Origin: Acetobacter lambici
Lineage (GTDB): Bacteria > Pseudomonadota > Alphaproteobacteria > Acetobacterales > Acetobacteraceae
Direction of reading: 5' to 3'
DNA length: 64,000 bases
NCBI RefSeq assembly: GCF_011516885.1
Contig: NZ_WOTD01000006.1
Location: 1-64,000 of the forward strand
In this document: positions 1-64,000 of the stretch, piece by piece
How the letters are laid out: every line of letters begins with the position of its first letter
How positions within the stretch are numbered: position 1 is the stretch's first letter
Translations under genes and position numbers: made by a program
The notes under the pieces: generated by a model
Seen by the model: the letters and a program-made list of their open reading frames with translations, nothing else
What the model was told of the DNA's origin: nothing
Databases searched by the model: none

Positions 1-131
1 TGCACAACGCAGCCTGCCCGTCGCCCACATTCTCAGATGGTCAATCTTCAGACGGTCTCACCAAGCAGCCGCACAACGCTCATATATCAAATCAAAATTG
101 CAACTGTAGTGCTAGAGTGCGGTTATGGCCG
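1..131. other. Short non-coding stretch downstream of mlaF
   Basis: No coding region is supported here. The 9-mer GCACAACGC occurs twice, at 2-10 and 71-79. The stretch lies 3' of mlaF, where mlaD often follows in alphaproteobacteria, but no mlaD reading frame enters the window. I see no convincing terminator. Confidence 0.4.
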
Positions 132-935
132 TTACCGTCTTAATTCCATGGTAATCGGGCCTTCACGGCGGCCATGGGTGAACTGGTCCACGTAGTCATT
201 CCCGCTGTGCATGAGCGATGCGGCGGCTCCCTGCCAGACCAGTTTGCCCTTGTAGAGCATGGCCGCTTCATCCCCGATCCGCTGGGCGGAGGCCATGTCA
301 TGCGTAATGGCAATAGCAGTGGAGCCAAGCTTTTTAACGCAATCCACAATCAGACCGTCAATGACAGCACCCATAATCGGGTCCAGCCCGGTTGTGGGTT
401 CATCAAAGAACAGAATGTTGGGTTGGGCGGCAATGGCACGGGCCAGCCCTACACGCTTTTGCATGCCGCCAGACAGTTCGGAGGGGTACAGGTCCCCAAC
501 GGAGGGGGCCAGCCCCACCTGCTCCAGAATGGCTCCAGCCTTGTCACGCGCGGTGGCGCGGGTCAGCTTGTTGAGGGCGAGCAGGCCAAAAGTCACGTTT
601 TCCCACACGGGCAGGCTGTCAAACAGCGCGCCGTTCTGGAACAGCATGCCAATTTCGCTGCGGAGTTGGTCGCGCCGTTTGGCGGGGGCAGCCAGTACGT
701 CCTCGCCATCAATTTCAATACAGCCTGAATCCGGGGTCATTAGGCCCAGAATGCAGCGTAGCAGCACGGATTTGCCCGAGCCTGACCCACCAATAATGAC
801 AAACGAGGTCCCCTGCGGCACATCAAGCGAAATGCCATCAAGCACTTTTTTATCCCCGAAGGATTTGTGCAGGTCCCGGATACGGATTTTGGGGGGAGCA
901 CTGGTCATGCTCTGGTCCATGGCAGTGGCACTCAT
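132..935 (-). CDS. mlaF: ABC transporter ATP-binding protein, MlaF-like
   Basis: A 267-residue ABC ATPase that would power the Mla-type inner-membrane complex, which moves phospholipids between inner and outer membranes. Visible motifs are Walker A GGSGSGKS (about residues 49-56), the ABC signature LSGGM (154-158) and Walker B ILFFDEP (174-180). The signature continues as QKRVGLARAI, which is typical of the MlaF/Ttg2A subfamily. The start overlaps the stop of the upstream mlaE by 4 bp (ATGA), so the two genes are translationally coupled. The first residues, up to about 15, are a variable extension. No substrate-binding MlaD gene is visible in the remaining 131 bases. Confidence 0.9.
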   Translation of the reverse strand: MSATAMDQSMTSAPPKIRIRDLHKSFGDKKVLDGISLDVPQGTSFVIIGGSGSGKSVLLRCILGLMTPDSGCIEIDGEDVLAAPAKRRDQLRSEIGMLFQNGALFDSLPVWENVTFGLLALNKLTRATARDKAGAILEQVGLAPSVGDLYPSELSGGMQKRVGLARAIAAQPNILFFDEPTTGLDPIMGAVIDGLIVDCVKKLGSTAIAITHDMASAQRIGDEAAMLYKGKLVWQGAAASLMHSGNDYVDQFTHGRREGPITMELRR

Positions 936-1717
936 TGTGAGAAGAACAGGTCTGTAATCAGGTAGTCAAAGGCCAGCAGCAGAATGGAGGCCACCACCAC
1001 GGCCGATGTGGTGGCAGAGCCCACGCCCTCGGCCCCGCCCTTGCTGTTATAGCCATAATAGCAGCCCATCAGCGTGATCAGGAACCCGAACAGGGCGGCC
1101 TTGACCAGCCCGACCGTTATGTCCATGGCCTTAACCGAGTTCAGCGTTGCCGTAATGTAGGCGGTGGGGGAAAAGCCAAGCTTGACCACGGCAACAGTAA
1201 AGCCCCCCGCAACGCCCAGCACGTCGGCCACCAGCACCAGCAGGGGCAGGGCAACAATGCCCGCAAGCAGGCGTGGCGCGACCAGATACTTCATGGGGTT
1301 GGTGGAAAGGGTGCTCAACGCATCAATCTGATCGGTCACGCGCATGGTGCCGATCTGGGCAGCCATGGCGGCTCCCACGCGGCCCGCGACCATAAGCCCC
1401 GCCAGCACCGGCCCCAGCTCGCGGGTTACAGCCAGCACAACAATACCCGCAATGGCGCTCTGGGCATGGTACTGCGCAAAGCCTGTATAGGATTGCAGTG
1501 CAATAACCCCACCCGAGAACAGGGCCGTTAGGGCAACAACCGGCAGGGAGAAGAATCCTGTCTCCAAAAACGTGCGGATAAACACTCGCCCGTAGAACGG
1601 TGGCCGCATAATGTGGGACAACCCGGCCAGAGCGAACAGCGCCAGAGCGCCCGCACTGCGGATAAGCGAGAGTGTGGCGCGGCCTATGCGGGCCACAAAA
1701 TCAAGCACCATATCCAT
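932..1717 (-). CDS. mlaE: MlaE-family lipid ABC transporter permease
   Basis: A 261-residue integral membrane permease, partner of the MlaF-like ATPase encoded directly downstream. The family core TRELGPVLAGLMVAGRVGAA, followed by QIGTMRVTDQIDAL, is the conserved MlaE signature of the cytoplasmic coupling region. Several hydrophobic segments follow. The family's role is retrograde or bidirectional phospholipid traffic that keeps the outer membrane asymmetric. The gene is first in an mlaE-mlaF transcript and diverges from radA across about 220 bp. The start taken is the ATG of MDMVL; a second Met two codons later is equally possible. Confidence 0.9.
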   Translation of the reverse strand: MDMVLDFVARIGRATLSLIRSAGALALFALAGLSHIMRPPFYGRVFIRTFLETGFFSLPVVALTALFSGGVIALQSYTGFAQYHAQSAIAGIVVLAVTRELGPVLAGLMVAGRVGAAMAAQIGTMRVTDQIDALSTLSTNPMKYLVAPRLLAGIVALPLLVLVADVLGVAGGFTVAVVKLGFSPTAYITATLNSVKAMDITVGLVKAALFGFLITLMGCYYGYNSKGGAEGVGSATTSAVVVASILLLAFDYLITDLFFSQ

Positions 1718-1939
1718 GAGTTCGGGCTGTCTGTTCCTGTTGTGTGTGGTCAGGGTCTGCTGTGGTGTGAGCCGTAACCCGTTCGGGCCGGGTTCGTCAA
1801 AGCATGCTTTTGTTTTGTTGGCTCGGCAGTGCTTTGTCCCATGGTGTGTGGTGGACTGGATTGCTAAGCGGGGCTTGAGTTTGTTCTTGTTTTATTCCAT
1901 TTATGGAGCCTCCAGTAAGGCAGGAACAGGGGAATCCGC

Positions 1940-3331
1940 GTGGCCAAAAAAACGTCCCGCCAGTATGTGTGCAAGGCATGCGGTGCCGTTCATGCCAAAT
2001 GGGCAGGGCAGTGCGATGCCTGCCAGGAATGGAACACGCTGGAGGAAATGGCGGTAGAACCACTGGCCGCGTCTTCGGCCACAACCCGTGCGGGCAAGGG
2101 GCGGCGTGTGCAGTTGCATGGGCTGGGGGGCAAGGTTGAACTGCCTCCACGCACGGGCACGGGCATTGCCGAGTTGGATCGGGTGCTGGGTGGGGGTCTG
2201 GTTCCGGCCTCCGTCGTGCTGGTCGGGGGGGACCCCGGTATTGGCAAATCCACCCTGTTGTTGCAGGCGGCAAGCCGTCTGGCGGGCAATGGGGAGCGGG
2301 TTCTTTATATTTCGGGTGAAGAGGCGGTGGACCAGATCCGCCTGCGCGCCATTCGCCTTGGCGTGGCACAAACCAGTCTTGATCTGGCGGCTTCCATTAA
2401 CGTTGCGGATATTGTGGCAACGCTGGAGGCCGAGCCGGACGTCAAGGTCGTGGTGATCGATTCCATCCAGACCATGTGGCTGGAAACAGTAGACAGCGCG
2501 CCCGGTACGGTCTCGCAGGTGCGGGCTTGCGCGTTTGAGTTGATCCGGGCTGCCAAACGGCGTGGGTTCAGCCTTATTCTGGTTGGGCATGTGACCAAGG
2601 AAGGTTCACTGGCAGGCCCGCGCGTGCTGGAGCACATGGTGGATGCGGTCATGTATTTTGAAGGGGATCGGGGCCACCAGTTCCGCATCCTGCGTGCCGC
2701 CAAAAACCGCTACGGTGCCACGGACGAAATTGGTGTGTTCGCCATGACCGACCGCGGGTTGGAGGAAGTGAGCAACCCTTCCGCACTGTTTTTGGCCGAG
2801 CGACGGGGCAATATAGCCGGTTCCGCCGTGTTTGCGGGGCTGGAGGGCACGCGGCCCGTGTTGCTGGAAGTGCAGGCCCTGCTCTCCCCCAAAGGGGGGG
2901 ATGGTGCACCGCGCCGTGCCGTGGTGGGGTGGGACACCGGGCGTCTGGCCATGTTGCTGGCGGTGCTGGAAACACGGTGCGGGCTTAAGCTGTCGGGCAT
3001 GGATGTTTACCTTAACGTGGCGGGGGGGCTGAGAGTGGTTGAGCCCGCAGCCGATCTGGCTGTGGCTGCGGCTCTGGTTTCCGCTGCCAGTGGCGTCCCC
3101 ACCAGCCCCGGCGAAGTGTATTTTGGTGAGGTCGGATTGTCGGGCGAGGTCAGGCAGGTTGCGCAGGCGGATGCACGGCTGAAGGAGGCCGCCAAGCTGG
3201 GCTTTACTCAGGCCGTACTGCCCCGCCGTATTGCACGGGGGAGTGCGCGTTCGCGCCCGCCAGAGGGTATGAGCCTGCGTGAGTTGGGCCATATTTCCGA
3301 TCTGGTTGGCCCGGATGTGGAGGGGGAATAA
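1940..3331 (+). CDS. radA: DNA repair protein RadA
   Basis: A 463-residue RadA (Sms), a RecA-like ATPase that drives branch migration during recombinational repair. It begins at GTG, preceded by an AGG-rich ribosome site (CAGGAACAGGGG). An N-terminal C4 zinc finger has Cys at about 11, 14, 25 and 28. Walker A is GGDPGIGKST (about 96-105). The RadA-specific motif appears as KNRYG, and the C-terminal third is Lon-like (SGMDVYLNVAGGL, ADLAVAAAL). Length is normal for the family. The gene stands alone, diverges from mlaE and is followed 68 bp later by tRNA-Gly. Confidence 0.97.
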   Translation: MAKKTSRQYVCKACGAVHAKWAGQCDACQEWNTLEEMAVEPLAASSATTRAGKGRRVQLHGLGGKVELPPRTGTGIAELDRVLGGGLVPASVVLVGGDPGIGKSTLLLQAASRLAGNGERVLYISGEEAVDQIRLRAIRLGVAQTSLDLAASINVADIVATLEAEPDVKVVVIDSIQTMWLETVDSAPGTVSQVRACAFELIRAAKRRGFSLILVGHVTKEGSLAGPRVLEHMVDAVMYFEGDRGHQFRILRAAKNRYGATDEIGVFAMTDRGLEEVSNPSALFLAERRGNIAGSAVFAGLEGTRPVLLEVQALLSPKGGDGAPRRAVVGWDTGRLAMLLAVLETRCGLKLSGMDVYLNVAGGLRVVEPAADLAVAAALVSAASGVPTSPGEVYFGEVGLSGEVRQVAQADARLKEAAKLGFTQAVLPRRIARGSARSRPPEGMSLRELGHISDLVGPDVEGE

Positions 3332-3399
3332 TACGCCCGCCCTGTTTGTATGGCATTGCAAGCGAGGTTGGAGCGCGCTATAAGGAGCCCACGCGTTAC

Positions 3400-3473
3400 G
3401 CGGATGTAGTTCAATGGTAGAACGGCAGCTTCCCAAGCTGCATACGGGGGTTCGATTCCCCTCATCCGCTCCA
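3400..3473 (+). tRNA. glyU: tRNA-Gly (anticodon CCC)
   Basis: A complete cloverleaf with an encoded CCA. The acceptor stem GCGGATG (3400-3406) pairs with CATCCGC (3463-3469), the discriminator is T, and CCA follows at 3471-3473. The anticodon stem GCAGC/GCTGC closes the loop TTCCCAA, giving anticodon CCC. The T arm contains GGTTCGATTCC. The sequence closely follows bacterial tRNA-Gly(CCC), including GTAGTTCAATGGTAGAAC in the D arm. No duplicated 3' end was noticed nearby, so there is no sign of an integrated island. Confidence 0.97.
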
Positions 3474-3920
3474 TACGCTCATTTTTCTCCCAATAAAATT
3501 GCTATCCCACTCCAAGTGCCCCATGCACGGTGCTGTGCATTTTTGGCCGTAATTTGGGGTTTGTCGTGCGTCTTGTCCGCAATTTAGCGGAAGTGGCAGG
3601 CCGCGAGTGATGTATCTGGTAAAATATATTGACCGGGGGCGGCTACAGTGAGGAAATTTATTCCCGTGTATATTATTTCGGTTCCGGCATATTAAGGCCG
3701 TTTTTCAGTCAAGAACGGAAAAGAAACGATATTCAATTAAATGATTACTTTCCGATATAAGAATATAATTTCAAGAATACATAAATACAAAATAAGCATA
3801 TTTTTCATTATATCATCTTGAACATATTATAGGATGATGCGATCATTATAAATAATTGCTTAACCCCGCTGTGGGGAGCGCGGGCTCTATAGCTTATTTT
3901 GAAGGGGAGCGCTTCGGGGC
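3474..3920. other. AT-rich intergenic region upstream of the outer-membrane barrel gene
   Basis: About 450 bases with no convincing gene. From roughly 3700 to 3870 it is much more AT-rich than the rest of the window, with runs such as GAATATAATTTC and AAATACAAAATAAG. This suits a promoter region or nucleoid-protein (H-NS-like) binding. A candidate ribosome site GAAGGGGAG at 3901-3909 lies just before the GTG at 3921. No insertion-sequence end or attachment repeat was recognised. Confidence 0.5.
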
Positions 3921-5579
3921 GTGAATGGTCTGCAACAAACAACCAAAAATCATACTGGACTGTTCTGTTACACTCCCCGCCAGATATCGGCTCCATACCC
4001 GGCGGAGCGGGAAGAGTTACGGTCTTCCCGCTCCGCCGGGGGCCGGGTTTCTGGCGCGGTCAGGCTTGGGTGCTGCTCCTTGCTGCTCAGCGTGCTGGGC
4101 GAGATTTTGCCAGCACAGGCGGAGCAGACCCTGATCTCCATCAGTGGCGTAACCATCCAGAGCGGGCTGGACATTGGGGGGGCGGCTTTTCATCTCCCCA
4201 ACACCAATTTTGGCGGGGGCTCCTATGCCGCCCGGCCATCGGGTGGGTACACCCGGCACGCCAACACAACCTATGGCGAACTGTATGGCAAGCCGATGCT
4301 CAAGGGCGAATGGAAGACCGGCTGGGGGTTTGACGTAATCGGGAATGCCTCGGCCATTGGCGCGACCACCCTTGGTGATGGGGATGCCGAACAGGTTTCG
4401 CAGACATCAGGCACCCCGCGCTCGGTCTATCTGGAGGAACTCTATGCCGGGGTCAGGGTGCCGGTCCGGCTGGCGGGTGGGCATCAGGTGTTTACCGTGC
4501 AGGGTGGGCGGCAGGCTTTTGCCGTGGATGATGGGTTTTTGATCGGTAAGGGCACCTATAGTTCGGGCGAACGTGGGGCCTGGTGGTACGCGCCACGTTT
4601 TGCCTTTTCCGGCCCCGGTGTGATCAAGCTGGAAGGAGACCCCGTCCGTGCCGATGTGTTCATGCTGGAAAGCAATTCGGATAACGATATCGACCGCGGA
4701 TACGACCGGCCAAAAACCAGCTTTGTGGGGTTTGACGTCACATGGTTTGTCAACAAGGCGGGCGGGCATGGTGCTTCGGTTTATGCGGACCGCGCATCGT
4801 ATGTGACCCTCACCTATTTCCATGTGCGTGATGCGGATACGTCCGCCCATTATGATTATTCAACCCGCGCGGACCGCGACGGCATGAATGTGGCGGCCCT
4901 GAGTTGGGGCGGCACGCTGTTCCCGGTCAAGGCGCTGGGTATTTCCAAAAACTTTACGTTCTATGGCAACTTTGTCTCGGAGCAGAACAGCCATCCGGGC
5001 AATGGGTACAAGGGTGTTTCGGCTTACGGTATGTATTTTGAGCCGGGCTACACCTTTTCCATGCTGCCATGGACCCCGCATATTTTTTACCGTTACACCC
5101 GCTTTGGGGGCGGCAAAAATTCCGAGGGCGGCGTCAAGCACAACTACGACACGTTCTTTCTGTACGATGGCAAGCGCTACACCTATGGCGGTTACTGGCC
5201 GGGTGAAATTGTGGGCATGTATCTCGCCCCTCTGTCCGATCTGGAGGATCACCAGATCGACCTGACAGTCGTGCCTCCCGTGCATCTGTTCCGACCGACT
5301 GATTCGCTCAAGCTTGGCCTGCATTTTTACGATCTGTCGCTCATCCATGCCTCGGGCATGGGGCTGAAGAACACTGGCCGCCATGTGTCGGATGAGCTGG
5401 ATGCCTCCGTTGAATACACGCTGGACGAGAACACGTCCGCAGCTCTTGCCGGGGGGGCGGCTTTTGCCGGGCCAGCAGGTCGGGCTTTGTCAAAAGCCGG
5501 AGTGCCGGGGGACCAGCCCATGCCCAATATCGACCACCATGCGGGTGTGATCGAGGCGTATTTTTACAAGCATTTTTGA
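3921..5579 (+). CDS. Outer-membrane beta-barrel protein, alginate-export/porin-like
   Basis: A 552-residue protein. A hydrophobic signal core (GCCSLLLSVLGEILPAQA) ends near residue 67, and alternating aromatic beta strands follow. It terminates in Phe (AYFYKHF), as outer-membrane barrels do. The segment from EELYAGVRVP through QGGRQAFAVDDGFLIG resembles the alginate-export (AlgE-type) barrel family, so the likely role is passive uptake or export across the outer membrane. Substrate is unknown. The start is odd: the only in-frame start with a ribosome site is GTG at 3921, giving about 45 residues ahead of the signal core, and a perfect hairpin lies inside that extension. No ATG or GTG occurs between the hairpin and the core. 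Confidence 0.7.
   Translation: MNGLQQTTKNHTGLFCYTPRQISAPYPAEREELRSSRSAGGRVSGAVRLGCCSLLLSVLGEILPAQAEQTLISISGVTIQSGLDIGGAAFHLPNTNFGGGSYAARPSGGYTRHANTTYGELYGKPMLKGEWKTGWGFDVIGNASAIGATTLGDGDAEQVSQTSGTPRSVYLEELYAGVRVPVRLAGGHQVFTVQGGRQAFAVDDGFLIGKGTYSSGERGAWWYAPRFAFSGPGVIKLEGDPVRADVFMLESNSDNDIDRGYDRPKTSFVGFDVTWFVNKAGGHGASVYADRASYVTLTYFHVRDADTSAHYDYSTRADRDGMNVAALSWGGTLFPVKALGISKNFTFYGNFVSEQNSHPGNGYKGVSAYGMYFEPGYTFSMLPWTPHIFYRYTRFGGGKNSEGGVKHNYDTFFLYDGKRYTYGGYWPGEIVGMYLAPLSDLEDHQIDLTVVPPVHLFRPTDSLKLGLHFYDLSLIHASGMGLKNTGRHVSDELDASVEYTLDENTSAALAGGAAFAGPAGRALSKAGVPGDQPMPNIDHHAGVIEAYFYKHF
3998..4040 (+). repeat. Perfect 18-bp inverted repeat (hairpin) near the start of the barrel gene
   Basis: Arm CCCGGCGGAGCGGGAAGA (3998-4015), loop GTTACGG (4016-4022), arm TCTTCCCGCTCCGCCGGG (4023-4040). 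All 18 pairs match. It is not followed by a T-run, so it is not a simple intrinsic terminator. It lies 77 bases after the likely GTG start and upstream of the signal-peptide codons. It could be an inserted palindromic element, or an mRNA structure controlling expression of the barrel protein. Confidence 0.9.
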
Positions 5580-5648
5580 GGGGCATTTCCCTGTTTATTC
5601 CTCTTGAGTTATGAACGCACCAAGCCAACAAGAATAAAGGACCTCTCT

Positions 5649-7019
5649 ATGGCTGAGCCGAACACCAAGTCTGCCGTTAAACCTGCCACCGGCCTGCGTA
5701 GCCGCCACATCGCCATGATCGCGCTGGGTGGGACTATTGGCGCGGGTCTGTTTGTGGGGAGCGGGGCTGCCATTCAGGCTACTGGCCCGGCGGTTCTGCT
5801 GGCTTTTCTGTTGGTGGGGCTGCTGGTCATTCTGGTCATGCGCATGCTGGGCGAGATGGTGGTGGCCGACCCCGGTCGCGGCTCATTTGTGGAATATATC
5901 CGTGCAGCACACGGGGACAGGCTGGGTTTTACGTCTGGTTGGCTTTACTGGTTCTTCTGGGTTGTGGTGCTGGGGAGCGAGGCCATAGCCGGTGCGATTT
6001 TGATACAGGACTGGGTTCATCTGCCCATATGGGTTTTGTCCATTGCGCTGATCGGGCTGTTAAAGCTGGTCAACTTTGCCGCCCCCCGCGTGTTTGGGGA
6101 ATGTGAGTTCTGGCTCTCGGCCGTCAAGGTTTTCAGTATTCTGGCTTTTGTGGCTATTGGCGCGCTGTATGTGGTGCATGCTTTTGGCCCCGGTGTGCCA
6201 GTCTGGCATAACCTTATGGGCCATGGTGGTCTTATGCCGCATGGCATTGTGGCCGTGCTGTCCATTATTCCCACCATCCTGTTCACCATGATGGGGTCGG
6301 AAATTGCAACGGTTGCCGCGGGCGAATCTCCTGAGCCAGACAAGAACGTGGCACGGGTTACCCGCAGTCTGGGCACGCGCGTAACCCTGTTCTATCTGGC
6401 CTCTGTTGCCATGATCCTGCTTGTGGTGCCGTGGAGCGATATTGTTGCCGGGCGCTCCCCCTTTGTTACCGCCATGGACACAATGGGCATTCCGGGTGCT
6501 GGGATGATGATGCGCATTGTGGTGTTGAGCGCCATTCTCTCCTGCCTGAACTCCGCCATGTATATTACGTCACGCGTGCTGACCGAACTTGCGGCACAGG
6601 GCGATGCCCCGGCTTTTCTGACCCGCCGTTCGGCCAGTTCCGCGCCACGGTTGGCCATTACGGTCAGCAGTATTGCGGGTACGCTGGTGGCGTTTTCGTC
6701 CATTCTTGCACCGCAGACCATTTTTGCTTTTCTGCTGAGTTGTAGCGGTGGCGTTATCCTGTTGATCTATAGCCTGATTGTAACGGCCTACATTACAACC
6801 CGCTTTGCCGCGCGCCGGAACGGGACAGAAAAAGGCAATTACACGCTGTTCCTGTTCCCGCTGTGCAATTACGCAACGCTTGCGGGTGTGGTGCTGGTGT
6901 TTGTGGCCATGCTCCTTAACCCTGAGGAACGCATGACCGCTCTGGCGACCTTGGGCACGTCGGTCGTCTGCTACGCTTTGGCATCCTACTTTGCCGTGCA
7001 GAACAAACAGCAGGCCTGA
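5649..7019 (+). CDS. Amino-acid permease, APC superfamily (AAT family)
   Basis: A 456-residue permease with about 12 predicted transmembrane segments. The first segment carries the AAT-family signature MIALGGTIGAGLFVGSG, and SFVEYIRAAHG and ILSCLNSAMYITSRVL follow at their usual places. Relatives include GabP, AnsP and CycA, which import amino acids with protons. The substrate cannot be told from sequence. The ATG at 5649 is preferred over an in-frame TTG at 5604 because AAAGGA lies 7 nt before it. The gene ends shortly before a strong terminator. Confidence 0.9.
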   Translation: MAEPNTKSAVKPATGLRSRHIAMIALGGTIGAGLFVGSGAAIQATGPAVLLAFLLVGLLVILVMRMLGEMVVADPGRGSFVEYIRAAHGDRLGFTSGWLYWFFWVVVLGSEAIAGAILIQDWVHLPIWVLSIALIGLLKLVNFAAPRVFGECEFWLSAVKVFSILAFVAIGALYVVHAFGPGVPVWHNLMGHGGLMPHGIVAVLSIIPTILFTMMGSEIATVAAGESPEPDKNVARVTRSLGTRVTLFYLASVAMILLVVPWSDIVAGRSPFVTAMDTMGIPGAGMMMRIVVLSAILSCLNSAMYITSRVLTELAAQGDAPAFLTRRSASSAPRLAITVSSIAGTLVAFSSILAPQTIFAFLLSCSGGVILLIYSLIVTAYITTRFAARRNGTEKGNYTLFLFPLCNYATLAGVVLVFVAMLLNPEERMTALATLGTSVVCYALASYFAVQNKQQA

Positions 7020-7036
7020 TTTTTGGTGTGTTCTGA

Positions 7037-7080
7037 ATAAAGGAAAGGCCCGCCATAAGTCCGGCGGGCCTTTCCTTTAT
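7037..7080. terminator. Bidirectional intrinsic terminator
   Basis: A perfect 18-bp stem, ATAAAGGAAAGGCCCGCC (7037-7054), pairs with GGCGGGCCTTTCCTTTAT (7063-7080) across an 8-nt loop. It lies between the convergent permease and DUF1275 genes. Confidence 0.85.
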
Positions 7081-7125
7081 GTCTGCTGCGGGCCAGCAAA
7101 ACGGGCCTGCGCTACAACGTACTGC

Positions 7126-7809
7126 TCAGGGAATGCTCATCCGGTCCAGATGGAATGCCAAGGGGTGTTTGCGGAGCAGGAGCAGCCCCCCGGCCACCAC
7201 AATGGTGCCGCCGGCAAGTGCTATACCCAGTGAGACACTCCGCCCCGAGACCAGAGTGCCAATGGCCGCCCCTACGAACAGGCTTAAAATGGCGGCAACA
7301 CGGCGCAGGGTGCCAGAACTGCTCCCCCCGGCGGCGGAACTGTTATGGGCCAGCCCATGCAGTACCATGGTGGCGGCGGGCAGGACCATGTCAGGCAGTT
7401 TGGCGTGCCGTGTGGCGGATGTCTGTAAGCCCATGGCGCAGGACAGCAGAGCGAGGGTGACGTAAATATCGCCCGGAATATTGGCTGACCAGATCCATGC
7501 GGCAACGCCGACCATAGCCCCCACACCGAGCAGAATATCGCCAACAGTGGCGCGTATGCTGCGTTGGCGGCGCACAAGCCGTCCGCCGATCATGGCGCCC
7601 AGAAAATAAAAGCCAATAGCTTCCAGCCCGGACAGAACAATGGCCTGAGATGTTGCAATGTTAACAGCCATCAGAATAATGGTGGCGGTCATGTAGCCTG
7701 CAAAAATCTTGAGATGCAGCAGAGAAATGGCGTCCAGCATGCCCATGGCCATGGTAACAAGCAAAATGGCAATGACCAGTTTGGCATCATGCCCCGCGCG
7801 GGTTGTCAT
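7126..7809 (-). CDS. DUF1275 (YoaK-type) membrane protein
   Basis: A 227-residue inner-membrane protein with about six hydrophobic segments. The conserved family features are GMLDAISLLHLKIFAGYMTA near the N-terminus and SCAMGLQTSATRHA in the middle. DUF1275 proteins have no settled function; some are discussed as transporters. The gene stands alone, converging on the amino-acid permease across a shared terminator. ATG at 7809 is the likely start, with AGGAGATACA immediately upstream on the minus strand. Confidence 0.88.
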   Translation of the reverse strand: MTTRAGHDAKLVIAILLVTMAMGMLDAISLLHLKIFAGYMTATIILMAVNIATSQAIVLSGLEAIGFYFLGAMIGGRLVRRQRSIRATVGDILLGVGAMVGVAAWIWSANIPGDIYVTLALLSCAMGLQTSATRHAKLPDMVLPAATMVLHGLAHNSSAAGGSSSGTLRRVAAILSLFVGAAIGTLVSGRSVSLGIALAGGTIVVAGGLLLLRKHPLAFHLDRMSIP

Positions 7810-7960
7810 TGTATCTCCTGATCAGATGGAAGTGAAAAAAATTGCCCCGCAGCCTGTGCCGCCGGGGTGGAGAGTGTTGTAACATTCTGCACGGTCACGG
7901 AAAAATGATCTTAGTTGGACCGTGCCATGTTTTGCCAGCCCATATGGCCATAGCAGGCTG

Positions 7961-7991
7961 AACAAAAAAGGCCCGGCAGAACCGCCGGGCC
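7961..7991 (-). terminator. Intrinsic terminator of putA
   Basis: On the minus strand, GGCCCGGC and GCCGGGCC form an 8-bp GC-rich stem (7970-7977 and 7984-7991 in window coordinates) followed by a T-run. It lies just past the putA stop. Confidence 0.85.
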
Positions 7992-8014
7992 TGAAGTGTG
8001 GTGTTTGTGTGCTT

Positions 8015-11000
8015 TCAGCTCAGGGTCATCAGGCTGGCGTTGCCGCCTGCGGCTGTTGTGTTGATGCTGCGCGACTGTTCTTCCAGCACGGCTTCGACTG
8101 AGGGAAGACCATTTTTTGTAATGTAGGCCGAAACAATAGCCCCGTTGCCCGCAGCTAGCAGTGCGCGTGTGGCACGGAATGCTTCGTTATCTTCCTCACT
8201 CAGAAGAATGCTGCACTCAAGCGAGCGGGCGGAGGTAACAGGCCGAACAAACTGCCCGATGGAGGCAGGCAGGGTGGCAATAGCTGCCAGAATAGCGGGC
8301 TCCGCCATAATGGCCGCAGTGTTCCCCCCGGCAAGCGCCAAGGAGATCTGGTCATACAGACCAGTAGCTGTCTGGGCCATGCACAGCACTGTGCCGCGTG
8401 CGCCCAGCCTGTACAGGTTCAACTCGCCAACAGGGCCGGGCAGGGTGATCTGCCCGTTGGTCAGCGGCTGGCTGGCAAGGGCATGGGCGCGCTGGGCTGG
8501 CTGGCTCTCGCCTTGTGTGCGCAACCAGTCGGTCCAGTCCACCATGGCTTTTGGCGTGGTGCCGCGTGCAATTTGCGGCAGGGGCGGTACCTTTGCCAGC
8601 AGGCGGCGCAGAATAAGCGGTCCTCCGGCCTTTGGTCCGGTGCCGGACAGGCCACGCCCGCCAAAGGGCTGCACGCCCACAACCGCGCCAATGGTGTTGC
8701 GGTTTACATACAGGTTGCCTGCTTCCACCTGTTCCAGAACGCTCTGAACGGTGGAGTCCAAGCGTGTGTGCAGGCCAAAGGTCAGGCCGTAGCCCGTTGC
8801 GTTAATGTCGGCCAGAACGAGGTTTAACTGGGCGCGTCGGTAGCGCAGCACATGCAGGACCGGACCAAACACTTCCTGCCCAACTTCTCGGATGGATGTG
8901 ACCTCGATCAGTGTGGGGGGCACAAAGCTGCCATTGGCGCAGTTGTCTGGCAGAGGTAGTGCGTGGACTGGCGCATTTTTGCTGCGGAATGTTTCAATAT
9001 GCGCCGTAATGCCCGCGGCGGCTTCGGGGGTAATGACCGGCCCCACATCCGTGCACAGGGCGGAGGGGTTGCCGAGCCGAAGTTCATGCATGGCACCGCG
9101 CAGCATGGCCAGAACATGGTCCGCGCAGTCGTCCTGCACACAGAGAATACGCAGGGCGGAGCAGCGCTGGCCCGCACTATCAAAAGCCGAGGCCAGAACA
9201 TCCGCCACGACCTGTTCGGCCAGAGCGGAGGAATCCACGATCATGGCGTTCTGTCCCCCCGTTTCGGCCACAAACGGCACGGGCTGGCCCGTGGCCGTGC
9301 GGCGGTCGAGGAGTTGGCGGTTGATCAGTTGCGCCACGGCGGTGGAACCGGTGAACATGACCCCCATAATACGGTCATCCCCTACCAGTGCTGCCCCCAC
9401 ATCGCCCTCACCGGGCAGGAGTTGCACGGTTGCTGCGGGAACGCCTGCTTCGTGCAGAAGCTGCACGGCTACCGCTGCGATCAGGGGTGTTTCTTCCGCC
9501 GGTTTGGCAATAACGGCGTTCCCGGCGGCAAGGGCTGCGGCAATCTGGCCAATAAAAATGGCGAGCGGGAAGTTCCACGGGCTAATGCAGGCCACGGTGC
9601 CAAGGGGGGCATGGGTCTCGTTGTTAAAATCGCGGCGGATGGTGGTGGCATAATAGCGCAGGAAGTCCACAGCCTCGCGGATTTCGGCCACGGCATTGGG
9701 GAGCGACTTGCCTGCCTCGCGGCAGATCAGGGCCATAAGGGCGGCGTGCCGCGCTTCCAGCAGATCAGCGGCCTTGAGCAGGCAGTCGGCCCGTATGGCT
9801 GGGGTTTTGGCTGACCATTCCGCAAAGCCCGTTTGCGCCACGTCCACTGCCAGCGTGACCGTAGCGGGTGTGGCGTAGGTGACATGGCCGACCAGATCGC
9901 GTCGGTCAGCGGGGTTGGTTACGGGGTGCTGCGTACCATGCGTGGGCGCACCGGGCACAATGGGGGCTGCCTGCCATTGCTTTGGAGCCGCCTTTATGCC
10001 TGCGGCAAGGGTTTCGAGCACCTGATCGTCGGCCAGATCAATCCCTGCGGAGTTCTGGCGCTCGGGGGCAAACAGGTCGAGTGGCTTGCGGATTTCGGAG
10101 TGTGGCGCACCAAATGGGGTGTAACGCTTGGCCGAGGTCACGGGGTTTTCGATCAGGGATGCCACGGCAATGGCGCTATCGCCAATCTGGTTGACAAAGG
10201 AGGAGTTCGCTCCGTTTTCCAGCAGGCGGCGTACCAGATAGGCCAGTAGTGTTTCGTGCGTGCCAACAGGTGCGTAAATGCGGGCCGGGCGGTTGAACCT
10301 GTCCGCCCCGACGACCTGACGGTACAGCGGCTCGCCCATGCCGTGCAGGCATTGGAATTCATAAGACCCGATCTCGTATTTTTGCCCGGCGAGTGTGTAG
10401 ATGGTGGCAAGGGTACGGGCATTATGCGTGGCAAACTGGGGAAAAATGATATCCCGTGCATCCAGCAGTTTGCGCGCGCAGGCAATGTAGCTGATATCCG
10501 TATGGCATTTGCGGGTGTACACGGGGTAGTCCGCCATGCCTTCGACCTGCGCTTTTTTAATCTCGCTGTCCCAGTAGGCACCTTTAACAAGGCGAACCAT
10601 AATCCGGCGGCTGGTGCGCCTGGCCAGATCAATAATGTAATCCAGCACGAAGGGCGCGCGTTTGCCGTAGGCCTGCACCACAAAGCCAATGCCGTTCCAG
10701 CCTTCCAGCCCCGGTGTGGCGCACAGGGCTTCGAGCAGGTCGAGTGAAATATCCAGCCGTTCGCTTTCCTCGGCATCAATGTTAATGCCAATGTCGTACT
10801 GCCGGGCCAGCAGGGTGAGTTCCTGCACAACGGGCAGAAGCTCCCCCATGACCCGTGCATGCTGCGCGCGGGCATAGCGCGGGTGCAGGGCGGAAAGTTT
10901 GATGGAAATACCGGGACGTTCGTAAACATTGGCCCCTTTGGCGCTGCGCCCGATTACGTTAATGGCGTTAATGTAGTCCTGCCGGTAACGCTGGGCGTCG

Positions 11001-11662
11001 GCGGCGGTGTAGGCGGCCTCGCCCAGCATGTCGTAGGAATAGGAAAAGCCGATCTGTTCGAGCTTTTTGCTATTCTTGCGGGCCTGCTCAATGGTCTGGC
11101 CCAGCACAAACTGCTCGCCCATCAGGCGCATGGCCGCATCCACGGCTTTGCGGATAACGGGGCGTGTGCTCCGCTCCACAAACCCCATAAGCGCGCCAGA
11201 GAGTGTTTTGTCATTATGTTCGGCCACAACGCGGCCCGTCAGGGCCAGCCCCCATGCGGCGGCATTGGCGAACAGAGGCTTGGCGCGGCCAACGTGGGAG
11301 AGCCAGTCGCTCTCGCCTATCTTGTCCTGAATAAGGGCGTCGCGCGTGGCCATGTCGGGAATACGCAGCAGGGCCTCGGCCAGACACATCAGCGCCACAC
11401 CCTCGGCGGAGGAGAGGGCAAATTCCTGCACCAGTGTTTCCACCAGACCGGGGTTACGCTGGCTGCGCAGTGTTTGGGCAAGGCCGGTCGCCATGGCGGC
11501 TACGGCGCTGTCCTGCTGTGCGCTCAGGGTGGCGGCGGGGGTCAGGGCCTCAACGCATGTCAGCTCGGGGCGGCGGATGGCCTGGGTAATGGCCTTGCGC
11601 AGCGGGGTGCGGGAGGTGAAGTCGGGTGCAAAAGTATTGGTGGAGGACATGGCGTTGTTCAT
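8015..11662 (-). CDS. putA: Bifunctional proline dehydrogenase / L-glutamate-gamma-semialdehyde dehydrogenase PutA
   Basis: About 1215 residues. PutA oxidises proline to glutamate in two steps: an FAD proline dehydrogenase feeds the quinone pool, then an NAD aldehyde dehydrogenase follows, with P5C channelled between them. The PRODH domain contains RLVKGAYWDSEIKKAQ and EIGSYEFQCLHGMGE. The ALDH domain contains ISPWNFPLAIF, FTGSTAVAQ, ETGGQNAMIVD and the catalytic Cys in AGQRCSALR. No N-terminal ribbon-helix-helix repressor domain is evident, unlike E. coli PutA, so regulation is probably by the adjacent GntR protein. ATG at 11662 (MNNAM) or 11650 (MSSTN) is preferred; an in-frame GTG at 11740 would abut the operator-like dyad and is unlikely. 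Confidence 0.96.
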   Translation of the reverse strand: MNNAMSSTNTFAPDFTSRTPLRKAITQAIRRPELTCVEALTPAATLSAQQDSAVAAMATGLAQTLRSQRNPGLVETLVQEFALSSAEGVALMCLAEALLRIPDMATRDALIQDKIGESDWLSHVGRAKPLFANAAAWGLALTGRVVAEHNDKTLSGALMGFVERSTRPVIRKAVDAAMRLMGEQFVLGQTIEQARKNSKKLEQIGFSYSYDMLGEAAYTAADAQRYRQDYINAINVIGRSAKGANVYERPGISIKLSALHPRYARAQHARVMGELLPVVQELTLLARQYDIGINIDAEESERLDISLDLLEALCATPGLEGWNGIGFVVQAYGKRAPFVLDYIIDLARRTSRRIMVRLVKGAYWDSEIKKAQVEGMADYPVYTRKCHTDISYIACARKLLDARDIIFPQFATHNARTLATIYTLAGQKYEIGSYEFQCLHGMGEPLYRQVVGADRFNRPARIYAPVGTHETLLAYLVRRLLENGANSSFVNQIGDSAIAVASLIENPVTSAKRYTPFGAPHSEIRKPLDLFAPERQNSAGIDLADDQVLETLAAGIKAAPKQWQAAPIVPGAPTHGTQHPVTNPADRRDLVGHVTYATPATVTLAVDVAQTGFAEWSAKTPAIRADCLLKAADLLEARHAALMALICREAGKSLPNAVAEIREAVDFLRYYATTIRRDFNNETHAPLGTVACISPWNFPLAIFIGQIAAALAAGNAVIAKPAEETPLIAAVAVQLLHEAGVPAATVQLLPGEGDVGAALVGDDRIMGVMFTGSTAVAQLINRQLLDRRTATGQPVPFVAETGGQNAMIVDSSALAEQVVADVLASAFDSAGQRCSALRILCVQDDCADHVLAMLRGAMHELRLGNPSALCTDVGPVITPEAAAGITAHIETFRSKNAPVHALPLPDNCANGSFVPPTLIEVTSIREVGQEVFGPVLHVLRYRRAQLNLVLADINATGYGLTFGLHTRLDSTVQSVLEQVEAGNLYVNRNTIGAVVGVQPFGGRGLSGTGPKAGGPLILRRLLAKVPPLPQIARGTTPKAMVDWTDWLRTQGESQPAQRAHALASQPLTNGQITLPGPVGELNLYRLGARGTVLCMAQTATGLYDQISLALAGGNTAAIMAEPAILAAIATLPASIGQFVRPVTSARSLECSILLSEEDNEAFRATRALLAAGNGAIVSAYITKNGLPSVEAVLEEQSRSINTTAAGGNASLMTLS

Positions 11663-11742
11663 CCAGATCAGCCGCCAAACCGTGCGCCTGCGGGTCTGCA
11701 GGTTGGTTTTGGCTTCATAATGATTTTTCCGCTCTGACACGA

Positions 11743-11771
11743 TAATATACGATTTGCAACATCATATATTA
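11743..11771. promoter_or_regulatory. Operator-like dyad upstream of putA
   Basis: TAATATACGAT (11743-11753), spacer TTGCAAC, ATCATATATTA (11761-11771). The 11-bp arms match at 10 of 11 positions. It sits about 80-110 bp ahead of the probable putA start and downstream of the GntR-type gene, in the position of a promoter. A winged-helix dimer such as the encoded GntR protein is the natural candidate ligand; that is inference. Confidence 0.6.
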
Positions 11772-11844
11772 CCCAATCAGGCATGATCCGCCGCATGGAT
11801 GAACAAGCGTTTGTAAAATATGGATTTTTAGAGGGTAAAAATGC

Positions 11845-12672
11845 TCAGCCCACGTTAAGGCCAGCATGCCGACGCCGGAACACATCCACCGAGATTCTGG
11901 AGGCTTCCAGAATATGGATGCGCGTCAGTCTGGCGCACAAGTCCGCATCCCGGTCACGGCAGGCGTCCAGAATGGCCTTGTGTTCGTCGTGGGTGATGTT
12001 TGTGCGGCCTTCAATAATCAGATGTCCGCGTATGTAGCGGTCCAGTCTGGTATTCAGGTCTTCTATCATTTCCAGCAGGCGGGGGCGGGGGGCTGCGGCA
12101 TAGATGGAATTATGGAATGCACGGTTGAGTGCGCCTGAGCGGATCATGCCCTGCGGGCCCTCCACACCGGCTACAAATGCCTCGTAGGCGTCCTCCACGC
12201 GGGCAAAGTCCACGCGGGTCATGTTGCGCACGCCCTCGGCTGCGGCCTGTTCTTCCAGCGTTGCGCGGATCTGGGAGTATTCCAGAATATCGGCCTCATC
12301 CAGCCCGATGACCATTGCGCCCTTGTTGGGCATGAACGCCACCAGCCCTTCGGCCTCAAGGTGCTTGAGCGCTTCGCGCACGGGAATAATGCTGACCCCA
12401 AAACCTGCGGCAAGCTCGGACTGGGGCAGGGCGCGGCCCGCTGGCAACTGGTCTTCCAGAATAGCTTTGCGCAACGCCGTGCAAATGCTCTCTGACGCGG
12501 TGCCATGCGGTGCAATTTCAACACTTTTGAAAAGACTGGCAGGCAGCATGTCGGTATGGGCTCCCGCTTGGATCGTTACGGACTCGTTAAGGTTGTTATA
12601 GAGTGGAAGGCCAAACTGTTCAATCGGCCAGTCCGACCAGAGCTTGCCATGAGGCAGGCTGATCTGGTGCAT
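11845..12672 (-). CDS. GntR-family regulator, FadR subfamily, likely controlling putA
   Basis: A 275-residue regulator. The winged helix-turn-helix spans about residues 58-120 (ALRKAILEDQLPAGRALPQS, FGVSIIPVREALKHLEAEGL). An all-alpha FCD ligand domain follows, with NRAFHNSIYAAA and THDEHKAILDACRDRD supplying the usual metal or acid-binding His residues. About 40 residues precede the core, so an internal Met at residue 42 (12549) may be the true start. It lies on the same strand immediately upstream of putA, with a dyad in the gap, so proline or another amino-acid catabolite is a plausible effector. Confidence 0.85.
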   Translation of the reverse strand: MHQISLPHGKLWSDWPIEQFGLPLYNNLNESVTIQAGAHTDMLPASLFKSVEIAPHGTASESICTALRKAILEDQLPAGRALPQSELAAGFGVSIIPVREALKHLEAEGLVAFMPNKGAMVIGLDEADILEYSQIRATLEEQAAAEGVRNMTRVDFARVEDAYEAFVAGVEGPQGMIRSGALNRAFHNSIYAAAPRPRLLEMIEDLNTRLDRYIRGHLIIEGRTNITHDEHKAILDACRDRDADLCARLTRIHILEASRISVDVFRRRHAGLNVG

Positions 12673-13102
12673 GGTGTTATATCACCTGATCGTGATTGCC
12701 GGTTGGCGGGGTGGCCAAACGCCATTTATGGTTTGGCGTGTGCGGGCTGGCAAAGGGTTGGTCGCCGTGCCCGATAACGGCCCGGTCGGGGTTGGCGCCT
12801 GTGCCGGGCCTGAACTGAACCATATGTATAAAATTACAGAAGACAAAGATAATATCGTAATGTTTCAAGAGCATAATTTTATATGGCCCGGCTGGGGGCA
12901 CCATTTGTGAGCCCTTTGCAAAGGGCTGGCACAGCATATGGCACGGGTCCGTAACGTGGCGTTGTTTTTGTTATGACAGGCATGTCACCCGCCCGCCCGG
13001 ACAGGACTGTGGTCTGCCATGTTTTTTGCGCGCGTGGGGGCTGCTTGATCTTTGCGGGGGTTACGGGGCAGTTTGGCGCATATTCCGTTTGGGAGATTCT
13101 GA
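12673..13102. other. Divergent intergenic region with an 18-bp perfect palindrome
   Basis: About 430 bases between the minus-strand GntR gene and the plus-strand secreted-protein gene. No gene is supported. It holds AGCCCTTTGCAAAGGGCT (12910-12927), a perfect palindrome with no spacer, and a 7-bp hairpin GCCAAAC/GTTTGGC (12714-12720 and 12731-12737). An AT-rich patch around 12820-12890 could hold promoters for either direction. A ribosome site GGGAG precedes the gene at 13103. Confidence 0.5.
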
Positions 13103-13543
13103 ATGAAACTGTTTGCCGTGCGTGCCCTGTCGGCGCTAGCCCTTACCACGTCCGTGCTGGCATCCATGCCCGCACTTGCTCATGCCGAGGATCAGACCCT
13201 CAATATGCCGGTTATCCGTGGGGGGGATACGTCTCTCCTCTCAACGGTGGACCCATCAGGTTACGTGGCCTCCATTGACCCGAAGGAAAATGCAGGCCTG
13301 CTGAACTACTGCGTACAGAACGAATACGTCCCTGATTACGACGATGCCTTCCGCACGTTGCAGGAATACAACAAAAAGACCAATGCCGTGTCCGATGGTT
13401 CGGATGGCAATATGTTCTATGCGATCGGCTCGGCAGGCCAGATCCGCCTGAACGACCACACCTACACCGTGGCAATGGCAACCCTGCCGCTGCGCCAGAA
13501 GACCTGTAAGGCTGTTCTGGACCGCGCCAAAGCTGCCCTGTAA
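13103..13543 (+). CDS. Small exported protein, possibly DUF2501-like
   Basis: 146 residues. The signal peptide has core SALALTTSVLAS and cleavage after AHA near residue 27. The mature part contains ENAGLLNYCVQNEYV and ends TCKAVLDRAKAAL. The spacing of the two Cys (YCVQN and KTCKAVL) resembles the DUF2501 (YjjA) family of periplasmic proteins, whose function is unknown. That assignment is from memory of the pattern and is tentative. GGGAG lies 7-8 nt before ATG. The gene stands alone and ends before a strong bidirectional terminator. Confidence 0.75.
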   Translation: MKLFAVRALSALALTTSVLASMPALAHAEDQTLNMPVIRGGDTSLLSTVDPSGYVASIDPKENAGLLNYCVQNEYVPDYDDAFRTLQEYNKKTNAVSDGSDGNMFYAIGSAGQIRLNDHTYTVAMATLPLRQKTCKAVLDRAKAAL

Positions 13544-13605
13544 TTTGGCGGCAGGCCTTATTCCGCACCGACCGGAATTAAGGTGTGGAATAAAAACGGC
13601 ATAAC

Positions 13606-13642
13606 AAAAAAGGCTGATCACGGTGGTGATCAGCCTTTTTTT
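13606..13642. terminator. Intrinsic terminator
   Basis: Stem GGCTGATCAC (13612-13621), loop GGTG, GTGATCAGCC (13626-13635), then seven Ts. A-run on the left and T-run on the right allow termination in either direction. Confidence 0.9.
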
Positions 13643-13750
13643 ATGTCCGGTTCGGCACATTTTTGTGCGCTTGGGGGGCGGGCATGTCTTTCCTCAGGCG
13701 GCGTGATATGATCAAAGACCATCTGGTTCGGGTGCAAAATAAGAACGTAA

Positions 13751-15694
13751 ATGAAAGGACCAGTCCGAGTGGAAGATAAAGTTCCCTGCACGACGGAGAC
13801 AGGCGTCTCTGATCGCTATCTTGATCAAGTGCAGCGTGCGCAACGCGACCCGGAGGCCTTCTGGCTGTCGCAGGCGCGCAGACTGGTCTGGCATAAAGCG
13901 CCCTCCCATGCCTCCCGCTCCGATTTTGGCGGTGATGTGCGCATATCATGGTACGAAGACGGGCAGCTCAACGTGGCTGAAAACTGCCTTGACCGCCACG
14001 TTCTGACCCAGCCCGACAAGGCCGCCCTGATCTGGGAAGGTCAGGAAGACGGGCAGAAGCTGGTGCTGACCTACCGCGAACTGCACGCGCAGGTCTGCCG
14101 CCTTGCCAATGCGCTGCGCAGGCTGGGCGTTGGCAAGGGCGACCGTGTGGCCATTCATCTGCCCATGGTGGCCGAAGGCGTGGTGTCCATGCTGGCCTGT
14201 GCGCGTATTGGCGCAATCCATGTTGTGCTGTTTGGCGGTTTTTCGGCCGAAGGGCTGGCCGAGCGGCTTATGGATAGTGGCGCGGTCGTGGTTATTACGG
14301 CCGATGTGGCGCGCCGTGGGGCCAAGGCCATTCCCAGCAAAATCACCATGGATGAGGCCCTTGTGGCCTGTGGCGCGGCCTGCACCGTGCGCCATGTGCT
14401 GGTGGTGCCCGTAACGGGCACGGAGGTGCCCATGCAGCCCGGTCGGGACCTGCACTTTGCCGCGGAAGTGGCGATGGAAATGCCCGACTGCGCGCCAGAG
14501 ATCATGGATGCCTGCGATCCGCTGTTCCTGATGTATACCTCGGGCAGCACGGGGCGGCCCAAGGGTGTGGTGCATGGCACGGGTGGGTATCTGGTCTGGG
14601 CATCCTACACGCAGGAGGTGGTGTTTGCCGCCCAGCCGAACGATGTGTTCTGGTGCACGGCCGATACAAGCTGGATTACCGGGCACACCTATGTTGTGTA
14701 CGGCCCGCTATGCAATGGCGCGACAATCCTGATCTATGAAGGTCTGCCCTCATGGCCGCAGCCGGGTCGTTGGTGGGATGTGATCGACCGCAACAATGTG
14801 AGTGTCTTTTACACCTCTCCCACAGTCGTACGCGCCGCCATGCGTGAGGATGCGGACGTGGTGCGCAGTCGCTCCCTGTCCAGTCTGCGCGTGCTGGGCA
14901 CGGTGGGCGAGCCGATCAGCCCCGAGGCATGGCAGTGGTTCCATGATGAGGTGGGCAAGGCCTGCTGTCCGGTGGTGGATACATGGTGGCAGACCGAAAC
15001 AGGGGGTGTCATGCTGACCGCCAGTGCCGGGCAGGTGCCGGGCAGGCCGGGAGCGGCAGGTCTGCCGTTGCCGGGGGTGGAAGCCGTGCTGGTGGACGCA
15101 CAGACCCAGACCGAGGTTGAAGGGGCGGGGGACGGCCTTTTGTGCATGGCCCGCTCATGGCCCGGTCAGGCCATGACCTTGTGGCGTGACCATGGGCGTT
15201 TCCGCCAGACCTATTTTACCACATGCCCCGGCCGTTACTTCTCGGGTGATGGTGCGCGGCGTGAGGGGGATGGATATTTCTGGATTACTGGCCGTGTGGA
15301 TGACGTGGTCAATGTCTCCGGCCACCGTATTGGCACGGCGGAAATTGAAGACGCCGTGGCAACCGATGCCGAGGTCGTGGAAAGTGCCGCTGTTGGCGTG
15401 CCGCATGACCTGAAGGGGCAGGGGCTGGTGGTGTTTGTTGTGCCGCGAACGGAAGGGAGCCTGGACCCCGCCGCCGTGCGCCGCGCCATATCTGACGGGG
15501 TGGGTCGCTATGCGGTGCCTGAGCAGATTTACGTTGTGCGTGACCTGCCCAAAACCCGTTCTGGCAAAATTGTCCGCCGTCTTCTGCGCAAGATTGCGGC
15601 ACATGATCTGAGTAATCTGGGTGATCTTTCCACCCTGTCCGACCCGGACATTGTGGAGGAAATTATTGCACAGGTGTCTGGGCAGGCAGGCTGA
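13751..15694 (+). CDS. acsA: Acetyl-CoA synthetase (AMP-forming acyl-CoA synthetase)
   Basis: A 647-residue adenylate-forming enzyme that makes acetyl-CoA from acetate, ATP and CoA. ATP-binding motif YTSGSTGRPKGVVHG is near residue 260. DTWWQTETGG, the acetate-pocket region, lies near 410, and the hinge and A8 region are GRVDDVVNVSGHRIGTAEIE. The C-terminal catalytic lysine is in PKTRSGKIVRRLLRKIA, the site controlled by acetylation in other species. Length fits Acs. In an acetic acid bacterium it would support acetate reuse after ethanol is exhausted. It is monocistronic, with terminators on both sides. Propionyl-CoA synthetase is the main alternative. Confidence 0.92.
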   Translation: MKGPVRVEDKVPCTTETGVSDRYLDQVQRAQRDPEAFWLSQARRLVWHKAPSHASRSDFGGDVRISWYEDGQLNVAENCLDRHVLTQPDKAALIWEGQEDGQKLVLTYRELHAQVCRLANALRRLGVGKGDRVAIHLPMVAEGVVSMLACARIGAIHVVLFGGFSAEGLAERLMDSGAVVVITADVARRGAKAIPSKITMDEALVACGAACTVRHVLVVPVTGTEVPMQPGRDLHFAAEVAMEMPDCAPEIMDACDPLFLMYTSGSTGRPKGVVHGTGGYLVWASYTQEVVFAAQPNDVFWCTADTSWITGHTYVVYGPLCNGATILIYEGLPSWPQPGRWWDVIDRNNVSVFYTSPTVVRAAMREDADVVRSRSLSSLRVLGTVGEPISPEAWQWFHDEVGKACCPVVDTWWQTETGGVMLTASAGQVPGRPGAAGLPLPGVEAVLVDAQTQTEVEGAGDGLLCMARSWPGQAMTLWRDHGRFRQTYFTTCPGRYFSGDGARREGDGYFWITGRVDDVVNVSGHRIGTAEIEDAVATDAEVVESAAVGVPHDLKGQGLVVFVVPRTEGSLDPAAVRRAISDGVGRYAVPEQIYVVRDLPKTRSGKIVRRLLRKIAAHDLSNLGDLSTLSDPDIVEEIIAQVSGQAG

Positions 15695-15706
15695 TCAAAC
15701 CCGCCT

Positions 15707-15735
15707 GTGGCGCATGGGGTGCCCCTATGCGCCAC
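15707..15735. terminator. Hairpin between convergent genes
   Basis: GTGGCGCATGGGG (15707-15719) pairs with CCCCTATGCGCCAC (15722-15735) with one bulged T and a 2-nt loop. It overlaps the 3' end of the DUF1653 gene and follows acsA by 13 bp. No long T-run, so efficiency is uncertain. Confidence 0.5.
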
Positions 15736-15988
15736 TTCTGGCGGAGTTGTCCGTGCCAATAAAAGCAAAGCGCGGCACGCCGTTCACGCTTTGCTGCCAC
15801 ATGGCCAGCGGGCGGACCCAGTAGGTCCCCAGTGCATCGCACCGGTAAGTGACCAGCCATTCCTCTGTCTCGCTGTGGCGGCCCACGCATAGAACCGTGT
15901 ACAATCCCCCTTTATAATGGCGGTAGAGGCCGAGCTTTGGGTGCTCGGGCTGTTCTGGCGTGGTATTTGGGCTTGTCTGTTCGGACAT
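15725..15988 (-). CDS. DUF1653 family protein
   Basis: An 87-residue soluble protein. The DUF1653 core is visible: LGLYRHYKGGLYTVLCVGRH, then EEWLVTYRCDALGTYWVRP and WQQSVNGVPRFAFI. Members are small beta-rich proteins of unknown function. The first 18 residues are a polar, Pro/Thr-rich tail. The start diverges from the secreted-protein gene at 16039 across about 50 bp. Confidence 0.9.
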   Translation of the reverse strand: MSEQTSPNTTPEQPEHPKLGLYRHYKGGLYTVLCVGRHSETEEWLVTYRCDALGTYWVRPLAMWQQSVNGVPRFAFIGTDNSARSGA

Positions 15989-16038
15989 GCTTGGGGTCTA
16001 CTCCACAAAGGTAATATTGGTCAGGTCAAACAAGGAAT

Positions 16039-16626
16039 GTGCGCTTGAAGCATCGTGTGGGGTTGTATTGTGTGTTGGCGGGGTTGTCTGCCCTGCCTTG
16101 CGGTGTTTCCTGTTATGCGGTGGCGCATGGCGCAAGCTCGGCCCGGCAGGCCGGGGCCGCCCACGGTAAAGCCGACCCCGTGGCCCTGACCGACCAGCGC
16201 GGCAGTGCGCTGGACAGTGCCGCCCGTGTGCTGAACGCGGATGATCTGGCCGCCGCTGCCCGCCATAATGATAAGCCGCTGGTGCTGGTAGGGTCGGCCC
16301 CCCTGTCGGCCAATGGTGCAAATACAGCGCTTTTTGTACAGGTGCAGGCCGCCAGCCTGTGCGGGTCCGCCGGGTGCTCCACGGATGTGTATGTCAGGCG
16401 GAATGGTGCGTGGGCCAAGGTTCTGGATTCCGTAAGTGGACCTATTGAGCTGCTGCCAACAACACACGGTGGCTTTAGGGACATTCTGGTGGATGGTTCT
16501 GACCGCTGGGTGTGGAAGAACAACACTTACGTGGATACGCTGGTGGCGCAGGATGTGCCGGGGCTAAAAGCATCGGTGCAGGAGCATCAGGCACAGATGG
16601 ACGAACAGCCCGATGGGAGCCGCTAG
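16039..16626 (+). CDS. Exported protein of unknown function
   Basis: 195 residues starting at GTG, with CAAGGA a few bases before it. A signal peptide is visible (LYCVLAGLSALPCGVSCYAV, then AHGASS), and the mature protein has two Cys close together (SLCGSAGCSTDVYV) that probably form a disulphide. The middle reads as a compact beta domain (GGFRDILVDGSDRWVWKNN). I do not recognise a family. It is followed 5 bp later by a small membrane protein, so the two form an operon. Confidence 0.75.
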   Translation: MRLKHRVGLYCVLAGLSALPCGVSCYAVAHGASSARQAGAAHGKADPVALTDQRGSALDSAARVLNADDLAAAARHNDKPLVLVGSAPLSANGANTALFVQVQAASLCGSAGCSTDVYVRRNGAWAKVLDSVSGPIELLPTTHGGFRDILVDGSDRWVWKNNTYVDTLVAQDVPGLKASVQEHQAQMDEQPDGSR

Positions 16627-16631
16627 CCATT

Positions 16632-16925
16632 ATGGCACAGGTTGATGGCAGCATCCGGCTGACCCTGCTTAAAACAGGGGCCACGGTTGGTCTTACGGCC
16701 CTTCTGGTATTTGTGCTGCGCTGGGTGCTGGGGTTTCTGCCCCAACTGGATGCCATTACAGGTGGGCATGCGGGGGGGGATGTTCTGCGCTTTTTGGCCT
16801 CTAACGGGCATGCGCAGGCCCAGCAGGGCGTGGCCATTGCGCTGATTGTTTTCTGCTTTGCTCTGGCCGTTTTGGTCGTGCATGCTGCCGAACGCATACT
16901 CCGGCGCAGGCGGTCCAGGCGTTAG
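16632..16925 (+). CDS. Small membrane protein of unknown function
   Basis: 97 residues with two hydrophobic segments (TALLVFVLRWVLGFL and GVAIALIVFCFALAVLVVHA) and a basic C-terminal tail, ERILRRRRSRR. The topology suggests an inner-membrane hairpin with a cytoplasmic tail. ATG at 16632 follows the stop of the exported protein by 5 bp. No family recognised. Confidence 0.65.
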   Translation: MAQVDGSIRLTLLKTGATVGLTALLVFVLRWVLGFLPQLDAITGGHAGGDVLRFLASNGHAQAQQGVAIALIVFCFALAVLVVHAAERILRRRRSRR

Positions 16926-16980
16926 GGAGCGGCCAGCAGGCTGCGACCATCCGGTATGCTCCCTCCTGCGGGCAATTGGG

Positions 16981-17943
16981 TCAGGGCATGGAGGATGGCA
17001 GGGGGGATACGCCTTTAATGGCGGCATCTTGCGACCAGAAAAACGTCAGCTCGTGTTTGTTATGCGCCAGATGGGCGAGCGCCCCACCGGGAATGGCTTC
17101 AAACGCAGCGACGGTTTCGTGGTCGGTTTCGCCCTGAAATTTAACCGTCAGCACTATGTTTTTGGTCTGCCCGGCATCAATCCATGCACGGGTCAGGCGC
17201 AGCAGGCGCTGGGGGTAAGCAATAATATCGGAAAAAACCCAGTCCGCCGCAGGGAGCTGTTTTGGGTCCAGCCCAAAGGCGCTGGCCTGTTGGAAGCTGA
17301 CCTCGGGCATGGCCGCGACCGATGGTGCCAGTGGTGCGCGGTCAAACGCGGTCACCTGCGCGCCAAGGCTTGCCAGCGCCCATGTCCAGCCCCCGGGGGT
17401 TGCTCCCAGATCATAACACCGCTCGCCCACACCGGGCCAACGGCCCAGACGGGTGCAGGCCTCCCACAGTTTGAGGTAGGCGCGGGAGGGCGGGTCTGTC
17501 CGGTTTTCCACAAATTCGGGCGCGCCATTAACAAATGGACTGCTTTTGGTGGCCGAAAACAACAGGGTTGATGTGTCCAGCAAGGTCCATGCCCCCAGTG
17601 GACTGGTCGGTGCGGGAGTGGGAAAAACAAGCGGCGCGGCTTTAACTGGTGGCAGTTTTTGCACAATCAGCCCGGCCCGGCGGAAGTTGTCCGCCGCATA
17701 CAGGCTCCAGTTGCGTTGGATGGCCCGTAATGTATCGGACGCATTGCGGATGGAGGTAATGCTGGCGCGCTGCGGGGCGGTCCATATGTCCAGCGCCCAA
17801 GGGGAATAGACAGGTTTGTGGGTGGAGAGGGCCAGCATGCCATGCCAGTCCACAACCTCCACGCCACGCAGGAGCAGGTCTTCTTGCAAAACGTGCTTCA
17901 ACCCGTCGGCTGCCAGCCATGCGCCCTGTATGGAGGTGCTCAT
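16981..17943 (-). CDS. rlmM: RlmM-like 23S rRNA 2'-O-methyltransferase (FtsJ/RrmJ fold)
   Basis: About 320 residues. The C-terminal half is an FtsJ-type SAM methyltransferase: motif I is CYDLGATPGGWTWALASLGA, DWVFSDII holds the catalytic Asp, and NIVLTVKFQG holds the Lys (K-D-K-E-like set). The N-terminal half is a THUMP-like substrate domain. This matches RlmM, which methylates C2498 of 23S rRNA, although it is shorter than the E. coli protein (366 residues). The start at 17943 overlaps the DUF423 stop by 4 bp. An open frame continues upstream but runs through the DUF423 gene in another frame and is not coding. Confidence 0.82.
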   Translation of the reverse strand: MSTSIQGAWLAADGLKHVLQEDLLLRGVEVVDWHGMLALSTHKPVYSPWALDIWTAPQRASITSIRNASDTLRAIQRNWSLYAADNFRRAGLIVQKLPPVKAAPLVFPTPAPTSPLGAWTLLDTSTLLFSATKSSPFVNGAPEFVENRTDPPSRAYLKLWEACTRLGRWPGVGERCYDLGATPGGWTWALASLGAQVTAFDRAPLAPSVAAMPEVSFQQASAFGLDPKQLPAADWVFSDIIAYPQRLLRLTRAWIDAGQTKNIVLTVKFQGETDHETVAAFEAIPGGALAHLAHNKHELTFFWSQDAAIKGVSPLPSSMP

Positions 17944-18326
17944 GCGCGGCGCATCCACCCTACAGCCAGAAGCAGCCACGAGATAATAAGGAAGCTGCCA
18001 CCAACTGGCGCGATATGGTTGCCATGGTGGCCGGTAAAGGCAGTGTTGTATACGCCGCCGCAGAACATGACCGTGCCCACAAGCACGCCACAGCCGCCTA
18101 ACAGGAATACGCGGTTGGTGCGCCCGGCCAGTCCAAGGCCAAGGGCCAGCAGGGCTATGCCTTGCCACATCTGCATATCCATGGCGCTGCGTGCCATGAT
18201 CCGCCCGCCCTCGGCAAAGTGTGCATCGGGCAGGTGCGCGGTCAGAGCGCCCATAATCGTGCCTGTGGCGATCAAAAGCGCACCACAGATCCGCCACAGA
18301 CGTGTAAGAAAAGGTCCAGTCAGCAT
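17940..18326 (-). CDS. DUF423 membrane protein (YgdD-like)
   Basis: 128 residues with four hydrophobic helices. Family features include GALLIATGTIMGALTAHLPD near the N-terminus, MQMWQGIALLALGL, and HIAPVGGSFLIISWLLLAVG at the end. DUF423 (YgdD) proteins are inner-membrane proteins of unknown function. The gene overlaps the RlmM-like gene by ATGA. In E. coli ygdD and rlmM are also neighbours, which supports both calls. Confidence 0.88.
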   Translation of the reverse strand: MLTGPFLTRLWRICGALLIATGTIMGALTAHLPDAHFAEGGRIMARSAMDMQMWQGIALLALGLGLAGRTNRVFLLGGCGVLVGTVMFCGGVYNTAFTGHHGNHIAPVGGSFLIISWLLLAVGWMRRA

Positions 18327-18464
18327 AGTGGGTGTATAGGCGTGTCTGCGGCAAACGGGAATAGTGCTGCATGCTCTGACGCCAATTTTAGTATCTGCAA
18401 CGCCGGGTATGGTAATGCGTTTTGTTCCGATAAGAATAAATCTTGAGTGTCAGGGGGATGGGGC

Positions 18465-19043
18465 ATGAGCATACGGATTGATAAAATTGTAACCCGCGGT
18501 GGGGATGGCGGGCACACATCGCTGGGTGATGGTTCACGCGTTACCAAGGATCAGGTCCGCATAGAGGTGCTTGGCACACTCGATGAGATTAACGCGCTTG
18601 TTGGTCTGGTGCAGGCCTACACTCCAGCAGGCGATAGCGTTGCGCACCAACTGACCGCCGTACAGAATCTGCTGTTTGATATGGGGGCGGATATCTGCCT
18701 GCCAGAGGACGGCCCAATGGCCGAGCGCGCGCACCGTGTGGAAGAAGCGGCCCTGCTGGTGATCGAGCGCAGGATAGAGGAGTTGCGGGTGCTGCAGTCC
18801 CCCATTGCGGGCTTTGTGCTGCCTGGTGGTTCCGTGCCAGCAGCCATGGCGCATATGACCCGCACACAGGTGCGCAGGGCCGAGCGCCGCATGGTGGCGC
18901 TGGCCCGGGAGGAACGGGTTAATCCGGTTTTATTGAAAATACTGAACAGATTGTCCGATTACTTTTTTGTGCTGGCGCGGCACTTCAATCATGACGGGCA
19001 AACCGACGTCGTGTGGCAGCCCGTGCCAAAAGACGAAAAATAG
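18465..19043 (+). CDS. pduO: ATP:cob(I)alamin adenosyltransferase, PduO type
   Basis: 192 residues. It transfers the adenosyl group from ATP to cob(I)alamin, making coenzyme B12. Signature pieces are KIVTRGGDGGHTSLGDG (ATP loop), RIEVLGTLDEINALVG, FVLPGGSVPAAMAHMTRTQV and RRAERR. ATG at 18465 is preferred because CAGGGGGA lies 6 nt upstream; an in-frame GTG at 18447 lacks a site. It diverges from DUF423. It is the only B12 gene in the window. Confidence 0.93.
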   Translation: MSIRIDKIVTRGGDGGHTSLGDGSRVTKDQVRIEVLGTLDEINALVGLVQAYTPAGDSVAHQLTAVQNLLFDMGADICLPEDGPMAERAHRVEEAALLVIERRIEELRVLQSPIAGFVLPGGSVPAAMAHMTRTQVRRAERRMVALAREERVNPVLLKILNRLSDYFFVLARHFNHDGQTDVVWQPVPKDEK

Positions 19044-19294
19044 GTCCACCCCACACAACCCCTTGGAAAAAAGGGGGGTGTATGGTATATAAGACCACAG
19101 CAGACATTGCCTGCGCGGCAATGTGTAAAATACCCTGCTGCCGGTGCTGCGGCCATATCTCTGTTTTTATCATACCATCTGGCCATAAACACAGTTGCAT
19201 CGCATCTGTTTTAACCAGACGTATAAAAGCACACTTGGCTTTCTGGCAGCTTTTAAACAGACCATAAAATATCTGAAACGTGACATCTGAATTC

Positions 19295-19954
19295 ATGAAT
19301 ACATCATCTTTTCTCTCCCCCCCTGTAGTGGACAGGGATAATGAGGAAGGGCTTGAAGAAGCGTCCATGCGCAATGCGCTCGAACGCATTGGACATTCCG
19401 CCCGTTCCCGCCAGTCTGCTGCTCCGCAACCCCGCCCCGCCGTCGAAAACGCAAATAACAAGCGTCGTCGCTTTGTGCGTGATGGAGAGGTGCAGGTGGA
19501 AAAGCATTCCCTTGCCCGCACAACGCCGCGTACGGTCGCCATGCCACGTGTTGCAGGCACGTCCCGCGCCGTGCATTTTAATGAAGAAGACAATAGCGAA
19601 CTCTCCCGCCTGCGCCGCCAGTTGGCGGAAGAAAAGCTGAAGGTGGAAGAAAGCGAACGGCAACTGGCCGACATGCAGGCTACCCAGCGCGGCTTGACCA
19701 CGCGCATTGGCCACGCGGACGCCCTGATTGCCGAGCAGAAAAACAAACTGGCTGAGCGCGAAGCGGAACTGGCTGCTGCCGGTCGGGAAATGCGTGCCGG
19801 ACGCCGCCAGATGGAAGAGCTTGAAGCCGAAATGGCAGCCCTGCGCCGCCAGTTGGACGCCAAGCCACGCGGCCGCCCACGTAAGGAACCCGAACAGGCG
19901 GAAGTTGCAGCCGTGGTGGCAGAGCCGCAGCCTGTTAAGTGGTGGAAGGACTAA
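19295..19954 (+). CDS. Coiled-coil protein with AT-hook-like motif
   Basis: About 219 residues. The N-terminal 95 are polar and probably disordered. Residues about 100-190 form a heptad-rich coiled coil with many Glu, Arg and Leu (SRLRRQLAEEKLKVEESER, RRQMEELEAEMAALRRQL). It is followed by KPRGRPRKEPEQ, in which RGRP is an AT-hook core for minor-groove binding. The C-terminus is PQPVKWWKD. This resembles nucleoid-associated or KfrA-like architecture, but no family is recognised. An in-frame GTG at 19280 is an alternative start. A small membrane protein follows 31 bp later. Confidence 0.72.
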   Translation: MNTSSFLSPPVVDRDNEEGLEEASMRNALERIGHSARSRQSAAPQPRPAVENANNKRRRFVRDGEVQVEKHSLARTTPRTVAMPRVAGTSRAVHFNEEDNSELSRLRRQLAEEKLKVEESERQLADMQATQRGLTTRIGHADALIAEQKNKLAEREAELAAAGREMRAGRRQMEELEAEMAALRRQLDAKPRGRPRKEPEQAEVAAVVAEPQPVKWWKD

Positions 19955-19985
19955 CCCCTGACGTCGCGTTCGGGGATTGCCCACA

Positions 19986-20453
19986 ATGAAAAATAATACG
20001 GCCACGCCCGCCCTTGCCCTTCTGGTTCTGGACGTAGCTCTTGGGGTGGCGTGCGTGGTGCTGCCCCCAGTGGTTATGGGCTTTGTTGGCCTGCTGCGCG
20101 ATGTGTTTGGCGTGCTTGTGCTGCCATTCACCTTTCTGTTCGGGCTGGCGGGCTGGTCGTCCGACCTGTCCTCCCTTTCCAGCGTGCATGATGGTCTGGT
20201 GCCCCAGACCGCCAGCCACCCGCTTTACGCCGTTATGGCGGCAGCCGCGCTTGGTGTTGGGGGTGTATGCTCTGTTCTGGCCTGTAACACACCACAGGGA
20301 GCCAGAGTGGAGCGGATTGCAGCGCCCGTTTTAACAGGTCTTGCCATGCTTATGGTGGGGTTTGATCCTGGGCTGATTGTTCTGCCAGCTTTTATTTTGC
20401 AAATACTGTGCTTTTGGTATCCAACGCTGTCTTTTTCTTTTCGGCGTCAATAA
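19986..20453 (+). CDS. Small integral membrane protein, unknown
   Basis: 155 residues with about five hydrophobic segments (ALALLVLDVALGVACVVLPP, GVLVLPFTFLFGLAGW, MAAAALGVGGVCSVLAC, LTGLAMLMVGF, LIVLPAFILQILCFWY). No recognisable domain. It follows the AT-hook gene closely on the same strand and is probably co-transcribed. ATG at 19986 is chosen over an in-frame TTG three codons earlier. Confidence 0.65.
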   Translation: MKNNTATPALALLVLDVALGVACVVLPPVVMGFVGLLRDVFGVLVLPFTFLFGLAGWSSDLSSLSSVHDGLVPQTASHPLYAVMAAAALGVGGVCSVLACNTPQGARVERIAAPVLTGLAMLMVGFDPGLIVLPAFILQILCFWYPTLSFSFRRQ

Positions 20454-20499
20454 AAGCATTTTCCATAATTGGCCCGTATTTATGCGGTTATTACAGAAT

Positions 20500-20533
20500 G
20501 GACCGAAGACCGCCCCAAGCGTGCCTTCGGTCC
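20500..20533. terminator. Possible hairpin terminator
   Basis: GGACCGAAG (20500-20508) and CTTCGGTCC (20525-20533) can pair around a 16-nt loop, between convergent genes. There is no T-run, so this is weak. Confidence 0.35.
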
Positions 20534-20549
20534 AGATCGTGGGTTATGC

Positions 20550-21983
20550 TCAGGCGGGGGGTAAAACCTTGCCGGGGTTCATCAGGTCCTGCGGGTCAAG
20601 GGCTGCTTTGATCCGGCGCATGGTTTGCAGTTCGGCCCCCCCACGCCATGATGGCATCATGTAGGTTTTAAGCTGGCCAACGCCATGCTCGGCAGAAAAA
20701 GACCCACCCAGTTTGCGTACAATCTCGGCCACTGTATCCATCATGGCGTGGTCCTGTGCCAAAAATGCGGTCGGGTCCGCGCCTTCGGGCTGCACCAGAT
20801 TGAAATGGATGTTGCCATCGCCAATATGGCCAAAAGGCGCTACCCGAATGCCGGGAATAAGTGCCTCGCAGGCTTTGGTGGCATCCGCAATAAATTCTGG
20901 TATGGCAGCTAGTGGCACGGACACGTCGTTTTTGACCGATGCGCCTGCGCGTTTTTGTGCCTCGGCATGTTCTTCACGGATCATCCACAGGCTCTGGCGC
21001 TGGCTTTCGCTTTCGGCCAGAACGGCGTCTGTGACCAGCTCGTCTTCTAGCGCGCTGCCCAGAACATCTTCCATAAGGCTACGCAGGCTATCATCGGCAC
21101 GGGGGCTGGCCAGTTCCACCAGCACGTAGGCAGGAGCCGGGGCTTCCAGCGGCAAGGAAGCGCCTTCGATCAGGCTGTTGACCAGTGCCATGGATGTGCC
21201 GGACATGAACTCAAAGGCATGAATGGCGGAGGGGTCCTGTTTGCGGAAGGCGGCAAACAGGTTGAGTGCCCCCTGGGGGCTTTCTACGGCGCAAAGGGCC
21301 GTCTCGCGCGAGCGGGGGGCGGGCTGGAGCTGAATAACGGCTTGCGTAATAATGCCAAGCGTTCCTTCCGAGCCCACAAGGAGCTGGCGGAGGGCGTAAC
21401 CTGTGTTGTCCTTGCGGAGTTTACGCATCAGGTTCAGCACGTTGCCGTCGGGTAGCACGGCTTCCAGCCCCAGTGCGAGTTCACGCGCGTTGCCGTAGCG
21501 TACCGTATTGTTGCCGCCTGCGTTGGTGGCCAGAATCCCCCCGATATCAGCCGACCCTTCGGACGAGATGGAAAGGGGGAGCAAAAGCCCCTGCGCACTT
21601 GCCGCATCCTGCGCGGCCTTAAGGGTCACGCCCGCATCTACGGTCATGGTCAGGTCGGCATGGTCAATATTGTGGATCTGGTTCATGCGGGTGGTGGAAA
21701 TAACCACGGCATGCCCGCTCGAATCCGGTGTGGCACCGCCGACCATGCTGGTGTTACCCCCTTGGGGCACCATAGGCACGTTGTGGGCATGGCAAAGGGC
21801 TACGGCTTTTGCACAGTCCTCGGTATTGGCCGGGCGGAGTACTGCGGCGCAGTGACCATGGTAGAGGGCGCGCCAGTCCACGCAGAACGCCTCCGTATCC
21901 GCCGGGTTGGTCAGCACACCTGAAGGGCCAAGGATCTGCACCAGCGCATCATGGAGGGTTGGGGGAAGGGGCGTTTGGGACAT
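20550..21983 (-). CDS. FAD-linked D-2-hydroxyacid dehydrogenase (D-lactate / D-2-hydroxyglutarate type)
   Basis: 477 residues of the GlcD/DLD family, which oxidise D-2-hydroxyacids and pass electrons to a quinone, cytochrome or flavoprotein. The FAD-binding PCMH domain has VPQGGNTSMVGGATPD near residue 80 and LLVGSEGTLGIITQ near 205. The C-terminal oxidase domain has APFGHIGDGNIHFN and GGSFSAEHGVGQLK, which carry the metal and substrate His residues. GGNTSMVGG favours the D-2-hydroxyglutarate/D-lactate branch over GlcD. It is last in the tsaC-185 aa-oxidase gene string, 62 bp after its neighbour. Confidence 0.88.
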   Translation of the reverse strand: MSQTPLPPTLHDALVQILGPSGVLTNPADTEAFCVDWRALYHGHCAAVLRPANTEDCAKAVALCHAHNVPMVPQGGNTSMVGGATPDSSGHAVVISTTRMNQIHNIDHADLTMTVDAGVTLKAAQDAASAQGLLLPLSISSEGSADIGGILATNAGGNNTVRYGNARELALGLEAVLPDGNVLNLMRKLRKDNTGYALRQLLVGSEGTLGIITQAVIQLQPAPRSRETALCAVESPQGALNLFAAFRKQDPSAIHAFEFMSGTSMALVNSLIEGASLPLEAPAPAYVLVELASPRADDSLRSLMEDVLGSALEDELVTDAVLAESESQRQSLWMIREEHAEAQKRAGASVKNDVSVPLAAIPEFIADATKACEALIPGIRVAPFGHIGDGNIHFNLVQPEGADPTAFLAQDHAMMDTVAEIVRKLGGSFSAEHGVGQLKTYMMPSWRGGAELQTMRRIKAALDPQDLMNPGKVLPPA

Positions 21984-22045
21984 GGCTCTGGTTTTCCCTG
22001 CAAAAGCACAAAAAAGACAAAGTAAAAGGGCGGTCTGGCCACCCT

Positions 22046-22603
22046 TTAGTAAAGATAATGGGTGTTATCGGCTACGGTGTGGATGGGAGCTGGCCACAGG
22101 GCATGCACGGCCTGCGACCCCGCAACCCCAACCAGCAGGCCAACAATCAGGCTGATGGCAATGGTCACCGGTTTTTGGCTGCGGTTGCTGCTCTTGAGCG
22201 TTGCCAGATGGGTTTGCAGTTCCGCGCGGGACTTCTGGGTCAGGTAGAGTTCGGATTTAAGTGTTTCGTTCTGGGAGTAGGCAACCCGCAGGTTGCGGTC
22301 CAGCCGGGTAATGCTATCCGCCATCTCCCGCAACTGCACACGGTACTGGTCGGGCATGTCCGTTGTTTTAGACTTGCTGGTAGAGGCCCGTGTGCCCGCC
22401 TGACGGGTCGCGGTTTTGGCCTTGGATGGGTTGACGGCAATGGTCTGGAACAGGTTTTTGAGCGCGCCACCCGTTGTGCTGTTCTTGCGCGCGCGGTTGC
22501 GCAGGGCCTGTAGGGCGGTGTCCGACTGGCCGGGGTGGTCTTCAAGCACCAGTGCCAGAATATCCGACAGAATTTTAAGTTCCTTGGGATCAATCTCGGT
22601 CAT
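22046..22603 (-). CDS. Unknown protein with coiled coil and C-terminal membrane anchor
   Basis: 185 residues. The N-terminal 50 form a helical domain (PKELKILSDILALVLEDHPG, ALQALRNRARK). Basic linker residues and a likely coiled coil follow (YRVQLREMADSITRLDRNLR and SELYLTQKSRAELQTHLATL). One transmembrane segment, TIAISLIVGLLVGVAGSQAV, lies near the C-terminus. This looks like a tail-anchored inner-membrane protein. The start overlaps the tsaC-like stop by ATGA, so it is co-translated. No named family recognised. Confidence 0.75.
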   Translation of the reverse strand: MTEIDPKELKILSDILALVLEDHPGQSDTALQALRNRARKNSTTGGALKNLFQTIAVNPSKAKTATRQAGTRASTSKSKTTDMPDQYRVQLREMADSITRLDRNLRVAYSQNETLKSELYLTQKSRAELQTHLATLKSSNRSQKPVTIAISLIVGLLVGVAGSQAVHALWPAPIHTVADNTHYLY

Positions 22604-23601
22604 GGCGCCATATCTCCCGTTCCGTCCTGCGGGCGGGGGGCTGCCGCGCGGTTCAGGCGGTCCTGTATGGCGCGGCCCAGACCGTGCTGGGGAATGGGCT
22701 GTACGGCAATGCGGTTTAAGCCAAGGCGCTGGCCTTCGCGGTCCAGTGTGCGCAGGCCGGTAAACAGCCGTGCGGCGGCTTCTTCCAGACTGCCACTTTC
22801 GCTCAGGTTCCAGACCAGCGGAGCAGGGGTGGGGCGGGGGGCGCCAAATGCCAGCAGGGCCTCATCCGCCTGAGCGTGCAAGACATTGAGCCGCACAGGC
22901 AGATGCGGCGCGTAATGCGAAATCAGACGGCCCGGAGAGTGGGGGGCCTGATCACTGGCTGTGCGGGGCAGGCTGATATGCGGGCAGATAGTCTGCAACT
23001 CTTCCAGTGTAACACCACCGGGGCGCAGCAGGCAGGGGGCGTGCGGGTCTGTCAGGTCCACCACTGTGCTTTCCACCCCTACGGTGCAGGGGCCACTATC
23101 CAGCACGGCGTCTATGCGCCCATCCAATTCCTCCAGCACATGGGCGGCATCCACCGGGCTGATACGGCCTGAACGGTTGGCCGAAGGGGCGGCTATGGGG
23201 CGATCGACCAGTTCCAGCAGCGCATGGGCCGTGGCATTGGCGGGCACACGCACCGCAAGGCTGGACAGCCCGTCGGCTGCCAGATCGCTAATGCAGCACC
23301 CCGGCGCGCGGGGCAGGATAAGAGTGAGTGGGCCCGGCCAGAAGGCCTGTGCCAGCCTGCGTGCTACCGGGTTGGGCGTAACCTGCTCGAACGCAGCCTG
23401 CGCACTGGCAAAATGGCTGATGAGCGGGTTAAAGCGTGGCCGGTTCTTGGCTTCAAAAATACGGGCTACGGCCTGTGGCTGGCTGGCATCCGCCCCAAGG
23501 CCGTAAACGGTTTCCGTGCCAAACGCCACAAGGCCGCCAGCACGGAGAATGCTGGCAGCTGTGGCAATGCCGCTTTGGGTGGCATCCAGACGTCTGGTCA
23601 T
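22600..23601 (-). CDS. tsaC: L-threonylcarbamoyladenylate synthase (Sua5/TsaC type)
   Basis: About 333 residues, the long Sua5 form with a C-terminal extension beyond the YrdC core. It makes threonylcarbamoyl-AMP for the t6A modification at position 37 of ANN-decoding tRNAs. Motifs are GGLVAFGTETVYGLGADA, the KNRPRFNPL substrate loop (the K-R-x-x-x-x-P type), LAVRVPAN and IAAPSANRSGRISP. The Sua5 linker signature SPGRLISHYAPHLPVRL precedes the small C-terminal domain. ATG at 23601 (MTRRLD) is preferred to an upstream in-frame start at 23655. Confidence 0.93.
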   Translation of the reverse strand: MTRRLDATQSGIATAASILRAGGLVAFGTETVYGLGADASQPQAVARIFEAKNRPRFNPLISHFASAQAAFEQVTPNPVARRLAQAFWPGPLTLILPRAPGCCISDLAADGLSSLAVRVPANATAHALLELVDRPIAAPSANRSGRISPVDAAHVLEELDGRIDAVLDSGPCTVGVESTVVDLTDPHAPCLLRPGGVTLEELQTICPHISLPRTASDQAPHSPGRLISHYAPHLPVRLNVLHAQADEALLAFGAPRPTPAPLVWNLSESGSLEEAAARLFTGLRTLDREGQRLGLNRIAVQPIPQHGLGRAIQDRLNRAAAPRPQDGTGDMAP

Positions 23602-23709
23602 GGTTTTCTCATGGCAACAGGGCGCAATCCGTAGGCCGATCAGTAAGGCTGGCAATGTTTTGGCAACAGGAGAACCCTGCGTAAAGGGGCTACGGGTGGA
23701 CTGCCCTGT

Positions 23710-24480
23710 TTATAGCGTTCCGGTACAGACAAAAGGAGGATTTTTCCAGTCTGTTTTGCCATAAATAAGGGGCGAGCCATCCAGCAGGGTAATATGACCA
23801 CCCGCGGCTTCCACTATGGCCTGCGGGGCGGCTATGTCCCACTCCATGGTTGGGCCAAGGCGGGGGTACAGATCGACCAGCCCTTCGGCCACGCGGGCAA
23901 ATTTTACGGCAGAGCCGATATTGCCCAGATGCGCTATTTTTTTGCCGTTCAGGTATTCGGCCAGACGGGTATCATCCGCATGATGGCGTGAGGCCAGAAC
24001 GGTCAGCCCTTCGGCTGGGGCTGTGCGGACATGAATGGCCTGCAACCCGTTTTTGTCCAGCCGGTGGGCGCCAAGACCCACACCGCCGGTGTAAAGCTGG
24101 TGGTAGGCTGGCAGGGCCATGGCCCCCAGTGCCGCATGGCCATTGCGTACAAGGCCGATATTGACGGTAAAATCATCCCGCCCGGCGGCAAATTCGCGCG
24201 TGCCGTCCAGCGGGTCCACCAGCCAGTAGGCGGGGGTGGCATAAGCTTGCAGGCCAGCGGCAACTTCTTCTTCCGCAATAACGGGAATATCGGGTGTGGC
24301 CGCGCGCAGCCCGCGCAGAATGTGGGCCTCTGCCGCGTGGTCCGCCTCCGTTACGGGGGAGGAGTCGGTTTTGGTCACGGTTTCAAAACCCCGCGCGCGG
24401 ATGGTGCGGATGATTTCGGCGGCTTCGTTGGCCAGTCTGGCGGCAAGGGCCAGCAGGTCTGTATCTGCAAGGGTGCTCAT
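23710..24480 (-). CDS. cysQ: 3'(2'),5'-bisphosphate nucleotidase CysQ (inositol monophosphatase family)
   Basis: 256 residues. It dephosphorylates PAP, the by-product of sulphate assimilation, or a related sugar phosphate. The Li-sensitive Mg-phosphatase motifs are TEADHAAEAHILRGL, EEEV, WLVDPLDGTREFA and the C-terminal WDIAAPQAIVEAAGG. SSPVTEAD and GTREF are typical of CysQ rather than SuhB. ATG at 24480 (MSTLAD) is chosen; an upstream in-frame Met adds 23 low-similarity residues. It diverges from pepA across about 160 bp. Confidence 0.9.
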   Translation of the reverse strand: MSTLADTDLLALAARLANEAAEIIRTIRARGFETVTKTDSSPVTEADHAAEAHILRGLRAATPDIPVIAEEEVAAGLQAYATPAYWLVDPLDGTREFAAGRDDFTVNIGLVRNGHAALGAMALPAYHQLYTGGVGLGAHRLDKNGLQAIHVRTAPAEGLTVLASRHHADDTRLAEYLNGKKIAHLGNIGSAVKFARVAEGLVDLYPRLGPTMEWDIAAPQAIVEAAGGHITLLDGSPLIYGKTDWKNPPFVCTGTL

Positions 24481-24639
24481 GACCCTAGCATACGCCAGCT
24501 TGGGGCTGCCGTCATGCCCTGTGGTGCATGCGTGGTGTTTATCGTGCAATCGGGGGTGCTGGCCTGTGTGGCTATTGCCAAGACAGGGTGGGAGACTTAG
24601 GCAGAAAAGATGTGGTTTTCAGGGAGATCGGTCAAAATC

Positions 24640-26112
24640 ATGCTTCAGATTTCATTTTCCACCCAAACACAGCCTGCTGCTGGCGCACTGGCTATTCTGG
24701 TGCCCGAAGGGGACACACGCTCCGCCGTTTTTCAGGCGTTTGATCAGGCAACCCATGGCGCGCTGGGACGTGCGGCCAAGGCCGAGGGGTTTAAGGGCAA
24801 AGGTGGCACAAGCTGTGTTGTGCTCGCACCATCGGACAGTTTTGAACGCATTGTGCTGGTAGGCCTTGGCAAGACGGACGATGTGGATGCATGGGCGGCG
24901 GAGAAGGCGGGCGGCCTTGCGGCCTCCCTGCTGGGGCGTGCGCCCAAGGCCGCGCTGGCCGTGGGGGACCTGTCTGGCGCTCTGGCAGCCCATGTGGCGT
25001 TGGGTGCCGTGCTGGGGGCCTACCATTTTGGCCTCTACCAGACCAAGGATGAAGACGACAAAAAACACGTTCTGGCGGACCTGTCCGTGCTGGGTGAGCA
25101 CGCGGGTGCGGCAGAAGATCTCTGGCCGTCCCTTCAGGCCGTTGCACGCGGTGTTGTGCTCACGCGCGACCTTGTGAGCGAACCTGCCAATGTGCTCAAC
25201 CCGGCCGAATTTGCCGAACGGGCCACCACCTTGCGCGCCCACGGACTGGAGGTGGAAGTGCTTGACCGCGCCGCCATGGCCGAACTGGGTTTTGGCGCCC
25301 TGCTGGGAGTGGCGCAGGGGAGTGCCAATGAACCGCGCACCGTGATCATGCGCTGGAATGGCGGCAAGGAAGGCGATGCCCCGGTAGCCTTTATTGGCAA
25401 AGGTGTGACCTTTGATTCGGGTGGTATTTCCATCAAGCCTGCGGCTGGTATGGAAGACATGAAGTGGGACATGGCCGGGGCGGCAACCGTGACCGGGCTT
25501 ATGGCCTCGCTTGCGCTGCGTAAGGCTCCGGTCAATGCTGTTGGTGTTGTGGGGCTGGTCGAAAACATGGTCTCCGGCACGGCACAGCGTCCGGGCGATG
25601 TGGTGCGTAGTGCATCCGGGCAGACGATTGAGGTGCTGAATACAGATGCCGAGGGCCGTCTGGTTCTGGCCGATGTGCTCTGGTATGCGCGTGACCGCTT
25701 TGCCCCCCGCCTGATGGTGGATCTGGCAACCCTGACCGGCGCCATTATTGTGGGGCTTGGCCACGAATACGCGGGTCTGTTCTCCAATGACGATGCGCTG
25801 GCCGTGGGTCTGGCGGATGCCGGTGCCTTTACGGGTGAAAAGCTGTGGCGCATGCCCATGGGCAAGGAATATGACGCCCTGCTGAAGTCCGATATTGCGG
25901 ATATGCAGAACATCAGCGGTGGTCGGGCCGGTGGCTCCATTACCGCGGCACAGTTCCTCAAGCGTTTTGTGGGTGAAACCCCATGGGCGCATCTGGATAT
26001 TGCCGGGGTCGCCTGGGCCAGCAAGGCCAAAAATGGCCAGCCCAAAGGGGCAACCGGCTTTGGTGTGCGCCTGCTTGACCGGTTTGTGCGTAACGGGTTT
26101 GAACAGGGCTGA
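24640..26112 (+). CDS. pepA: Leucyl aminopeptidase (cytosol aminopeptidase, M17)
   Basis: About 490 residues, a dizinc exopeptidase that removes N-terminal residues; some PepA proteins also bind DNA. The signature NTDAEGRLVLADVL is near residue 340. Metal and catalytic residues sit in GKGVTFDSGGISIKPAAGM and MKWDMAGAATVTG, with VENMVSGTAQRPGDVV between. The C-terminal catalytic domain is complete (NISGGRAGGSITAAQFLKRF). AGGGAGA lies 12 nt before the ATG at 24640; an in-frame ATG at 24610 is the alternative. The gene is monocistronic and convergent with holC. Confidence 0.95.
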   Translation: MLQISFSTQTQPAAGALAILVPEGDTRSAVFQAFDQATHGALGRAAKAEGFKGKGGTSCVVLAPSDSFERIVLVGLGKTDDVDAWAAEKAGGLAASLLGRAPKAALAVGDLSGALAAHVALGAVLGAYHFGLYQTKDEDDKKHVLADLSVLGEHAGAAEDLWPSLQAVARGVVLTRDLVSEPANVLNPAEFAERATTLRAHGLEVEVLDRAAMAELGFGALLGVAQGSANEPRTVIMRWNGGKEGDAPVAFIGKGVTFDSGGISIKPAAGMEDMKWDMAGAATVTGLMASLALRKAPVNAVGVVGLVENMVSGTAQRPGDVVRSASGQTIEVLNTDAEGRLVLADVLWYARDRFAPRLMVDLATLTGAIIVGLGHEYAGLFSNDDALAVGLADAGAFTGEKLWRMPMGKEYDALLKSDIADMQNISGGRAGGSITAAQFLKRFVGETPWAHLDIAGVAWASKAKNGQPKGATGFGVRLLDRFVRNGFEQG

Positions 26113-26127
26113 GCCTGCCATACCTCT

Positions 26128-26159
26128 GCCTGCCCGGTTATGCGGGCAGGCGGCTTTTT
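26128..26159 (+). terminator. Intrinsic terminator of pepA
   Basis: GCCTGCCCG (26128-26136), loop GTTATG, CGGGCAGGC (26143-26151), followed by a short T-run (GGCTTTTTG). It lies between convergent pepA and holC. Confidence 0.8.
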
Positions 26160-26174
26160 GCTGGAAGTGCGGGC

Positions 26175-26621
26175 TTAACGCGCGCGCTTCCAGCCTTTGT
26201 CTTCCTGTCGCCAGTAAGCAAGGTCATGCCCCGCCTTGTGGGCCTCTGCCCAGCGCGTGCGTGCGGCGGCCACGGCACTTTCGTCATGGCCATCAAACAG
26301 GTCGAATATCCGCTCAAAGCGGGTTGGGTCGGCGCAATGCCGGTTTTGCGTTAAAAACAGAAAACGTGCCTCGTTCGGGCAGTCATCCCCCGTACTCAGC
26401 CAGATAGGTTGCAGGTCCGGGCAGGCTATGCCCGCGCTGCCGTGGGGCAACCACCGTGGGCTGGCACTCTGCCAGAGCGTTTTGTCCAGCTCATCCAGCA
26501 CAGGTTTGTCCGCACACCACACGACCGCCTTTTGCCCACTGTCCAGCGTGCGGGTCAGCAGCATGGGTAACGCTTCTGTCAGGCTGGTGCGGGTCAGGTG
26601 GTAAAAGCCGATCTGGGTCAT
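26175..26621 (-). CDS. holC: DNA polymerase III chi subunit HolC
   Basis: 148 residues. HolC is the clamp-loader accessory subunit that binds SSB. Family features are an N-terminal IGFYHLTRTSLTEALPMLL, then QKAVVWCADKPVLDELDKTL and IFDLFDGHDESAVAAARTRW near the C-terminus. Length is typical. pepA-holC adjacency is common in proteobacteria; here they converge instead of forming an operon. Confidence 0.9.
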   Translation of the reverse strand: MTQIGFYHLTRTSLTEALPMLLTRTLDSGQKAVVWCADKPVLDELDKTLWQSASPRWLPHGSAGIACPDLQPIWLSTGDDCPNEARFLFLTQNRHCADPTRFERIFDLFDGHDESAVAAARTRWAEAHKAGHDLAYWRQEDKGWKRAR

Positions 26622-26720
26622 ATATCAACTATAACAGTCTTGCCGTGGGGCGGAACAGAACAGGGTGCAAGCCTGTTCTATGCTGCCTGATGGCGTGAGG
26701 ATACAAGGAGTAAAGCAGCA

Positions 26721-27575
26721 ATGGTCCAAACCATAACCCTGCCAGATGGTACAACCCTGCCCGCATTGGGGGCAGGGACATGGAACATGGGGGATTCCGC
26801 TGCCCGCCGGGAGGAGGAAATTGCAAGTCTGCGCTACGGGGTGGAGCAGGGCGTGCAGGTGGTGGACACGGCGGAAATGTACGGTAATGGCCGCTCGGAA
26901 AAACTGGTGGGAGAAGCCATAGCCCCCATGCGTGAGCAGGTTTTTCTGGTGAGCAAGGTGCTGCCCACCAATGCGTCCGCCAAGGGTGTTGCACAAAGCT
27001 GCCGCCGGTCTTTACAGCATTTGGGAACAGACAGGCTGGACCTTTACCTGCTGCACTGGCGCGGCAGCGTGCCACTGGCCGAAACGGTGGAGGCTTTTCG
27101 CACGCTCCAGCGCGAGGGACTGATCCGGCACTGGGGTGTTTCCAATTTTGATACGGACGACATGCGTGATCTGGAGCGGTGCGCGCATGGGGGCGAATGC
27201 GCGGTCAATCAGGTGCTCTACAGTCTGGAACACAGGGGGGTGGAATATGACCTGCTGCAAGCGGACAGGCAGCGCAAGGTTGTAACCATGGCCTACTCCC
27301 CCATTGGTCAGGGTGGGGCATTGCTTGCCAACCCCGTGCTGAGGCGTGTGGCAGCACGGCATACGACATCGCTCGGGGGTGCAACGCCTGCGCAGGTGGC
27401 GCTGGCATGGGTGCTGCGCCAGCCCAATATGCTGGCTATCCCCAAAGCGGGCACGCTTGCGCATATGCGGCTTAATCTGGCGGCGGCGGAGCTGGAACTG
27501 GGGCCGCAGGATCTGGCGGAACTGGATGGAGCTTTTGCGCCCCCCACCCGCAAGCAGCCGCTGGCCATGATCTGA
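26721..27575 (+). CDS. Aldo/keto reductase
   Basis: 284 residues of the AKR barrel family, which use NADPH to reduce aldehydes or ketones. The catalytic tetrad is visible as Asp and Tyr in VVDTAEMYGNGRSEKLVGEA, Lys in FLVSKVLP and His in LYLLHWRG. IPKAGTLAHMRLNLAAAEL forms part of the NADPH site. GVSNFDTDDM is the conserved SNF motif. ACAAGGAG precedes ATG at 26721. The physiological substrate is unknown; 2,5-diketo-gluconate reductase-like enzymes are relatives. Confidence 0.9.
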   Translation: MVQTITLPDGTTLPALGAGTWNMGDSAARREEEIASLRYGVEQGVQVVDTAEMYGNGRSEKLVGEAIAPMREQVFLVSKVLPTNASAKGVAQSCRRSLQHLGTDRLDLYLLHWRGSVPLAETVEAFRTLQREGLIRHWGVSNFDTDDMRDLERCAHGGECAVNQVLYSLEHRGVEYDLLQADRQRKVVTMAYSPIGQGGALLANPVLRRVAARHTTSLGGATPAQVALAWVLRQPNMLAIPKAGTLAHMRLNLAAAELELGPQDLAELDGAFAPPTRKQPLAMI

Positions 27576-27610
27576 TCATGGTGGCAGCCCATGGGAGGAC
27601 TGGCCTGAAA

Positions 27611-28729
27611 CTAGTGGAACCCACCATCCTCGGATAAAGGGCGCAGGCCAACACGTATGGTCAGGGTCTGGGGGTGGGTGTTGCGCATAATGGCCAGTGT
27701 TGCGTCACTCCCCGGTTTGGCGGCGGCAATGGCGCGGATCATGGCGCGGGCGGTATCCACATGCTCCCCGTTGAGCATGGTAATAATATCGCCCTTGCGC
27801 AGCCCGCCATGGGCTGCGGGGCTGTCGCGGTCCACTTCGGTCACTTTGGCGCCGCTATGGGTCTGCACATCATCCAGCGTTGTGCCCAGCCAGCCGCGGT
27901 CTATGTGACCCGTCTGGCGCAGGGTCTCCACAATGGGGATAACAATTTCGGACGGAATGGAAAATCCAAGCCCGACCGACCCGCCGGTGGGGGAGACAAT
28001 GGCGGTGTTCAGCGCCACAACCTGCCCGGCAAGGTTAAAGGTCGGGCCGCCGGAGTTGCCGGGGTTTATGGGGGCATCCAGTTGCAGAAAATCATCAAAC
28101 GGGCTGCTCCCGATATCGCGCCCACGAGCAGAGACAATGCCTGCGGTTACGGATGATCCCAGACCAAACGGGTTACCCGCCGCCATAATCCAGTCGCCCA
28201 CCTGTACCAGTCGGCTATCACCCCATTCCACATAGGGCAGGGCTTCGGGGCTGGTAATTTTGATAACGGCAATATCCGTCAGTGGGTCCATGCCCACCAG
28301 TGTTGCGGTAAATTCCTTACCACTGGCGAGCGAGACGGTAATGGTATCCGCATCCTCCACCACATGGCCGTTGGTCACGATAAAGCCGTGCGGGTCGATC
28401 AAAAACCCCGACCCGGCTTCGAGCAGTTCATCCCCATGGTGGCGCATGCGTTCGCGGTAGCGCCGCTCCAGCGGTGTGCCTTTAACGGAGGAGGGGAGTT
28501 TATGGTGGCTGTCTGCGGCAAAGTCATCCCGCGTGACGGCAATATTGACCACGGCAGGAACCACCTTGCGCACAAGGGGGGCAAAGCTGACCGGCCCGGT
28601 CGTTACAAGCGGGGTTGCCGGGGCAAAGGGCGGCAGCGTGTCTGCCCACGCCGCACCTGTGCTCAGGAGCGGCGTGCAGCACAGGTAGGCCACTGCCACG
28701 GAGGGCAGGCCTTGCAGCAATCTGGTCAT
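27611..28729 (-). CDS. DegP/HtrA-like periplasmic serine protease with one PDZ domain
   Basis: About 372 residues from the Met that starts the signal peptide (MTRLLQGLPSVAVAYLCC); an upstream Met at 28795 is also in frame. Trypsin-like S1C motifs are present: His in IVTNGHVVEDAD, Asp in DPLTDIAVIKI and Ser in NPGNSGGPTFN. There is a single C-terminal PDZ domain (GLRKGDIITMLNGEHVDTA), so it is of DegS or short HtrA type. With a signal peptide it would act in the periplasm on damaged envelope proteins. It converges with the aldo/keto reductase. Confidence 0.9.
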   Translation of the reverse strand: MTRLLQGLPSVAVAYLCCTPLLSTGAAWADTLPPFAPATPLVTTGPVSFAPLVRKVVPAVVNIAVTRDDFAADSHHKLPSSVKGTPLERRYRERMRHHGDELLEAGSGFLIDPHGFIVTNGHVVEDADTITVSLASGKEFTATLVGMDPLTDIAVIKITSPEALPYVEWGDSRLVQVGDWIMAAGNPFGLGSSVTAGIVSARGRDIGSSPFDDFLQLDAPINPGNSGGPTFNLAGQVVALNTAIVSPTGGSVGLGFSIPSEIVIPIVETLRQTGHIDRGWLGTTLDDVQTHSGAKVTEVDRDSPAAHGGLRKGDIITMLNGEHVDTARAMIRAIAAAKPGSDATLAIMRNTHPQTLTIRVGLRPLSEDGGFH

Positions 28730-29142
28730 AAAATGCGGTGCCATGGAGCCAAGCATGTGAACTTTAGGCCATGTTTGGCGGGCTTGCGCAACCATGCTGC
28801 CAGCGTGAAGCCTGTTTTCGTGTTCTTTTTAACACGGCTGTGCGCAGGAAAGCAGGACTGACTGCCAGTTCTGGTGCCGGGTGGTGGGCGCGGGCAGCAC
28901 GCTTATACGTCCATATCTGCCACTCTGATCGGTCCCGGTATTTTCCATATTTTCAAAAAACGGGTTCCTTCCCCCGGACGGGCATCACGGTTTTTTCGAT
29001 CATGTCTCCTGCAATATGGGCAGGCGAGGACATGTTTTATGGCCCGAAACTTGCGTCTGTTTTCCAGCAAGAACCAGCCTTGTGACTGCGCACCGGCGCG
29101 GACCGGTCGCGGGCTGGTATTTTTTATGTGCTGGAGCATCGC
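28730..29142. other. Divergent intergenic region with a sigma-54-like promoter candidate
   Basis: About 400 bases upstream of the aldehyde dehydrogenase. No gene is supported. It contains a -24/-12-like element (annotated separately) and an interrupted dyad CCTGC-AATATGG-GCAGG about 20 bp upstream of it. The rest is unremarkable. Confidence 0.5.
29040..29054 (+). promoter_or_regulatory. Candidate sigma-54 (-24/-12) promoter for the aldehyde dehydrogenase
   Basis: TGGCCCGAAACTTGC has the invariant GG and GC separated by exactly 10 bases, as in the consensus TGGCACG-N4-TTGC, with one mismatch in the upstream block. It would start transcription about 75 bp before the ATG. No enhancer-binding protein is encoded nearby, so this is a candidate only. 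Confidence 0.45.
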
Positions 29143-30645
29143 ATGAGCGTTAATCAGGAACCGCCCTTCAAGGCCCGTTATGAAAATTATATAGGCGGGC
29201 AGTGGAAAGCACCCATCCGGGGCGTTTACATGCAGAACAGCTCCCCCGTGGATGGACGCATTCTGTGTGAAGTGCCCCAGTCCAGCGCTGAGGATATTGA
29301 CCTTGCACTGGACGCTGCCCACGCGGCTTTTCCGTCATGGGCGCGTACTGCCCCGGCTGAACGGGCTTTGCTGCTGCTCAGGGCGGCGGACCGCATGGAG
29401 GCCAGTCTTGACCTCCTTGCCAGAGCGGAAACATGGGATAACGGCAAACCGATCCGTGAGACACTGACGGCGGACATTCCGCTGGCAATTGACCATTTTC
29501 GCTATTTTGCCGGGTGCCTGCGCGCGCAGGAAGGTACCTTGAGCGAAATTACAGATACGACCATTGCCTACCATTTTCATGAACCATTGGGCGTTGTCGG
29601 GCAGATTATTCCGTGGAACTTCCCTATTCTCATGGGGGCATGGAAGCTGGCTCCCGCTCTGGCGGCGGGCAACTGCGTGGTCATGAAGCCAGCCGAAACA
29701 ACGCCAGCCAGCATGCTGGTGCTGATGGAACTGATTGGTGACCTCTTTCCCCCCGGCACGCTGAACATTGTGAACGGCTTTGGGCGGGATGTGGGGGCGG
29801 CTCTGTCCAACAGTACGCGCATTGCCAAAATCGCGTTTACCGGCTCCACGCCTACCGGCAAAACAATTGCCCATGCCGCAGCGGAAAACCTGATCCCGGC
29901 CACGCTGGAGTTGGGGGGCAAGTCTCCAAACATCTTTTTTGCCGATGTGATGGAGCACGATGATGACTATCTGGACAAAGCGGTGGAAGGCTTTGCCATG
30001 TTCGCCCTCAATCAGGGGCAGATATGCTCCTGCCCAAGCCGCGCGCTGGTGCATGAATCCATTTACGACCGGTTTATCGCCCGTGCCCTGCCCCGTATTC
30101 AGGCCATACGTCAGGGGCACCCGCTTGACCCGCAAACGATGATGGGGGCGCAGAACTCCACCATGCAGCAGCAGAAAATTCTCGACTATATCGCCATTGG
30201 CAAAAGCGAGGGCGCGGAACTGCTGACAGGGGGCAACAGACCAGACCTTGGCGTGGAACTGAACAAGGGCTGTTACGTCCAGCCCACAGTGTTCCGTGGC
30301 CACAACAAAATGCGTATTTTTCAGGAGGAAATTTTTGGGCCTGTTCTGGCGGTCACAACTTTCAGAACCGAGGAGGAAGCACTGGCCATTGCCAACGATA
30401 CGCCTTTTGGCCTTGGGTCTGGCGTTTGGTCACGCAATGCAAACATCTGTTATCGCATGGGGCGTGGCCTGCAGGCGGGGCGGGTGTGGGTCAACTGCTA
30501 CCACGCCTATCCTGCCCATGCGGCTTTTGGGGGCTATAAAAAATCTGGCCTTGGGCGCGAAACCCACAAAATGGTTCTGGAGCACTACCAGCAGACCAAA
30601 AACATGCTGGTCAGCTACAGTGAGACCAAGCTCGGTCTGTTCTAG
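29143..30645 (+). CDS. NAD-dependent aldehyde dehydrogenase (acetaldehyde/AldA-ExaC type)
   Basis: About 500 residues. Motifs are [56 protein letters not shown] (catalytic Glu) and [16 protein letters not shown] (catalytic Cys). The C-terminus carries [19 protein letters not shown]. This is the ALDH group of ExaC, AcoD and AldB that oxidises acetaldehyde and other short aldehydes. ATG at 29143 with CTGGAG upstream is preferred to GTG at 29128. In an acetic acid bacterium it could back up the membrane-bound ALDH. It is followed by the CooA-like gene about 160 bp downstream. Confidence 0.92.
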
Positions 30646-30757
30646 GTTCAGGACATGCGTGTTCAGGTATGCCCCTATTGGCAGACCTGTGAAGGAAGCA
30701 CCGTTCGTCGCTTTATCCTCAGGGTCAAGCGGGTTCCGGGCTTAACGTCGTAACGCT

Positions 30758-30819
30758 AAGGAGGCAGGGCCATGTGGTATGGGATTTGCGCTATGGGTCT
30801 GCACGATGCCACCCCATAG
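30758..30819 (+). CDS. Possible 15-codon leader peptide overlapping the CooA-like start
   Basis: The strong ribosome site AAGGAGG (30758-30764) serves an ATG at 30772. That short frame reads MWYGICAMGLHDATP and stops at 30819, overlapping the first codons of the regulator gene at 30806. This suggests translational coupling. Alternatively the same site drives a longer regulator starting at ATG 30779, which is in the regulator frame. Expression is unproven. Confidence 0.4.
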
Positions 30820-31480
30820 TCCCGGCCATGCCTCCATTGTGGCATTGCTGGAACAGGAAGGAACACACCCGCTCCGTGGTGTGTTCCAGATGGTGGCGTT
30901 TGAGCGTGGGCAACTGCTGACCCACCCTGATGATGCGGATTATATATTTGTTGTAAAAACCGGCTGCCTGCGTGCGTTCCTGCTGGCGTTTGATCGGGAA
31001 CTGAGTCTGGCCTATCTCCGGCAGGGCGATATGTTCAGCACCCATACACGTCTGCAAATGCAGGCAAGCGAGCCAACCGAGCTTTTTATGGCCAGACGGA
31101 CAGCGGTGGAGCGGGTATCGGCCGCCTATCCCGCTCTCCAGTATGCCCTGATCCACGGTCTGGCAAAAGTACTTGGCCAGACCATGACCTTGCTCGAAGA
31201 CCTTGCCTTCCACCATGCCAGAGGCCGGATTGCCCGTTACATTGTGCGTAGTGCAGCACAGGCTGGCATAGACCTGCAACGTGGGCAGGTTGTGCCGCTC
31301 ACACTCGGTATGGAGGAAATGGCCGCCCTGCTGGGCACAACACGGCAGACGGTCTCGACCGAGTTCAACAGCATGATCCGCGAAGGCGCATTTGCGCGGG
31401 AGCGCCGGCGCGCCCTCCGGTTGGGGGATGTGACCTTACTCAAAAACTGGGCCAGTGGAGATGCCATAAGGGGCGGCTGA
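30806..31480 (+). CDS. cooA: CooA-like CRP/FNR-family CO-sensing heme regulator
   Basis: 224 residues from the Met of MPPHSPG, near the 222 of Rhodospirillum rubrum CooA. The effector domain has YLRQGDMFSTHTRLQMQASEP, which aligns with YLTSGDMFCMHSGCLVEATE of CooA. His80 falls on the heme ligand His77, and Ser78 replaces Cys75, the ligand used only by oxidised heme. Pro2, the other ferrous ligand in R. rubrum, is kept. The DNA-binding domain has MAALLGTTRQTVSTEFNSMI, close to the CooA recognition helix SSRQTTSTALNSL. It is followed by cowN with a matching operator. An upstream start at 30779 would add nine residues and displace Pro2. Family recognition is strong; CO binding is inferred. Confidence 0.82.
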   Translation: MPPHSPGHASIVALLEQEGTHPLRGVFQMVAFERGQLLTHPDDADYIFVVKTGCLRAFLLAFDRELSLAYLRQGDMFSTHTRLQMQASEPTELFMARRTAVERVSAAYPALQYALIHGLAKVLGQTMTLLEDLAFHHARGRIARYIVRSAAQAGIDLQRGQVVPLTLGMEEMAALLGTTRQTVSTEFNSMIREGAFARERRRALRLGDVTLLKNWASGDAIRGG

Positions 31481-31489
31481 TGCGCCTTT

Positions 31490-31505
31490 TGTCGGACATC
31501 TGACA
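31490..31505. promoter_or_regulatory. CooA-type operator upstream of cowN
   Basis: TGTCG (31490-31494), N6 GACATC, TGACA (31501-31505). This fits the CooA binding pattern TGTCR-N6-YGACA. It is centred about 70 bp before the cowN ATG. A weak -10-like GATATT lies at 31520-31525, so the site could sit near -35 to -40 as in class II activation. Confidence 0.75.
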
Positions 31506-31567
31506 GACAGGCCGCTCCTGATATTCCACACTCCCTTTCTGGCGCGGTAAAACTGAAAGAGAGAGAT

Positions 31568-31843
31568 ATGCCCGAAGGCTTTGATCGTTATGTCAGCTTC
31601 AGGAATGTTGAATGGGAAAGCAAGACAGCCGAGGTGTTCGACCTGCTGCAAACGCATTTTGAGCAAAATACCAGCCCGTTCTGGAGCTATTTTCTCAAGC
31701 AACGCGGCATTGCCCATGCTCAGGGGCTGGATGACCTGCGGGTTCTGCACAACTTCCTGCCAACCCTGAAGGACATTTTAGAAGACCTTGAGGACGCACG
31801 GACCTTGCATAAGCTGGAAGAGCTTGAGGACCGGTGCATGTAA
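31568..31843 (+). CDS. cowN: CowN, N2-fixation sustaining protein (protection from CO)
   Basis: 91 residues, the usual size for CowN. Features are FDRYVSFRNVEWESKTAEVF at the N-terminus, NTSPFWSYFLKQRGIAHAQG in the middle and LDDLRVLHNFLPTLKDILED then LHKLEELEDRCM at the end. CowN lets nitrogenase keep working when CO is present; the Gluconacetobacter diazotrophicus protein is the best studied acetic acid bacterial case. GAAAGAGAGAG precedes ATG. It lies just after the CooA-like gene and has a CooA-type operator upstream, so CO-dependent expression is likely. No nif gene is in the window. Assignment is from family memory without a search. Confidence 0.85.
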   Translation: MPEGFDRYVSFRNVEWESKTAEVFDLLQTHFEQNTSPFWSYFLKQRGIAHAQGLDDLRVLHNFLPTLKDILEDLEDARTLHKLEELEDRCM

Positions 31844-31862
31844 CGGTGCGGTCCTCTCTCCT
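31826..31862 (+). terminator. Candidate terminator at the cowN 3' end
   Basis: GAGGACCG (31826-31833) and CGGTCCTC (31849-31856) form an 8-bp stem around a 15-nt loop that includes the cowN stop, then TCTCCTTTTA. Modest strength. Confidence 0.5.
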
Positions 31863-31874
31863 TTTACGCGCGGT

Positions 31875-34451
31875 TCAGCTTGGACGCTGCCGGGGTTTTG
31901 CTGGAGCAAGAGCGGGGTTTTCCGGCCAGTCGTGGCGGGGGTAGCGGCCACGCATGTCGCGCCGCATATCCGCCCATCCACCTTGCCAGAACCCGCCAAG
32001 GTCCGCCGTAATGGCCTGTGGTCGCCCTGCGGGGGAAAGGAGCGCCAGACGTAGTGGCACCCGCCCGCCTGCAAGTCTGGGCGTTTGCTCCGTGCCATAA
32101 AAAACCTGCGCGCGGGCAGAGGCCACGGGCACGGGCTGGGTATAGTCCACATCCGCCCGGCCCCCGGGGAAGGGCAGGTGAGTGGGCAGTTCGCGCTCCA
32201 GCCACTGGTATTGCTCGTAGCTCAGCAGGTTGCGCAGCAGGGCATGCACGTCCAGTTCCTTTATGGCGGCAACAGAGGTGCGCCCAGCCATGTAAGGGGC
32301 CAGCCAGTCCTCAACACTGCGCGCAAGGGCGGGGGATGAAAAATCGGGCCATGCCTGCTCCCCTTCTGGTCCGTTATGCGTGGGGGCGGCCTGCACACTG
32401 TGGGCCAGCGCAACACGGGCCTGCAACTGCTTGACGGCATCTGTCCAGTTCAGGGCTGTTTCCAGAGCATCGCGCACATGGAGCAGCAGGAGGGAGGCTG
32501 CCTCCTCGGGTTTGACCTTTTCGGTCCGGTCCTTGAGCACAAGGCAACCAATGCGCGTGCGCCTGCGTGCCAGAATATTGCCCGATACGGGGTCGAGCGT
32601 GGTTTCCACCTGCTCGTGTGTGCGTGCCAGCAGGGTAGGGGGCAGGTCATTCAGGTCCAGCGGTGCCGCAAGACGGATCTCGGCTGCCGTGCGCAGGTGC
32701 AACCCGGCCACGGCCAGCAGGCGGTGGGGGCTTAACCCGTCATCGCGCTTAAGGCGTGCGTTGCTGCCATTGGCCAGCCGGTAGCTGCCCGGCTCGCCCC
32801 GGCACAGGGCAATCCGGTCGGGAAAGCCCGCCGCCAGCAGGGCCGCAGGGTTGCCTTGGGCACGCAGGTGCTGGGGCACGTTCAACCGGGAGCGAAAGCG
32901 CTTTGCCGCAAGGCGGATGCGGCTCAGGGCACCCCGGTCCGCATCCGGGTGGCCCTCGCCTGCAATCAGGTCCAGCCTCAGGCCAATATCGGCTGAGGGT
33001 GTTATGGGGGGGCGGCCCTGTGCCGTGTGCCGTGGCCGCAGGGGGTCGCGCTCTTCCAAAAGGGCGGCCATGTCCGCCGCCATTGCAGCCTCCTCCGCCG
33101 TGCGTGCGGCCAAAAGCATGGCGGCAAGGCGTGGGTGTGTGCCAAGCTGGGCCATGCGTTTGCCAAGTGGGGTAATGCCGCCTGCATCATCCAGCGCGCC
33201 CAGATGTTCCAGTAGTTCCCGTGCCGCGGCAACCGCACTGCCGGGGGGCTGGTCTGGTAGGGGCAGGGGGGGGGGCGTGCCCACGGTATCGGCCCACAGG
33301 GCTGTGGCCAGAACGTAGTCTGACAGATCGGCTTCCAGAATTTCCGGCCGGTCATGCTGGGGCATGGCGCGCTGTGTGTTCGCACTCCACAGGCAGTAGG
33401 CCGTACCTGGTGCCTCACGCCCTGCACGGCCCGCCCGCTGGCGGGCCGCCGCCTTGGAAATACGGAGTGTATCCAGCCGCGAAAGCCCCGCCCCCGCATC
33501 AAACCGTGGCGCACGGCGGTAGCCGCAATCCACCACCACACGCACCCCCGGTACGGTGAGCGATGTTTCCGCAATGGATGTAGCCAGAATAACGCGGCGC
33601 TCGCCTGCCTCGCCCGGGCGTAGCACACGGGCCTGTTCTGCTGGGTGTAGCTCCCCATGCAGGGGCAGCACTGTTGCACTTATCCCGTCCAGCAACTGGG
33701 CTGTGCGCCGGATTTCCCCCGTGCCGGGCAGGAAGGCCAGAATATCACCCGTGGTATCCGCCAGTGCCTGCCGGATACCCGCAGCCGTGGCCGGGGCAAT
33801 ATCGCGCAGGGTGGGAATATCCTTTTTGGCGTGGTGGACCTCCAGCGCAAACATGCGGCCTTCGCTGGTAAGCACGGGGGCGTTCATCAGGCTGGCCAGC
33901 CGTTCGGTCTCGGCCGTGGCAGACATGGCCACAAGCCGTAGGTCGGGGCGCAAGGTGCGTTGCAGGTCCAGGCAGAAGGCAAGTGCCAGATCCGCCTCCA
34001 AAGAGCGTTCGTGCACCTCGTCCAGAATAACGCAGGCCACATCTTCAAGCATGGGGTCGCCCAGTAGGCGGCGCAGGAACAGTCCTTCGGTCAGCACCTC
34101 AATACGGGTGCGGGCCGAAACCGCACTGTCTATGCGGGTGCGGTAGCCAACAAACCCGCCCACATCCTCCCCCATAAGGGAGGCAATGCGCTGGGCGGCA
34201 GCGCGTGCTGCCAGCCTGCGCGGTTCGAGCATGATAATCCGCCCGCTTTCGCCCCGCCATGCGCAGGCTGCCAGTACGGGGGGGATGGATGTGGTTTTGC
34301 CTGCCCCCGGTGGGGCCACCACAATAGCGCTGGCCGGGCGCTCTGGCGTTGGCTCCACAGCCAGAACCGCGCGGAGTTCTGGTAGAATCTCCTTGACCGG
34401 CAGGCCGTTGGCAATTGCGTCAGGATCGGGGGAAAAAGGCTGGGCTGTCAT
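31875..34451 (-). CDS. hrpB: ATP-dependent RNA helicase HrpB
   Basis: About 858 residues, a DEAH-box helicase of the HrpA/HrpB class. Walker A is VAPPGAGKTTSIPP, then MLEPRRLAARAAAQR, the DEVH box in VILDEVHERSLEADLAL, SATAETERLA and the C-terminal helicase block QRAGRAGREAPGTAYCLW. The HrpB-specific C-terminal domain is present, ending YPRHDWPENPALAPAKPR. The substrate is unknown; HrpB homologues act in RNA or mRNA metabolism. ATG at 34451 (MTAQPF) is preferred over an in-frame start 12 codons earlier. It converges on cowN. Confidence 0.94.
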   Translation of the reverse strand: MTAQPFSPDPDAIANGLPVKEILPELRAVLAVEPTPERPASAIVVAPPGAGKTTSIPPVLAACAWRGESGRIIMLEPRRLAARAAAQRIASLMGEDVGGFVGYRTRIDSAVSARTRIEVLTEGLFLRRLLGDPMLEDVACVILDEVHERSLEADLALAFCLDLQRTLRPDLRLVAMSATAETERLASLMNAPVLTSEGRMFALEVHHAKKDIPTLRDIAPATAAGIRQALADTTGDILAFLPGTGEIRRTAQLLDGISATVLPLHGELHPAEQARVLRPGEAGERRVILATSIAETSLTVPGVRVVVDCGYRRAPRFDAGAGLSRLDTLRISKAAARQRAGRAGREAPGTAYCLWSANTQRAMPQHDRPEILEADLSDYVLATALWADTVGTPPPLPLPDQPPGSAVAAARELLEHLGALDDAGGITPLGKRMAQLGTHPRLAAMLLAARTAEEAAMAADMAALLEERDPLRPRHTAQGRPPITPSADIGLRLDLIAGEGHPDADRGALSRIRLAAKRFRSRLNVPQHLRAQGNPAALLAAGFPDRIALCRGEPGSYRLANGSNARLKRDDGLSPHRLLAVAGLHLRTAAEIRLAAPLDLNDLPPTLLARTHEQVETTLDPVSGNILARRRTRIGCLVLKDRTEKVKPEEAASLLLLHVRDALETALNWTDAVKQLQARVALAHSVQAAPTHNGPEGEQAWPDFSSPALARSVEDWLAPYMAGRTSVAAIKELDVHALLRNLLSYEQYQWLERELPTHLPFPGGRADVDYTQPVPVASARAQVFYGTEQTPRLAGGRVPLRLALLSPAGRPQAITADLGGFWQGGWADMRRDMRGRYPRHDWPENPALAPAKPRQRPS

Positions 34452-34556
34452 GCCGCCTTTTATGGCGGTCTGGCGGTCCGGCTGCAATGTTTACCCATTC
34501 CCTCCCTCCATGTTCAGCGCGGGGCATGGAGGGGAAGAGGGCGGGTTAAGCCGGGG

Positions 34557-35465
34557 TTAGTGTGTTTTTGTGCTGGAGGGCAGGGTTAAAAACCCGGCTT
34601 TGGGGGAGAGGGTTTTGGCCTGTGCCGGGGTGTCGTCCATGCCAGCGGGGAAAATGGCGTTGGGTTCGCTCTCCTGCGTTGCTGCGGTTGCTGGTGCAGG
34701 TGTGGCGGCAGGCTGGGGAATGCTGCTGGGGGTGTCCGTGCTGGCAGGTGGCTGTGCGGCTCCAGCACTGGTGGCGGGCGTGGTGCTGGGTACGGTTATT
34801 CCGGGCTGGAGTTCCGTCAGGCCGCTGGTTTCAGATGGTGTACCTGCCACGGGTGGGGCATCGGGCGCTCCGGTCAGGGACTGGGTCTGGATGGCGTTGT
34901 TCATGGGGGTGCCGCCCGCATCCACCAGCCATTTGTTCAGGGAATGGCGGATCTGGTACTCGAATTCGACATTGATGGTCTGCATCATGTCTTTTGTAAT
35001 TTCGTACAGGTTTGCCGGGCTTTCCACATCCTGCGACGGGTCGGGGTGCAGGGTCTGGGTGGCCTGTGCCGAAGCACTCGCCACGCGCTTGCCTTCGGTG
35101 TTGAGGATGTCCAGATGGATATCCATCTGCCCGTCCAGTGTGCCGCCGGGTTGGTGCAGAATAAACGCGCGGTCAATAACAAAATGGGCCGTGGTGGCGG
35201 CTGCCGTATTGCCCGTGGCCATCAGCCTGTCAGCCGCCATCTGCCGCAATGTGTGGTCTGGTGGGGAGGGGGACCTGTACCCAATATCACCCGGCTCTGG
35301 GTTGGTTACGGAGTTGTCCACCACATCCAGCGTGGCCACGTTCAGGTGGATCTGGCCCAGATAGTCATAGCTCAGGGGGGCAAACTTGGTTTGCTGCGGC
35401 TGGTCCGCGCACCCCGCGAGTGCTGCTGGCAGAATAAGGGATGCAAGCAGATGGGAAAGACGCAT
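34557..35465 (-). CDS. Lipoprotein of unknown function with Pro/Thr-rich C-terminus
   Basis: About 302 residues. The lipobox is LPAALAGCAD, Cys near residue 19. Residues about 40-190 form a conserved-looking domain (YDYLGQIHLNVATLDVVDNS, DRAFILHQPGGTLDGQMDIH, KDMMQTINVEFEYQIRHSLN). The last 110 residues are low-complexity Ala, Pro, Ser and Thr. It is probably anchored in a membrane with an extended linker. The nearest neighbours, hslO and hrpB, do not suggest a role. No family named with confidence. Confidence 0.78.
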   Translation of the reverse strand: MRLSHLLASLILPAALAGCADQPQQTKFAPLSYDYLGQIHLNVATLDVVDNSVTNPEPGDIGYRSPSPPDHTLRQMAADRLMATGNTAAATTAHFVIDRAFILHQPGGTLDGQMDIHLDILNTEGKRVASASAQATQTLHPDPSQDVESPANLYEITKDMMQTINVEFEYQIRHSLNKWLVDAGGTPMNNAIQTQSLTGAPDAPPVAGTPSETSGLTELQPGITVPSTTPATSAGAAQPPASTDTPSSIPQPAATPAPATAATQESEPNAIFPAGMDDTPAQAKTLSPKAGFLTLPSSTKTH

Positions 35466-35518
35466 ACGGGGGAACGGCAGCATGGCACAACCTCTTTAAC
35501 AGCCGACTGAAATAATCC

Positions 35519-35558
35519 AACGCACGCCCCGGTGCGGGGGCACCGTCAACCGTGCGTT
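35519..35558 (-). terminator. Two-tier hairpin downstream of hslO
   Basis: Outer arms AACGCACG (35519-35526) and CGTGCGTT (35551-35558) enclose an inner stem GGTGC (35531-35535) with GCACC (35540-35544). It lies 17 bp past the hslO stop. The T-run is weak on the minus strand. Confidence 0.55.
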
Positions 35559-35574
35559 CTGGGTAAAGGTGCGC

Positions 35575-36543
35575 TCAGCTTGTGGCGGAAGCGATATCCT
35601 TGCGCGGGAAATGAAAATCCTTGTTACAGAATTCGCATGTCATGACGATGGTATCGTCCCTTACGCACATATGGTCCAGATCATCCTCGGGAAAGCGCTG
35701 GAGCACTTCCACCAGCCGTGCGCGTGAGCAGCGGCAGCCAAAAGCCAGAGCACGGGACTGGCTGACATGCAGGTCTTCCTCATGGAACAGGCGGTGCAAA
35801 AGCTGGGGGGCTGGCAGGGTGTCGTCCAGCAGTTCGGCCACGGTCAGTGTGGTTGCCAGAATGGTCGCGGTTTCCCACGCCGTGTCATCCTGTGTTGCGT
35901 TGTCGGTCCCGATCAGTTCCGCCTCCGCCGTGCCGCCTTCGCCTGCAATGCGTTCGAGCACCAGAGCGCCAGAGCGCCAGCCTGCATCGGTCATTGTGCA
36001 CGCAAGCATAATCCAGCACGCATGCTGTTCGCTGGTGGCAAAGTAGTGCGTGGCCATGGCGGACAGGTCGTCCCCCGCGATTTCCACAATACCCTGATGG
36101 CGCTCCATTTCAGCACCCTGATCAACGGTCAGGGCCAGATAGCCATCTCCGAGCAGTTCCCTGTCTGTCGGGGTGGGGTTGTGGGCCAGCAGGGTGTCCA
36201 GTGCAGCGTCATCCGTGCGGGCATAAAAACGCAGTGCGCCATCATGCGTGCAGTCCGCCACCAGCATGGAAACGGGACCACTCCCCTTGATCTGTAGGGA
36301 AAAAGACCCCTGAAATTTAAGGGCGGAGGCCAGAGCCGCAACAAGAGCCAGCGCCTTGCCTGCAAGGGCCGTAACCTGTGCGGGGTTGTCGTGGCGGGTG
36401 AGCATGGCGTCCGCCAGCACGCCAAGGCGGATCAACCGCCCACGGACCGGTCGTCCCGCCAGATAGAAAGGCGTTACACCGCCCGGAACCACCAGACCGG
36501 GCACATCGGGGCGGTCACGGTCGAGAAAAGCCGGTTTTTCCAT
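35575..36543 (-). CDS. hslO: Redox-regulated chaperone Hsp33
   Basis: 322 residues. Hsp33 becomes an active holdase when its zinc is lost on oxidation. The C-terminal redox switch is intact: CRC in AFGCRCSRARLVEVL and CEFC in TCEFCNKDFHF, giving the CxC plus CxxC set. The N-terminal core has GKALALVAALASALKFQGSF and ADCTHDGALRFYARTDD. It starts about 120 bp from the argDF operon end on the same strand. Confidence 0.95.
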   Translation of the reverse strand: MEKPAFLDRDRPDVPGLVVPGGVTPFYLAGRPVRGRLIRLGVLADAMLTRHDNPAQVTALAGKALALVAALASALKFQGSFSLQIKGSGPVSMLVADCTHDGALRFYARTDDAALDTLLAHNPTPTDRELLGDGYLALTVDQGAEMERHQGIVEIAGDDLSAMATHYFATSEQHACWIMLACTMTDAGWRSGALVLERIAGEGGTAEAELIGTDNATQDDTAWETATILATTLTVAELLDDTLPAPQLLHRLFHEEDLHVSQSRALAFGCRCSRARLVEVLQRFPEDDLDHMCVRDDTIVMTCEFCNKDFHFPRKDIASATS

Positions 36544-36666
36544 AAAAACGTTCTATCCTGCCAAAATAACATCAAGGCCATGCCGCCCCGCTCCGGATGG
36601 AAGGGGGGGGATGCCTTGGCGCACCTTAATCATGAGGTGCTGGGAGTATGGGGTGTTCTGCTTTAC

Positions 36667-36984
36667 TCAGGCCTGAGCGGAAATATCCAGTTCAAGTTTT
36701 TCAAGCTGGCGCTCAAGCGTGCGGGCGGCATCGGGGGTAAGGCCCAGCGTGTCGGTCAGGGCGCGGAGCAGGCCCTTGCGGCACGCGTCGTGTTCCATGT
36801 CCAGATCACCCGCGCGGCCACACCCGGCCAGACAGTCCAGATAGGAGGCACGGAGCGGTGCGAGCCTGTCCGCGGCAAAGGGAAGGGTCGCCAGAATACT
36901 GTCCAGAGCAGGCTCAACCCAGCCGGGAACGCTGGGTGTTTCTTCCGTGGAGGTTGGTGTTACGGGCTTTTCCGCATCACTCAT
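36667..36984 (-). CDS. Conserved small protein after argF, unknown function
   Basis: 105 residues from ATG 36984, 4 bp after argF. It has an N-terminal polar stretch and a helical core with three Cys (ASYLDCLAGCGRAGDL, EHDACRKGLLRAL), then TLGLTPDAARTLERQLEKLE. No named domain. Tight spacing with argF indicates co-transcription. A longer frame upstream runs into argF and is not used. Confidence 0.65.
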   Translation of the reverse strand: MSDAEKPVTPTSTEETPSVPGWVEPALDSILATLPFAADRLAPLRASYLDCLAGCGRAGDLDMEHDACRKGLLRALTDTLGLTPDAARTLERQLEKLELDISAQA

Positions 36985-36988
36985 GAGT

Positions 36989-37987
36989 TTACTCCTTGCC
37001 AAAGGAGGTCCAGTTGGTCCCTCCCATTGTCCATGCCAGAATGCCCTTCTGGGCGTGCAGGCGGTTTTCGGCCTCGTCAAACACTACGGAGTGGGGGCCT
37101 TCGAACACGTCCTGCGTAACTTCCTCCCCAATATGGGCAGGCAGGCAGTGCATGAACAGGGCATCGGGGGCGGCAAGGCCCATCAATTTTGCGTCCACAC
37201 GGTAGGGCTCCAGCCGCGACATGCGGGAGGCGGCCTCCTCGTGCGAGTCGGACATGCTGACCCATGTATCGGTTACAATGCAGTCTGCTTTTTCCACGGC
37301 GGCATGGGGGTCTTCCGTCCACTCCACATCGCCACCTTCAAGCCGTGCCCAGTCCAGCACAGCCTGCGGGGGCTTCATTTTGGCAGGTGTTGCCGCGCGG
37401 AGTTTGAAGCCAAAGCGCACAGCCCCTTCGATCAGCGAGACGAGCACGTTGTTGCCATCCCCCGTCCAGGCGAACGTGCGGCCACGCACGGGGCCGCGAT
37501 GTTCCTCAAACGTCATGATATCGGCCAGAATCTGCACCGGGTGGGAGTCCGGTGTCAGCCCGTTAATGACCGGGCTTGTGCTCCACCGTGCCAGTTCGTG
37601 CAGATTGGTGGTGTTGCCCGTGCGCAGGACAATGGCATCCACAAAGCGGGAGAGCACACGCGCCGTATCGGCCAGTGTTTCACCCCGGCCGATCTGCATG
37701 TCCTGCGGGCTGAGCACCACGGCGTCCCCCCCAAGCTGGCGCATGCCCACTTCAAAGGAAACACGCGTGCGCGTGGAGGGTTTGGAAAGGATAAGCCCCA
37801 ACTGCCGCCCTGCCAGCGGCTGGCGGGGGTGGAGCGGAAAGCGGCGGTTCTGCTGCATCCGCTTCATGCTGCTGGCAACATCCAGAATCTGGCGCAGGGT
37901 TGCCCCGTCCAGATCCTTGAGGTCAAGAAAATGGCGAAGCCCCGTCTGCACCGGTGTGATGGAAGAGGTGGAAAGAGCCGCACTCAT
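36989..37987 (-). CDS. argF: Ornithine carbamoyltransferase
   Basis: 332 residues. It makes citrulline from ornithine and carbamoyl phosphate in arginine synthesis. The carbamoyl-phosphate motif is KPSTRTRVSFEVGMRQLGG, and the ornithine-side motif is FMHCLPAHIGEEV. SPQDMQIGRGETLADTARVL is the usual middle segment. Its start overlaps the argD stop by ATGA, so argD-argF are coupled. Confidence 0.97.
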   Translation of the reverse strand: MSAALSTSSITPVQTGLRHFLDLKDLDGATLRQILDVASSMKRMQQNRRFPLHPRQPLAGRQLGLILSKPSTRTRVSFEVGMRQLGGDAVVLSPQDMQIGRGETLADTARVLSRFVDAIVLRTGNTTNLHELARWSTSPVINGLTPDSHPVQILADIMTFEEHRGPVRGRTFAWTGDGNNVLVSLIEGAVRFGFKLRAATPAKMKPPQAVLDWARLEGGDVEWTEDPHAAVEKADCIVTDTWVSMSDSHEEAASRMSRLEPYRVDAKLMGLAAPDALFMHCLPAHIGEEVTQDVFEGPHSVVFDEAENRLHAQKGILAWTMGGTNWTSFGKE

Positions 37988-39198
37988 GGGGTTGTCTCCA
38001 GAACTGTCTTGTTTTTGTTATCAGGTTTGGCCCGCAGGGTTGTAACGGCCTGCACAAGCATGGCCACGGCCTTGCGGCAGTCATCTTCCGTTACGGTCAG
38101 GGGGGGGACAAGGCGCAACACATTATCGCCTGCTGTTACGCACAAAAGCCCTGCCTCCTGTGCCGCGGCCTGTACATCGCCCACCACAGGCACGCAGCGC
38201 AGGCCGATCAGCAGGCCAAGGCCACGGCGTTGTTCAAAAACATCCGGAGCATCGGCTACAAGGCTGTCCAGCAGGTCATCGAGCAATGCGGCGCGGGTGC
38301 ATATCTGGTCCATAAAGCCCGGAGCCAGCAGTACATCCAGCACGGCATTGGCGGCAGCACATGCCAGCGGGTTACCCCCAAAGGTGGTGCCATGCGTGCC
38401 CGCGGTCATGGCTTTGGCCACGGTTTCGGTCGCCAGAATGGCCCCTATGGGAAAGCCCCCGCCAAGCCCCTTGGCCGTGCTCATCACATCAGGCGTAATA
38501 CCTGCCCACTGGTGGGCAAACAGACGGCCTGTGCGGCCAACACCACTTTGCACTTCGTCCAGTGCCAGCAGCACGCCGGTCTGGTCGCACAGCGCGCGCA
38601 GGGCGCGCAGATATTCCACACTGGCGCGTTTGATGCCGCTTTCCCCCTGAATGGGTTCGAGCATCACAGCGGCGGTGCGCGGGGTAATGGCGGCCTTTAC
38701 AGCCTCGATATCGTTAAAAGGCACATGCACAAAATCGGTAACCGGCGTGCCAAAACCTTCCAGATATTTCGGGTTGCCGGTCGCTGCGAGCATGGCCAGT
38801 GTGCGGCCGTGGAACGCCCCATCCATACAGATGATCTGGGTCCGTTCGGGGTGGCCTGCCATCATCTGCGCGCGGCGGGCCATTTTGACCATGCCCTCGT
38901 TGGCTTCCGCCCCGGAGTTGCAGAAGAACACACTATCGGCAAACGTGTTGGCGACCAGCCGCTCGGCCAGTTTTTCCGCCTGCGGAATGCGGAACAGGTT
39001 GGAGACATGCATAACCCGCCCGGCCTGCTGGCTTATGGTGTCTACCAGATGGGGGTGCGCGTGCCCCACGGAGCAGGTGGCAATACCCGCAGCAAAGTCC
39101 AGGAATCGTCGTCCATCCGATGCGTACAGCCAAGAGCCTTCGCCCCGCTCAAAGGCGAGGTCGGCACGCTTATAGGTCGGCATCAGGGGAGGAATCAT
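37984..39198 (-). CDS. argD: Acetylornithine (succinyldiaminopimelate) aminotransferase
   Basis: 404 residues, a class III PLP transaminase. PLP lysine is in STAKGLGGGFPIGAILATE; GMVKMARRAQMMAGH and FALDEVQSGVGRTG-type motifs (LLALDEVQSGVGRTGRLFAH) fit. It makes N-acetylornithine and may serve lysine synthesis too. First gene of the argD-argF operon. The ATG at 39198 is the first; Met6 (39183) is an alternative. An intrinsic terminator lies in its leader (see separate entry). Confidence 0.95.
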   Translation of the reverse strand: MIPPLMPTYKRADLAFERGEGSWLYASDGRRFLDFAAGIATCSVGHAHPHLVDTISQQAGRVMHVSNLFRIPQAEKLAERLVANTFADSVFFCNSGAEANEGMVKMARRAQMMAGHPERTQIICMDGAFHGRTLAMLAATGNPKYLEGFGTPVTDFVHVPFNDIEAVKAAITPRTAAVMLEPIQGESGIKRASVEYLRALRALCDQTGVLLALDEVQSGVGRTGRLFAHQWAGITPDVMSTAKGLGGGFPIGAILATETVAKAMTAGTHGTTFGGNPLACAAANAVLDVLLAPGFMDQICTRAALLDDLLDSLVADAPDVFEQRRGLGLLIGLRCVPVVGDVQAAAQEAGLLCVTAGDNVLRLVPPLTVTEDDCRKAVAMLVQAVTTLRAKPDNKNKTVLETTP

Positions 39199-39261
39199 GG
39201 AATCTGGTCTTTACGTTGGTGGTTATCAAACCTGAATGAGGGAAGCTGGAACAGCGCAAAA

Positions 39262-39299
39262 CAAAAAACGCCCGCTACCGTAAAAGGGTGGAGCGGGCG
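39262..39299 (-). terminator. Intrinsic terminator in the argD leader (minus strand)
   Basis: CGCCCGCT (39269-39276) and AGCGGGCG (39292-39299) form an 8-bp stem. On the minus strand it is followed by TTTTTTGTTTTG. It points the same way as argD and lies 64 bp upstream of its start, with no minus-strand gene above it except antisense to recX. Confidence 0.65.
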
Positions 39300-39429
39300 G
39301 CCCGTTGCGCATCTGGCTATAATGCCGTGTTCATGTTGTGGGTGTCAAACTTCTGTATTGAATACTTTGCATATCTATTATGCTGTGTGGCAATTCTGGT
39401 GTGGCTACATAGTGGCGCAAAGGCGCAAC

Positions 39430-40092
39430 ATGAGCATACTATCCATAACCATGGACAACACCACGCCCCCTTCCTTGACCTGTCCGCCCCCGCAACGTTC
39501 AACCCTGCGGGAGGCGGCACTGGCGCATCTGGCCCGTTTTGGCACTACCCGGCAGGGGCTGGAGCAGGTTCTGCTGCGCCGCGTTGCCCGTTGGGCGCAA
39601 AAAGCCCAGCGTGCGGGGGATTGTGCGGAGGTCGTGGCCGAACATGCGGCAGGACTGCGCCCCGTAGTGGTCGCGGTGGTGGATGACATGGTGCGGCTGG
39701 GTGCGGTGGATGATGCGGTGTTTGCCCGCTCACGCGTGCGCAGGCTTGTGCGTTCTGGCCGTTCCACCCGCGCGGTGCAGGCCCACCTTGCGGCCAAAGG
39801 TGTTGCCCCGGAAGTGCGGGAAGAGGCGCTGGAAGAGGGCGTGGGCACGCTGGGTGCAGGCGAGCGGGAACTCTGCGCCGCATTGGTGCTGGCGCGCAAA
39901 CGCAGGCTTGGCCCGTTTGCCACAGACCCCGCCGAACCAGATGAGGATGAGGCCAGTGGCATGGCCCGGCAGAACAGGGCGCTGGGGGTGCTGGCGCGCG
40001 CGGGTTTTGCGCGCGACGTGGCCGAGCGTGTTCTGGAGATGCAGAGCGAGGAGGCGGAGGACTGGATGGACCGCTTGAGAGCCGAGTCGTGA
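39430..40092 (+). CDS. recX: Regulatory protein RecX
   Basis: About 220 residues, a modulator of RecA filaments. The three-helix RecX repeats are visible: REAALAHLARFGTTRQGLEQ, then VVDDMVRLGAVDDAVFARSR and RLVRSGRSTRAVQAHLAAKG, and a final RQNRALGVLARAGFARDVAE. ATG at 39430; ATG at 39451 is possible. It diverges from argD and overlaps the lipoprotein gene that follows by GTGA. Confidence 0.88.
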   Translation: MSILSITMDNTTPPSLTCPPPQRSTLREAALAHLARFGTTRQGLEQVLLRRVARWAQKAQRAGDCAEVVAEHAAGLRPVVVAVVDDMVRLGAVDDAVFARSRVRRLVRSGRSTRAVQAHLAAKGVAPEVREEALEEGVGTLGAGERELCAALVLARKRRLGPFATDPAEPDEDEASGMARQNRALGVLARAGFARDVAERVLEMQSEEAEDWMDRLRAES

Positions 40093-40553
40093 AGGCGGGC
40101 CGGTTATGCCTTACCCTGCCGTTGCTGCTGGCCGCCTGTGCGGGTGGTGGGCATGGAAGCTGGCATGGGGCCCTGCAGTGCGCGCCCTATGCGCGGGAAC
40201 ATTCGGATATTAACCTGCGCGGTGATGCCGCAACATGGTGGTGGCAGGCGCAGGGCCAGTACGCGCGGGGCTCCCGCCCCAGAACGGGGGATGTGCTTGT
40301 GTTCCGTGCCACACACAGGCTGCCATCGGGCCATGTTTCCGTTGTTCGGGAAGTGCGGAACAACCGTCTGGTGCTGGTCGATCATGCCAACTGGGAGCCG
40401 GGGGAGGTCACCCGCCACGCTCCCGTGCAGGACGTATCCCCCCGTAATGACTGGACGCGGGTGCGCGTGTGGTGGTCCCCCACACATGCGTTTGGCAAGA
40501 CGGTTTATCCAACCTACGGATTTATAGAACCGTATACTCCGGGAAATAGCTGA
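40089..40553 (+). CDS. CHAP-domain lipoprotein, putative peptidoglycan hydrolase
   Basis: 154 residues starting at GTG, overlapping recX. Lipobox LLLAACAG gives Cys near residue 17. The domain has ALQCAPYAREHSDINLRGDA, with the catalytic Cys in the CAPYAR motif, and the His in SGHVSVVREV, then VLVDHANW. These fit the CHAP amidase/peptidase family, which cleaves peptidoglycan. A membrane-anchored minimal CHAP domain would act in the periplasm. The next gene is tatA. Confidence 0.82.
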   Translation: MKAGRLCLTLPLLLAACAGGGHGSWHGALQCAPYAREHSDINLRGDAATWWWQAQGQYARGSRPRTGDVLVFRATHRLPSGHVSVVREVRNNRLVLVDHANWEPGEVTRHAPVQDVSPRNDWTRVRVWWSPTHAFGKTVYPTYGFIEPYTPGNS

Positions 40554-40679
40554 TCAGGCCGTTTGCGCGGGGTTAAAAAGGAAAAACTTGCATCATGGCG
40601 TGTTCGCCCTCATGTACAAGGCGGATTACGGCAAGCAGACTGGCCGCACATGCGCGCCACAAGGTTAAGGAAGAGTGGA

Positions 40680-40931
40680 ATGGGCAGCTTGAGCATCTGG
40701 CACTGGCTTATTGTTCTGGTGGTCGTGCTGGTGTTGTTTGGTGGTGGCGGCAAGATCAGCACCATCATGGGGGATATGGCCAAGGGCATCAAATCCTTCA
40801 AAAAACACATGGCTGATGACGAACCGATGGACGATACCGCCTCGCGTGCGGGTTCGGGCCATATTGCACCGCCCCCGGCTGCCGCTGCCGAGCGCGCCGC
40901 CGCGCCAGCAGACAAGACCACCCAGCACTAA
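40680..40931 (+). CDS. tatA: Twin-arginine translocase subunit TatA
   Basis: 83 residues. TatA has one N-terminal transmembrane helix ([20 protein letters not shown]) followed by the amphipathic helix [20 protein letters not shown]. The rest is a flexible, Ala/Pro-rich tail. ATG at 40680, with AAGGAAGAG upstream. It is separated from tatBC, which are not in this window. It comes just before the methionine-salvage genes. Confidence 0.92.
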
Positions 40932-40958
40932 CCAACGCCGAGGAAGGCCAACAGCATC

Positions 40959-41582
40959 ATGACGGATAACGCCACCACGGATTTTGTCCGCGGCGCGCAG
41001 GATATTGTGCATGCGGGCCAGCGGCTGGATGCGCGCGGCTGGGTGCCAGCCACGGCAGGGAACATCAGTTGCAGGCTGCCTGATGGGCGCATAGCCATTA
41101 CGCGTTCGGGCTGCCACAAAGGTTTTTTGACCCAGAACGATGTGATAACCGTGGATCTGGCGGGCAAGCCCCACCAGCCGCAGAACAAACCCAGTGCGGA
41201 AACCCTGCTGCACTGTCAGGTTTATCGTCTGTTGCCAGATGTGGGCGCGGTGCTGCACGGCCACTCGGTTGCCTCCACCGTTCTGTCCATGACCGAACCT
41301 TCTCAGGCCCTTATTCTGGAAGATTACGAGGTCCAGAAGGTGTTTGAAGGGCAGAGCACGCATGAAGCCAGTGTGCGTGTGCCGCTTTTTGCCAATGATC
41401 AGGATATTGCCCGTCTGGCACGTGAGGTGGAGCCATTTTTTGCTGACATGCCCGCAGGCTACATTATTCGTGGTCATGGTGTGTATGTGTGGGGCAAAAA
41501 CATGGCCGCAGCCCTTGCCCGGCTGGAAGGGCTGGAGTTCCTGCTGGCCTGTGTTCTGGAAAGAAGGAAGCTGGGGAAATGA
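40959..41582 (+). CDS. mtnB: Methylthioribulose-1-phosphate dehydratase
   Basis: 207 residues, a zinc-dependent class II aldolase-like enzyme. Zn-binding His are in AVLHGHSVASTVLS and IIRGHGVYVWG, and PATAGNISCRLPDG is the phosphate-side motif. It dehydrates 5-methylthioribulose 1-phosphate in methionine salvage. It overlaps mtnD by 4 bp. mtnD and mtnC follow, so the pathway assignment is firm. Confidence 0.94.
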   Translation: MTDNATTDFVRGAQDIVHAGQRLDARGWVPATAGNISCRLPDGRIAITRSGCHKGFLTQNDVITVDLAGKPHQPQNKPSAETLLHCQVYRLLPDVGAVLHGHSVASTVLSMTEPSQALILEDYEVQKVFEGQSTHEASVRVPLFANDQDIARLAREVEPFFADMPAGYIIRGHGVYVWGKNMAAALARLEGLEFLLACVLERRKLGK

Positions 41583-42124
41583 GCAGCCTGAGTGTGTTTG
41601 AGGACAGCCACCCCGGTGTGGCCCTGTTACAGACGCAGGACGGGGCGGAAATTGCCGCAGCCCTTGCCCCGTTTGGTATCCGCTTTGAACGGTGGGACGA
41701 CGTGCAACCCCCACCCAGAGATGCGGACGAAGCCACAGTGCTGGCAACCTACCGCCCATGGCTGGACAAACTGATGGGGGAAACCGGGGCAGGCTCGGCC
41801 GATGTGCTGCGCGTCAATGCCCAGACCCCCAACAAGGAAGCCCTGCGCAGCAAGTTCCTGTCCGAACATACCCATAGTGAGGACGAAGTACGATTTTTTG
41901 TGCATGGGGGTGGCCACTTCATCATGCACATCAATGACCGGGTGTATGATGTGGAATGCACGCAGGGTGACCTGATTTCCGTGCCGGAAGGGTATAAGCA
42001 CTGGTTTGACGCAGGCCCAGAGCCCGATATGGTGACCCTGCGCATCTTTACCCACAAGGAAGGCTGGGTGGCCCAGTATACGGGTGCGGATATTGCCCGC
42101 CAGTTCCCCTCCTTTTCCAGCTAG
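41579..42124 (+). CDS. mtnD: Acireductone dioxygenase
   Basis: 181 residues of the cupin fold. The metal motif is SEHTHSEDEVRFFVHGGGHF (His, His, Glu) with a further His in YKHWFDAGPEPD. It converts acireductone to the 2-oxo acid precursor of methionine (Fe form) or to off-pathway products with CO (Ni form). Because the Ni form releases CO, its presence beside CO-handling genes elsewhere in the window is of note. Coupled to mtnB by overlap; mtnC starts 16 bp later. Confidence 0.95.
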   Translation: MSSLSVFEDSHPGVALLQTQDGAEIAAALAPFGIRFERWDDVQPPPRDADEATVLATYRPWLDKLMGETGAGSADVLRVNAQTPNKEALRSKFLSEHTHSEDEVRFFVHGGGHFIMHINDRVYDVECTQGDLISVPEGYKHWFDAGPEPDMVTLRIFTHKEGWVAQYTGADIARQFPSFSS

Positions 42125-42140
42125 GCAAGATTTCACGACC

Positions 42141-42854
42141 ATGATGCAGAATACGGGTTCAGCCACGCCACGCGTGGTGCTGCTGGATATTGAAGGCACC
42201 ACCCTGCCGGTGGCTTTTGTGCATAAAGTGCTTTTTCCCTATGCGCGCACGCACCTGCCCGCGTTGCTTGCACAGCAGCACGATAATCCTGTGGTAGTGC
42301 AAGCTCTGGCGGAAACCGCACAGCTGGCTCCCGGCGTGCCTGCGGCAGAACAGCTTGAACGCTGGATGGATATGGACGCCAAGGTCGCCCCGCTCAAAAG
42401 CCTGCAAGGACTGTGCTGGGAGCAGGGCTACCGGCAGGGCGAACTGGTGGCTGACCTGTTCCCCGATGTGGTGCCAGCTCTGAAGGCATGGAAAGCCGCA
42501 GGGCTGACTCTGGCCGTTTATTCTTCCGGCTCAGAAGCCGCGCAGAAGCTGATTTACGGCTACACGGAGCAAGGGGATGTAACACCCCTGTTCAGCGCGT
42601 TTTTTGACCTGAAAATGGGTGGAAAAAGAGAGAGCACAAGCTACAGCGCTATTGTGCAAAAGGCAGGCTGGGCTCCGGCCGAGGTGTTGTTCCTGTCCGA
42701 TGTTGTGGCCGAGTTGGAAGCCGCCGAGCAGGCCGGGTTGCAGGTCTGCCAGATTGCCCGCCCGGAGGACAAAACGGTGCCGGGTGTCCGCCATCGGGTT
42801 GCGGCCTCCCTGCCTCAGGCAGCCCGCCTGTTCGGTCTGCCCGAAGGAGCGTAA
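42141..42854 (+). CDS. mtnC: Enolase-phosphatase E1
   Basis: 237 residues, a HAD-family bifunctional enzyme that enolises and dephosphorylates 2,3-diketo-5-methylthiopentyl-1-phosphate. HAD motif I is VLLDIEGTTLPVAFV, motif II AVYSSGSEAAQKL, and later FLSDVVAELEAAEQAG. Two Met codons start the frame (MMQ). It is third in mtnB-mtnD-mtnC and precedes ribF by 7 bp. Other methionine-salvage genes (mtnA, mtnP or mtnK) are not in this window. Confidence 0.94.
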   Translation: MMQNTGSATPRVVLLDIEGTTLPVAFVHKVLFPYARTHLPALLAQQHDNPVVVQALAETAQLAPGVPAAEQLERWMDMDAKVAPLKSLQGLCWEQGYRQGELVADLFPDVVPALKAWKAAGLTLAVYSSGSEAAQKLIYGYTEQGDVTPLFSAFFDLKMGGKRESTSYSAIVQKAGWAPAEVLFLSDVVAELEAAEQAGLQVCQIARPEDKTVPGVRHRVAASLPQAARLFGLPEGA

Positions 42855-42861
42855 TGGGTCG

Positions 42862-43806
42862 ATGACAATCAGCCTGCACACCAACTGGCGGGATATTCCC
42901 GCAGAAGCCCACGGCTGTGCCGCAGCCTTGGGTAATTTTGATGGTGTGCATCTTGGGCATGCCCATCTGCTCCACTCTGTTTTTGCCGCCCGGCCAGACC
43001 TGCCGCCTGCCGTTGTGACGTTTGAGCCGCACCCGCGCGAGTTGTTCCGCCCGCAGGACCTGCCATTCCGGCTGACCCTGAGTGCGGAGCGGCTGGAGGC
43101 CCTGCGTGCATTGGGTGTGCGCCACGTTTTTCAGATCGGGTTTGACAAGGCTTTTTCCGAACTGAGTGCCGAACAGTTTGTGGATGATGTGCTGCACAAC
43201 GCGCTGCGCCTGCACCACGTTGGCTGTGGGCCGGACTTTGCTTTTGGCCACCGCCGGGGTGGCAATGTGGCGTTCCTTGCCGAGCGCACACATCAGCTTG
43301 GCATGGGCTTTACCGCTGTGCAGGCGCTGGCCGATCAGGGCGGCCCTTTTTCCTCCACCCGCATCCGCCGCCTGTTGCAGGACGGCTATCCCGACGAGGC
43401 GGCGGGCGAACTCGGGCGCCTATGGTGTATTCGTGGTGTTGTGCAGCATGGGGACAAGCGCGGCAGGCTGCTGGGCTTTCCCACGGCCAATATTCCATTG
43501 GGCCGCCACCTTGAACCCGCGCGGGGTGTGTACGCGGTCACAGTGCGCCTGCCCAACGGGCAGACCCACCGTGGCGTTGCCAATATCGGCCGCCGTCCCA
43601 CCATAAATGATGGGCAGGAAAGCAGGCTGGAGGCGCATCTTTTTGATTTTGAGGGCGACCTGTACGGGCAGGAACTCTCGGTCAGCCTTCACGCCCTGCT
43701 GCGGGAGGAAAAACGCTTTGACGGGCTGGACGCGCTTAAAAACCAGATCGCGCAGGATGCAACGCAGGCCCGGCAGGTGCTGGACGCGCCCCCCTCTTTG
43801 AGCTGA
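42862..43806 (+). CDS. ribF: Bifunctional riboflavin kinase / FAD synthetase
   Basis: 314 residues. The N-terminal adenylyltransferase has ALGNFDGVHLGHAHLLHSVF and FSSTRIRRLLQDG; the C-terminal flavokinase has GRLLGFPTANIPLG and GVYAVTVRLPNG. It makes FMN and FAD. ATG at 42862 follows mtnC by 7 bp, so it is in the mtn transcript. The usual ribF-ileS-lspA order is kept, with ileS about 155 bp further on. Confidence 0.95.
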   Translation: MTISLHTNWRDIPAEAHGCAAALGNFDGVHLGHAHLLHSVFAARPDLPPAVVTFEPHPRELFRPQDLPFRLTLSAERLEALRALGVRHVFQIGFDKAFSELSAEQFVDDVLHNALRLHHVGCGPDFAFGHRRGGNVAFLAERTHQLGMGFTAVQALADQGGPFSSTRIRRLLQDGYPDEAAGELGRLWCIRGVVQHGDKRGRLLGFPTANIPLGRHLEPARGVYAVTVRLPNGQTHRGVANIGRRPTINDGQESRLEAHLFDFEGDLYGQELSVSLHALLREEKRFDGLDALKNQIAQDATQARQVLDAPPSLS

Positions 43807-43962
43807 CCCGGATGGCATGGTCGGGGTCGGGTTGGGCAGTGCTGTCCGGTTTGGTGCTTGACCCTGAGCTTTTCCTTTTTGATAAGACAGTAACGACCAA
43901 GGTGGCGTGGGTGCCAAAAGCCCGCATGCCATGAACCCGAACCGAAGTGACCTCAGCCTCCC

Positions 43963-46877
<2,915 letters not shown>

Positions 46878-46881
<4 letters not shown>

Positions 46882-47375
46882 GCAGGCCGTTCATGCTCCG
46901 GCCAGCAGGCATTGGCCTGCTGGTGCTGATGCTGGTTCTGTCTGTGGATCAGTTGAGCAAATTCTGGATTTTGTACGGGCTGGACCTGCCCGCCCGTGGC
47001 TCTGTTGCAGTGTTGCCGTTCCTTAACTTTACCATGGTCTGGAACCATGCCGTGACATTTGGCATGTTTGGCGGACTTGGTGGCGCTGGGCGGATTGTGT
47101 TTTCCGCTGTGGCAATGGTAGTAGCTTGTTGTCTGCTGGTGTGGATGGCCAGAACCCCCAGCAGGTTGACGGCAGCGTGCGTGGGTGCGGTAACCGGCGG
47201 CGCCATAGGCAACGTAATTGATCGTGTGCGCTATGGGGCCGTGGTGGATTTTTTGCATGCCCATGCATTCGGTTGGTCTTGGTATGTATTCAACGTGGCT
47301 GACTCCGCTATAGTATGCGCGGTATGCGTCTTGTTGTTGCAGAATTTTCTGTCTGATGGACAGCGGACATCTTAG
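46878..47375 (+). CDS. lspA: Lipoprotein signal peptidase (signal peptidase II)
   Basis: About 165 residues with four transmembrane segments. Motifs are DQLSKFWILYGL, NHAVTFGMF, GGAIGNVIDRVRYGAVVDFL (first catalytic Asp) and YVFNVADSAIV (second). GTG at 46878 overlaps the ileS stop; Met at 46893 is an alternative. It processes lipoproteins such as the DUF3035 protein encoded next. Confidence 0.94.
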
Positions 47376-47412
47376 GCATAAGCAGCCCGCGCCAGAGCGC
47401 GCGGTTTTCAGG

Positions 47413-47952
47413 ATGAGTGGAAGGCAGATGATAGTGCGCCGTGTTTCGACCCTGATTTCTCCGGTGCTGCTGGTAGGCGGCTGCATGATGCTGAGCGGCT
47501 GCTCCGGGCATGAGGCCGCCGAGGCCTTCGGCCTGGAACGGAGCATGCCAGATGAATATACGGTGACAACACGCTCACCGTTATCCATGCCCCCTTCGGA
47601 GGAGCTGGTTAAGCCCAGCAAAGGGGATGAACGCACGCACGATGAGAGCGAACGCCTGCAGGCGCTCGAAACTCTCTCCCCCGATGTGGCTCTGCGCGGC
47701 ACTAATGGGGATACCAGTGAAGGCCAGACCATTCTGGTCAACGAGGCCACAGCCGCCTCTGATGAACCCGATCAGGGTGAACTCGGTGCCGCTGGTTCGG
47801 GCTTTGTGGAGCAGTTGATGTTCTGGAAAGGTGGCAAGGCAGGGGGCGTTGTGAACGCGGATGAGGAAAACCGTCGGCTCAAAACCAATGCGGCCCTTGG
47901 TGCCTCGCCCACCAAAGGCGTTACCCCGACCCAGCACCCCAAAAAGAAGTAG
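47413..47952 (+). CDS. DUF3035-type outer-membrane lipoprotein
   Basis: About 179 residues. Lipobox MMLSGCSG puts the acylated Cys near residue 36. AFGLERSMPDEYTVTTRSPL followed by SMPP is the DUF3035 motif, common in alphaproteobacteria and suggested to relate to envelope assembly. The rest is polar. Start chosen at ATG 47413; Met at 47428 is also possible. It lies between lspA and mutL. Confidence 0.82.
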   Translation: MSGRQMIVRRVSTLISPVLLVGGCMMLSGCSGHEAAEAFGLERSMPDEYTVTTRSPLSMPPSEELVKPSKGDERTHDESERLQALETLSPDVALRGTNGDTSEGQTILVNEATAASDEPDQGELGAAGSGFVEQLMFWKGGKAGGVVNADEENRRLKTNAALGASPTKGVTPTQHPKKK

Positions 47953-47967
47953 GGTACGGGTCTGACC

Positions 47968-49905
47968 ATGTCAGACCAGCCTGATCAGGTGGTCATGCCA
48001 GGTGGTGTGCCTGACCACCCGCATGTGCGGCGGTTGCCCGAAGTTATTGTTAACCGCATTGCTGCGGGCGAGGTGATCGAACGCCCCGCCGCCGCCGTAA
48101 AAGAACTCATAGAAAACGCCATAGACGCCGGAGCCCTCCGGTTGGACATCTCGCTTGATGGGGGCGGGGTGGAGCGCATGATCGTGACCGATGATGGCGT
48201 TGGCATCTCCCCCGATGATCTGACATTGGCGGTTGAGCGGCATTGTACCTCCAAATTGGGGGACGAGACGCTGGTGCACATCAACACCCTCGGTTTTCGG
48301 GGGGAGGCGCTGCCGTCCATCGGGGCTGCGGCACGGTTGAGCATTACCTCCCGCCCCAAGGGGGAAAGTGGCGCATGGCGTATCCGGGTTGAAGGGGGCA
48401 AAACCTACCCGCCCGAACCTGTTGCCGGGGCATATGGCACCAGTGTTGTGGTCGAAGACCTGTTTTTTGCCACCCCGGCCCGCCGCAAGTTTTTAAAAAG
48501 TGCCCGCGTGGAAGGCCGCCACGTGGAAAGCGTTGTGCGCCGTCTGGCATTGGCCGTGCCCCAGACTGCCTTCCGCTTTGTGCTTGATGGGCGCGAGGTG
48601 CTGGACCTGCCTGCGCAGGATATGGCTGCCCGCGCGGCTGCGCTGCTGGACGCCAGCGAGGCCGATGGTTTTTTGAACATAGCAGGCGAGCGCGAGGGAA
48701 TGACCCTGAGCGGCTTTATCTGCCCGCCGTCGGTCCATCGGTCCACGGCCAATGGGCAGTTCATGCTGGTTAATGGGCGGCCTGTGGTGGACCCGGTGCT
48801 CAAAACCGCCGTGCGCGTAGCTTACCGTCGGGTGATTGAGCCGGGTCGTCACCCTGTGGTTGCACTCATGTTAACGGTGCCGCCTGAACAGGTGGATGTA
48901 AACGTCCACCCCGCCAAAACCGAACTGCGCTTTGCGGATGAAGCGGCCGTGCGCTCGCTGGTTATCGGTACACTCCAGCGTGCGCTTGAACATGGGGCAG
49001 GGGTTGCGGGTGTACGCCCTGTTCTGTCCTCCGCCCCAAGGGCGACCCGTATCTGGTATCCGCCCGAGCAGGGGCAGATGGCTCCCCAGCCAGCCCCTGC
49101 CTACCCCGCTGCTCCGCAGACCTCCGGCATGGCCGAACCGCGCCTGATGTTTGGCGATGCCCCCTTCGCGCGGACCCTGCCTGTTCCTCCCACGTCTTTT
49201 GCGCCCGGTGGGGCTAATGCGCCGCAGGATGCTCGGCTGGCCGGGGGTATGGTTGGTGCGGGTAACCCCTTTGCGCAGGTGGAGGAGGCTGGCGGTGCGC
49301 GGTTGGATCACCCGCTGGGTGCTGCGGTGGCGCAGGTGCTGGATACGTATATTCTGGCCGTAGCGGCGGATGGGTCTTTGGTCTTGGTGGACCAGCATGC
49401 TGCCCACGAACGGCTGACGCATGAACGCCTGCGGGAGCAGTATCTGAGCGGGCGCGTGCAGGCCCAGCGTCTGCTTGTGCCCGATGTGGTGGAACTGCCT
49501 CGTGTGCAGCAGGACCTTCTGCTTGCCCGCCAGCCCATGCTGGAAAGACTCGGGGTGGAAATAGAAGAGTTTGGCGGCGGCTCTATTCTGGTCCGCGCTC
49601 TGCCCGCCATGCTTGGCAGGAGTGATGCAATCAGCCTGTTGCGTGATCTGGCGGATGAGCTGGAAGCGGATGAAAATGGTGCGCCGGACGAAATGGCATC
49701 CCTTGATGGCAAGCTCGATGCGGTGATCGCCCGTATGGCCTGCCATGGCAGTATTCGGGCGGGCAGGCGGCTTACGCCGGAGGAAATGAATGCCCTGCTA
49801 CGGCAGATGGAGGCCACACCCCGCGCGGGTACGTGCTCACACGGGCGGCCAACATGGCTCAAACTCAGCCGTAATGATCTCGAAAAGTTGTTTGGCCGCC
49901 GTTAG
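47968..49905 (+). CDS. mutL: DNA mismatch repair protein MutL
   Basis: 645 residues. N-terminal GHKL ATPase motifs are AVKELIENAIDAGA, TDDGVGISPDDL and TLGFRGEALPSIG. The C-terminal domain has DQHAAHERLTHE, which fits DQHA(X)2E(X)4E, so this is an endonuclease-type MutL unlike that of E. coli; ACHGSIRAGRRL and CSHGRPTW are other conserved pieces. Residues about 350-440 are a Pro/Ala-rich linker. It is 16 bp from the DUF3035 gene. Confidence 0.96.
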   Translation: MSDQPDQVVMPGGVPDHPHVRRLPEVIVNRIAAGEVIERPAAAVKELIENAIDAGALRLDISLDGGGVERMIVTDDGVGISPDDLTLAVERHCTSKLGDETLVHINTLGFRGEALPSIGAAARLSITSRPKGESGAWRIRVEGGKTYPPEPVAGAYGTSVVVEDLFFATPARRKFLKSARVEGRHVESVVRRLALAVPQTAFRFVLDGREVLDLPAQDMAARAAALLDASEADGFLNIAGEREGMTLSGFICPPSVHRSTANGQFMLVNGRPVVDPVLKTAVRVAYRRVIEPGRHPVVALMLTVPPEQVDVNVHPAKTELRFADEAAVRSLVIGTLQRALEHGAGVAGVRPVLSSAPRATRIWYPPEQGQMAPQPAPAYPAAPQTSGMAEPRLMFGDAPFARTLPVPPTSFAPGGANAPQDARLAGGMVGAGNPFAQVEEAGGARLDHPLGAAVAQVLDTYILAVAADGSLVLVDQHAAHERLTHERLREQYLSGRVQAQRLLVPDVVELPRVQQDLLLARQPMLERLGVEIEEFGGGSILVRALPAMLGRSDAISLLRDLADELEADENGAPDEMASLDGKLDAVIARMACHGSIRAGRRLTPEEMNALLRQMEATPRAGTCSHGRPTWLKLSRNDLEKLFGRR

Positions 49906-50021
49906 CTCTACTGCGCCGCAGGGGGCGTGATCGGCGGAACGTGAACAGCCCTGCGCTGGCCTCCCACGGCAAAAAGGCGCAGTCTTAAAAAAGTGTCATT
50001 AAACCCGGATGGTGTGAAGCC

Positions 50022-51542
50022 GTGCAGCCAATCCTGCTTTCGCTGATAACCTATCTTCCTCTTGCAGGCGCGGTTGCGGCCTTCCTTTGCCCCGGTCATG
50101 GACCGGAGCGGGATCGCGCGGCCCGCTGGCTGGGGTTGTGGACTACGCTACTCACTTTTGGGCTGAGCGTGCTGATGTGGGTCGGCTTTGACCCCAGCCA
50201 GCCCGGCCTGCAATATGAAACCCGGCTGGGCTGGCTGAGCGATTATGGTATTTCGTACCATACTGGCGTGGATGGGATCAGCCTGGTCTTTATTATGCTC
50301 ACCGCTTTTCTTACGCCTCTGGCGTTGGGGGCGGGTTGGCGTAGCGTGCAAACGCAGGGGCGGGACTTTGTGGCGGCTATGCTGCTGCTGGAAACGGCTC
50401 TGTTCGGCCTGTTTTCCGCGCAGGATCTGGTTCTGTTTTACGTCTTTTACGAAGCAACACTTATTCCGGGCTGCCTGATGATCGGAATATGGGGTGGGGC
50501 CAAGCGGGTCTGGGCGTCGCTTCAGTTCTTCCTGTTCACCTTTGGTGGTTCGCTGTTCATGCTGGTCGGGCTGATCACCATGTGGCTGCATGCGGGCACG
50601 ACCGATATTCCAGCCCTTATGCATGCGGGTTTTTCCCATTCGTTGCAGGGCTGGCTGTTACTGGCTTTTCTGCTGGCTTTTGGCGTCAAGCTTCCTCTCT
50701 TCCCGCTCCACGCATGGTTGCCGGATGCGTATACGGAGGCCCCCACACCAGCATCGGCTATGCTTTCGGGCGTGTTGTCCAAGACGGGGGCTTACGGGTT
50801 GCTGCGCTTTGGTGTGCTGATGTTCCCCGATGCAGTACGCCAGTTTGCGCCTTATGTGCTTGCTCTTGGTGTAGTGGCCATTCTGTATGCGGCATTTGTT
50901 GCATTTGCCCAGACGGATATGAAGCGGCTTATCGCGTATTCCTCCTTCTCCCATATGGGCATGATCGCGGTTGGTCTGTTCACGCTGACGGCGGAAGGGA
51001 TTGATGGCGCCATCTTTCAGATGCTCTCCCACGGTGTGGTTATTGCCGCGCTGTTCTTCTGTGTGGCGGCCGTGGCATGGCGGGCAGAAACGCGCGATAT
51101 TGATGCACTGGGTGGTGTAGCCAAGCAGATGCCCGTACTGGCCCTGCTGGCCATGTTGTTCACCATGGCCAATGTGGGTCTGCCCGGCACAGGCGCTTTT
51201 GTGGGCGAACTTCTGGTGCTTATGGGGGCCATCCATGTGTCCATCTGGGTGGCGCTGCTGGCGGGTGGCACCATGATTATGGGCGCGGTTTACATGCTCT
51301 CGCTGTACCGTCGGGTTCTGTTCGGCAGTGTGCGCGGCACGGTTGGTCTGTTGCGTGACCTGACTGTGGGTGAAATTGCAGTGCTTGCACCGCTGGCCGT
51401 GGTTACGTTGTGGATGGGTGTGCACCCCGGGACCTTCACCCGGATTTTTGATCCCATGATCATGCAGGCCGTGCATGGGAGCGGGGTGAGTGTGGCGTCT
51501 TCGGCCATGCATGGCCCGGTTTTGCATCTAGCCAGCCGCTAA
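50022..51542 (+). CDS. nuoM: NADH-quinone oxidoreductase subunit M (orphan NuoM)
   Basis: 506 residues with about 14 hydrophobic segments, starting at GTG. Conserved antiporter-like features are TGVDGISLVFIMLTAFLTPL, FYVFYEATLIPGCLMIG (Glu in helix 5), LPLFPLHAWLPDAYTEAPTP (Lys and His region) and LIAYSSFSHMGMIAVGLF. This is a NuoM-type proton-pumping subunit of complex I. No other nuo gene is near it; neighbours are mutL and a DMT exporter. It may be a spare copy or part of another complex. Confidence 0.88.
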   Translation: MQPILLSLITYLPLAGAVAAFLCPGHGPERDRAARWLGLWTTLLTFGLSVLMWVGFDPSQPGLQYETRLGWLSDYGISYHTGVDGISLVFIMLTAFLTPLALGAGWRSVQTQGRDFVAAMLLLETALFGLFSAQDLVLFYVFYEATLIPGCLMIGIWGGAKRVWASLQFFLFTFGGSLFMLVGLITMWLHAGTTDIPALMHAGFSHSLQGWLLLAFLLAFGVKLPLFPLHAWLPDAYTEAPTPASAMLSGVLSKTGAYGLLRFGVLMFPDAVRQFAPYVLALGVVAILYAAFVAFAQTDMKRLIAYSSFSHMGMIAVGLFTLTAEGIDGAIFQMLSHGVVIAALFFCVAAVAWRAETRDIDALGGVAKQMPVLALLAMLFTMANVGLPGTGAFVGELLVLMGAIHVSIWVALLAGGTMIMGAVYMLSLYRRVLFGSVRGTVGLLRDLTVGEIAVLAPLAVVTLWMGVHPGTFTRIFDPMIMQAVHGSGVSVASSAMHGPVLHLASR

Positions 51543-51551
51543 GCGGGTTGG

Positions 51552-51581
51552 CGGACCGATTATTCTGGAAGAATCGGTCCG
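51552..51581. terminator. Hairpin between convergent nuoM and exporter genes
   Basis: CGGACCGATT (51552-51561) and AATCGGTCCG (51572-51581), 10-nt loop. It overlaps the last codons of the exporter gene. No T-run. Confidence 0.5.
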
Positions 51582-52459
51582 TCTGGCGCTGTGCTTTTGC
51601 CACTTCGGGGCATCAGCACGGTGCCGACAGACGCCAGAACCACACATAAAATACCGCACAATCGCAGAAGGGATGGAACCTCATGCAGCAATATGGCACC
51701 AGCCAGCGCTGCGGAAACAGGTTCCAGACTACACAGCACGCCAAATTCGCGGGCGGACAGTTTTTGCATGGCTTGCATTTCCAGCGTGTAAGGCAGGGCG
51801 GACGAACACAGGGCAACAACAACGCTCAACCCCAGCAAAAGGGGAGCATGCAGCCCAACCCACAGGGCAGGGATGGTGCAGGGCACAAAAACAGCAGCCC
51901 CACCACACAGCATACCCAGTGAACACGCCTGACCAGACGGCAGCTTACCTGCAATGTTACGGGCGAAAATAATATATAGCGCCCAGAAAATGGCAGCCAG
52001 CAAAGCAAACATAATGCCAATAAGATCGGGGCGTACGGCTGATTCCGGGCGGAGCAGCAGCACAAGCCCCAGCACGGTCAGGCTTGTCCACACCACATCG
52101 CTCCAGCGCCGGGTATGGATGAAGGACAGAACAAGAGGTCCGGTAAACTCCAGCGCTACAGTCGTGCCCAACGGCAACCGCCCGAGCGAGAGATAGAAAA
52201 AATAGTTCATGCCCGCCAGAGACAGCCCATAGGGCAGTACCAGCAGCAGCACCCTGCGCGAGAGGCTGTGCCAACTGCGGAAGAACAGCATGAGCATGAT
52301 TGCGGCAAAAAAGGTGCGCAGCCCCACCATGCCCGCAGCCCCAAAAGCGGGGAACAGCATTTTGGCATAAGATGAACCAAATTGCAGGCAGAGCATGCCG
52401 CCCACAACCTGTAGCAGTGCGGACAAACGCTCCCTGACAGAAAAAGTGGGCGTGCTCAT
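51560..52459 (-). CDS. EamA/DMT-family exporter, RhtA-like
   Basis: 299 residues with ten predicted helices in two EamA repeats. The N-terminal repeat has QFGSSYAKMLFPAFGAAGMV and GLRTFFAAIM; the second has SAREFGVLCSLEPVSAALAG. This resembles RhtA, the threonine and homoserine exporter. Substrate is not certain. It converges with nuoM and shares a strand with parE. Confidence 0.85.
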   Translation of the reverse strand: MSTPTFSVRERLSALLQVVGGMLCLQFGSSYAKMLFPAFGAAGMVGLRTFFAAIMLMLFFRSWHSLSRRVLLLVLPYGLSLAGMNYFFYLSLGRLPLGTTVALEFTGPLVLSFIHTRRWSDVVWTSLTVLGLVLLLRPESAVRPDLIGIMFALLAAIFWALYIIFARNIAGKLPSGQACSLGMLCGGAAVFVPCTIPALWVGLHAPLLLGLSVVVALCSSALPYTLEMQAMQKLSAREFGVLCSLEPVSAALAGAILLHEVPSLLRLCGILCVVLASVGTVLMPRSGKSTAPDGPILPE

Positions 52460-52523
52460 GGGCTGCTCACATTATGGCGGGGCGTGGAATATAGGGGCAC
52501 CCGCGGTTGAGGAGGTCGCTGGG

Positions 52524-54548
52524 TCAGATATCCAGCAGTTCATCAACCGAGCGGGCATGTTCCTGAATAAAGGCAAAACGGAGTTCGGGTTTGCGGCCCA
52601 TCAGGCTTTCTACCCGCTCACGCGTGCTCAAACGGTCTTCTGGTGGGGCAACCACGCGCAGCAGAGTGCGGGTGCGCGGGTCCATTGTGGTTTCCTTCAG
52701 ATCCGCCGGAGGCATTTCCCCCAGCCCTTTAAAGCGGGAGACATCAATCTTGCCCCGCTTTTTGCTCAGGACTGCCATTTTGCGTTCCCTGTCCGCATCA
52801 TCCATGGCGTACACGCTGTGCGCGCCCTGTGTCAGCCGGTATAGCGGGGGCTGAGCCAGATACAGGTGACCGTTGCGAATAAGCTCGGGTAGCTCACGGT
52901 AGAAGAACGTCATGAGCAGGGAGGCAATATGCGCGCCATCCACGTCCGCGTCGGTCATGATAATCACGCGGCCATAGCGCAGTTTGGTCAGGTCAAACCG
53001 CTCGCCCGAGCCACAGCCCAGAGCTTCTATCAGGTCACGCAGTTCCTGGTTGGCACGTAGCTTTTCCGTTGTGGCGCTGGCCACGTTCAGAATTTTGCCA
53101 CGTAGGGGAAGAACGGCCTGTGTTTCGCGGTTGCGGGCCTGTTTGGCGGACCCGCCTGCCGAGTCCCCTTCCACCAGAAAAATTTCGGTATCGGGGGCGT
53201 GTTCCTTGGTGCAGTCGGTCAGCTTGCCGGGCAGGCGCAGGCGGCGGGTCGCACTTTTGCGCGGTGTGTCCTTGAGTTCGCGGCGGCGCAGGCGTTCTTC
53301 CGCCCGGTCGATGGCAAAGCTGAGCAGCGAATCCGCCTGTGCGGGGTTTTGGGCCAGCCAGTGGTCAAACCGGTCGCGCAAGGCTGTTTCGAGCAGCTTG
53401 CTGGCCTCTGCCGTGGTCAGTTTTTCCTTTGTCTGGCCTTGGAACTGCGGGTCCCGAATAAAGGCGGACAGGCGGGCGGCAATCATGCCCAGTATGTCTT
53501 CTGCTGTAATGCTGGCCGCTTTTTTTATGGAGCGCTGGTCGCCCCATGCACGCAGGCCCTTGAGCAGCGCATTGCGGAACCCGGTCTCGTGCGTACCACC
53601 CTGCGGAGTCGGAATGGTGTTGCAGTAGGAGATCAGGGACGCCGCACCACTTTCCAAAAAGGCGACGGCCCATTCCACCTTGCCGTTGTCCGTTCCATCC
53701 GCCTGTGGGGGTAGGGGCGCCTCCCCCGACCAGAAGGGGGTGAGCAGGGGTGCGTTGGGGCCAAGGTCATCGGCCAGACTATCGGCCAGACCACCGGGGA
53801 AGTGCAGAACAGCTTCGGTCGGGGTTTCATCCCCCGCCTTGATCAGCGTGGGATCGCACGACCAGCGAATGGTCACACCACGGAACAGGAACGCCTTGGA
53901 GCGGCAGAGTTTGTACAGGCGGACGGGCACAAAAACATGCGTGCCAAAAATTTCGGGGTCGGGCTGGAATGTAATCTGGGTGCCACGCCGGTTGGGGGCT
54001 GCTCCGGCTTTTTCCAGCGCGGTTACGGGTTTGCCGCGTTCATAAGACTGCTGCCACAAGGTGCGGTCCCGCGCGATTTCCACATCCATGCGTGAGGAAA
54101 GGGCGTTGACCACGGATGACCCAACACCGTGCAACCCGCCGGATGTGGCGTAGGCTTTGCCCGAGAACTTACCACCGGCATGCAGTGTGGTCAGAATAAC
54201 TTCCAGCGCCGACCGGTCGGGAAAGCGGGGGTGCGGGTCAACGGGAATACCCCGCCCGTTATCACGGACCGAAAGGCGGTTGTCCGGGGCCAGATGTACG
54301 TCAATGGTGTTGGCGTGGCCTGCCACCGCCTCATCCATCGAGTTATCCAGAATTTCGGCGGCCAGATGGTGCAGCGCACCTTCATCCGTTCCGCCAATAT
54401 ACATGCCGGGCCTGCGGCGGACTGGTTCCAGCCCCTCCAGCACCTCAATGGCGCTGGCGTCATACGCCTCGTTCTCCGGCGCTTTGGGGCGGGCGGAGGC
54501 ACTGGCGGACTTGCGGGGCGGTGTGGGGGCGGAAAACAGATCGCTCAT
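52524..54548 (-). CDS. parE: DNA topoisomerase IV subunit B
   Basis: 674 residues. The ATPase domain has ILDNSMDEAVAGHANTIDV and DNGRGIPVDPH; TSGGLHGVGSSVVNALS is the GHKL loop. The Toprim part has EGDSAGGSAKQARNRETQAV and DADVDGAHIASLLMTFFYREL. QGGTHETGFRNALLKGL and the C-terminus favour ParE over GyrB. It acts with ParC in chromosome decatenation; parC is elsewhere. Confidence 0.95.
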   Translation of the reverse strand: MSDLFSAPTPPRKSASASARPKAPENEAYDASAIEVLEGLEPVRRRPGMYIGGTDEGALHHLAAEILDNSMDEAVAGHANTIDVHLAPDNRLSVRDNGRGIPVDPHPRFPDRSALEVILTTLHAGGKFSGKAYATSGGLHGVGSSVVNALSSRMDVEIARDRTLWQQSYERGKPVTALEKAGAAPNRRGTQITFQPDPEIFGTHVFVPVRLYKLCRSKAFLFRGVTIRWSCDPTLIKAGDETPTEAVLHFPGGLADSLADDLGPNAPLLTPFWSGEAPLPPQADGTDNGKVEWAVAFLESGAASLISYCNTIPTPQGGTHETGFRNALLKGLRAWGDQRSIKKAASITAEDILGMIAARLSAFIRDPQFQGQTKEKLTTAEASKLLETALRDRFDHWLAQNPAQADSLLSFAIDRAEERLRRRELKDTPRKSATRRLRLPGKLTDCTKEHAPDTEIFLVEGDSAGGSAKQARNRETQAVLPLRGKILNVASATTEKLRANQELRDLIEALGCGSGERFDLTKLRYGRVIIMTDADVDGAHIASLLMTFFYRELPELIRNGHLYLAQPPLYRLTQGAHSVYAMDDADRERKMAVLSKKRGKIDVSRFKGLGEMPPADLKETTMDPRTRTLLRVVAPPEDRLSTRERVESLMGRKPELRFAFIQEHARSVDELLDI

Positions 54549-54642
54549 GCGGGAAGTCTGTCCCGCTTTGGCGTTGATTCGTCAAGCACCAGAGGCAGCC
54601 CGGACGTTAGATGCCCGGTATGCCGCCTGTGGTTGCGGGCCA

Positions 54643-55161
54643 TTACGCGGCCTTGTGGGTGGTCCGGCGGCGTACGGGAGCGCGTGTGGTTGTGGGGGCT
54701 GCACATGTTTCAAACGATGCGGGCTGGGTGACATCCTTGGCATCGGAATAATTGGAGAGGTCTTCCCCGTTATCCAGCGCGTTCACTTCATCAAACATGG
54801 CCATGCGCTGCTGGCAGAAGATGGTACCAGACTGCAAACCCTGCTCGGACTGCACGTTGGCGAGCTGGGTAATGTAGTCATCATGTTCACGCTGTGCGCT
54901 GCGGCCGAAAGTGGAGCGGAAGTAGCCGTTCAGCTTGTCTTCCTCGTTCAGCAGAACGGTGCGGAACTTGGCGACAAACGCATTGTAGCGGTCCTGCGCA
55001 CTGCACGACAGGGCTGTTACCATCAGCTCGCTTTTAAGGCCCTGCACGTTGAATGCTTCATGCGCGGGGGAATGGCCGCACGGACTGGCGGCAAAAGTAA
55101 CGGAACCATGCAGAACGCCCGCGGCAAGAACACCCGCGGCAAAAAGACGGGAAAGGAACAT
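54643..55161 (-). CDS. Exported protein of unknown function
   Basis: 172 residues. The signal peptide is MFLSRLFAAGVLAAGVLHGS with cleavage near TFAA. Mature part has four Cys (ASPCGH, LSCSAQ, IFCQQ, ETCAAP), KSELMVTALSCSAQDRYNAF and TVLLNEEDKLNGYFRSTFGR. A basic tail ends in RRRTTHKAA. This looks like a periplasmic family of the alphaproteobacteria with no known function. ATG at 55161 has AGGTCC upstream on the minus strand. Confidence 0.78.
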   Translation of the reverse strand: MFLSRLFAAGVLAAGVLHGSVTFAASPCGHSPAHEAFNVQGLKSELMVTALSCSAQDRYNAFVAKFRTVLLNEEDKLNGYFRSTFGRSAQREHDDYITQLANVQSEQGLQSGTIFCQQRMAMFDEVNALDNGEDLSNYSDAKDVTQPASFETCAAPTTTRAPVRRRTTHKAA

Positions 55162-55515
55162 ACGGTAGGACCTCCGACAGATGCTGCACAACGCAATAGC
55201 CTATTCAGGCAGGAAAGAAACGGCCTAATTTGTCATACCGTCATTTCCCAGCAGGGGGCTCATGGCAGGATTATGCATATATGGCCGTGTCCTGCGCTGG
55301 TCGTGATAGGGCTGTGTTATGGCTAAACGATGTTTTTACTTTTCCCTGCCTGTCAACAAACAGGCAGGGGTGCCAAAAGGAGCGGGCCGGGCCTCTTCCT
55401 TCCTGCTGCTGGATGATTTAAAGGCAAGGACGACTCATGCGGCGTTATGGCGTGTTGCGCTGGTCTGGCCAGCGGGCAGAGCTTAACCCTTTAACTAAAT
55501 GGAACGCGCTGGGTT
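55162..55515. other. Intergenic region with a 10-bp hairpin
   Basis: About 350 bases between divergent genes. It holds CCCTGCCTGT (55344-55353), loop CAACAA, ACAGGCAGGG (55360-55369), a perfect hairpin without a T-run. A shorter dyad CGCTGG/CCAGCG lies near 55457-55473. No gene supported. Confidence 0.5.
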
Positions 55516-56091
55516 ATGGTTGATTTAACAAGAATGAAGCGGAGCTGTGGAGTGCGCTTACGAGGAATTGCCGGGCTGACGCTAACTGCTGGCATGCTTG
55601 CCGGCTGCGCGACAACCGTGGGCCCTGTCCATGTCGGATCTCCCAATCCGTTTGGGTATCTCAAAAAATCTGCCGTGTGCAGCACAACCCCCATCAAGAA
55701 AGAGGCTGACGGCCAGCTTTCCACCACCATGACGGTCCGCTCCGATGGTGGTCTGTGCGAAGTGCTCGTCTCCCAGCCTGATGGGAAGCCTTACCTGACA
55801 TTCGGGGCCGCTCCGGCTCCCGAACATGGCAAGGCGTTCCTGTATTCGCTGGATAACGACACGCACGTAACCTACACCCCCACGCAGGGTTACGCGGGGC
55901 AGGACAAGTTTACGGTTATCCTTATCCCCGGTCCCGGCCAGCAGCGCACCCATCTTACGGTTACAGCGCAGGTGGATGCCACAGGCGTGTTTATTCCACA
56001 CCCTGCGGTGACCGCCCCCGTTCCGGCCGCGCCGGAAAAGAAGGCAGTGACCAAGCGGGCGGTCCGTCCGGCCAAGGCCAGCAAGAACTAA
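55516..56091 (+). CDS. Lipoprotein of unknown function with beta-sandwich-like core
   Basis: 191 residues. Lipobox TAGMLAGCATT gives Cys near residue 31. The centre has DGGLCEVLVSQPDGKPYLTF and THVTYTPTQGYAGQDKFTVI, which read like an Ig-like cadherin or repeat fold seen in large secreted proteins. The tail is basic, KKAVTKRAVRPAKASKN. A second possible start is ATG 55534 (MKRSCG). A strong terminator follows. Confidence 0.78.
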   Translation: MVDLTRMKRSCGVRLRGIAGLTLTAGMLAGCATTVGPVHVGSPNPFGYLKKSAVCSTTPIKKEADGQLSTTMTVRSDGGLCEVLVSQPDGKPYLTFGAAPAPEHGKAFLYSLDNDTHVTYTPTQGYAGQDKFTVILIPGPGQQRTHLTVTAQVDATGVFIPHPAVTAPVPAAPEKKAVTKRAVRPAKASKN

Positions 56092-56110
56092 ACTGTTCTT
56101 ATAGGTTCAA

Positions 56111-56150
56111 TAAAAAAGCGGTGCCGTTTGATGCGGCACCGCTTTTTTTA
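56111..56150. terminator. Bidirectional intrinsic terminator
   Basis: TAAAAAAGCGGTGCCG (56111-56126) pairs with CGGCACCGCTTTTTTTA (56134-56150) over a 7-nt loop. It separates the lipoprotein gene and the convergent Rrf2 gene. Confidence 0.9.
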
Positions 56151-56174
56151 TGCCCACTGAACAGGGGCTGAAAA

Positions 56175-56624
56175 TCAGATGGAAAAAGTAATGGGTTCGC
56201 TCTGTGGGCGCTTGAGCCCAGCGTCTTCCGCCTGACGGACCAGTTCGTCCAGTGTGGTCTGGCGCATCTGCTCTGTCAGCTTTGTGTCAAAGCCGCTCCA
56301 GCAGGGTTCAATAACCTTGTGGAAGAGGGGGCCTTGCGGGCCATCGCTGCCTTCGGGGTCCTCGTTCAGGACGGCTTCAATAATATTGATCAGGGTTACA
56401 TCGCGGCGGGGGCGGCCCAGCCGGTAGCCCCCACGCGGGCCACGAATGCTTTCCAGTAGCCCCGAGCGTGAGAGTGCTTGAAGCAGCGGCTCGATCCCCC
56501 GGCGGGCCAGCCCGGAACGCTCGGCAATATCTGCGGCACTGACCGCATTGGAGCGTCCTGCGTGGAAAGCAACGTCCAGCATGATGAGAACAGCGGTCAT
56601 TGCTCTGTCACGACGAAGAATCAT
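56175..56624 (-). CDS. Rrf2-family transcriptional regulator
   Basis: 149 residues from ATG 56624, with AGGAAGG upstream. The winged helix spans AADIAERSGLARRGIEPLLQ, then SIRGPRGGYRLGRPRRDVTL with the wing. A single Cys (EPCWSG) is present instead of the three of IscR, so it is not an obvious Fe-S protein. It diverges from cysK; this matches CymR-like control of cysteine synthesis, and the intergenic direct repeats are candidate sites. Confidence 0.85.
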   Translation of the reverse strand: MILRRDRAMTAVLIMLDVAFHAGRSNAVSAADIAERSGLARRGIEPLLQALSRSGLLESIRGPRGGYRLGRPRRDVTLINIIEAVLNEDPEGSDGPQGPLFHKVIEPCWSGFDTKLTEQMRQTTLDELVRQAEDAGLKRPQSEPITFSI

Positions 56625-56741
56625 GCGCAAGGTCCTTCCTGCTTGGCTTACGGTCTGGCGTATGATGTGCCAGCCTTGCTGTGTTGTGTGCTTATAGCAG
56701 GGGAATGCCTGTTTATCTACGTTGGAAATTCGTATTATAAG

Positions 56742-56765
56742 ACAGTTGAACATATAAACAGTTCA
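56742..56765. promoter_or_regulatory. Direct repeats upstream of cysK
   Basis: ACAGTTGA (56742-56749) and ACAGTTCA (56758-56765) repeat with a 16-bp period, just before the cysK ATG at 56778 and after a -10-like TATTAT. They could be sites for the divergently encoded Rrf2 protein. Confidence 0.4.
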
Positions 56766-56777
56766 GGTAGGGACCAA

Positions 56778-57764
56778 ATGCCATCAACAACGCACGATAA
56801 CGAGGGTTACGGCTTTGCAGCGCCTCGTGGGAGAGTTTACGACTCGGTTTTGAATGTGGTGGGTGGAACACCTCTGGTCGCCCTGCCGCGCATTATGCAC
56901 GAAGACAAGCTGACAAGCCGCGTGCTGCTCAAGCTGGAATTTTTTAATCCACTTGGCTCAGTCAAGGACAGAATCGGCACAGCCATGGTGCTGGATGCCG
57001 AGCGTAGGGGCAAAATTACCCCCGGCCGCACCCTGCTGGTGGAACCTACGTCGGGGAATACCGGGATCTCTTTGGCATTTGTAGCCGCTGCCCGTGGGTA
57101 CAGGCTGATTGTCACCATGCCCGAGGGTGCTTCCATCGAACGGCGGCGCATGGTGCGGCTGATGGACGCACAGGTGGAACTGACCCCCGCGCGCCTTGGC
57201 ATGGCAGGTGCGATCGCCCGTGCGAACGAAATCCTGGCTGAAACACCAGACGCGTGGATGCCAGACCAGTTTGATAATCCGGCAAACCCTGCGGTGCATG
57301 CCGCGACCACGGCGGAAGAAATCTGGATTGATACGGCAGGCAAGGTCGATATTGTTGTGGCTGGTGTTGGCACCGGGGGTACTGCAACCGGGATTGCAGA
57401 ATCGCTCAAGCCCCGGCGCAAAGGCATACAGGTCTTTGGGGTGGAGCCAGCGGAAAGTGCCATTCTGAACGGGGATGAACCCGGCCCGCACGGTATTCAG
57501 GGAATTGGTCCGGGTTTTTGCCCCGCAACGTTGCACCTTAAATCTTTGGATGGGGTACTGACCGTTTCCGAGCGTGAGGCCATTGCCGCCGCCAGACGCT
57601 GCGCACGTATTGATGGTATTCCCGTTGGTATTTCCTCCGGGGCGGCGCTGCATGCGGCGTTGCAACTGGCCCATAAAAAAGAAAACGCAGGCAAGACCAT
57701 TGTTGCCATAGCGCCATCTTTTGCTGAACGTTACCTCTCCACGTCCCTCTTTTCGGGTCTGTAA
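56778..57764 (+). CDS. cysK: Cysteine synthase A (O-acetylserine sulphhydrylase)
   Basis: 328 residues of the PLP fold II family. PLP lysine is in NPLGSVKDRIGTAM, the substrate loop in PTSGNTGISLAFVAAARGY, the phosphate loop GVGTGGTATGIAES, and PVGISSGAALHAAL near the C-terminus. It condenses O-acetylserine with sulphide. ATG at 56778 follows a GGGA site. Monocistronic, divergent from an Rrf2 regulator, with a terminator after it. Confidence 0.95.
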   Translation: MPSTTHDNEGYGFAAPRGRVYDSVLNVVGGTPLVALPRIMHEDKLTSRVLLKLEFFNPLGSVKDRIGTAMVLDAERRGKITPGRTLLVEPTSGNTGISLAFVAAARGYRLIVTMPEGASIERRRMVRLMDAQVELTPARLGMAGAIARANEILAETPDAWMPDQFDNPANPAVHAATTAEEIWIDTAGKVDIVVAGVGTGGTATGIAESLKPRRKGIQVFGVEPAESAILNGDEPGPHGIQGIGPGFCPATLHLKSLDGVLTVSEREAIAAARRCARIDGIPVGISSGAALHAALQLAHKKENAGKTIVAIAPSFAERYLSTSLFSGL

Positions 57765-57800
57765 GCACCAGCCGGCATATGCAGGCTGGTTCAGGCCATA

Positions 57801-57834
57801 AAAAAAGCCCGCCTCAAATGGGGCGGGCTTTTTT
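57801..57834. terminator. Bidirectional intrinsic terminator
   Basis: AAAAAAGCCCGCC (57801-57813), 8-nt loop, GGCGGGCTTTTTT (57822-57834). It separates the convergent cysK and OmpA-family genes. Confidence 0.92.
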
Positions 57835-57857
57835 AGGACAGGGGAAAAGCCTGTCTG

Positions 57858-59012
57858 TTAGCGGAAGAGAATTTCCACACGCCGATTCTGGGCTTCCTTG
57901 GTGTTCGGGCCAGTCTGCACAAGCGGGTGCGTGTCGCCGTAACCATGAATATCAATGGTGGAGCCAGCAATCCCATCCCGCATCAACTCGGCTTTAACAA
58001 CCGTTGCGCGGCGGATGGAGAGCTTCATGTTGTATTCTTCGCCTGCCTTCTCGCCCGGATGGGCGGAGGAATTGTCGGTGTAGCCCGAGACTGTAATGCG
58101 GGTCAGAGCTACATGGGCCGCTGCCTGTGCGGCTTCGTTCACAATGGAACGTGCCCTGTCGGTCAGGTCGGCTTTATCCCAGTCAAAGAACACCAGATAG
58201 CTGCGTGCGGCCTGCGGGGCAGGGGCCAGAACATTGGCAACTGGTGGGGGCGGAGGTGGCGCGGGATTAAATTCGTACCGCAGACCCAGCATCATGGAAT
58301 GGTTGAAGTCTGTGACGGTCTTGTGGGTGCCGCTGATGGTACCAACGCCCGTGGCCGCCTGAATGCCACCAATGTTCCCTGTGGAGGTCACACTATGGGA
58401 TTGCGGGCCAAACATGGTCCAGAACCGGTATTCCGCGGTAGCCGACAGGCCAACAACCCACGGTACGGGGAAGGAAAGACCAAAAATGCCCTGATAGGTG
58501 GCATTACCGTACGTGCCACCAATACGCTGCGTTGTGTTGCCAGAGCCATTGCTCCCGACAAGCGACGCATTGGTGGAGGTCCAGCCATAGCCAACACCGG
58601 CCCCAAAATAGGGGAACAGCCATGGCTTGCCGATGTCCAGGTCAAACAGCGCATTAACCATAACGCCGTAGGTCTGGCGTCGGCCATCCCCTTTTGTGGC
58701 CAGTGTGCTGGTCACAAGGCGGTTATAGTCCATATTGCGGTAATTGCCTTCGACCTCAACACGAAAACCGTTGCCAAGGCCCCAGCCCACCGAGCCGATT
58801 CCAACAGCGCCAGCTTTCCAACGGTCACGACCGTCAGGGAAGTGGGCTGTGCTTTTAACGCGCTGGTCCTGGTTAAGGGTCCCGCCACCTTCCCCGGCAA
58901 TATACAGCCCCTGAACAGGCTGCGCGTGCGCTGAGACGGCGGACAGCAGGAGGCCAGCCGCAAGCGGCGCAGAAAGCAGCGTTTGCGCAAGCAGTATACG
59001 GCGCGGCTTCAT
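57858..59012 (-). CDS. OmpA-family outer-membrane protein
   Basis: 384 residues. Signal peptide LLAQTLLSAPLAAGLLLSAV, cleaved after AHA near residue 31. An N-terminal beta barrel follows (GLYIAGEGGGTLNQDQRV to MMLGLRYEF), then the linker PAPPPPPPVAN and a C-terminal OmpA domain (YLVFFDWDKADLTDRARSIV, VSGYTDNSSAHPGEKAGEEY, NRRVEILFR). The Asp and Arg that bind diaminopimelate are in TDNSSA and LSIRRATVV. It anchors the outer membrane to peptidoglycan. ATG at 59012 is chosen; the upstream extension lacks a signal peptide. Confidence 0.92.
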   Translation of the reverse strand: MKPRRILLAQTLLSAPLAAGLLLSAVSAHAQPVQGLYIAGEGGGTLNQDQRVKSTAHFPDGRDRWKAGAVGIGSVGWGLGNGFRVEVEGNYRNMDYNRLVTSTLATKGDGRRQTYGVMVNALFDLDIGKPWLFPYFGAGVGYGWTSTNASLVGSNGSGNTTQRIGGTYGNATYQGIFGLSFPVPWVVGLSATAEYRFWTMFGPQSHSVTSTGNIGGIQAATGVGTISGTHKTVTDFNHSMMLGLRYEFNPAPPPPPPVANVLAPAPQAARSYLVFFDWDKADLTDRARSIVNEAAQAAAHVALTRITVSGYTDNSSAHPGEKAGEEYNMKLSIRRATVVKAELMRDGIAGSTIDIHGYGDTHPLVQTGPNTKEAQNRRVEILFR

Positions 59013-59214
59013 GGTCTTCTCCCTGCTGTGGCAAAGGTTGTGCGATACATCACGTATGGCGTTTGATGGTACGAGGGCACACATGCCTGCCTTCTTTGCT
59101 GTAAAGTTGTGTATGACGCAACAGGCAGAAGCCAGAGTTTTCCCAAACTTGTGGATTTTATGCGTCATAAATACCGCAGGCGTGTGGGTTAAGCCACAAT
59201 ACCTACCTTTCTTG

Positions 59215-59568
59215 TCAGATCAGTATTGCTTCAAACGGAGGGCTGAAGTCCAAAGTTTCAATTTCCAGCACCCATAAATCCGGGTCGTATTTGAGTTGCC
59301 GGTCAACATAGGCCTGAATCTGCTCCGCGCCTACGGGTGTTGTTCCCGTGCCACGCAGCCATGCGGCCTCACCTTGTGCCGTGCGGGTCTGGGTGAGCAC
59401 AATACCCTCTCCGTTTCGGCCGAGTAATATAACCAGAATCCCCCCGGCATCCGGGTCACCCTTACGTAGCAGCATGGCCGAGCGTCCATCCAGCCCGGAC
59501 TGGCGGAGGAGGGCGCGGGCGACAAGGTCGGTACGCAGGCGTGGGGGAGGGGTCATGTCATCATTCAT
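59215..59568 (-). CDS. DUF1491 family protein
   Basis: 117 residues. Conserved pieces are RLRTDLVARALLRQSGLDGR, SAMLLRKGDPDAGGILVILL and DRQLKYDPDLWVLEIETLD. DUF1491 is confined mainly to alphaproteobacteria and has no known function. The start overlaps the S41 protease stop by ATGA, so it is last in the topA operon. Confidence 0.9.
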   Translation of the reverse strand: MNDDMTPPPRLRTDLVARALLRQSGLDGRSAMLLRKGDPDAGGILVILLGRNGEGIVLTQTRTAQGEAAWLRGTGTTPVGAEQIQAYVDRQLKYDPDLWVLEIETLDFSPPFEAILI

Positions 59569-61328
59569 GGTGCGGCGGAAATCTGGGGGGCCGGGGCTGC
59601 GTCATCTGGAATGGCGGCTATGGCGGTTTTGTACCATGCCGGATGGTTAATCAGGTCGCGCGCCACGCTTACGTCCCGGTCATTGCCCAATGCCGCCGGA
59701 CATGCCTTGCGAATGGCCAGAATACTGGGGACGGTCAGCGGGTAACGCGCCGCGCGTGAGGCGGTTATGGCCGCCTGATTGGCCAGCTTGCCGCTGGCCA
59801 GCGTACGCAGGGCATGGGTTGTATCGGCTTCCCCCAGACTGGTGCAGATCTGCGGCATAACGCCCAGTCCCTGCAAGGGCCAGTGCAGGGGAGCAATCAC
59901 GCGGCTCCATGTGACAAACAGTTCGCCCTCATCCGGGAGCTGCGCCACGGTCTGCACCAGCCCCTTGCCCAGTGTTGCACTGCCAATGACCACGGCACGG
60001 CGGTGATCGGCCAGAGCGGCTGCCAGAATTTCCGCGGCACTGGCGGTGCGTCCGTCAACCAGAACGGCAATGGGCAGACCGTTGGTCATGTCCCCCCCCT
60101 GCACGGCCCAGATATGGTTGGACTGTGGGTCCCGTCCACTGGTTACGGCGGCAACGCCGTGGTCCAGCAGCAATGCCGCAGCGGTGACAGCCTGTTGCAG
60201 TACGCCGCCCCGGTTGCCCCGCAGGTCTATGATCAGACCCCGCAGGTTTTTGTCCTGTGTGGCCTGATCGAGGTACTGGCTCATTTCCTCCGCTGTATCG
60301 GAGGAAAAAGCCGTAACCCGGAGTACTACAATGGGGCCGCTGGCAAAGGCGAACACGGTTTCTGGCGGCACTTTGGAGCGGCGTAGTGTTACCGTATGTC
60401 CGCGCCGCCGACCGGGGGAGAGCAGGCGCAGGATAAGGGCGCTGTCTTCTGGACCACGGAGCCATTCTGTAACGGTTGCGGCGGACTGCCCTGCCGTTAA
60501 CTGGCCATTAACGGCAATAATCCGGTCCCCTGTATCAATCTCGGACGTCCATGCCGGGCCGTTGGCGTTAATGGCGGATACAACAATATGCCGCCCGTTC
60601 TGGGCCAGCGTAATGCCTGCGTCGGCCTCCCCACCTGTTCGGGCCTCACGGTCGGTACTGGCCGAGGATGGACCTATGTAGCGGGAATAGGGGTCCAGAT
60701 GATTGAACAGTTCATCAAAAAACGCCTGTAACAGATCATCGCGTTCAGCCGAGCGCACGGCAGCGGAATGGGCACGTGCGGCTTCCAGAAAATCGGTGGC
60801 CAGTCTGGCCCAGTCATCCACATTGTCCGCCGGTGGCGCCGGGCGGGAGAGCAGGGGCAGAGGGCCTGAGAGCAACTGAATGTTGGTGCCACGGGAATCG
60901 AAGGTCAGTGTGGGGTCCAGCGCTGTCAGGCAGCCTAGCCCCCATAGGGTAAAATCCCGGCTGCTGTGGGGCTCAAGCGTGCGGGGGCCTAAAAATTCCA
61001 GTGCGGTGGCAATAACGGAATGCACAAGCGGCATGTCCACCGCCGGAGGGGGCGGGGGAGCTGGCACATCGGGCAGGGCAGGTGTTGTGGGTGCCGCGTT
61101 GGCTGTAGCCGGGAGCGGCTCGGCCGGTGCATCTGCCCCAACTGGCGCACCGGAGGGTGCGGGCTGAGGGGTTGCTGGCGGTGGGTTGGGTACGGGGGCA
61201 CCATTACCACTCTGGGCATGCAGCGTGGCTGGCTGGCACAGCAGCAGAATGGCCAGCATAACGCCGGGCACGAGCAACTGGTGCTGCACAATGGCCCGAA
61301 CATAGCGGAAGGGAAGTTCAGCTCGCAT
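59565..61328 (-). CDS. S41 family carboxyl-terminal processing protease (CtpA-like)
   Basis: About 587 residues. An N-terminal membrane segment (LVPGVMLAILLLCQPATLHA) is followed by a Pro/Ala-rich stretch of about 70 residues, then a PDZ domain (SEIDTGDRIIAVNGQLTAGQ) and the S41 catalytic domain. The catalytic Ser is in DGRTASAAEILAAALADHRR and the Lys in GSATLGKGLVQTVAQLP. GLIIDLRGNRGGVLQQAV is the family substrate-binding loop. It should cleave envelope proteins at their C-termini. Its start overlaps the rnr stop by 11 bp. Confidence 0.9.
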   Translation of the reverse strand: MRAELPFRYVRAIVQHQLLVPGVMLAILLLCQPATLHAQSGNGAPVPNPPPATPQPAPSGAPVGADAPAEPLPATANAAPTTPALPDVPAPPPPPAVDMPLVHSVIATALEFLGPRTLEPHSSRDFTLWGLGCLTALDPTLTFDSRGTNIQLLSGPLPLLSRPAPPADNVDDWARLATDFLEAARAHSAAVRSAERDDLLQAFFDELFNHLDPYSRYIGPSSASTDREARTGGEADAGITLAQNGRHIVVSAINANGPAWTSEIDTGDRIIAVNGQLTAGQSAATVTEWLRGPEDSALILRLLSPGRRRGHTVTLRRSKVPPETVFAFASGPIVVLRVTAFSSDTAEEMSQYLDQATQDKNLRGLIIDLRGNRGGVLQQAVTAAALLLDHGVAAVTSGRDPQSNHIWAVQGGDMTNGLPIAVLVDGRTASAAEILAAALADHRRAVVIGSATLGKGLVQTVAQLPDEGELFVTWSRVIAPLHWPLQGLGVMPQICTSLGEADTTHALRTLASGKLANQAAITASRAARYPLTVPSILAIRKACPAALGNDRDVSVARDLINHPAWYKTAIAAIPDDAAPAPQISAAP

Positions 61329-63372
61329 GGGTGGGGGACGCCAGTACGGACACGCCACGCGCCGGGCAGGTTGCCAGCAGAACTGCCATAAGCAGCGCCC
61401 CGTTCTGGATAAGGGGCGTGTAGCGCGCGGCAAGGCCGCTGTACGGCGAGTCGTCATTCATCCTTGCGTAATCCGGAAAAGCAGACCAGGGCAGCAAAGA
61501 CGGAGTTCCAGTTTTCGTCAATCGCACGCAAAGGCCATGCCGTGTTGTTGTGGTGGCATGGATGTTCACGTTTTGCCCTATCTGGGGAACCAGAAAGGCC
61601 GCCGTCAGCCGATTTTGGCAATCCTGAACGCTTTTTCCGGCCCGTCGCTCGGTAAAATTAAGGTGCGACGCGAGCGCATAATCCTGCGTGCGCGGTGGCG
61701 CGCAGGCCACAGCAGGGGCGGTTTTATCCGGGCCAGCCCTGCTTGCGCACCATGCGCTTATGGCTCTGTGCGCCACCAGATCGGCATAGCGCCGGATGGG
61801 GCTGGTAAAGTGGATATACAGCGGCAGACCAAGCCCGTAATGGCGGCCCGGCACGGCGCTGTAACGCGCGGCGGGGCGGGGGAGCATGGCCGTAGGAGCG
61901 GGATGGACCCTAAAAGGCACAACCAGCCGGTTTTCGTGCGCAATCCGGGCAGCAAGTGTGTTTGCCGCGATCATGAAGCTGGCAACCAGATCGTGGGTTG
62001 CAAGGCGCTCGCGCGGTAAAAAGGCAGCAGGCTGCCCATCGGGGTGGAAGGTGATGGCCCAGGCATCTTCATCCAAACGCATGGCGCCGCGTTTGGTTGC
62101 ATCCTTGTCCAACGCATGGCTTGCAGCCATGAGGGTTGGCAGCAAAGTTGTGGGCAGGGCGTGGACCGGGTGTGTGGCGGGCAGGGCTTTGCCGTCCAGC
62201 GCTGCCTGTGCATCCCGGTAGGTCAGGCGGGCCGCACTGCGCATGATGCCGCGCCCGATTGTGCTGCCCAGTATCTGCCCTTCATGCGTAATCTGTATAT
62301 CGGCAAACAGGCAGAGCCTGTCCTGCCCGGGCCGGAGCGAGCAGGCATTGGCCGACAGGCTGGGGGGCAGCATGGGCACGGTCCGGTCGGGCAGGTAAAT
62401 GGACGTCCCACGCGTGCGGGCCTCCACATCCAGTGCGGAGCCACAGGGCACGTAGTGGCTGACATCGGCAATGGCAATAACAAGGTGAAAACCCGTATCG
62501 GTCGCCTCCGCCCATATGGCGTCGTCAAAGTCCTGAGCGGTTTCATCATCAAGCGTTATCAGGGGCAGGCTACGCAGGTCGCACCGGTTGGCGGGGGCGG
62601 GCTGGTCGTGTCCGGCCGCAGCCAGTTCGGCCACGTGCTGCCCCTCCTGCTCCGCTTCGGCAGAAAAACTGGTGGGTATGGCGTGCGTAAGCAGGCTGAG
62701 CTGGCTGGCCATGCCAGCGGCAGCCGCCCGGCCGTAGGGTATGGGGCTGTCTGCGGCCAGTGTGCCGTCGGGCATCTGGCGCAAGGTGGCCATAACCACT
62801 TCCCCCGGTTCTGGCAGGGCATGCTGTTCTGGTGCGGCCAGAGGGAATGTACCCGCAATATGGGGGTTGCACGCCCATAATTGGTCCAAAGGCGCGCCAT
62901 CGGCCCCAAGAGCGCGGGAAAAGGCAAGGGCTTCCTCGGTGCGTACAAGCAGGCGTTCGGCCCGGGCCTCCCGGCGGCGGGCACCACAGGCGGGGCGCAG
63001 GCGGACCAGAACCATATCGCCGGGCAAAGGGTATGGCAGATCTGGCGCGCGTGTGGTGATGACAACAGGTGTTGCTGCCTGGGCATCGGCCAGTATGCCG
63101 CATGGCGTACCATCATTGCGGATATGGGTTATGCGCGCGCGTGCGGTTTCTGGCAGCCCGATGGAGGTTTTGAGGCGTCCTGCTGGCAGGTCCAGCAGGT
63201 CTCCGCTCAGGGCCATGTCGTGCAGTATGGACTTAAGGCGCGCCTTGTCCCGGATGGGGCGGTCAAATGCGCGGAGCATGTCGCTCAGCCCAACAGGGAC
63301 AACCCCGTCCAGCAGGAAGGCCCGAAGTGCTGCGCTGGAAGGAAGGGCAGCGACTTCAGACCTGCCGGGCAT
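61318..63372 (-). CDS. rnr: Ribonuclease R (RNB-family 3'-5' exoribonuclease)
   Basis: 684 residues. The RNB catalytic centre is LPLITLDDETAQDFDDAIWA, holding the Asp cluster, and YIHFTSPIRRYADLVAHRAI. An S1-like region at the end is short, so the protein is at the small end of the RNase R range. It degrades structured RNA. It sits between topA and the S41 protease on the same strand with close spacing, so the genes are probably one transcript. Confidence 0.92.
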   Translation of the reverse strand: MPGRSEVAALPSSAALRAFLLDGVVPVGLSDMLRAFDRPIRDKARLKSILHDMALSGDLLDLPAGRLKTSIGLPETARARITHIRNDGTPCGILADAQAATPVVITTRAPDLPYPLPGDMVLVRLRPACGARRREARAERLLVRTEEALAFSRALGADGAPLDQLWACNPHIAGTFPLAAPEQHALPEPGEVVMATLRQMPDGTLAADSPIPYGRAAAAGMASQLSLLTHAIPTSFSAEAEQEGQHVAELAAAGHDQPAPANRCDLRSLPLITLDDETAQDFDDAIWAEATDTGFHLVIAIADVSHYVPCGSALDVEARTRGTSIYLPDRTVPMLPPSLSANACSLRPGQDRLCLFADIQITHEGQILGSTIGRGIMRSAARLTYRDAQAALDGKALPATHPVHALPTTLLPTLMAASHALDKDATKRGAMRLDEDAWAITFHPDGQPAAFLPRERLATHDLVASFMIAANTLAARIAHENRLVVPFRVHPAPTAMLPRPAARYSAVPGRHYGLGLPLYIHFTSPIRRYADLVAHRAISAWCASRAGPDKTAPAVACAPPRTQDYALASHLNFTERRAGKSVQDCQNRLTAAFLVPQIGQNVNIHATTTTRHGLCVRLTKTGTPSLLPWSAFPDYARMNDDSPYSGLAARYTPLIQNGALLMAVLLATCPARGVSVLASPTHAS

Positions 63373-63375
63373 GGG

Positions 63376-64000
63376 TTATTCAGCCTTTTTTTTGCGCGGA
63401 GTGGTGGTGGCCTTACGGGCCTTGGGTTTGGCGGGGGCCGCATCGCCTTCCGTGGCGGTGGCGGCTTTTGCCTTGGTGGTTTTGGTCGCGCTCTTTGTGG
63501 TGGTCTTGGCTGCGGTTTTGGCTGGAGCTTTGGTGGCCGTCTTGGCTGTAGTGGTTTTGGCCGCAGCTTTTTTCTTGGCGGGTGCCTTTTTGGCTCCGGC
63601 CTTGGCCTTGAGCGGCTTGCCCTTATCCGCCAGCAGGGCCACGGCCTCGTCCAGCGTGACTGCGTCCATGTCTGTGCCACGTGGCAGGGTGGCTACAAAC
63701 TGGCCGTGCTGGGCGTAGGGGCCAAACCGGCCCTTGCGCACCATAACGGGTTCTCCATCCTTGGGGTGGTTGCCCAGATTGCGGATGGAGGCCAGCTTTT
63801 TGGCCAGAGCATCCACAGCACGGTTCAGCTCCACGGTCAGGACGTCGTCATCCTTGTCGAGCGAGCCATAGACCGCGCCCATTTTAACGAAGGGGCCAAA
63901 TCGGCCCAGACCCGCTTCGATCGGCTCACCCGTTTCGGGGTGCAGGCCCACAAGGCGGGGGAGGGAGAGCAGGCCGACAGCCTGATCCAGCGTAATGCTG
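63376..64000 (-). CDS. topA: DNA topoisomerase I, C-terminal part (truncated by the window edge)
   Basis: 208 residues of the C-terminus; the gene continues beyond 64000. Two topoisomerase C-terminal repeats are seen (LGRFGPFVKMGAVYGSLDKD and VRKGRFGPYAQHGQFVATLP). The last 80 residues are a Lys/Ala/Thr-rich tail with repeats like KTAAKTTTKSATKT, which should bind DNA. The gene is 3 bp upstream of rnr, so topA-rnr-protease-DUF1491 forms one operon. Confidence 0.9.
   Translation of the reverse strand, partial: SITLDQAVGLLSLPRLVGLHPETGEPIEAGLGRFGPFVKMGAVYGSLDKDDDVLTVELNRAVDALAKKLASIRNLGNHPKDGEPVMVRKGRFGPYAQHGQFVATLPRGTDMDAVTLDEAVALLADKGKPLKAKAGAKKAPAKKKAAAKTTTAKTATKAPAKTAAKTTTKSATKTTKAKAATATEGDAAPAKPKARKATTTPRKKKAE

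Follow-up and report, generated by a model that had tools for sequence, protein, structure and literature searches.

A CRP-family regulator gene standing directly before cowN in an Acetobacter genome raises the question of whether the regulator senses CO and controls cowN, and of how such a signal would be combined with the nitrogen status of the cell. We analyzed the surrounding stretch of 64,000 nucleotides (the window; G000:C6:1-64000, assembly total 3.25 Mb) and compared it with related loci and genomes. Statements taken from published work refer to the available excerpts of the papers cited.

Our answer, taken as a joint reading and held at a probability of about 0.9, is that the cooA-cowN unit of diazotrophic Acetobacter acts as an AND gate of nitrogen starvation and CO. 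Nitrogen starvation would turn on cooA from 30775-30789 through an RpoN-dependent activator, probably NifA; CooA would bind heme, and CO would push out one of its axial ligands; the CO form of CooA would then bind the palindrome at 31490-31505 and recruit sigma-70 RNA polymerase to cowN in a class II arrangement; and CowN would bind nitrogenase, allowing turnover in CO. Of this scheme, the sequence data show the two genes and their family membership, the operator, the sigma-54 motif, the recurrent operator-to-minus-10 spacing, and the co-occurrence with nitrogenase (Table 1). Heme-based CO sensing, the role of NifA as activator, the transcription starts, and the action of CowN on nitrogenase are carried over from relatives and established knowledge.

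Table 1. Features of the cooA-cowN unit, in window coordinates
Feature	Position	Strand	Remarks
Predicted sigma-54 (-24/-12) cooA promoter, TGGTATGGGATTTGC	30775..30789	+	predicted transcription start ~30801
cooA, CO-sensing CRP-family regulator	30806..31480	+	224 aa, start MPPH; ORF, homology, and tree
CooA operator, TGTCGGACATCTGACA	31490..31505	+	right half CTGACA also -35-like; then GAC
Predicted cowN -10 element, CACACT	31527..31532	+	21 nt past operator; predicted transcription start ~31539
cowN, N2-fixation sustaining protein CowN	31568..31843	+	91 aa; curated family models

The regulator, its heme pocket, and CowN

The original prediction of a CRP-family regulator and a CowN gene forming a direct pair holds, with both open reading frames present and, by the ORF list, 87 bp between the cooA stop at 31480 and cowN. 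An alternative, longer cooA ATG at 30779 lies inside the predicted sigma-54 promoter, and 30806 (MPPH) is therefore the likely start codon. The regulator matched R. rubrum CooA (1ft9) with an E value of 1.3e-31, the alignment covering residues 13-219 of its 224, and C. hydrogenoformans CooA (2fmy) with 1.4e-30, compared with 4.7e-9 for NtcA, its best non-CooA match; judged by sequence, the CooAs of known structure are much closer to it than any other CRP/FNR entry, and the 1ft9 match is enough to establish its fold. The NCBIfam scan of the regulator returned no CooA model, its top matches being other CRP/FNR models far under their cut-offs (FtrB, 39.5 bits vs 211).

The tree separated three CRP/FNR paralogs of the same genome from all the CooAs, the window protein included, with a support of 99/96; these were the three of eight that could be aligned after five without a CooA-profile match had been dropped. 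Together with the 1ft9 and 2fmy matches, this puts the regulator on the side of the known CooAs, as had been proposed. The window CooA formed a group with its counterparts from four further acetic acid bacteria (100/99). Both CooAs of known structure fell outside the 15-row set of cowN-linked CooAs with a support of 93/94, which is under the starred level; that from R. rubrum joined L031 and L032 (87/88). The rows labelled own_paralogs in the tree and alignment also hold these last two, which come from other genomes (G190 and G143); they are CooA-like, with 25-26% identity, and represent distant family members not of the cowN-linked type, in which the heme-motif His is retained but the residue two positions upstream is neither Cys nor Ser.

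The assignment of the second protein to CowN was borne out by both family models, NF033689 (96.5 bits, cut-off 48) and PF20543 (72.9 bits, cut-off 27). The protein is full length, and 34 of its positions are common to it and all nine aligned relatives; a search against the PDB gave no clear solved relative (best E 0.16).

The heme pocket had been described as following the CooA pattern, which proved correct for the His and incorrect for the Cys. H80, located in GDMFSTHTR, is the equivalent of R. rubrum His77 and is kept in 15/15 cowN-linked CooAs, whereas the ferric ligand of the R. rubrum type, Cys75, is absent and replaced by Ser (S78), as in 15/15 cowN-linked CooAs, all of which carry FSTH compared with FCMH in R. 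rubrum. Gly117 of R. rubrum is Ala in the same 15 of 15 proteins. The N-terminal Pro, a candidate second heme ligand, is present as a residue (MPP from the ATG at 30806); N-terminal Pro or Ala is named as the second heme ligand in CooA in the available text of PMC6955866, which also describes the exchange of Cys75 for His77 upon reduction in R. rubrum CooA and, for C. hydrogenoformans CooA, a heme held by Ala2 and His82 with no redox switch. Because the latter protein has no such switch, the Cys switch appears dispensable, and, by the account in that paper, the Cys75 ligand is not a family-wide requirement for CooA. Given Ser at the Cys75 position and the Ala2/His82 precedent, the window CooA is expected to be without a thiolate-ligated ferric state, and, with Ala for Gly117 in addition, its heme chemistry need not follow that of R. 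rubrum.

The same two replacements in 15/15 proteins and the missing NCBIfam CooA match could instead mean that this heme protein of the CRP family responds to NO, O2, or redox and not to CO. We consider this very improbable: C. hydrogenoformans CooA does without the Cys switch (excerpts of PMC6955866), the His is retained throughout, the operator described below is the CooA consensus, and, as far as the available report on G. diazotrophicus goes, the same Ser-type CooA accompanies a CO-induced cowN there. Read as CO sensors, the Ser-type CooAs provide a natural test of whether the CO sensor of an aerobic diazotroph needs the R. rubrum redox lock.

Nitrogenase, distribution, and neighboring genes

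The genome carries nifH (C3:29340-30164) and, also on contig C3, four adjacent PF00148 genes, these matches being without internal stops, which rules out a nitrogenase-free genome and leaves no paradox in finding a CO-protection pair here. That 45 of 49 genomes of the genus are without nifH over the cut-off might suggest a vestigial pair in a bacterium no longer fixing nitrogen; with the uninterrupted nitrogenase genes and a full-length, conserved CowN, we find this scarcely credible.

Within the genus, nifH passed the cut-off in 4/49 genomes and cowN was found in 3/49, all within those four (the remaining one, G323, gave no cowN match). The nifH of G310, from the same genus, occupies the same contig position (C4:83885-84709) as that of G342, which holds the A. 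lovaniensis locus, in line with Acetobacter as the genus. The family sample of 299 genomes contained 12 with nifH and 8 with cowN, all of the latter nifH-positive; a strong CooA occurred in six, every one cowN-positive. One of these six has a weak second copy, and a further family genome has a weak CooA match (27% identity). A broader set of 26 cowN loci was found by two short peptide patterns and does not hold every cowN; cooA lies beside cowN in 14 of them and is absent from the fetched stretch in 12, and nifH is present in 25/26 of their genomes, the exception being a Hyphomicrobiales metagenome bin. The locus and genome sets are not independent lineages and overlap (L034 = G215, L041 = G258, L042 = G123, L058 = G076). 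This distribution of cowN, cooA, and nifH fits the known role of CowN.

We also considered, as a further operator, a palindrome resembling the CooA site some 506 bp upstream of nifH (G000 C3:30667-30682), common to the three cowN-bearing Acetobacter genomes and absent from the nif genome of the genus that has no cowN. It was rejected: it lies in an upstream open frame, and the differences between the relatives fall mainly at apparent third codon positions, which indicates coding conservation instead. The aldehyde dehydrogenase gene at 29128-30645 of the window, between degP and cooA, was likewise rejected as part of the unit, since both A. lovaniensis and one uncultured Acetobacter lack it at degP-cooA; the order degP, cooA, cowN, hrpB is otherwise kept, as far as each locus reaches.

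Operator, predicted promoters, and probable nitrogen control

The matching operator claimed to lie between the two genes was confirmed: TGTCGGACATCTGACA fits 10/10 letters of the CooA consensus tGTCg-N6-tGACa as quoted in PMC8047169. The pattern TGTC-N8-GACA alone occurs at chance level in the 64-kb window (1 match vs 0.72 expected), and the extended form TGTCR-N5-CTGACAGAC, with 1 match vs 0.00 expected, was defined after the relatives had been seen. The operator is convincing because of its position and its presence before cowN in 14/14 other cooA-cowN loci, as TGTC-N8-GACA exactly in 13 and with CGTC in one (L047). Its start lies 68 to 85 bp upstream of the cowN match in all 14, a distance affected in L038, L043, and L047, where the match misses the first few residues of the gene; the G. 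azotocaptans and G. johannae loci, two of the 14, have divergent cooA and cowN genes with one operator common to both. The right half, CTGACA, is followed by GAC in 15/15 (the 14 loci and the window). Among the 12 cooA-less cowN loci, exact TGTC-N8-GACA was found in none within 250 bp; looser matches occur in two of them, at -115 and -221. Genome-wide, the pattern is not enriched (26 places vs 49 for the reversed control), and we therefore make no regulon claim. Homology, operator conservation, and a published close relative together strongly support control of cowN by a CooA-type sensor through the intervening operator.

A hexamer starts 22 nt past the operator, after a 21-nt gap; its second letter is A in 13/15 loci, and, when 22 offsets were scored against the -10 consensus, this one came out highest (2.50 vs <=1.38). 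The operator would accordingly be centered near -41.5 in a predicted class II layout, with the weak CACACT as the predicted -10 element of cowN. In none of the 15 cooA-linked loci do the 90 bp preceding cowN contain a full sigma-54 motif. The minimal GG-N10-GC is present before cowN in G. diazotrophicus, overlapping the operator, in two loci (L046 and L050) upstream of the operator, and in L006, outside the 15, between the operator and cowN.

The cooA gene differs in this respect. In the window, the sigma-54 motif is at chance level by itself (2 matches vs 1.21 expected); TGGYAY-N5-TTGC lies at precisely -31 relative to the cooA start codon, both in the window and in 5/5 close relatives, and L010, not among the five, has the motif at the same spacing. 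The 10 other cooA loci examined, including the two divergent Gluconacetobacter ones, have no such motif there. A sigma-54 promoter at -31 would leave a leader of ~5 nt, and the cooA mRNA is predicted to be nearly leaderless. Since, in the excerpts of PMC8047169, CO gives no rise of cowN in G. diazotrophicus when ammonium is supplied, the conserved motif suggests that the module is probably subordinate to the nitrogen status of the cell, and the "self-contained" character attributed to it in the original prediction is not upheld.

As to the activator, the nearest TGT-N10-ACA NifA pattern before the window cooA starts at -464, inside the upstream gene, and none was present in the up to 600 bp scanned before cooA in the five relatives; the pattern is likewise missing within 400 bp of nifH in 4/4 Acetobacter genomes. 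The four Acetobacter-genus genomes (L016-L019) all have a sigma-54 motif near -81 of nifH, and 7/7 other family members examined have the TGT-N10-ACA pattern before nifH, between -149 and -262.

For G. diazotrophicus, the available text of PMC8047169 proposes a NifA site overlapping the CooA site, with cooA likely RpoN-dependent; on that view, the shared palindrome, read as TGT-N10-ACA, would let NifA itself control cowN, and CooA would add a further input. The window palindrome fits this pattern, one of 18 such matches in the window vs 11.97 expected, and the same source reports cowN 30-fold up under diazotrophy without added CO, with CO raising it further. However, every TGTC-N8-GACA contains TGT-N10-ACA by construction, and the overlap alone is therefore not proof of NifA binding; the CGTC of L047 breaks the NifA pattern and hardly the CooA one, the 90 bp before cowN hold no full sigma-54 motif in 15/15 loci, and a cascade from NifA to cooA to cowN accounts for the same expression data if the cell makes some CO. 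We regard direct action of NifA on cowN as unlikely. The missing cowN motif, together with sigma-54 at cooA in the acetic acid group, makes the NifA-to-cooA-to-cowN cascade the favored arrangement on sequence grounds; against it stand the minimal GG-N10-GC of L006 and the lack of a NifA pattern close to cooA.

The cooA-less loci suggest a second arrangement. A sigma-54 motif stands at cowN, at -47 to -50, in 9/12 of them (7 TGG, 2 CGG; 200 bp scanned), and a profile search for CooA at E 1e-25 found none in 11/12 of the genomes, the other being Rhodoplanes with a distant CooA at 4.3e-26. Two of these loci, from uncultured Acetobacteraceae (L041 and L058), have cowN without CooA, operator, or full sigma-54 motif. 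As a joint reading, held tentatively and at somewhat less than even odds, cowN may occur in two layouts. The CO-gated one would run from sigma-54 to a redox-unlocked Ser-type CooA (on a nearly leaderless mRNA here) and on to a sigma-70 class II cowN promoter not touched by NifA, the reported NifA site being a by-product of the CooA palindrome; in the CO-blind one, sigma-54 would act directly on cowN, as in Rhodopseudomonas. Among the literature matches listed, which left most subscription papers outside, no such comparison of cowN control layouts was found. It offers a testable account of the way in which nitrogen status and CO may be integrated before CowN is made, and questions the published reading of the cowN promoter.

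Comparison with known systems

The closest described counterpart is the algH-cooA-cowN cluster of G. diazotrophicus, with a CooA site 60 bp before cowN (excerpts of PMC8047169), from which the window differs in having aldehyde dehydrogenase instead of algH before cooA. Both are diazotrophs of the same family; CooA is 71-72% and CowN 77% identical, the operator lies at -78 here and -75 there from the cowN start, and the cooA sigma-54 motif is at -31 in both. Unlike the window protein, which begins MPPH, CooA of G. diazotrophicus begins MSAH (MSA, not MPP).

In Rhodobacter capsulatus, work from 2014 attributed to Hoffmann reportedly has NifA driving cooA, and CooA with CO driving cowN, with cooA-cowN said to lie beside nifHDK; here, the pair is on a different contig from nif. 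R. rubrum CooA, which starts with MPP like the window protein, shares the CRP/FNR domain layout, the His77 equivalent by alignment, and 34% identity, and differs in the Cys75 to Ser and Gly117 to Ala replacements. Its gene sits with the coo genes, and R. rubrum cowN is found beside rcoM (excerpts of PMC4257681).

According to the same excerpts, Rubrivivax gelatinosus has an adjacent cooA-cowN pair, as here; strain CBS, unlike the present case, also oxidizes CO, and control of cowN by CooA is put forward there as a suggestion. The two genes are also jointly listed among the protection genes of nitrogen fixers in the available part of PMC12903952. The pair and its switch are thus real, yet already described in close relatives and not new; the details added here, namely the Ser-type CooA, the class II spacing, the -31 sigma-54 motif, and the operator/sigma-54 split, are mildly informative.
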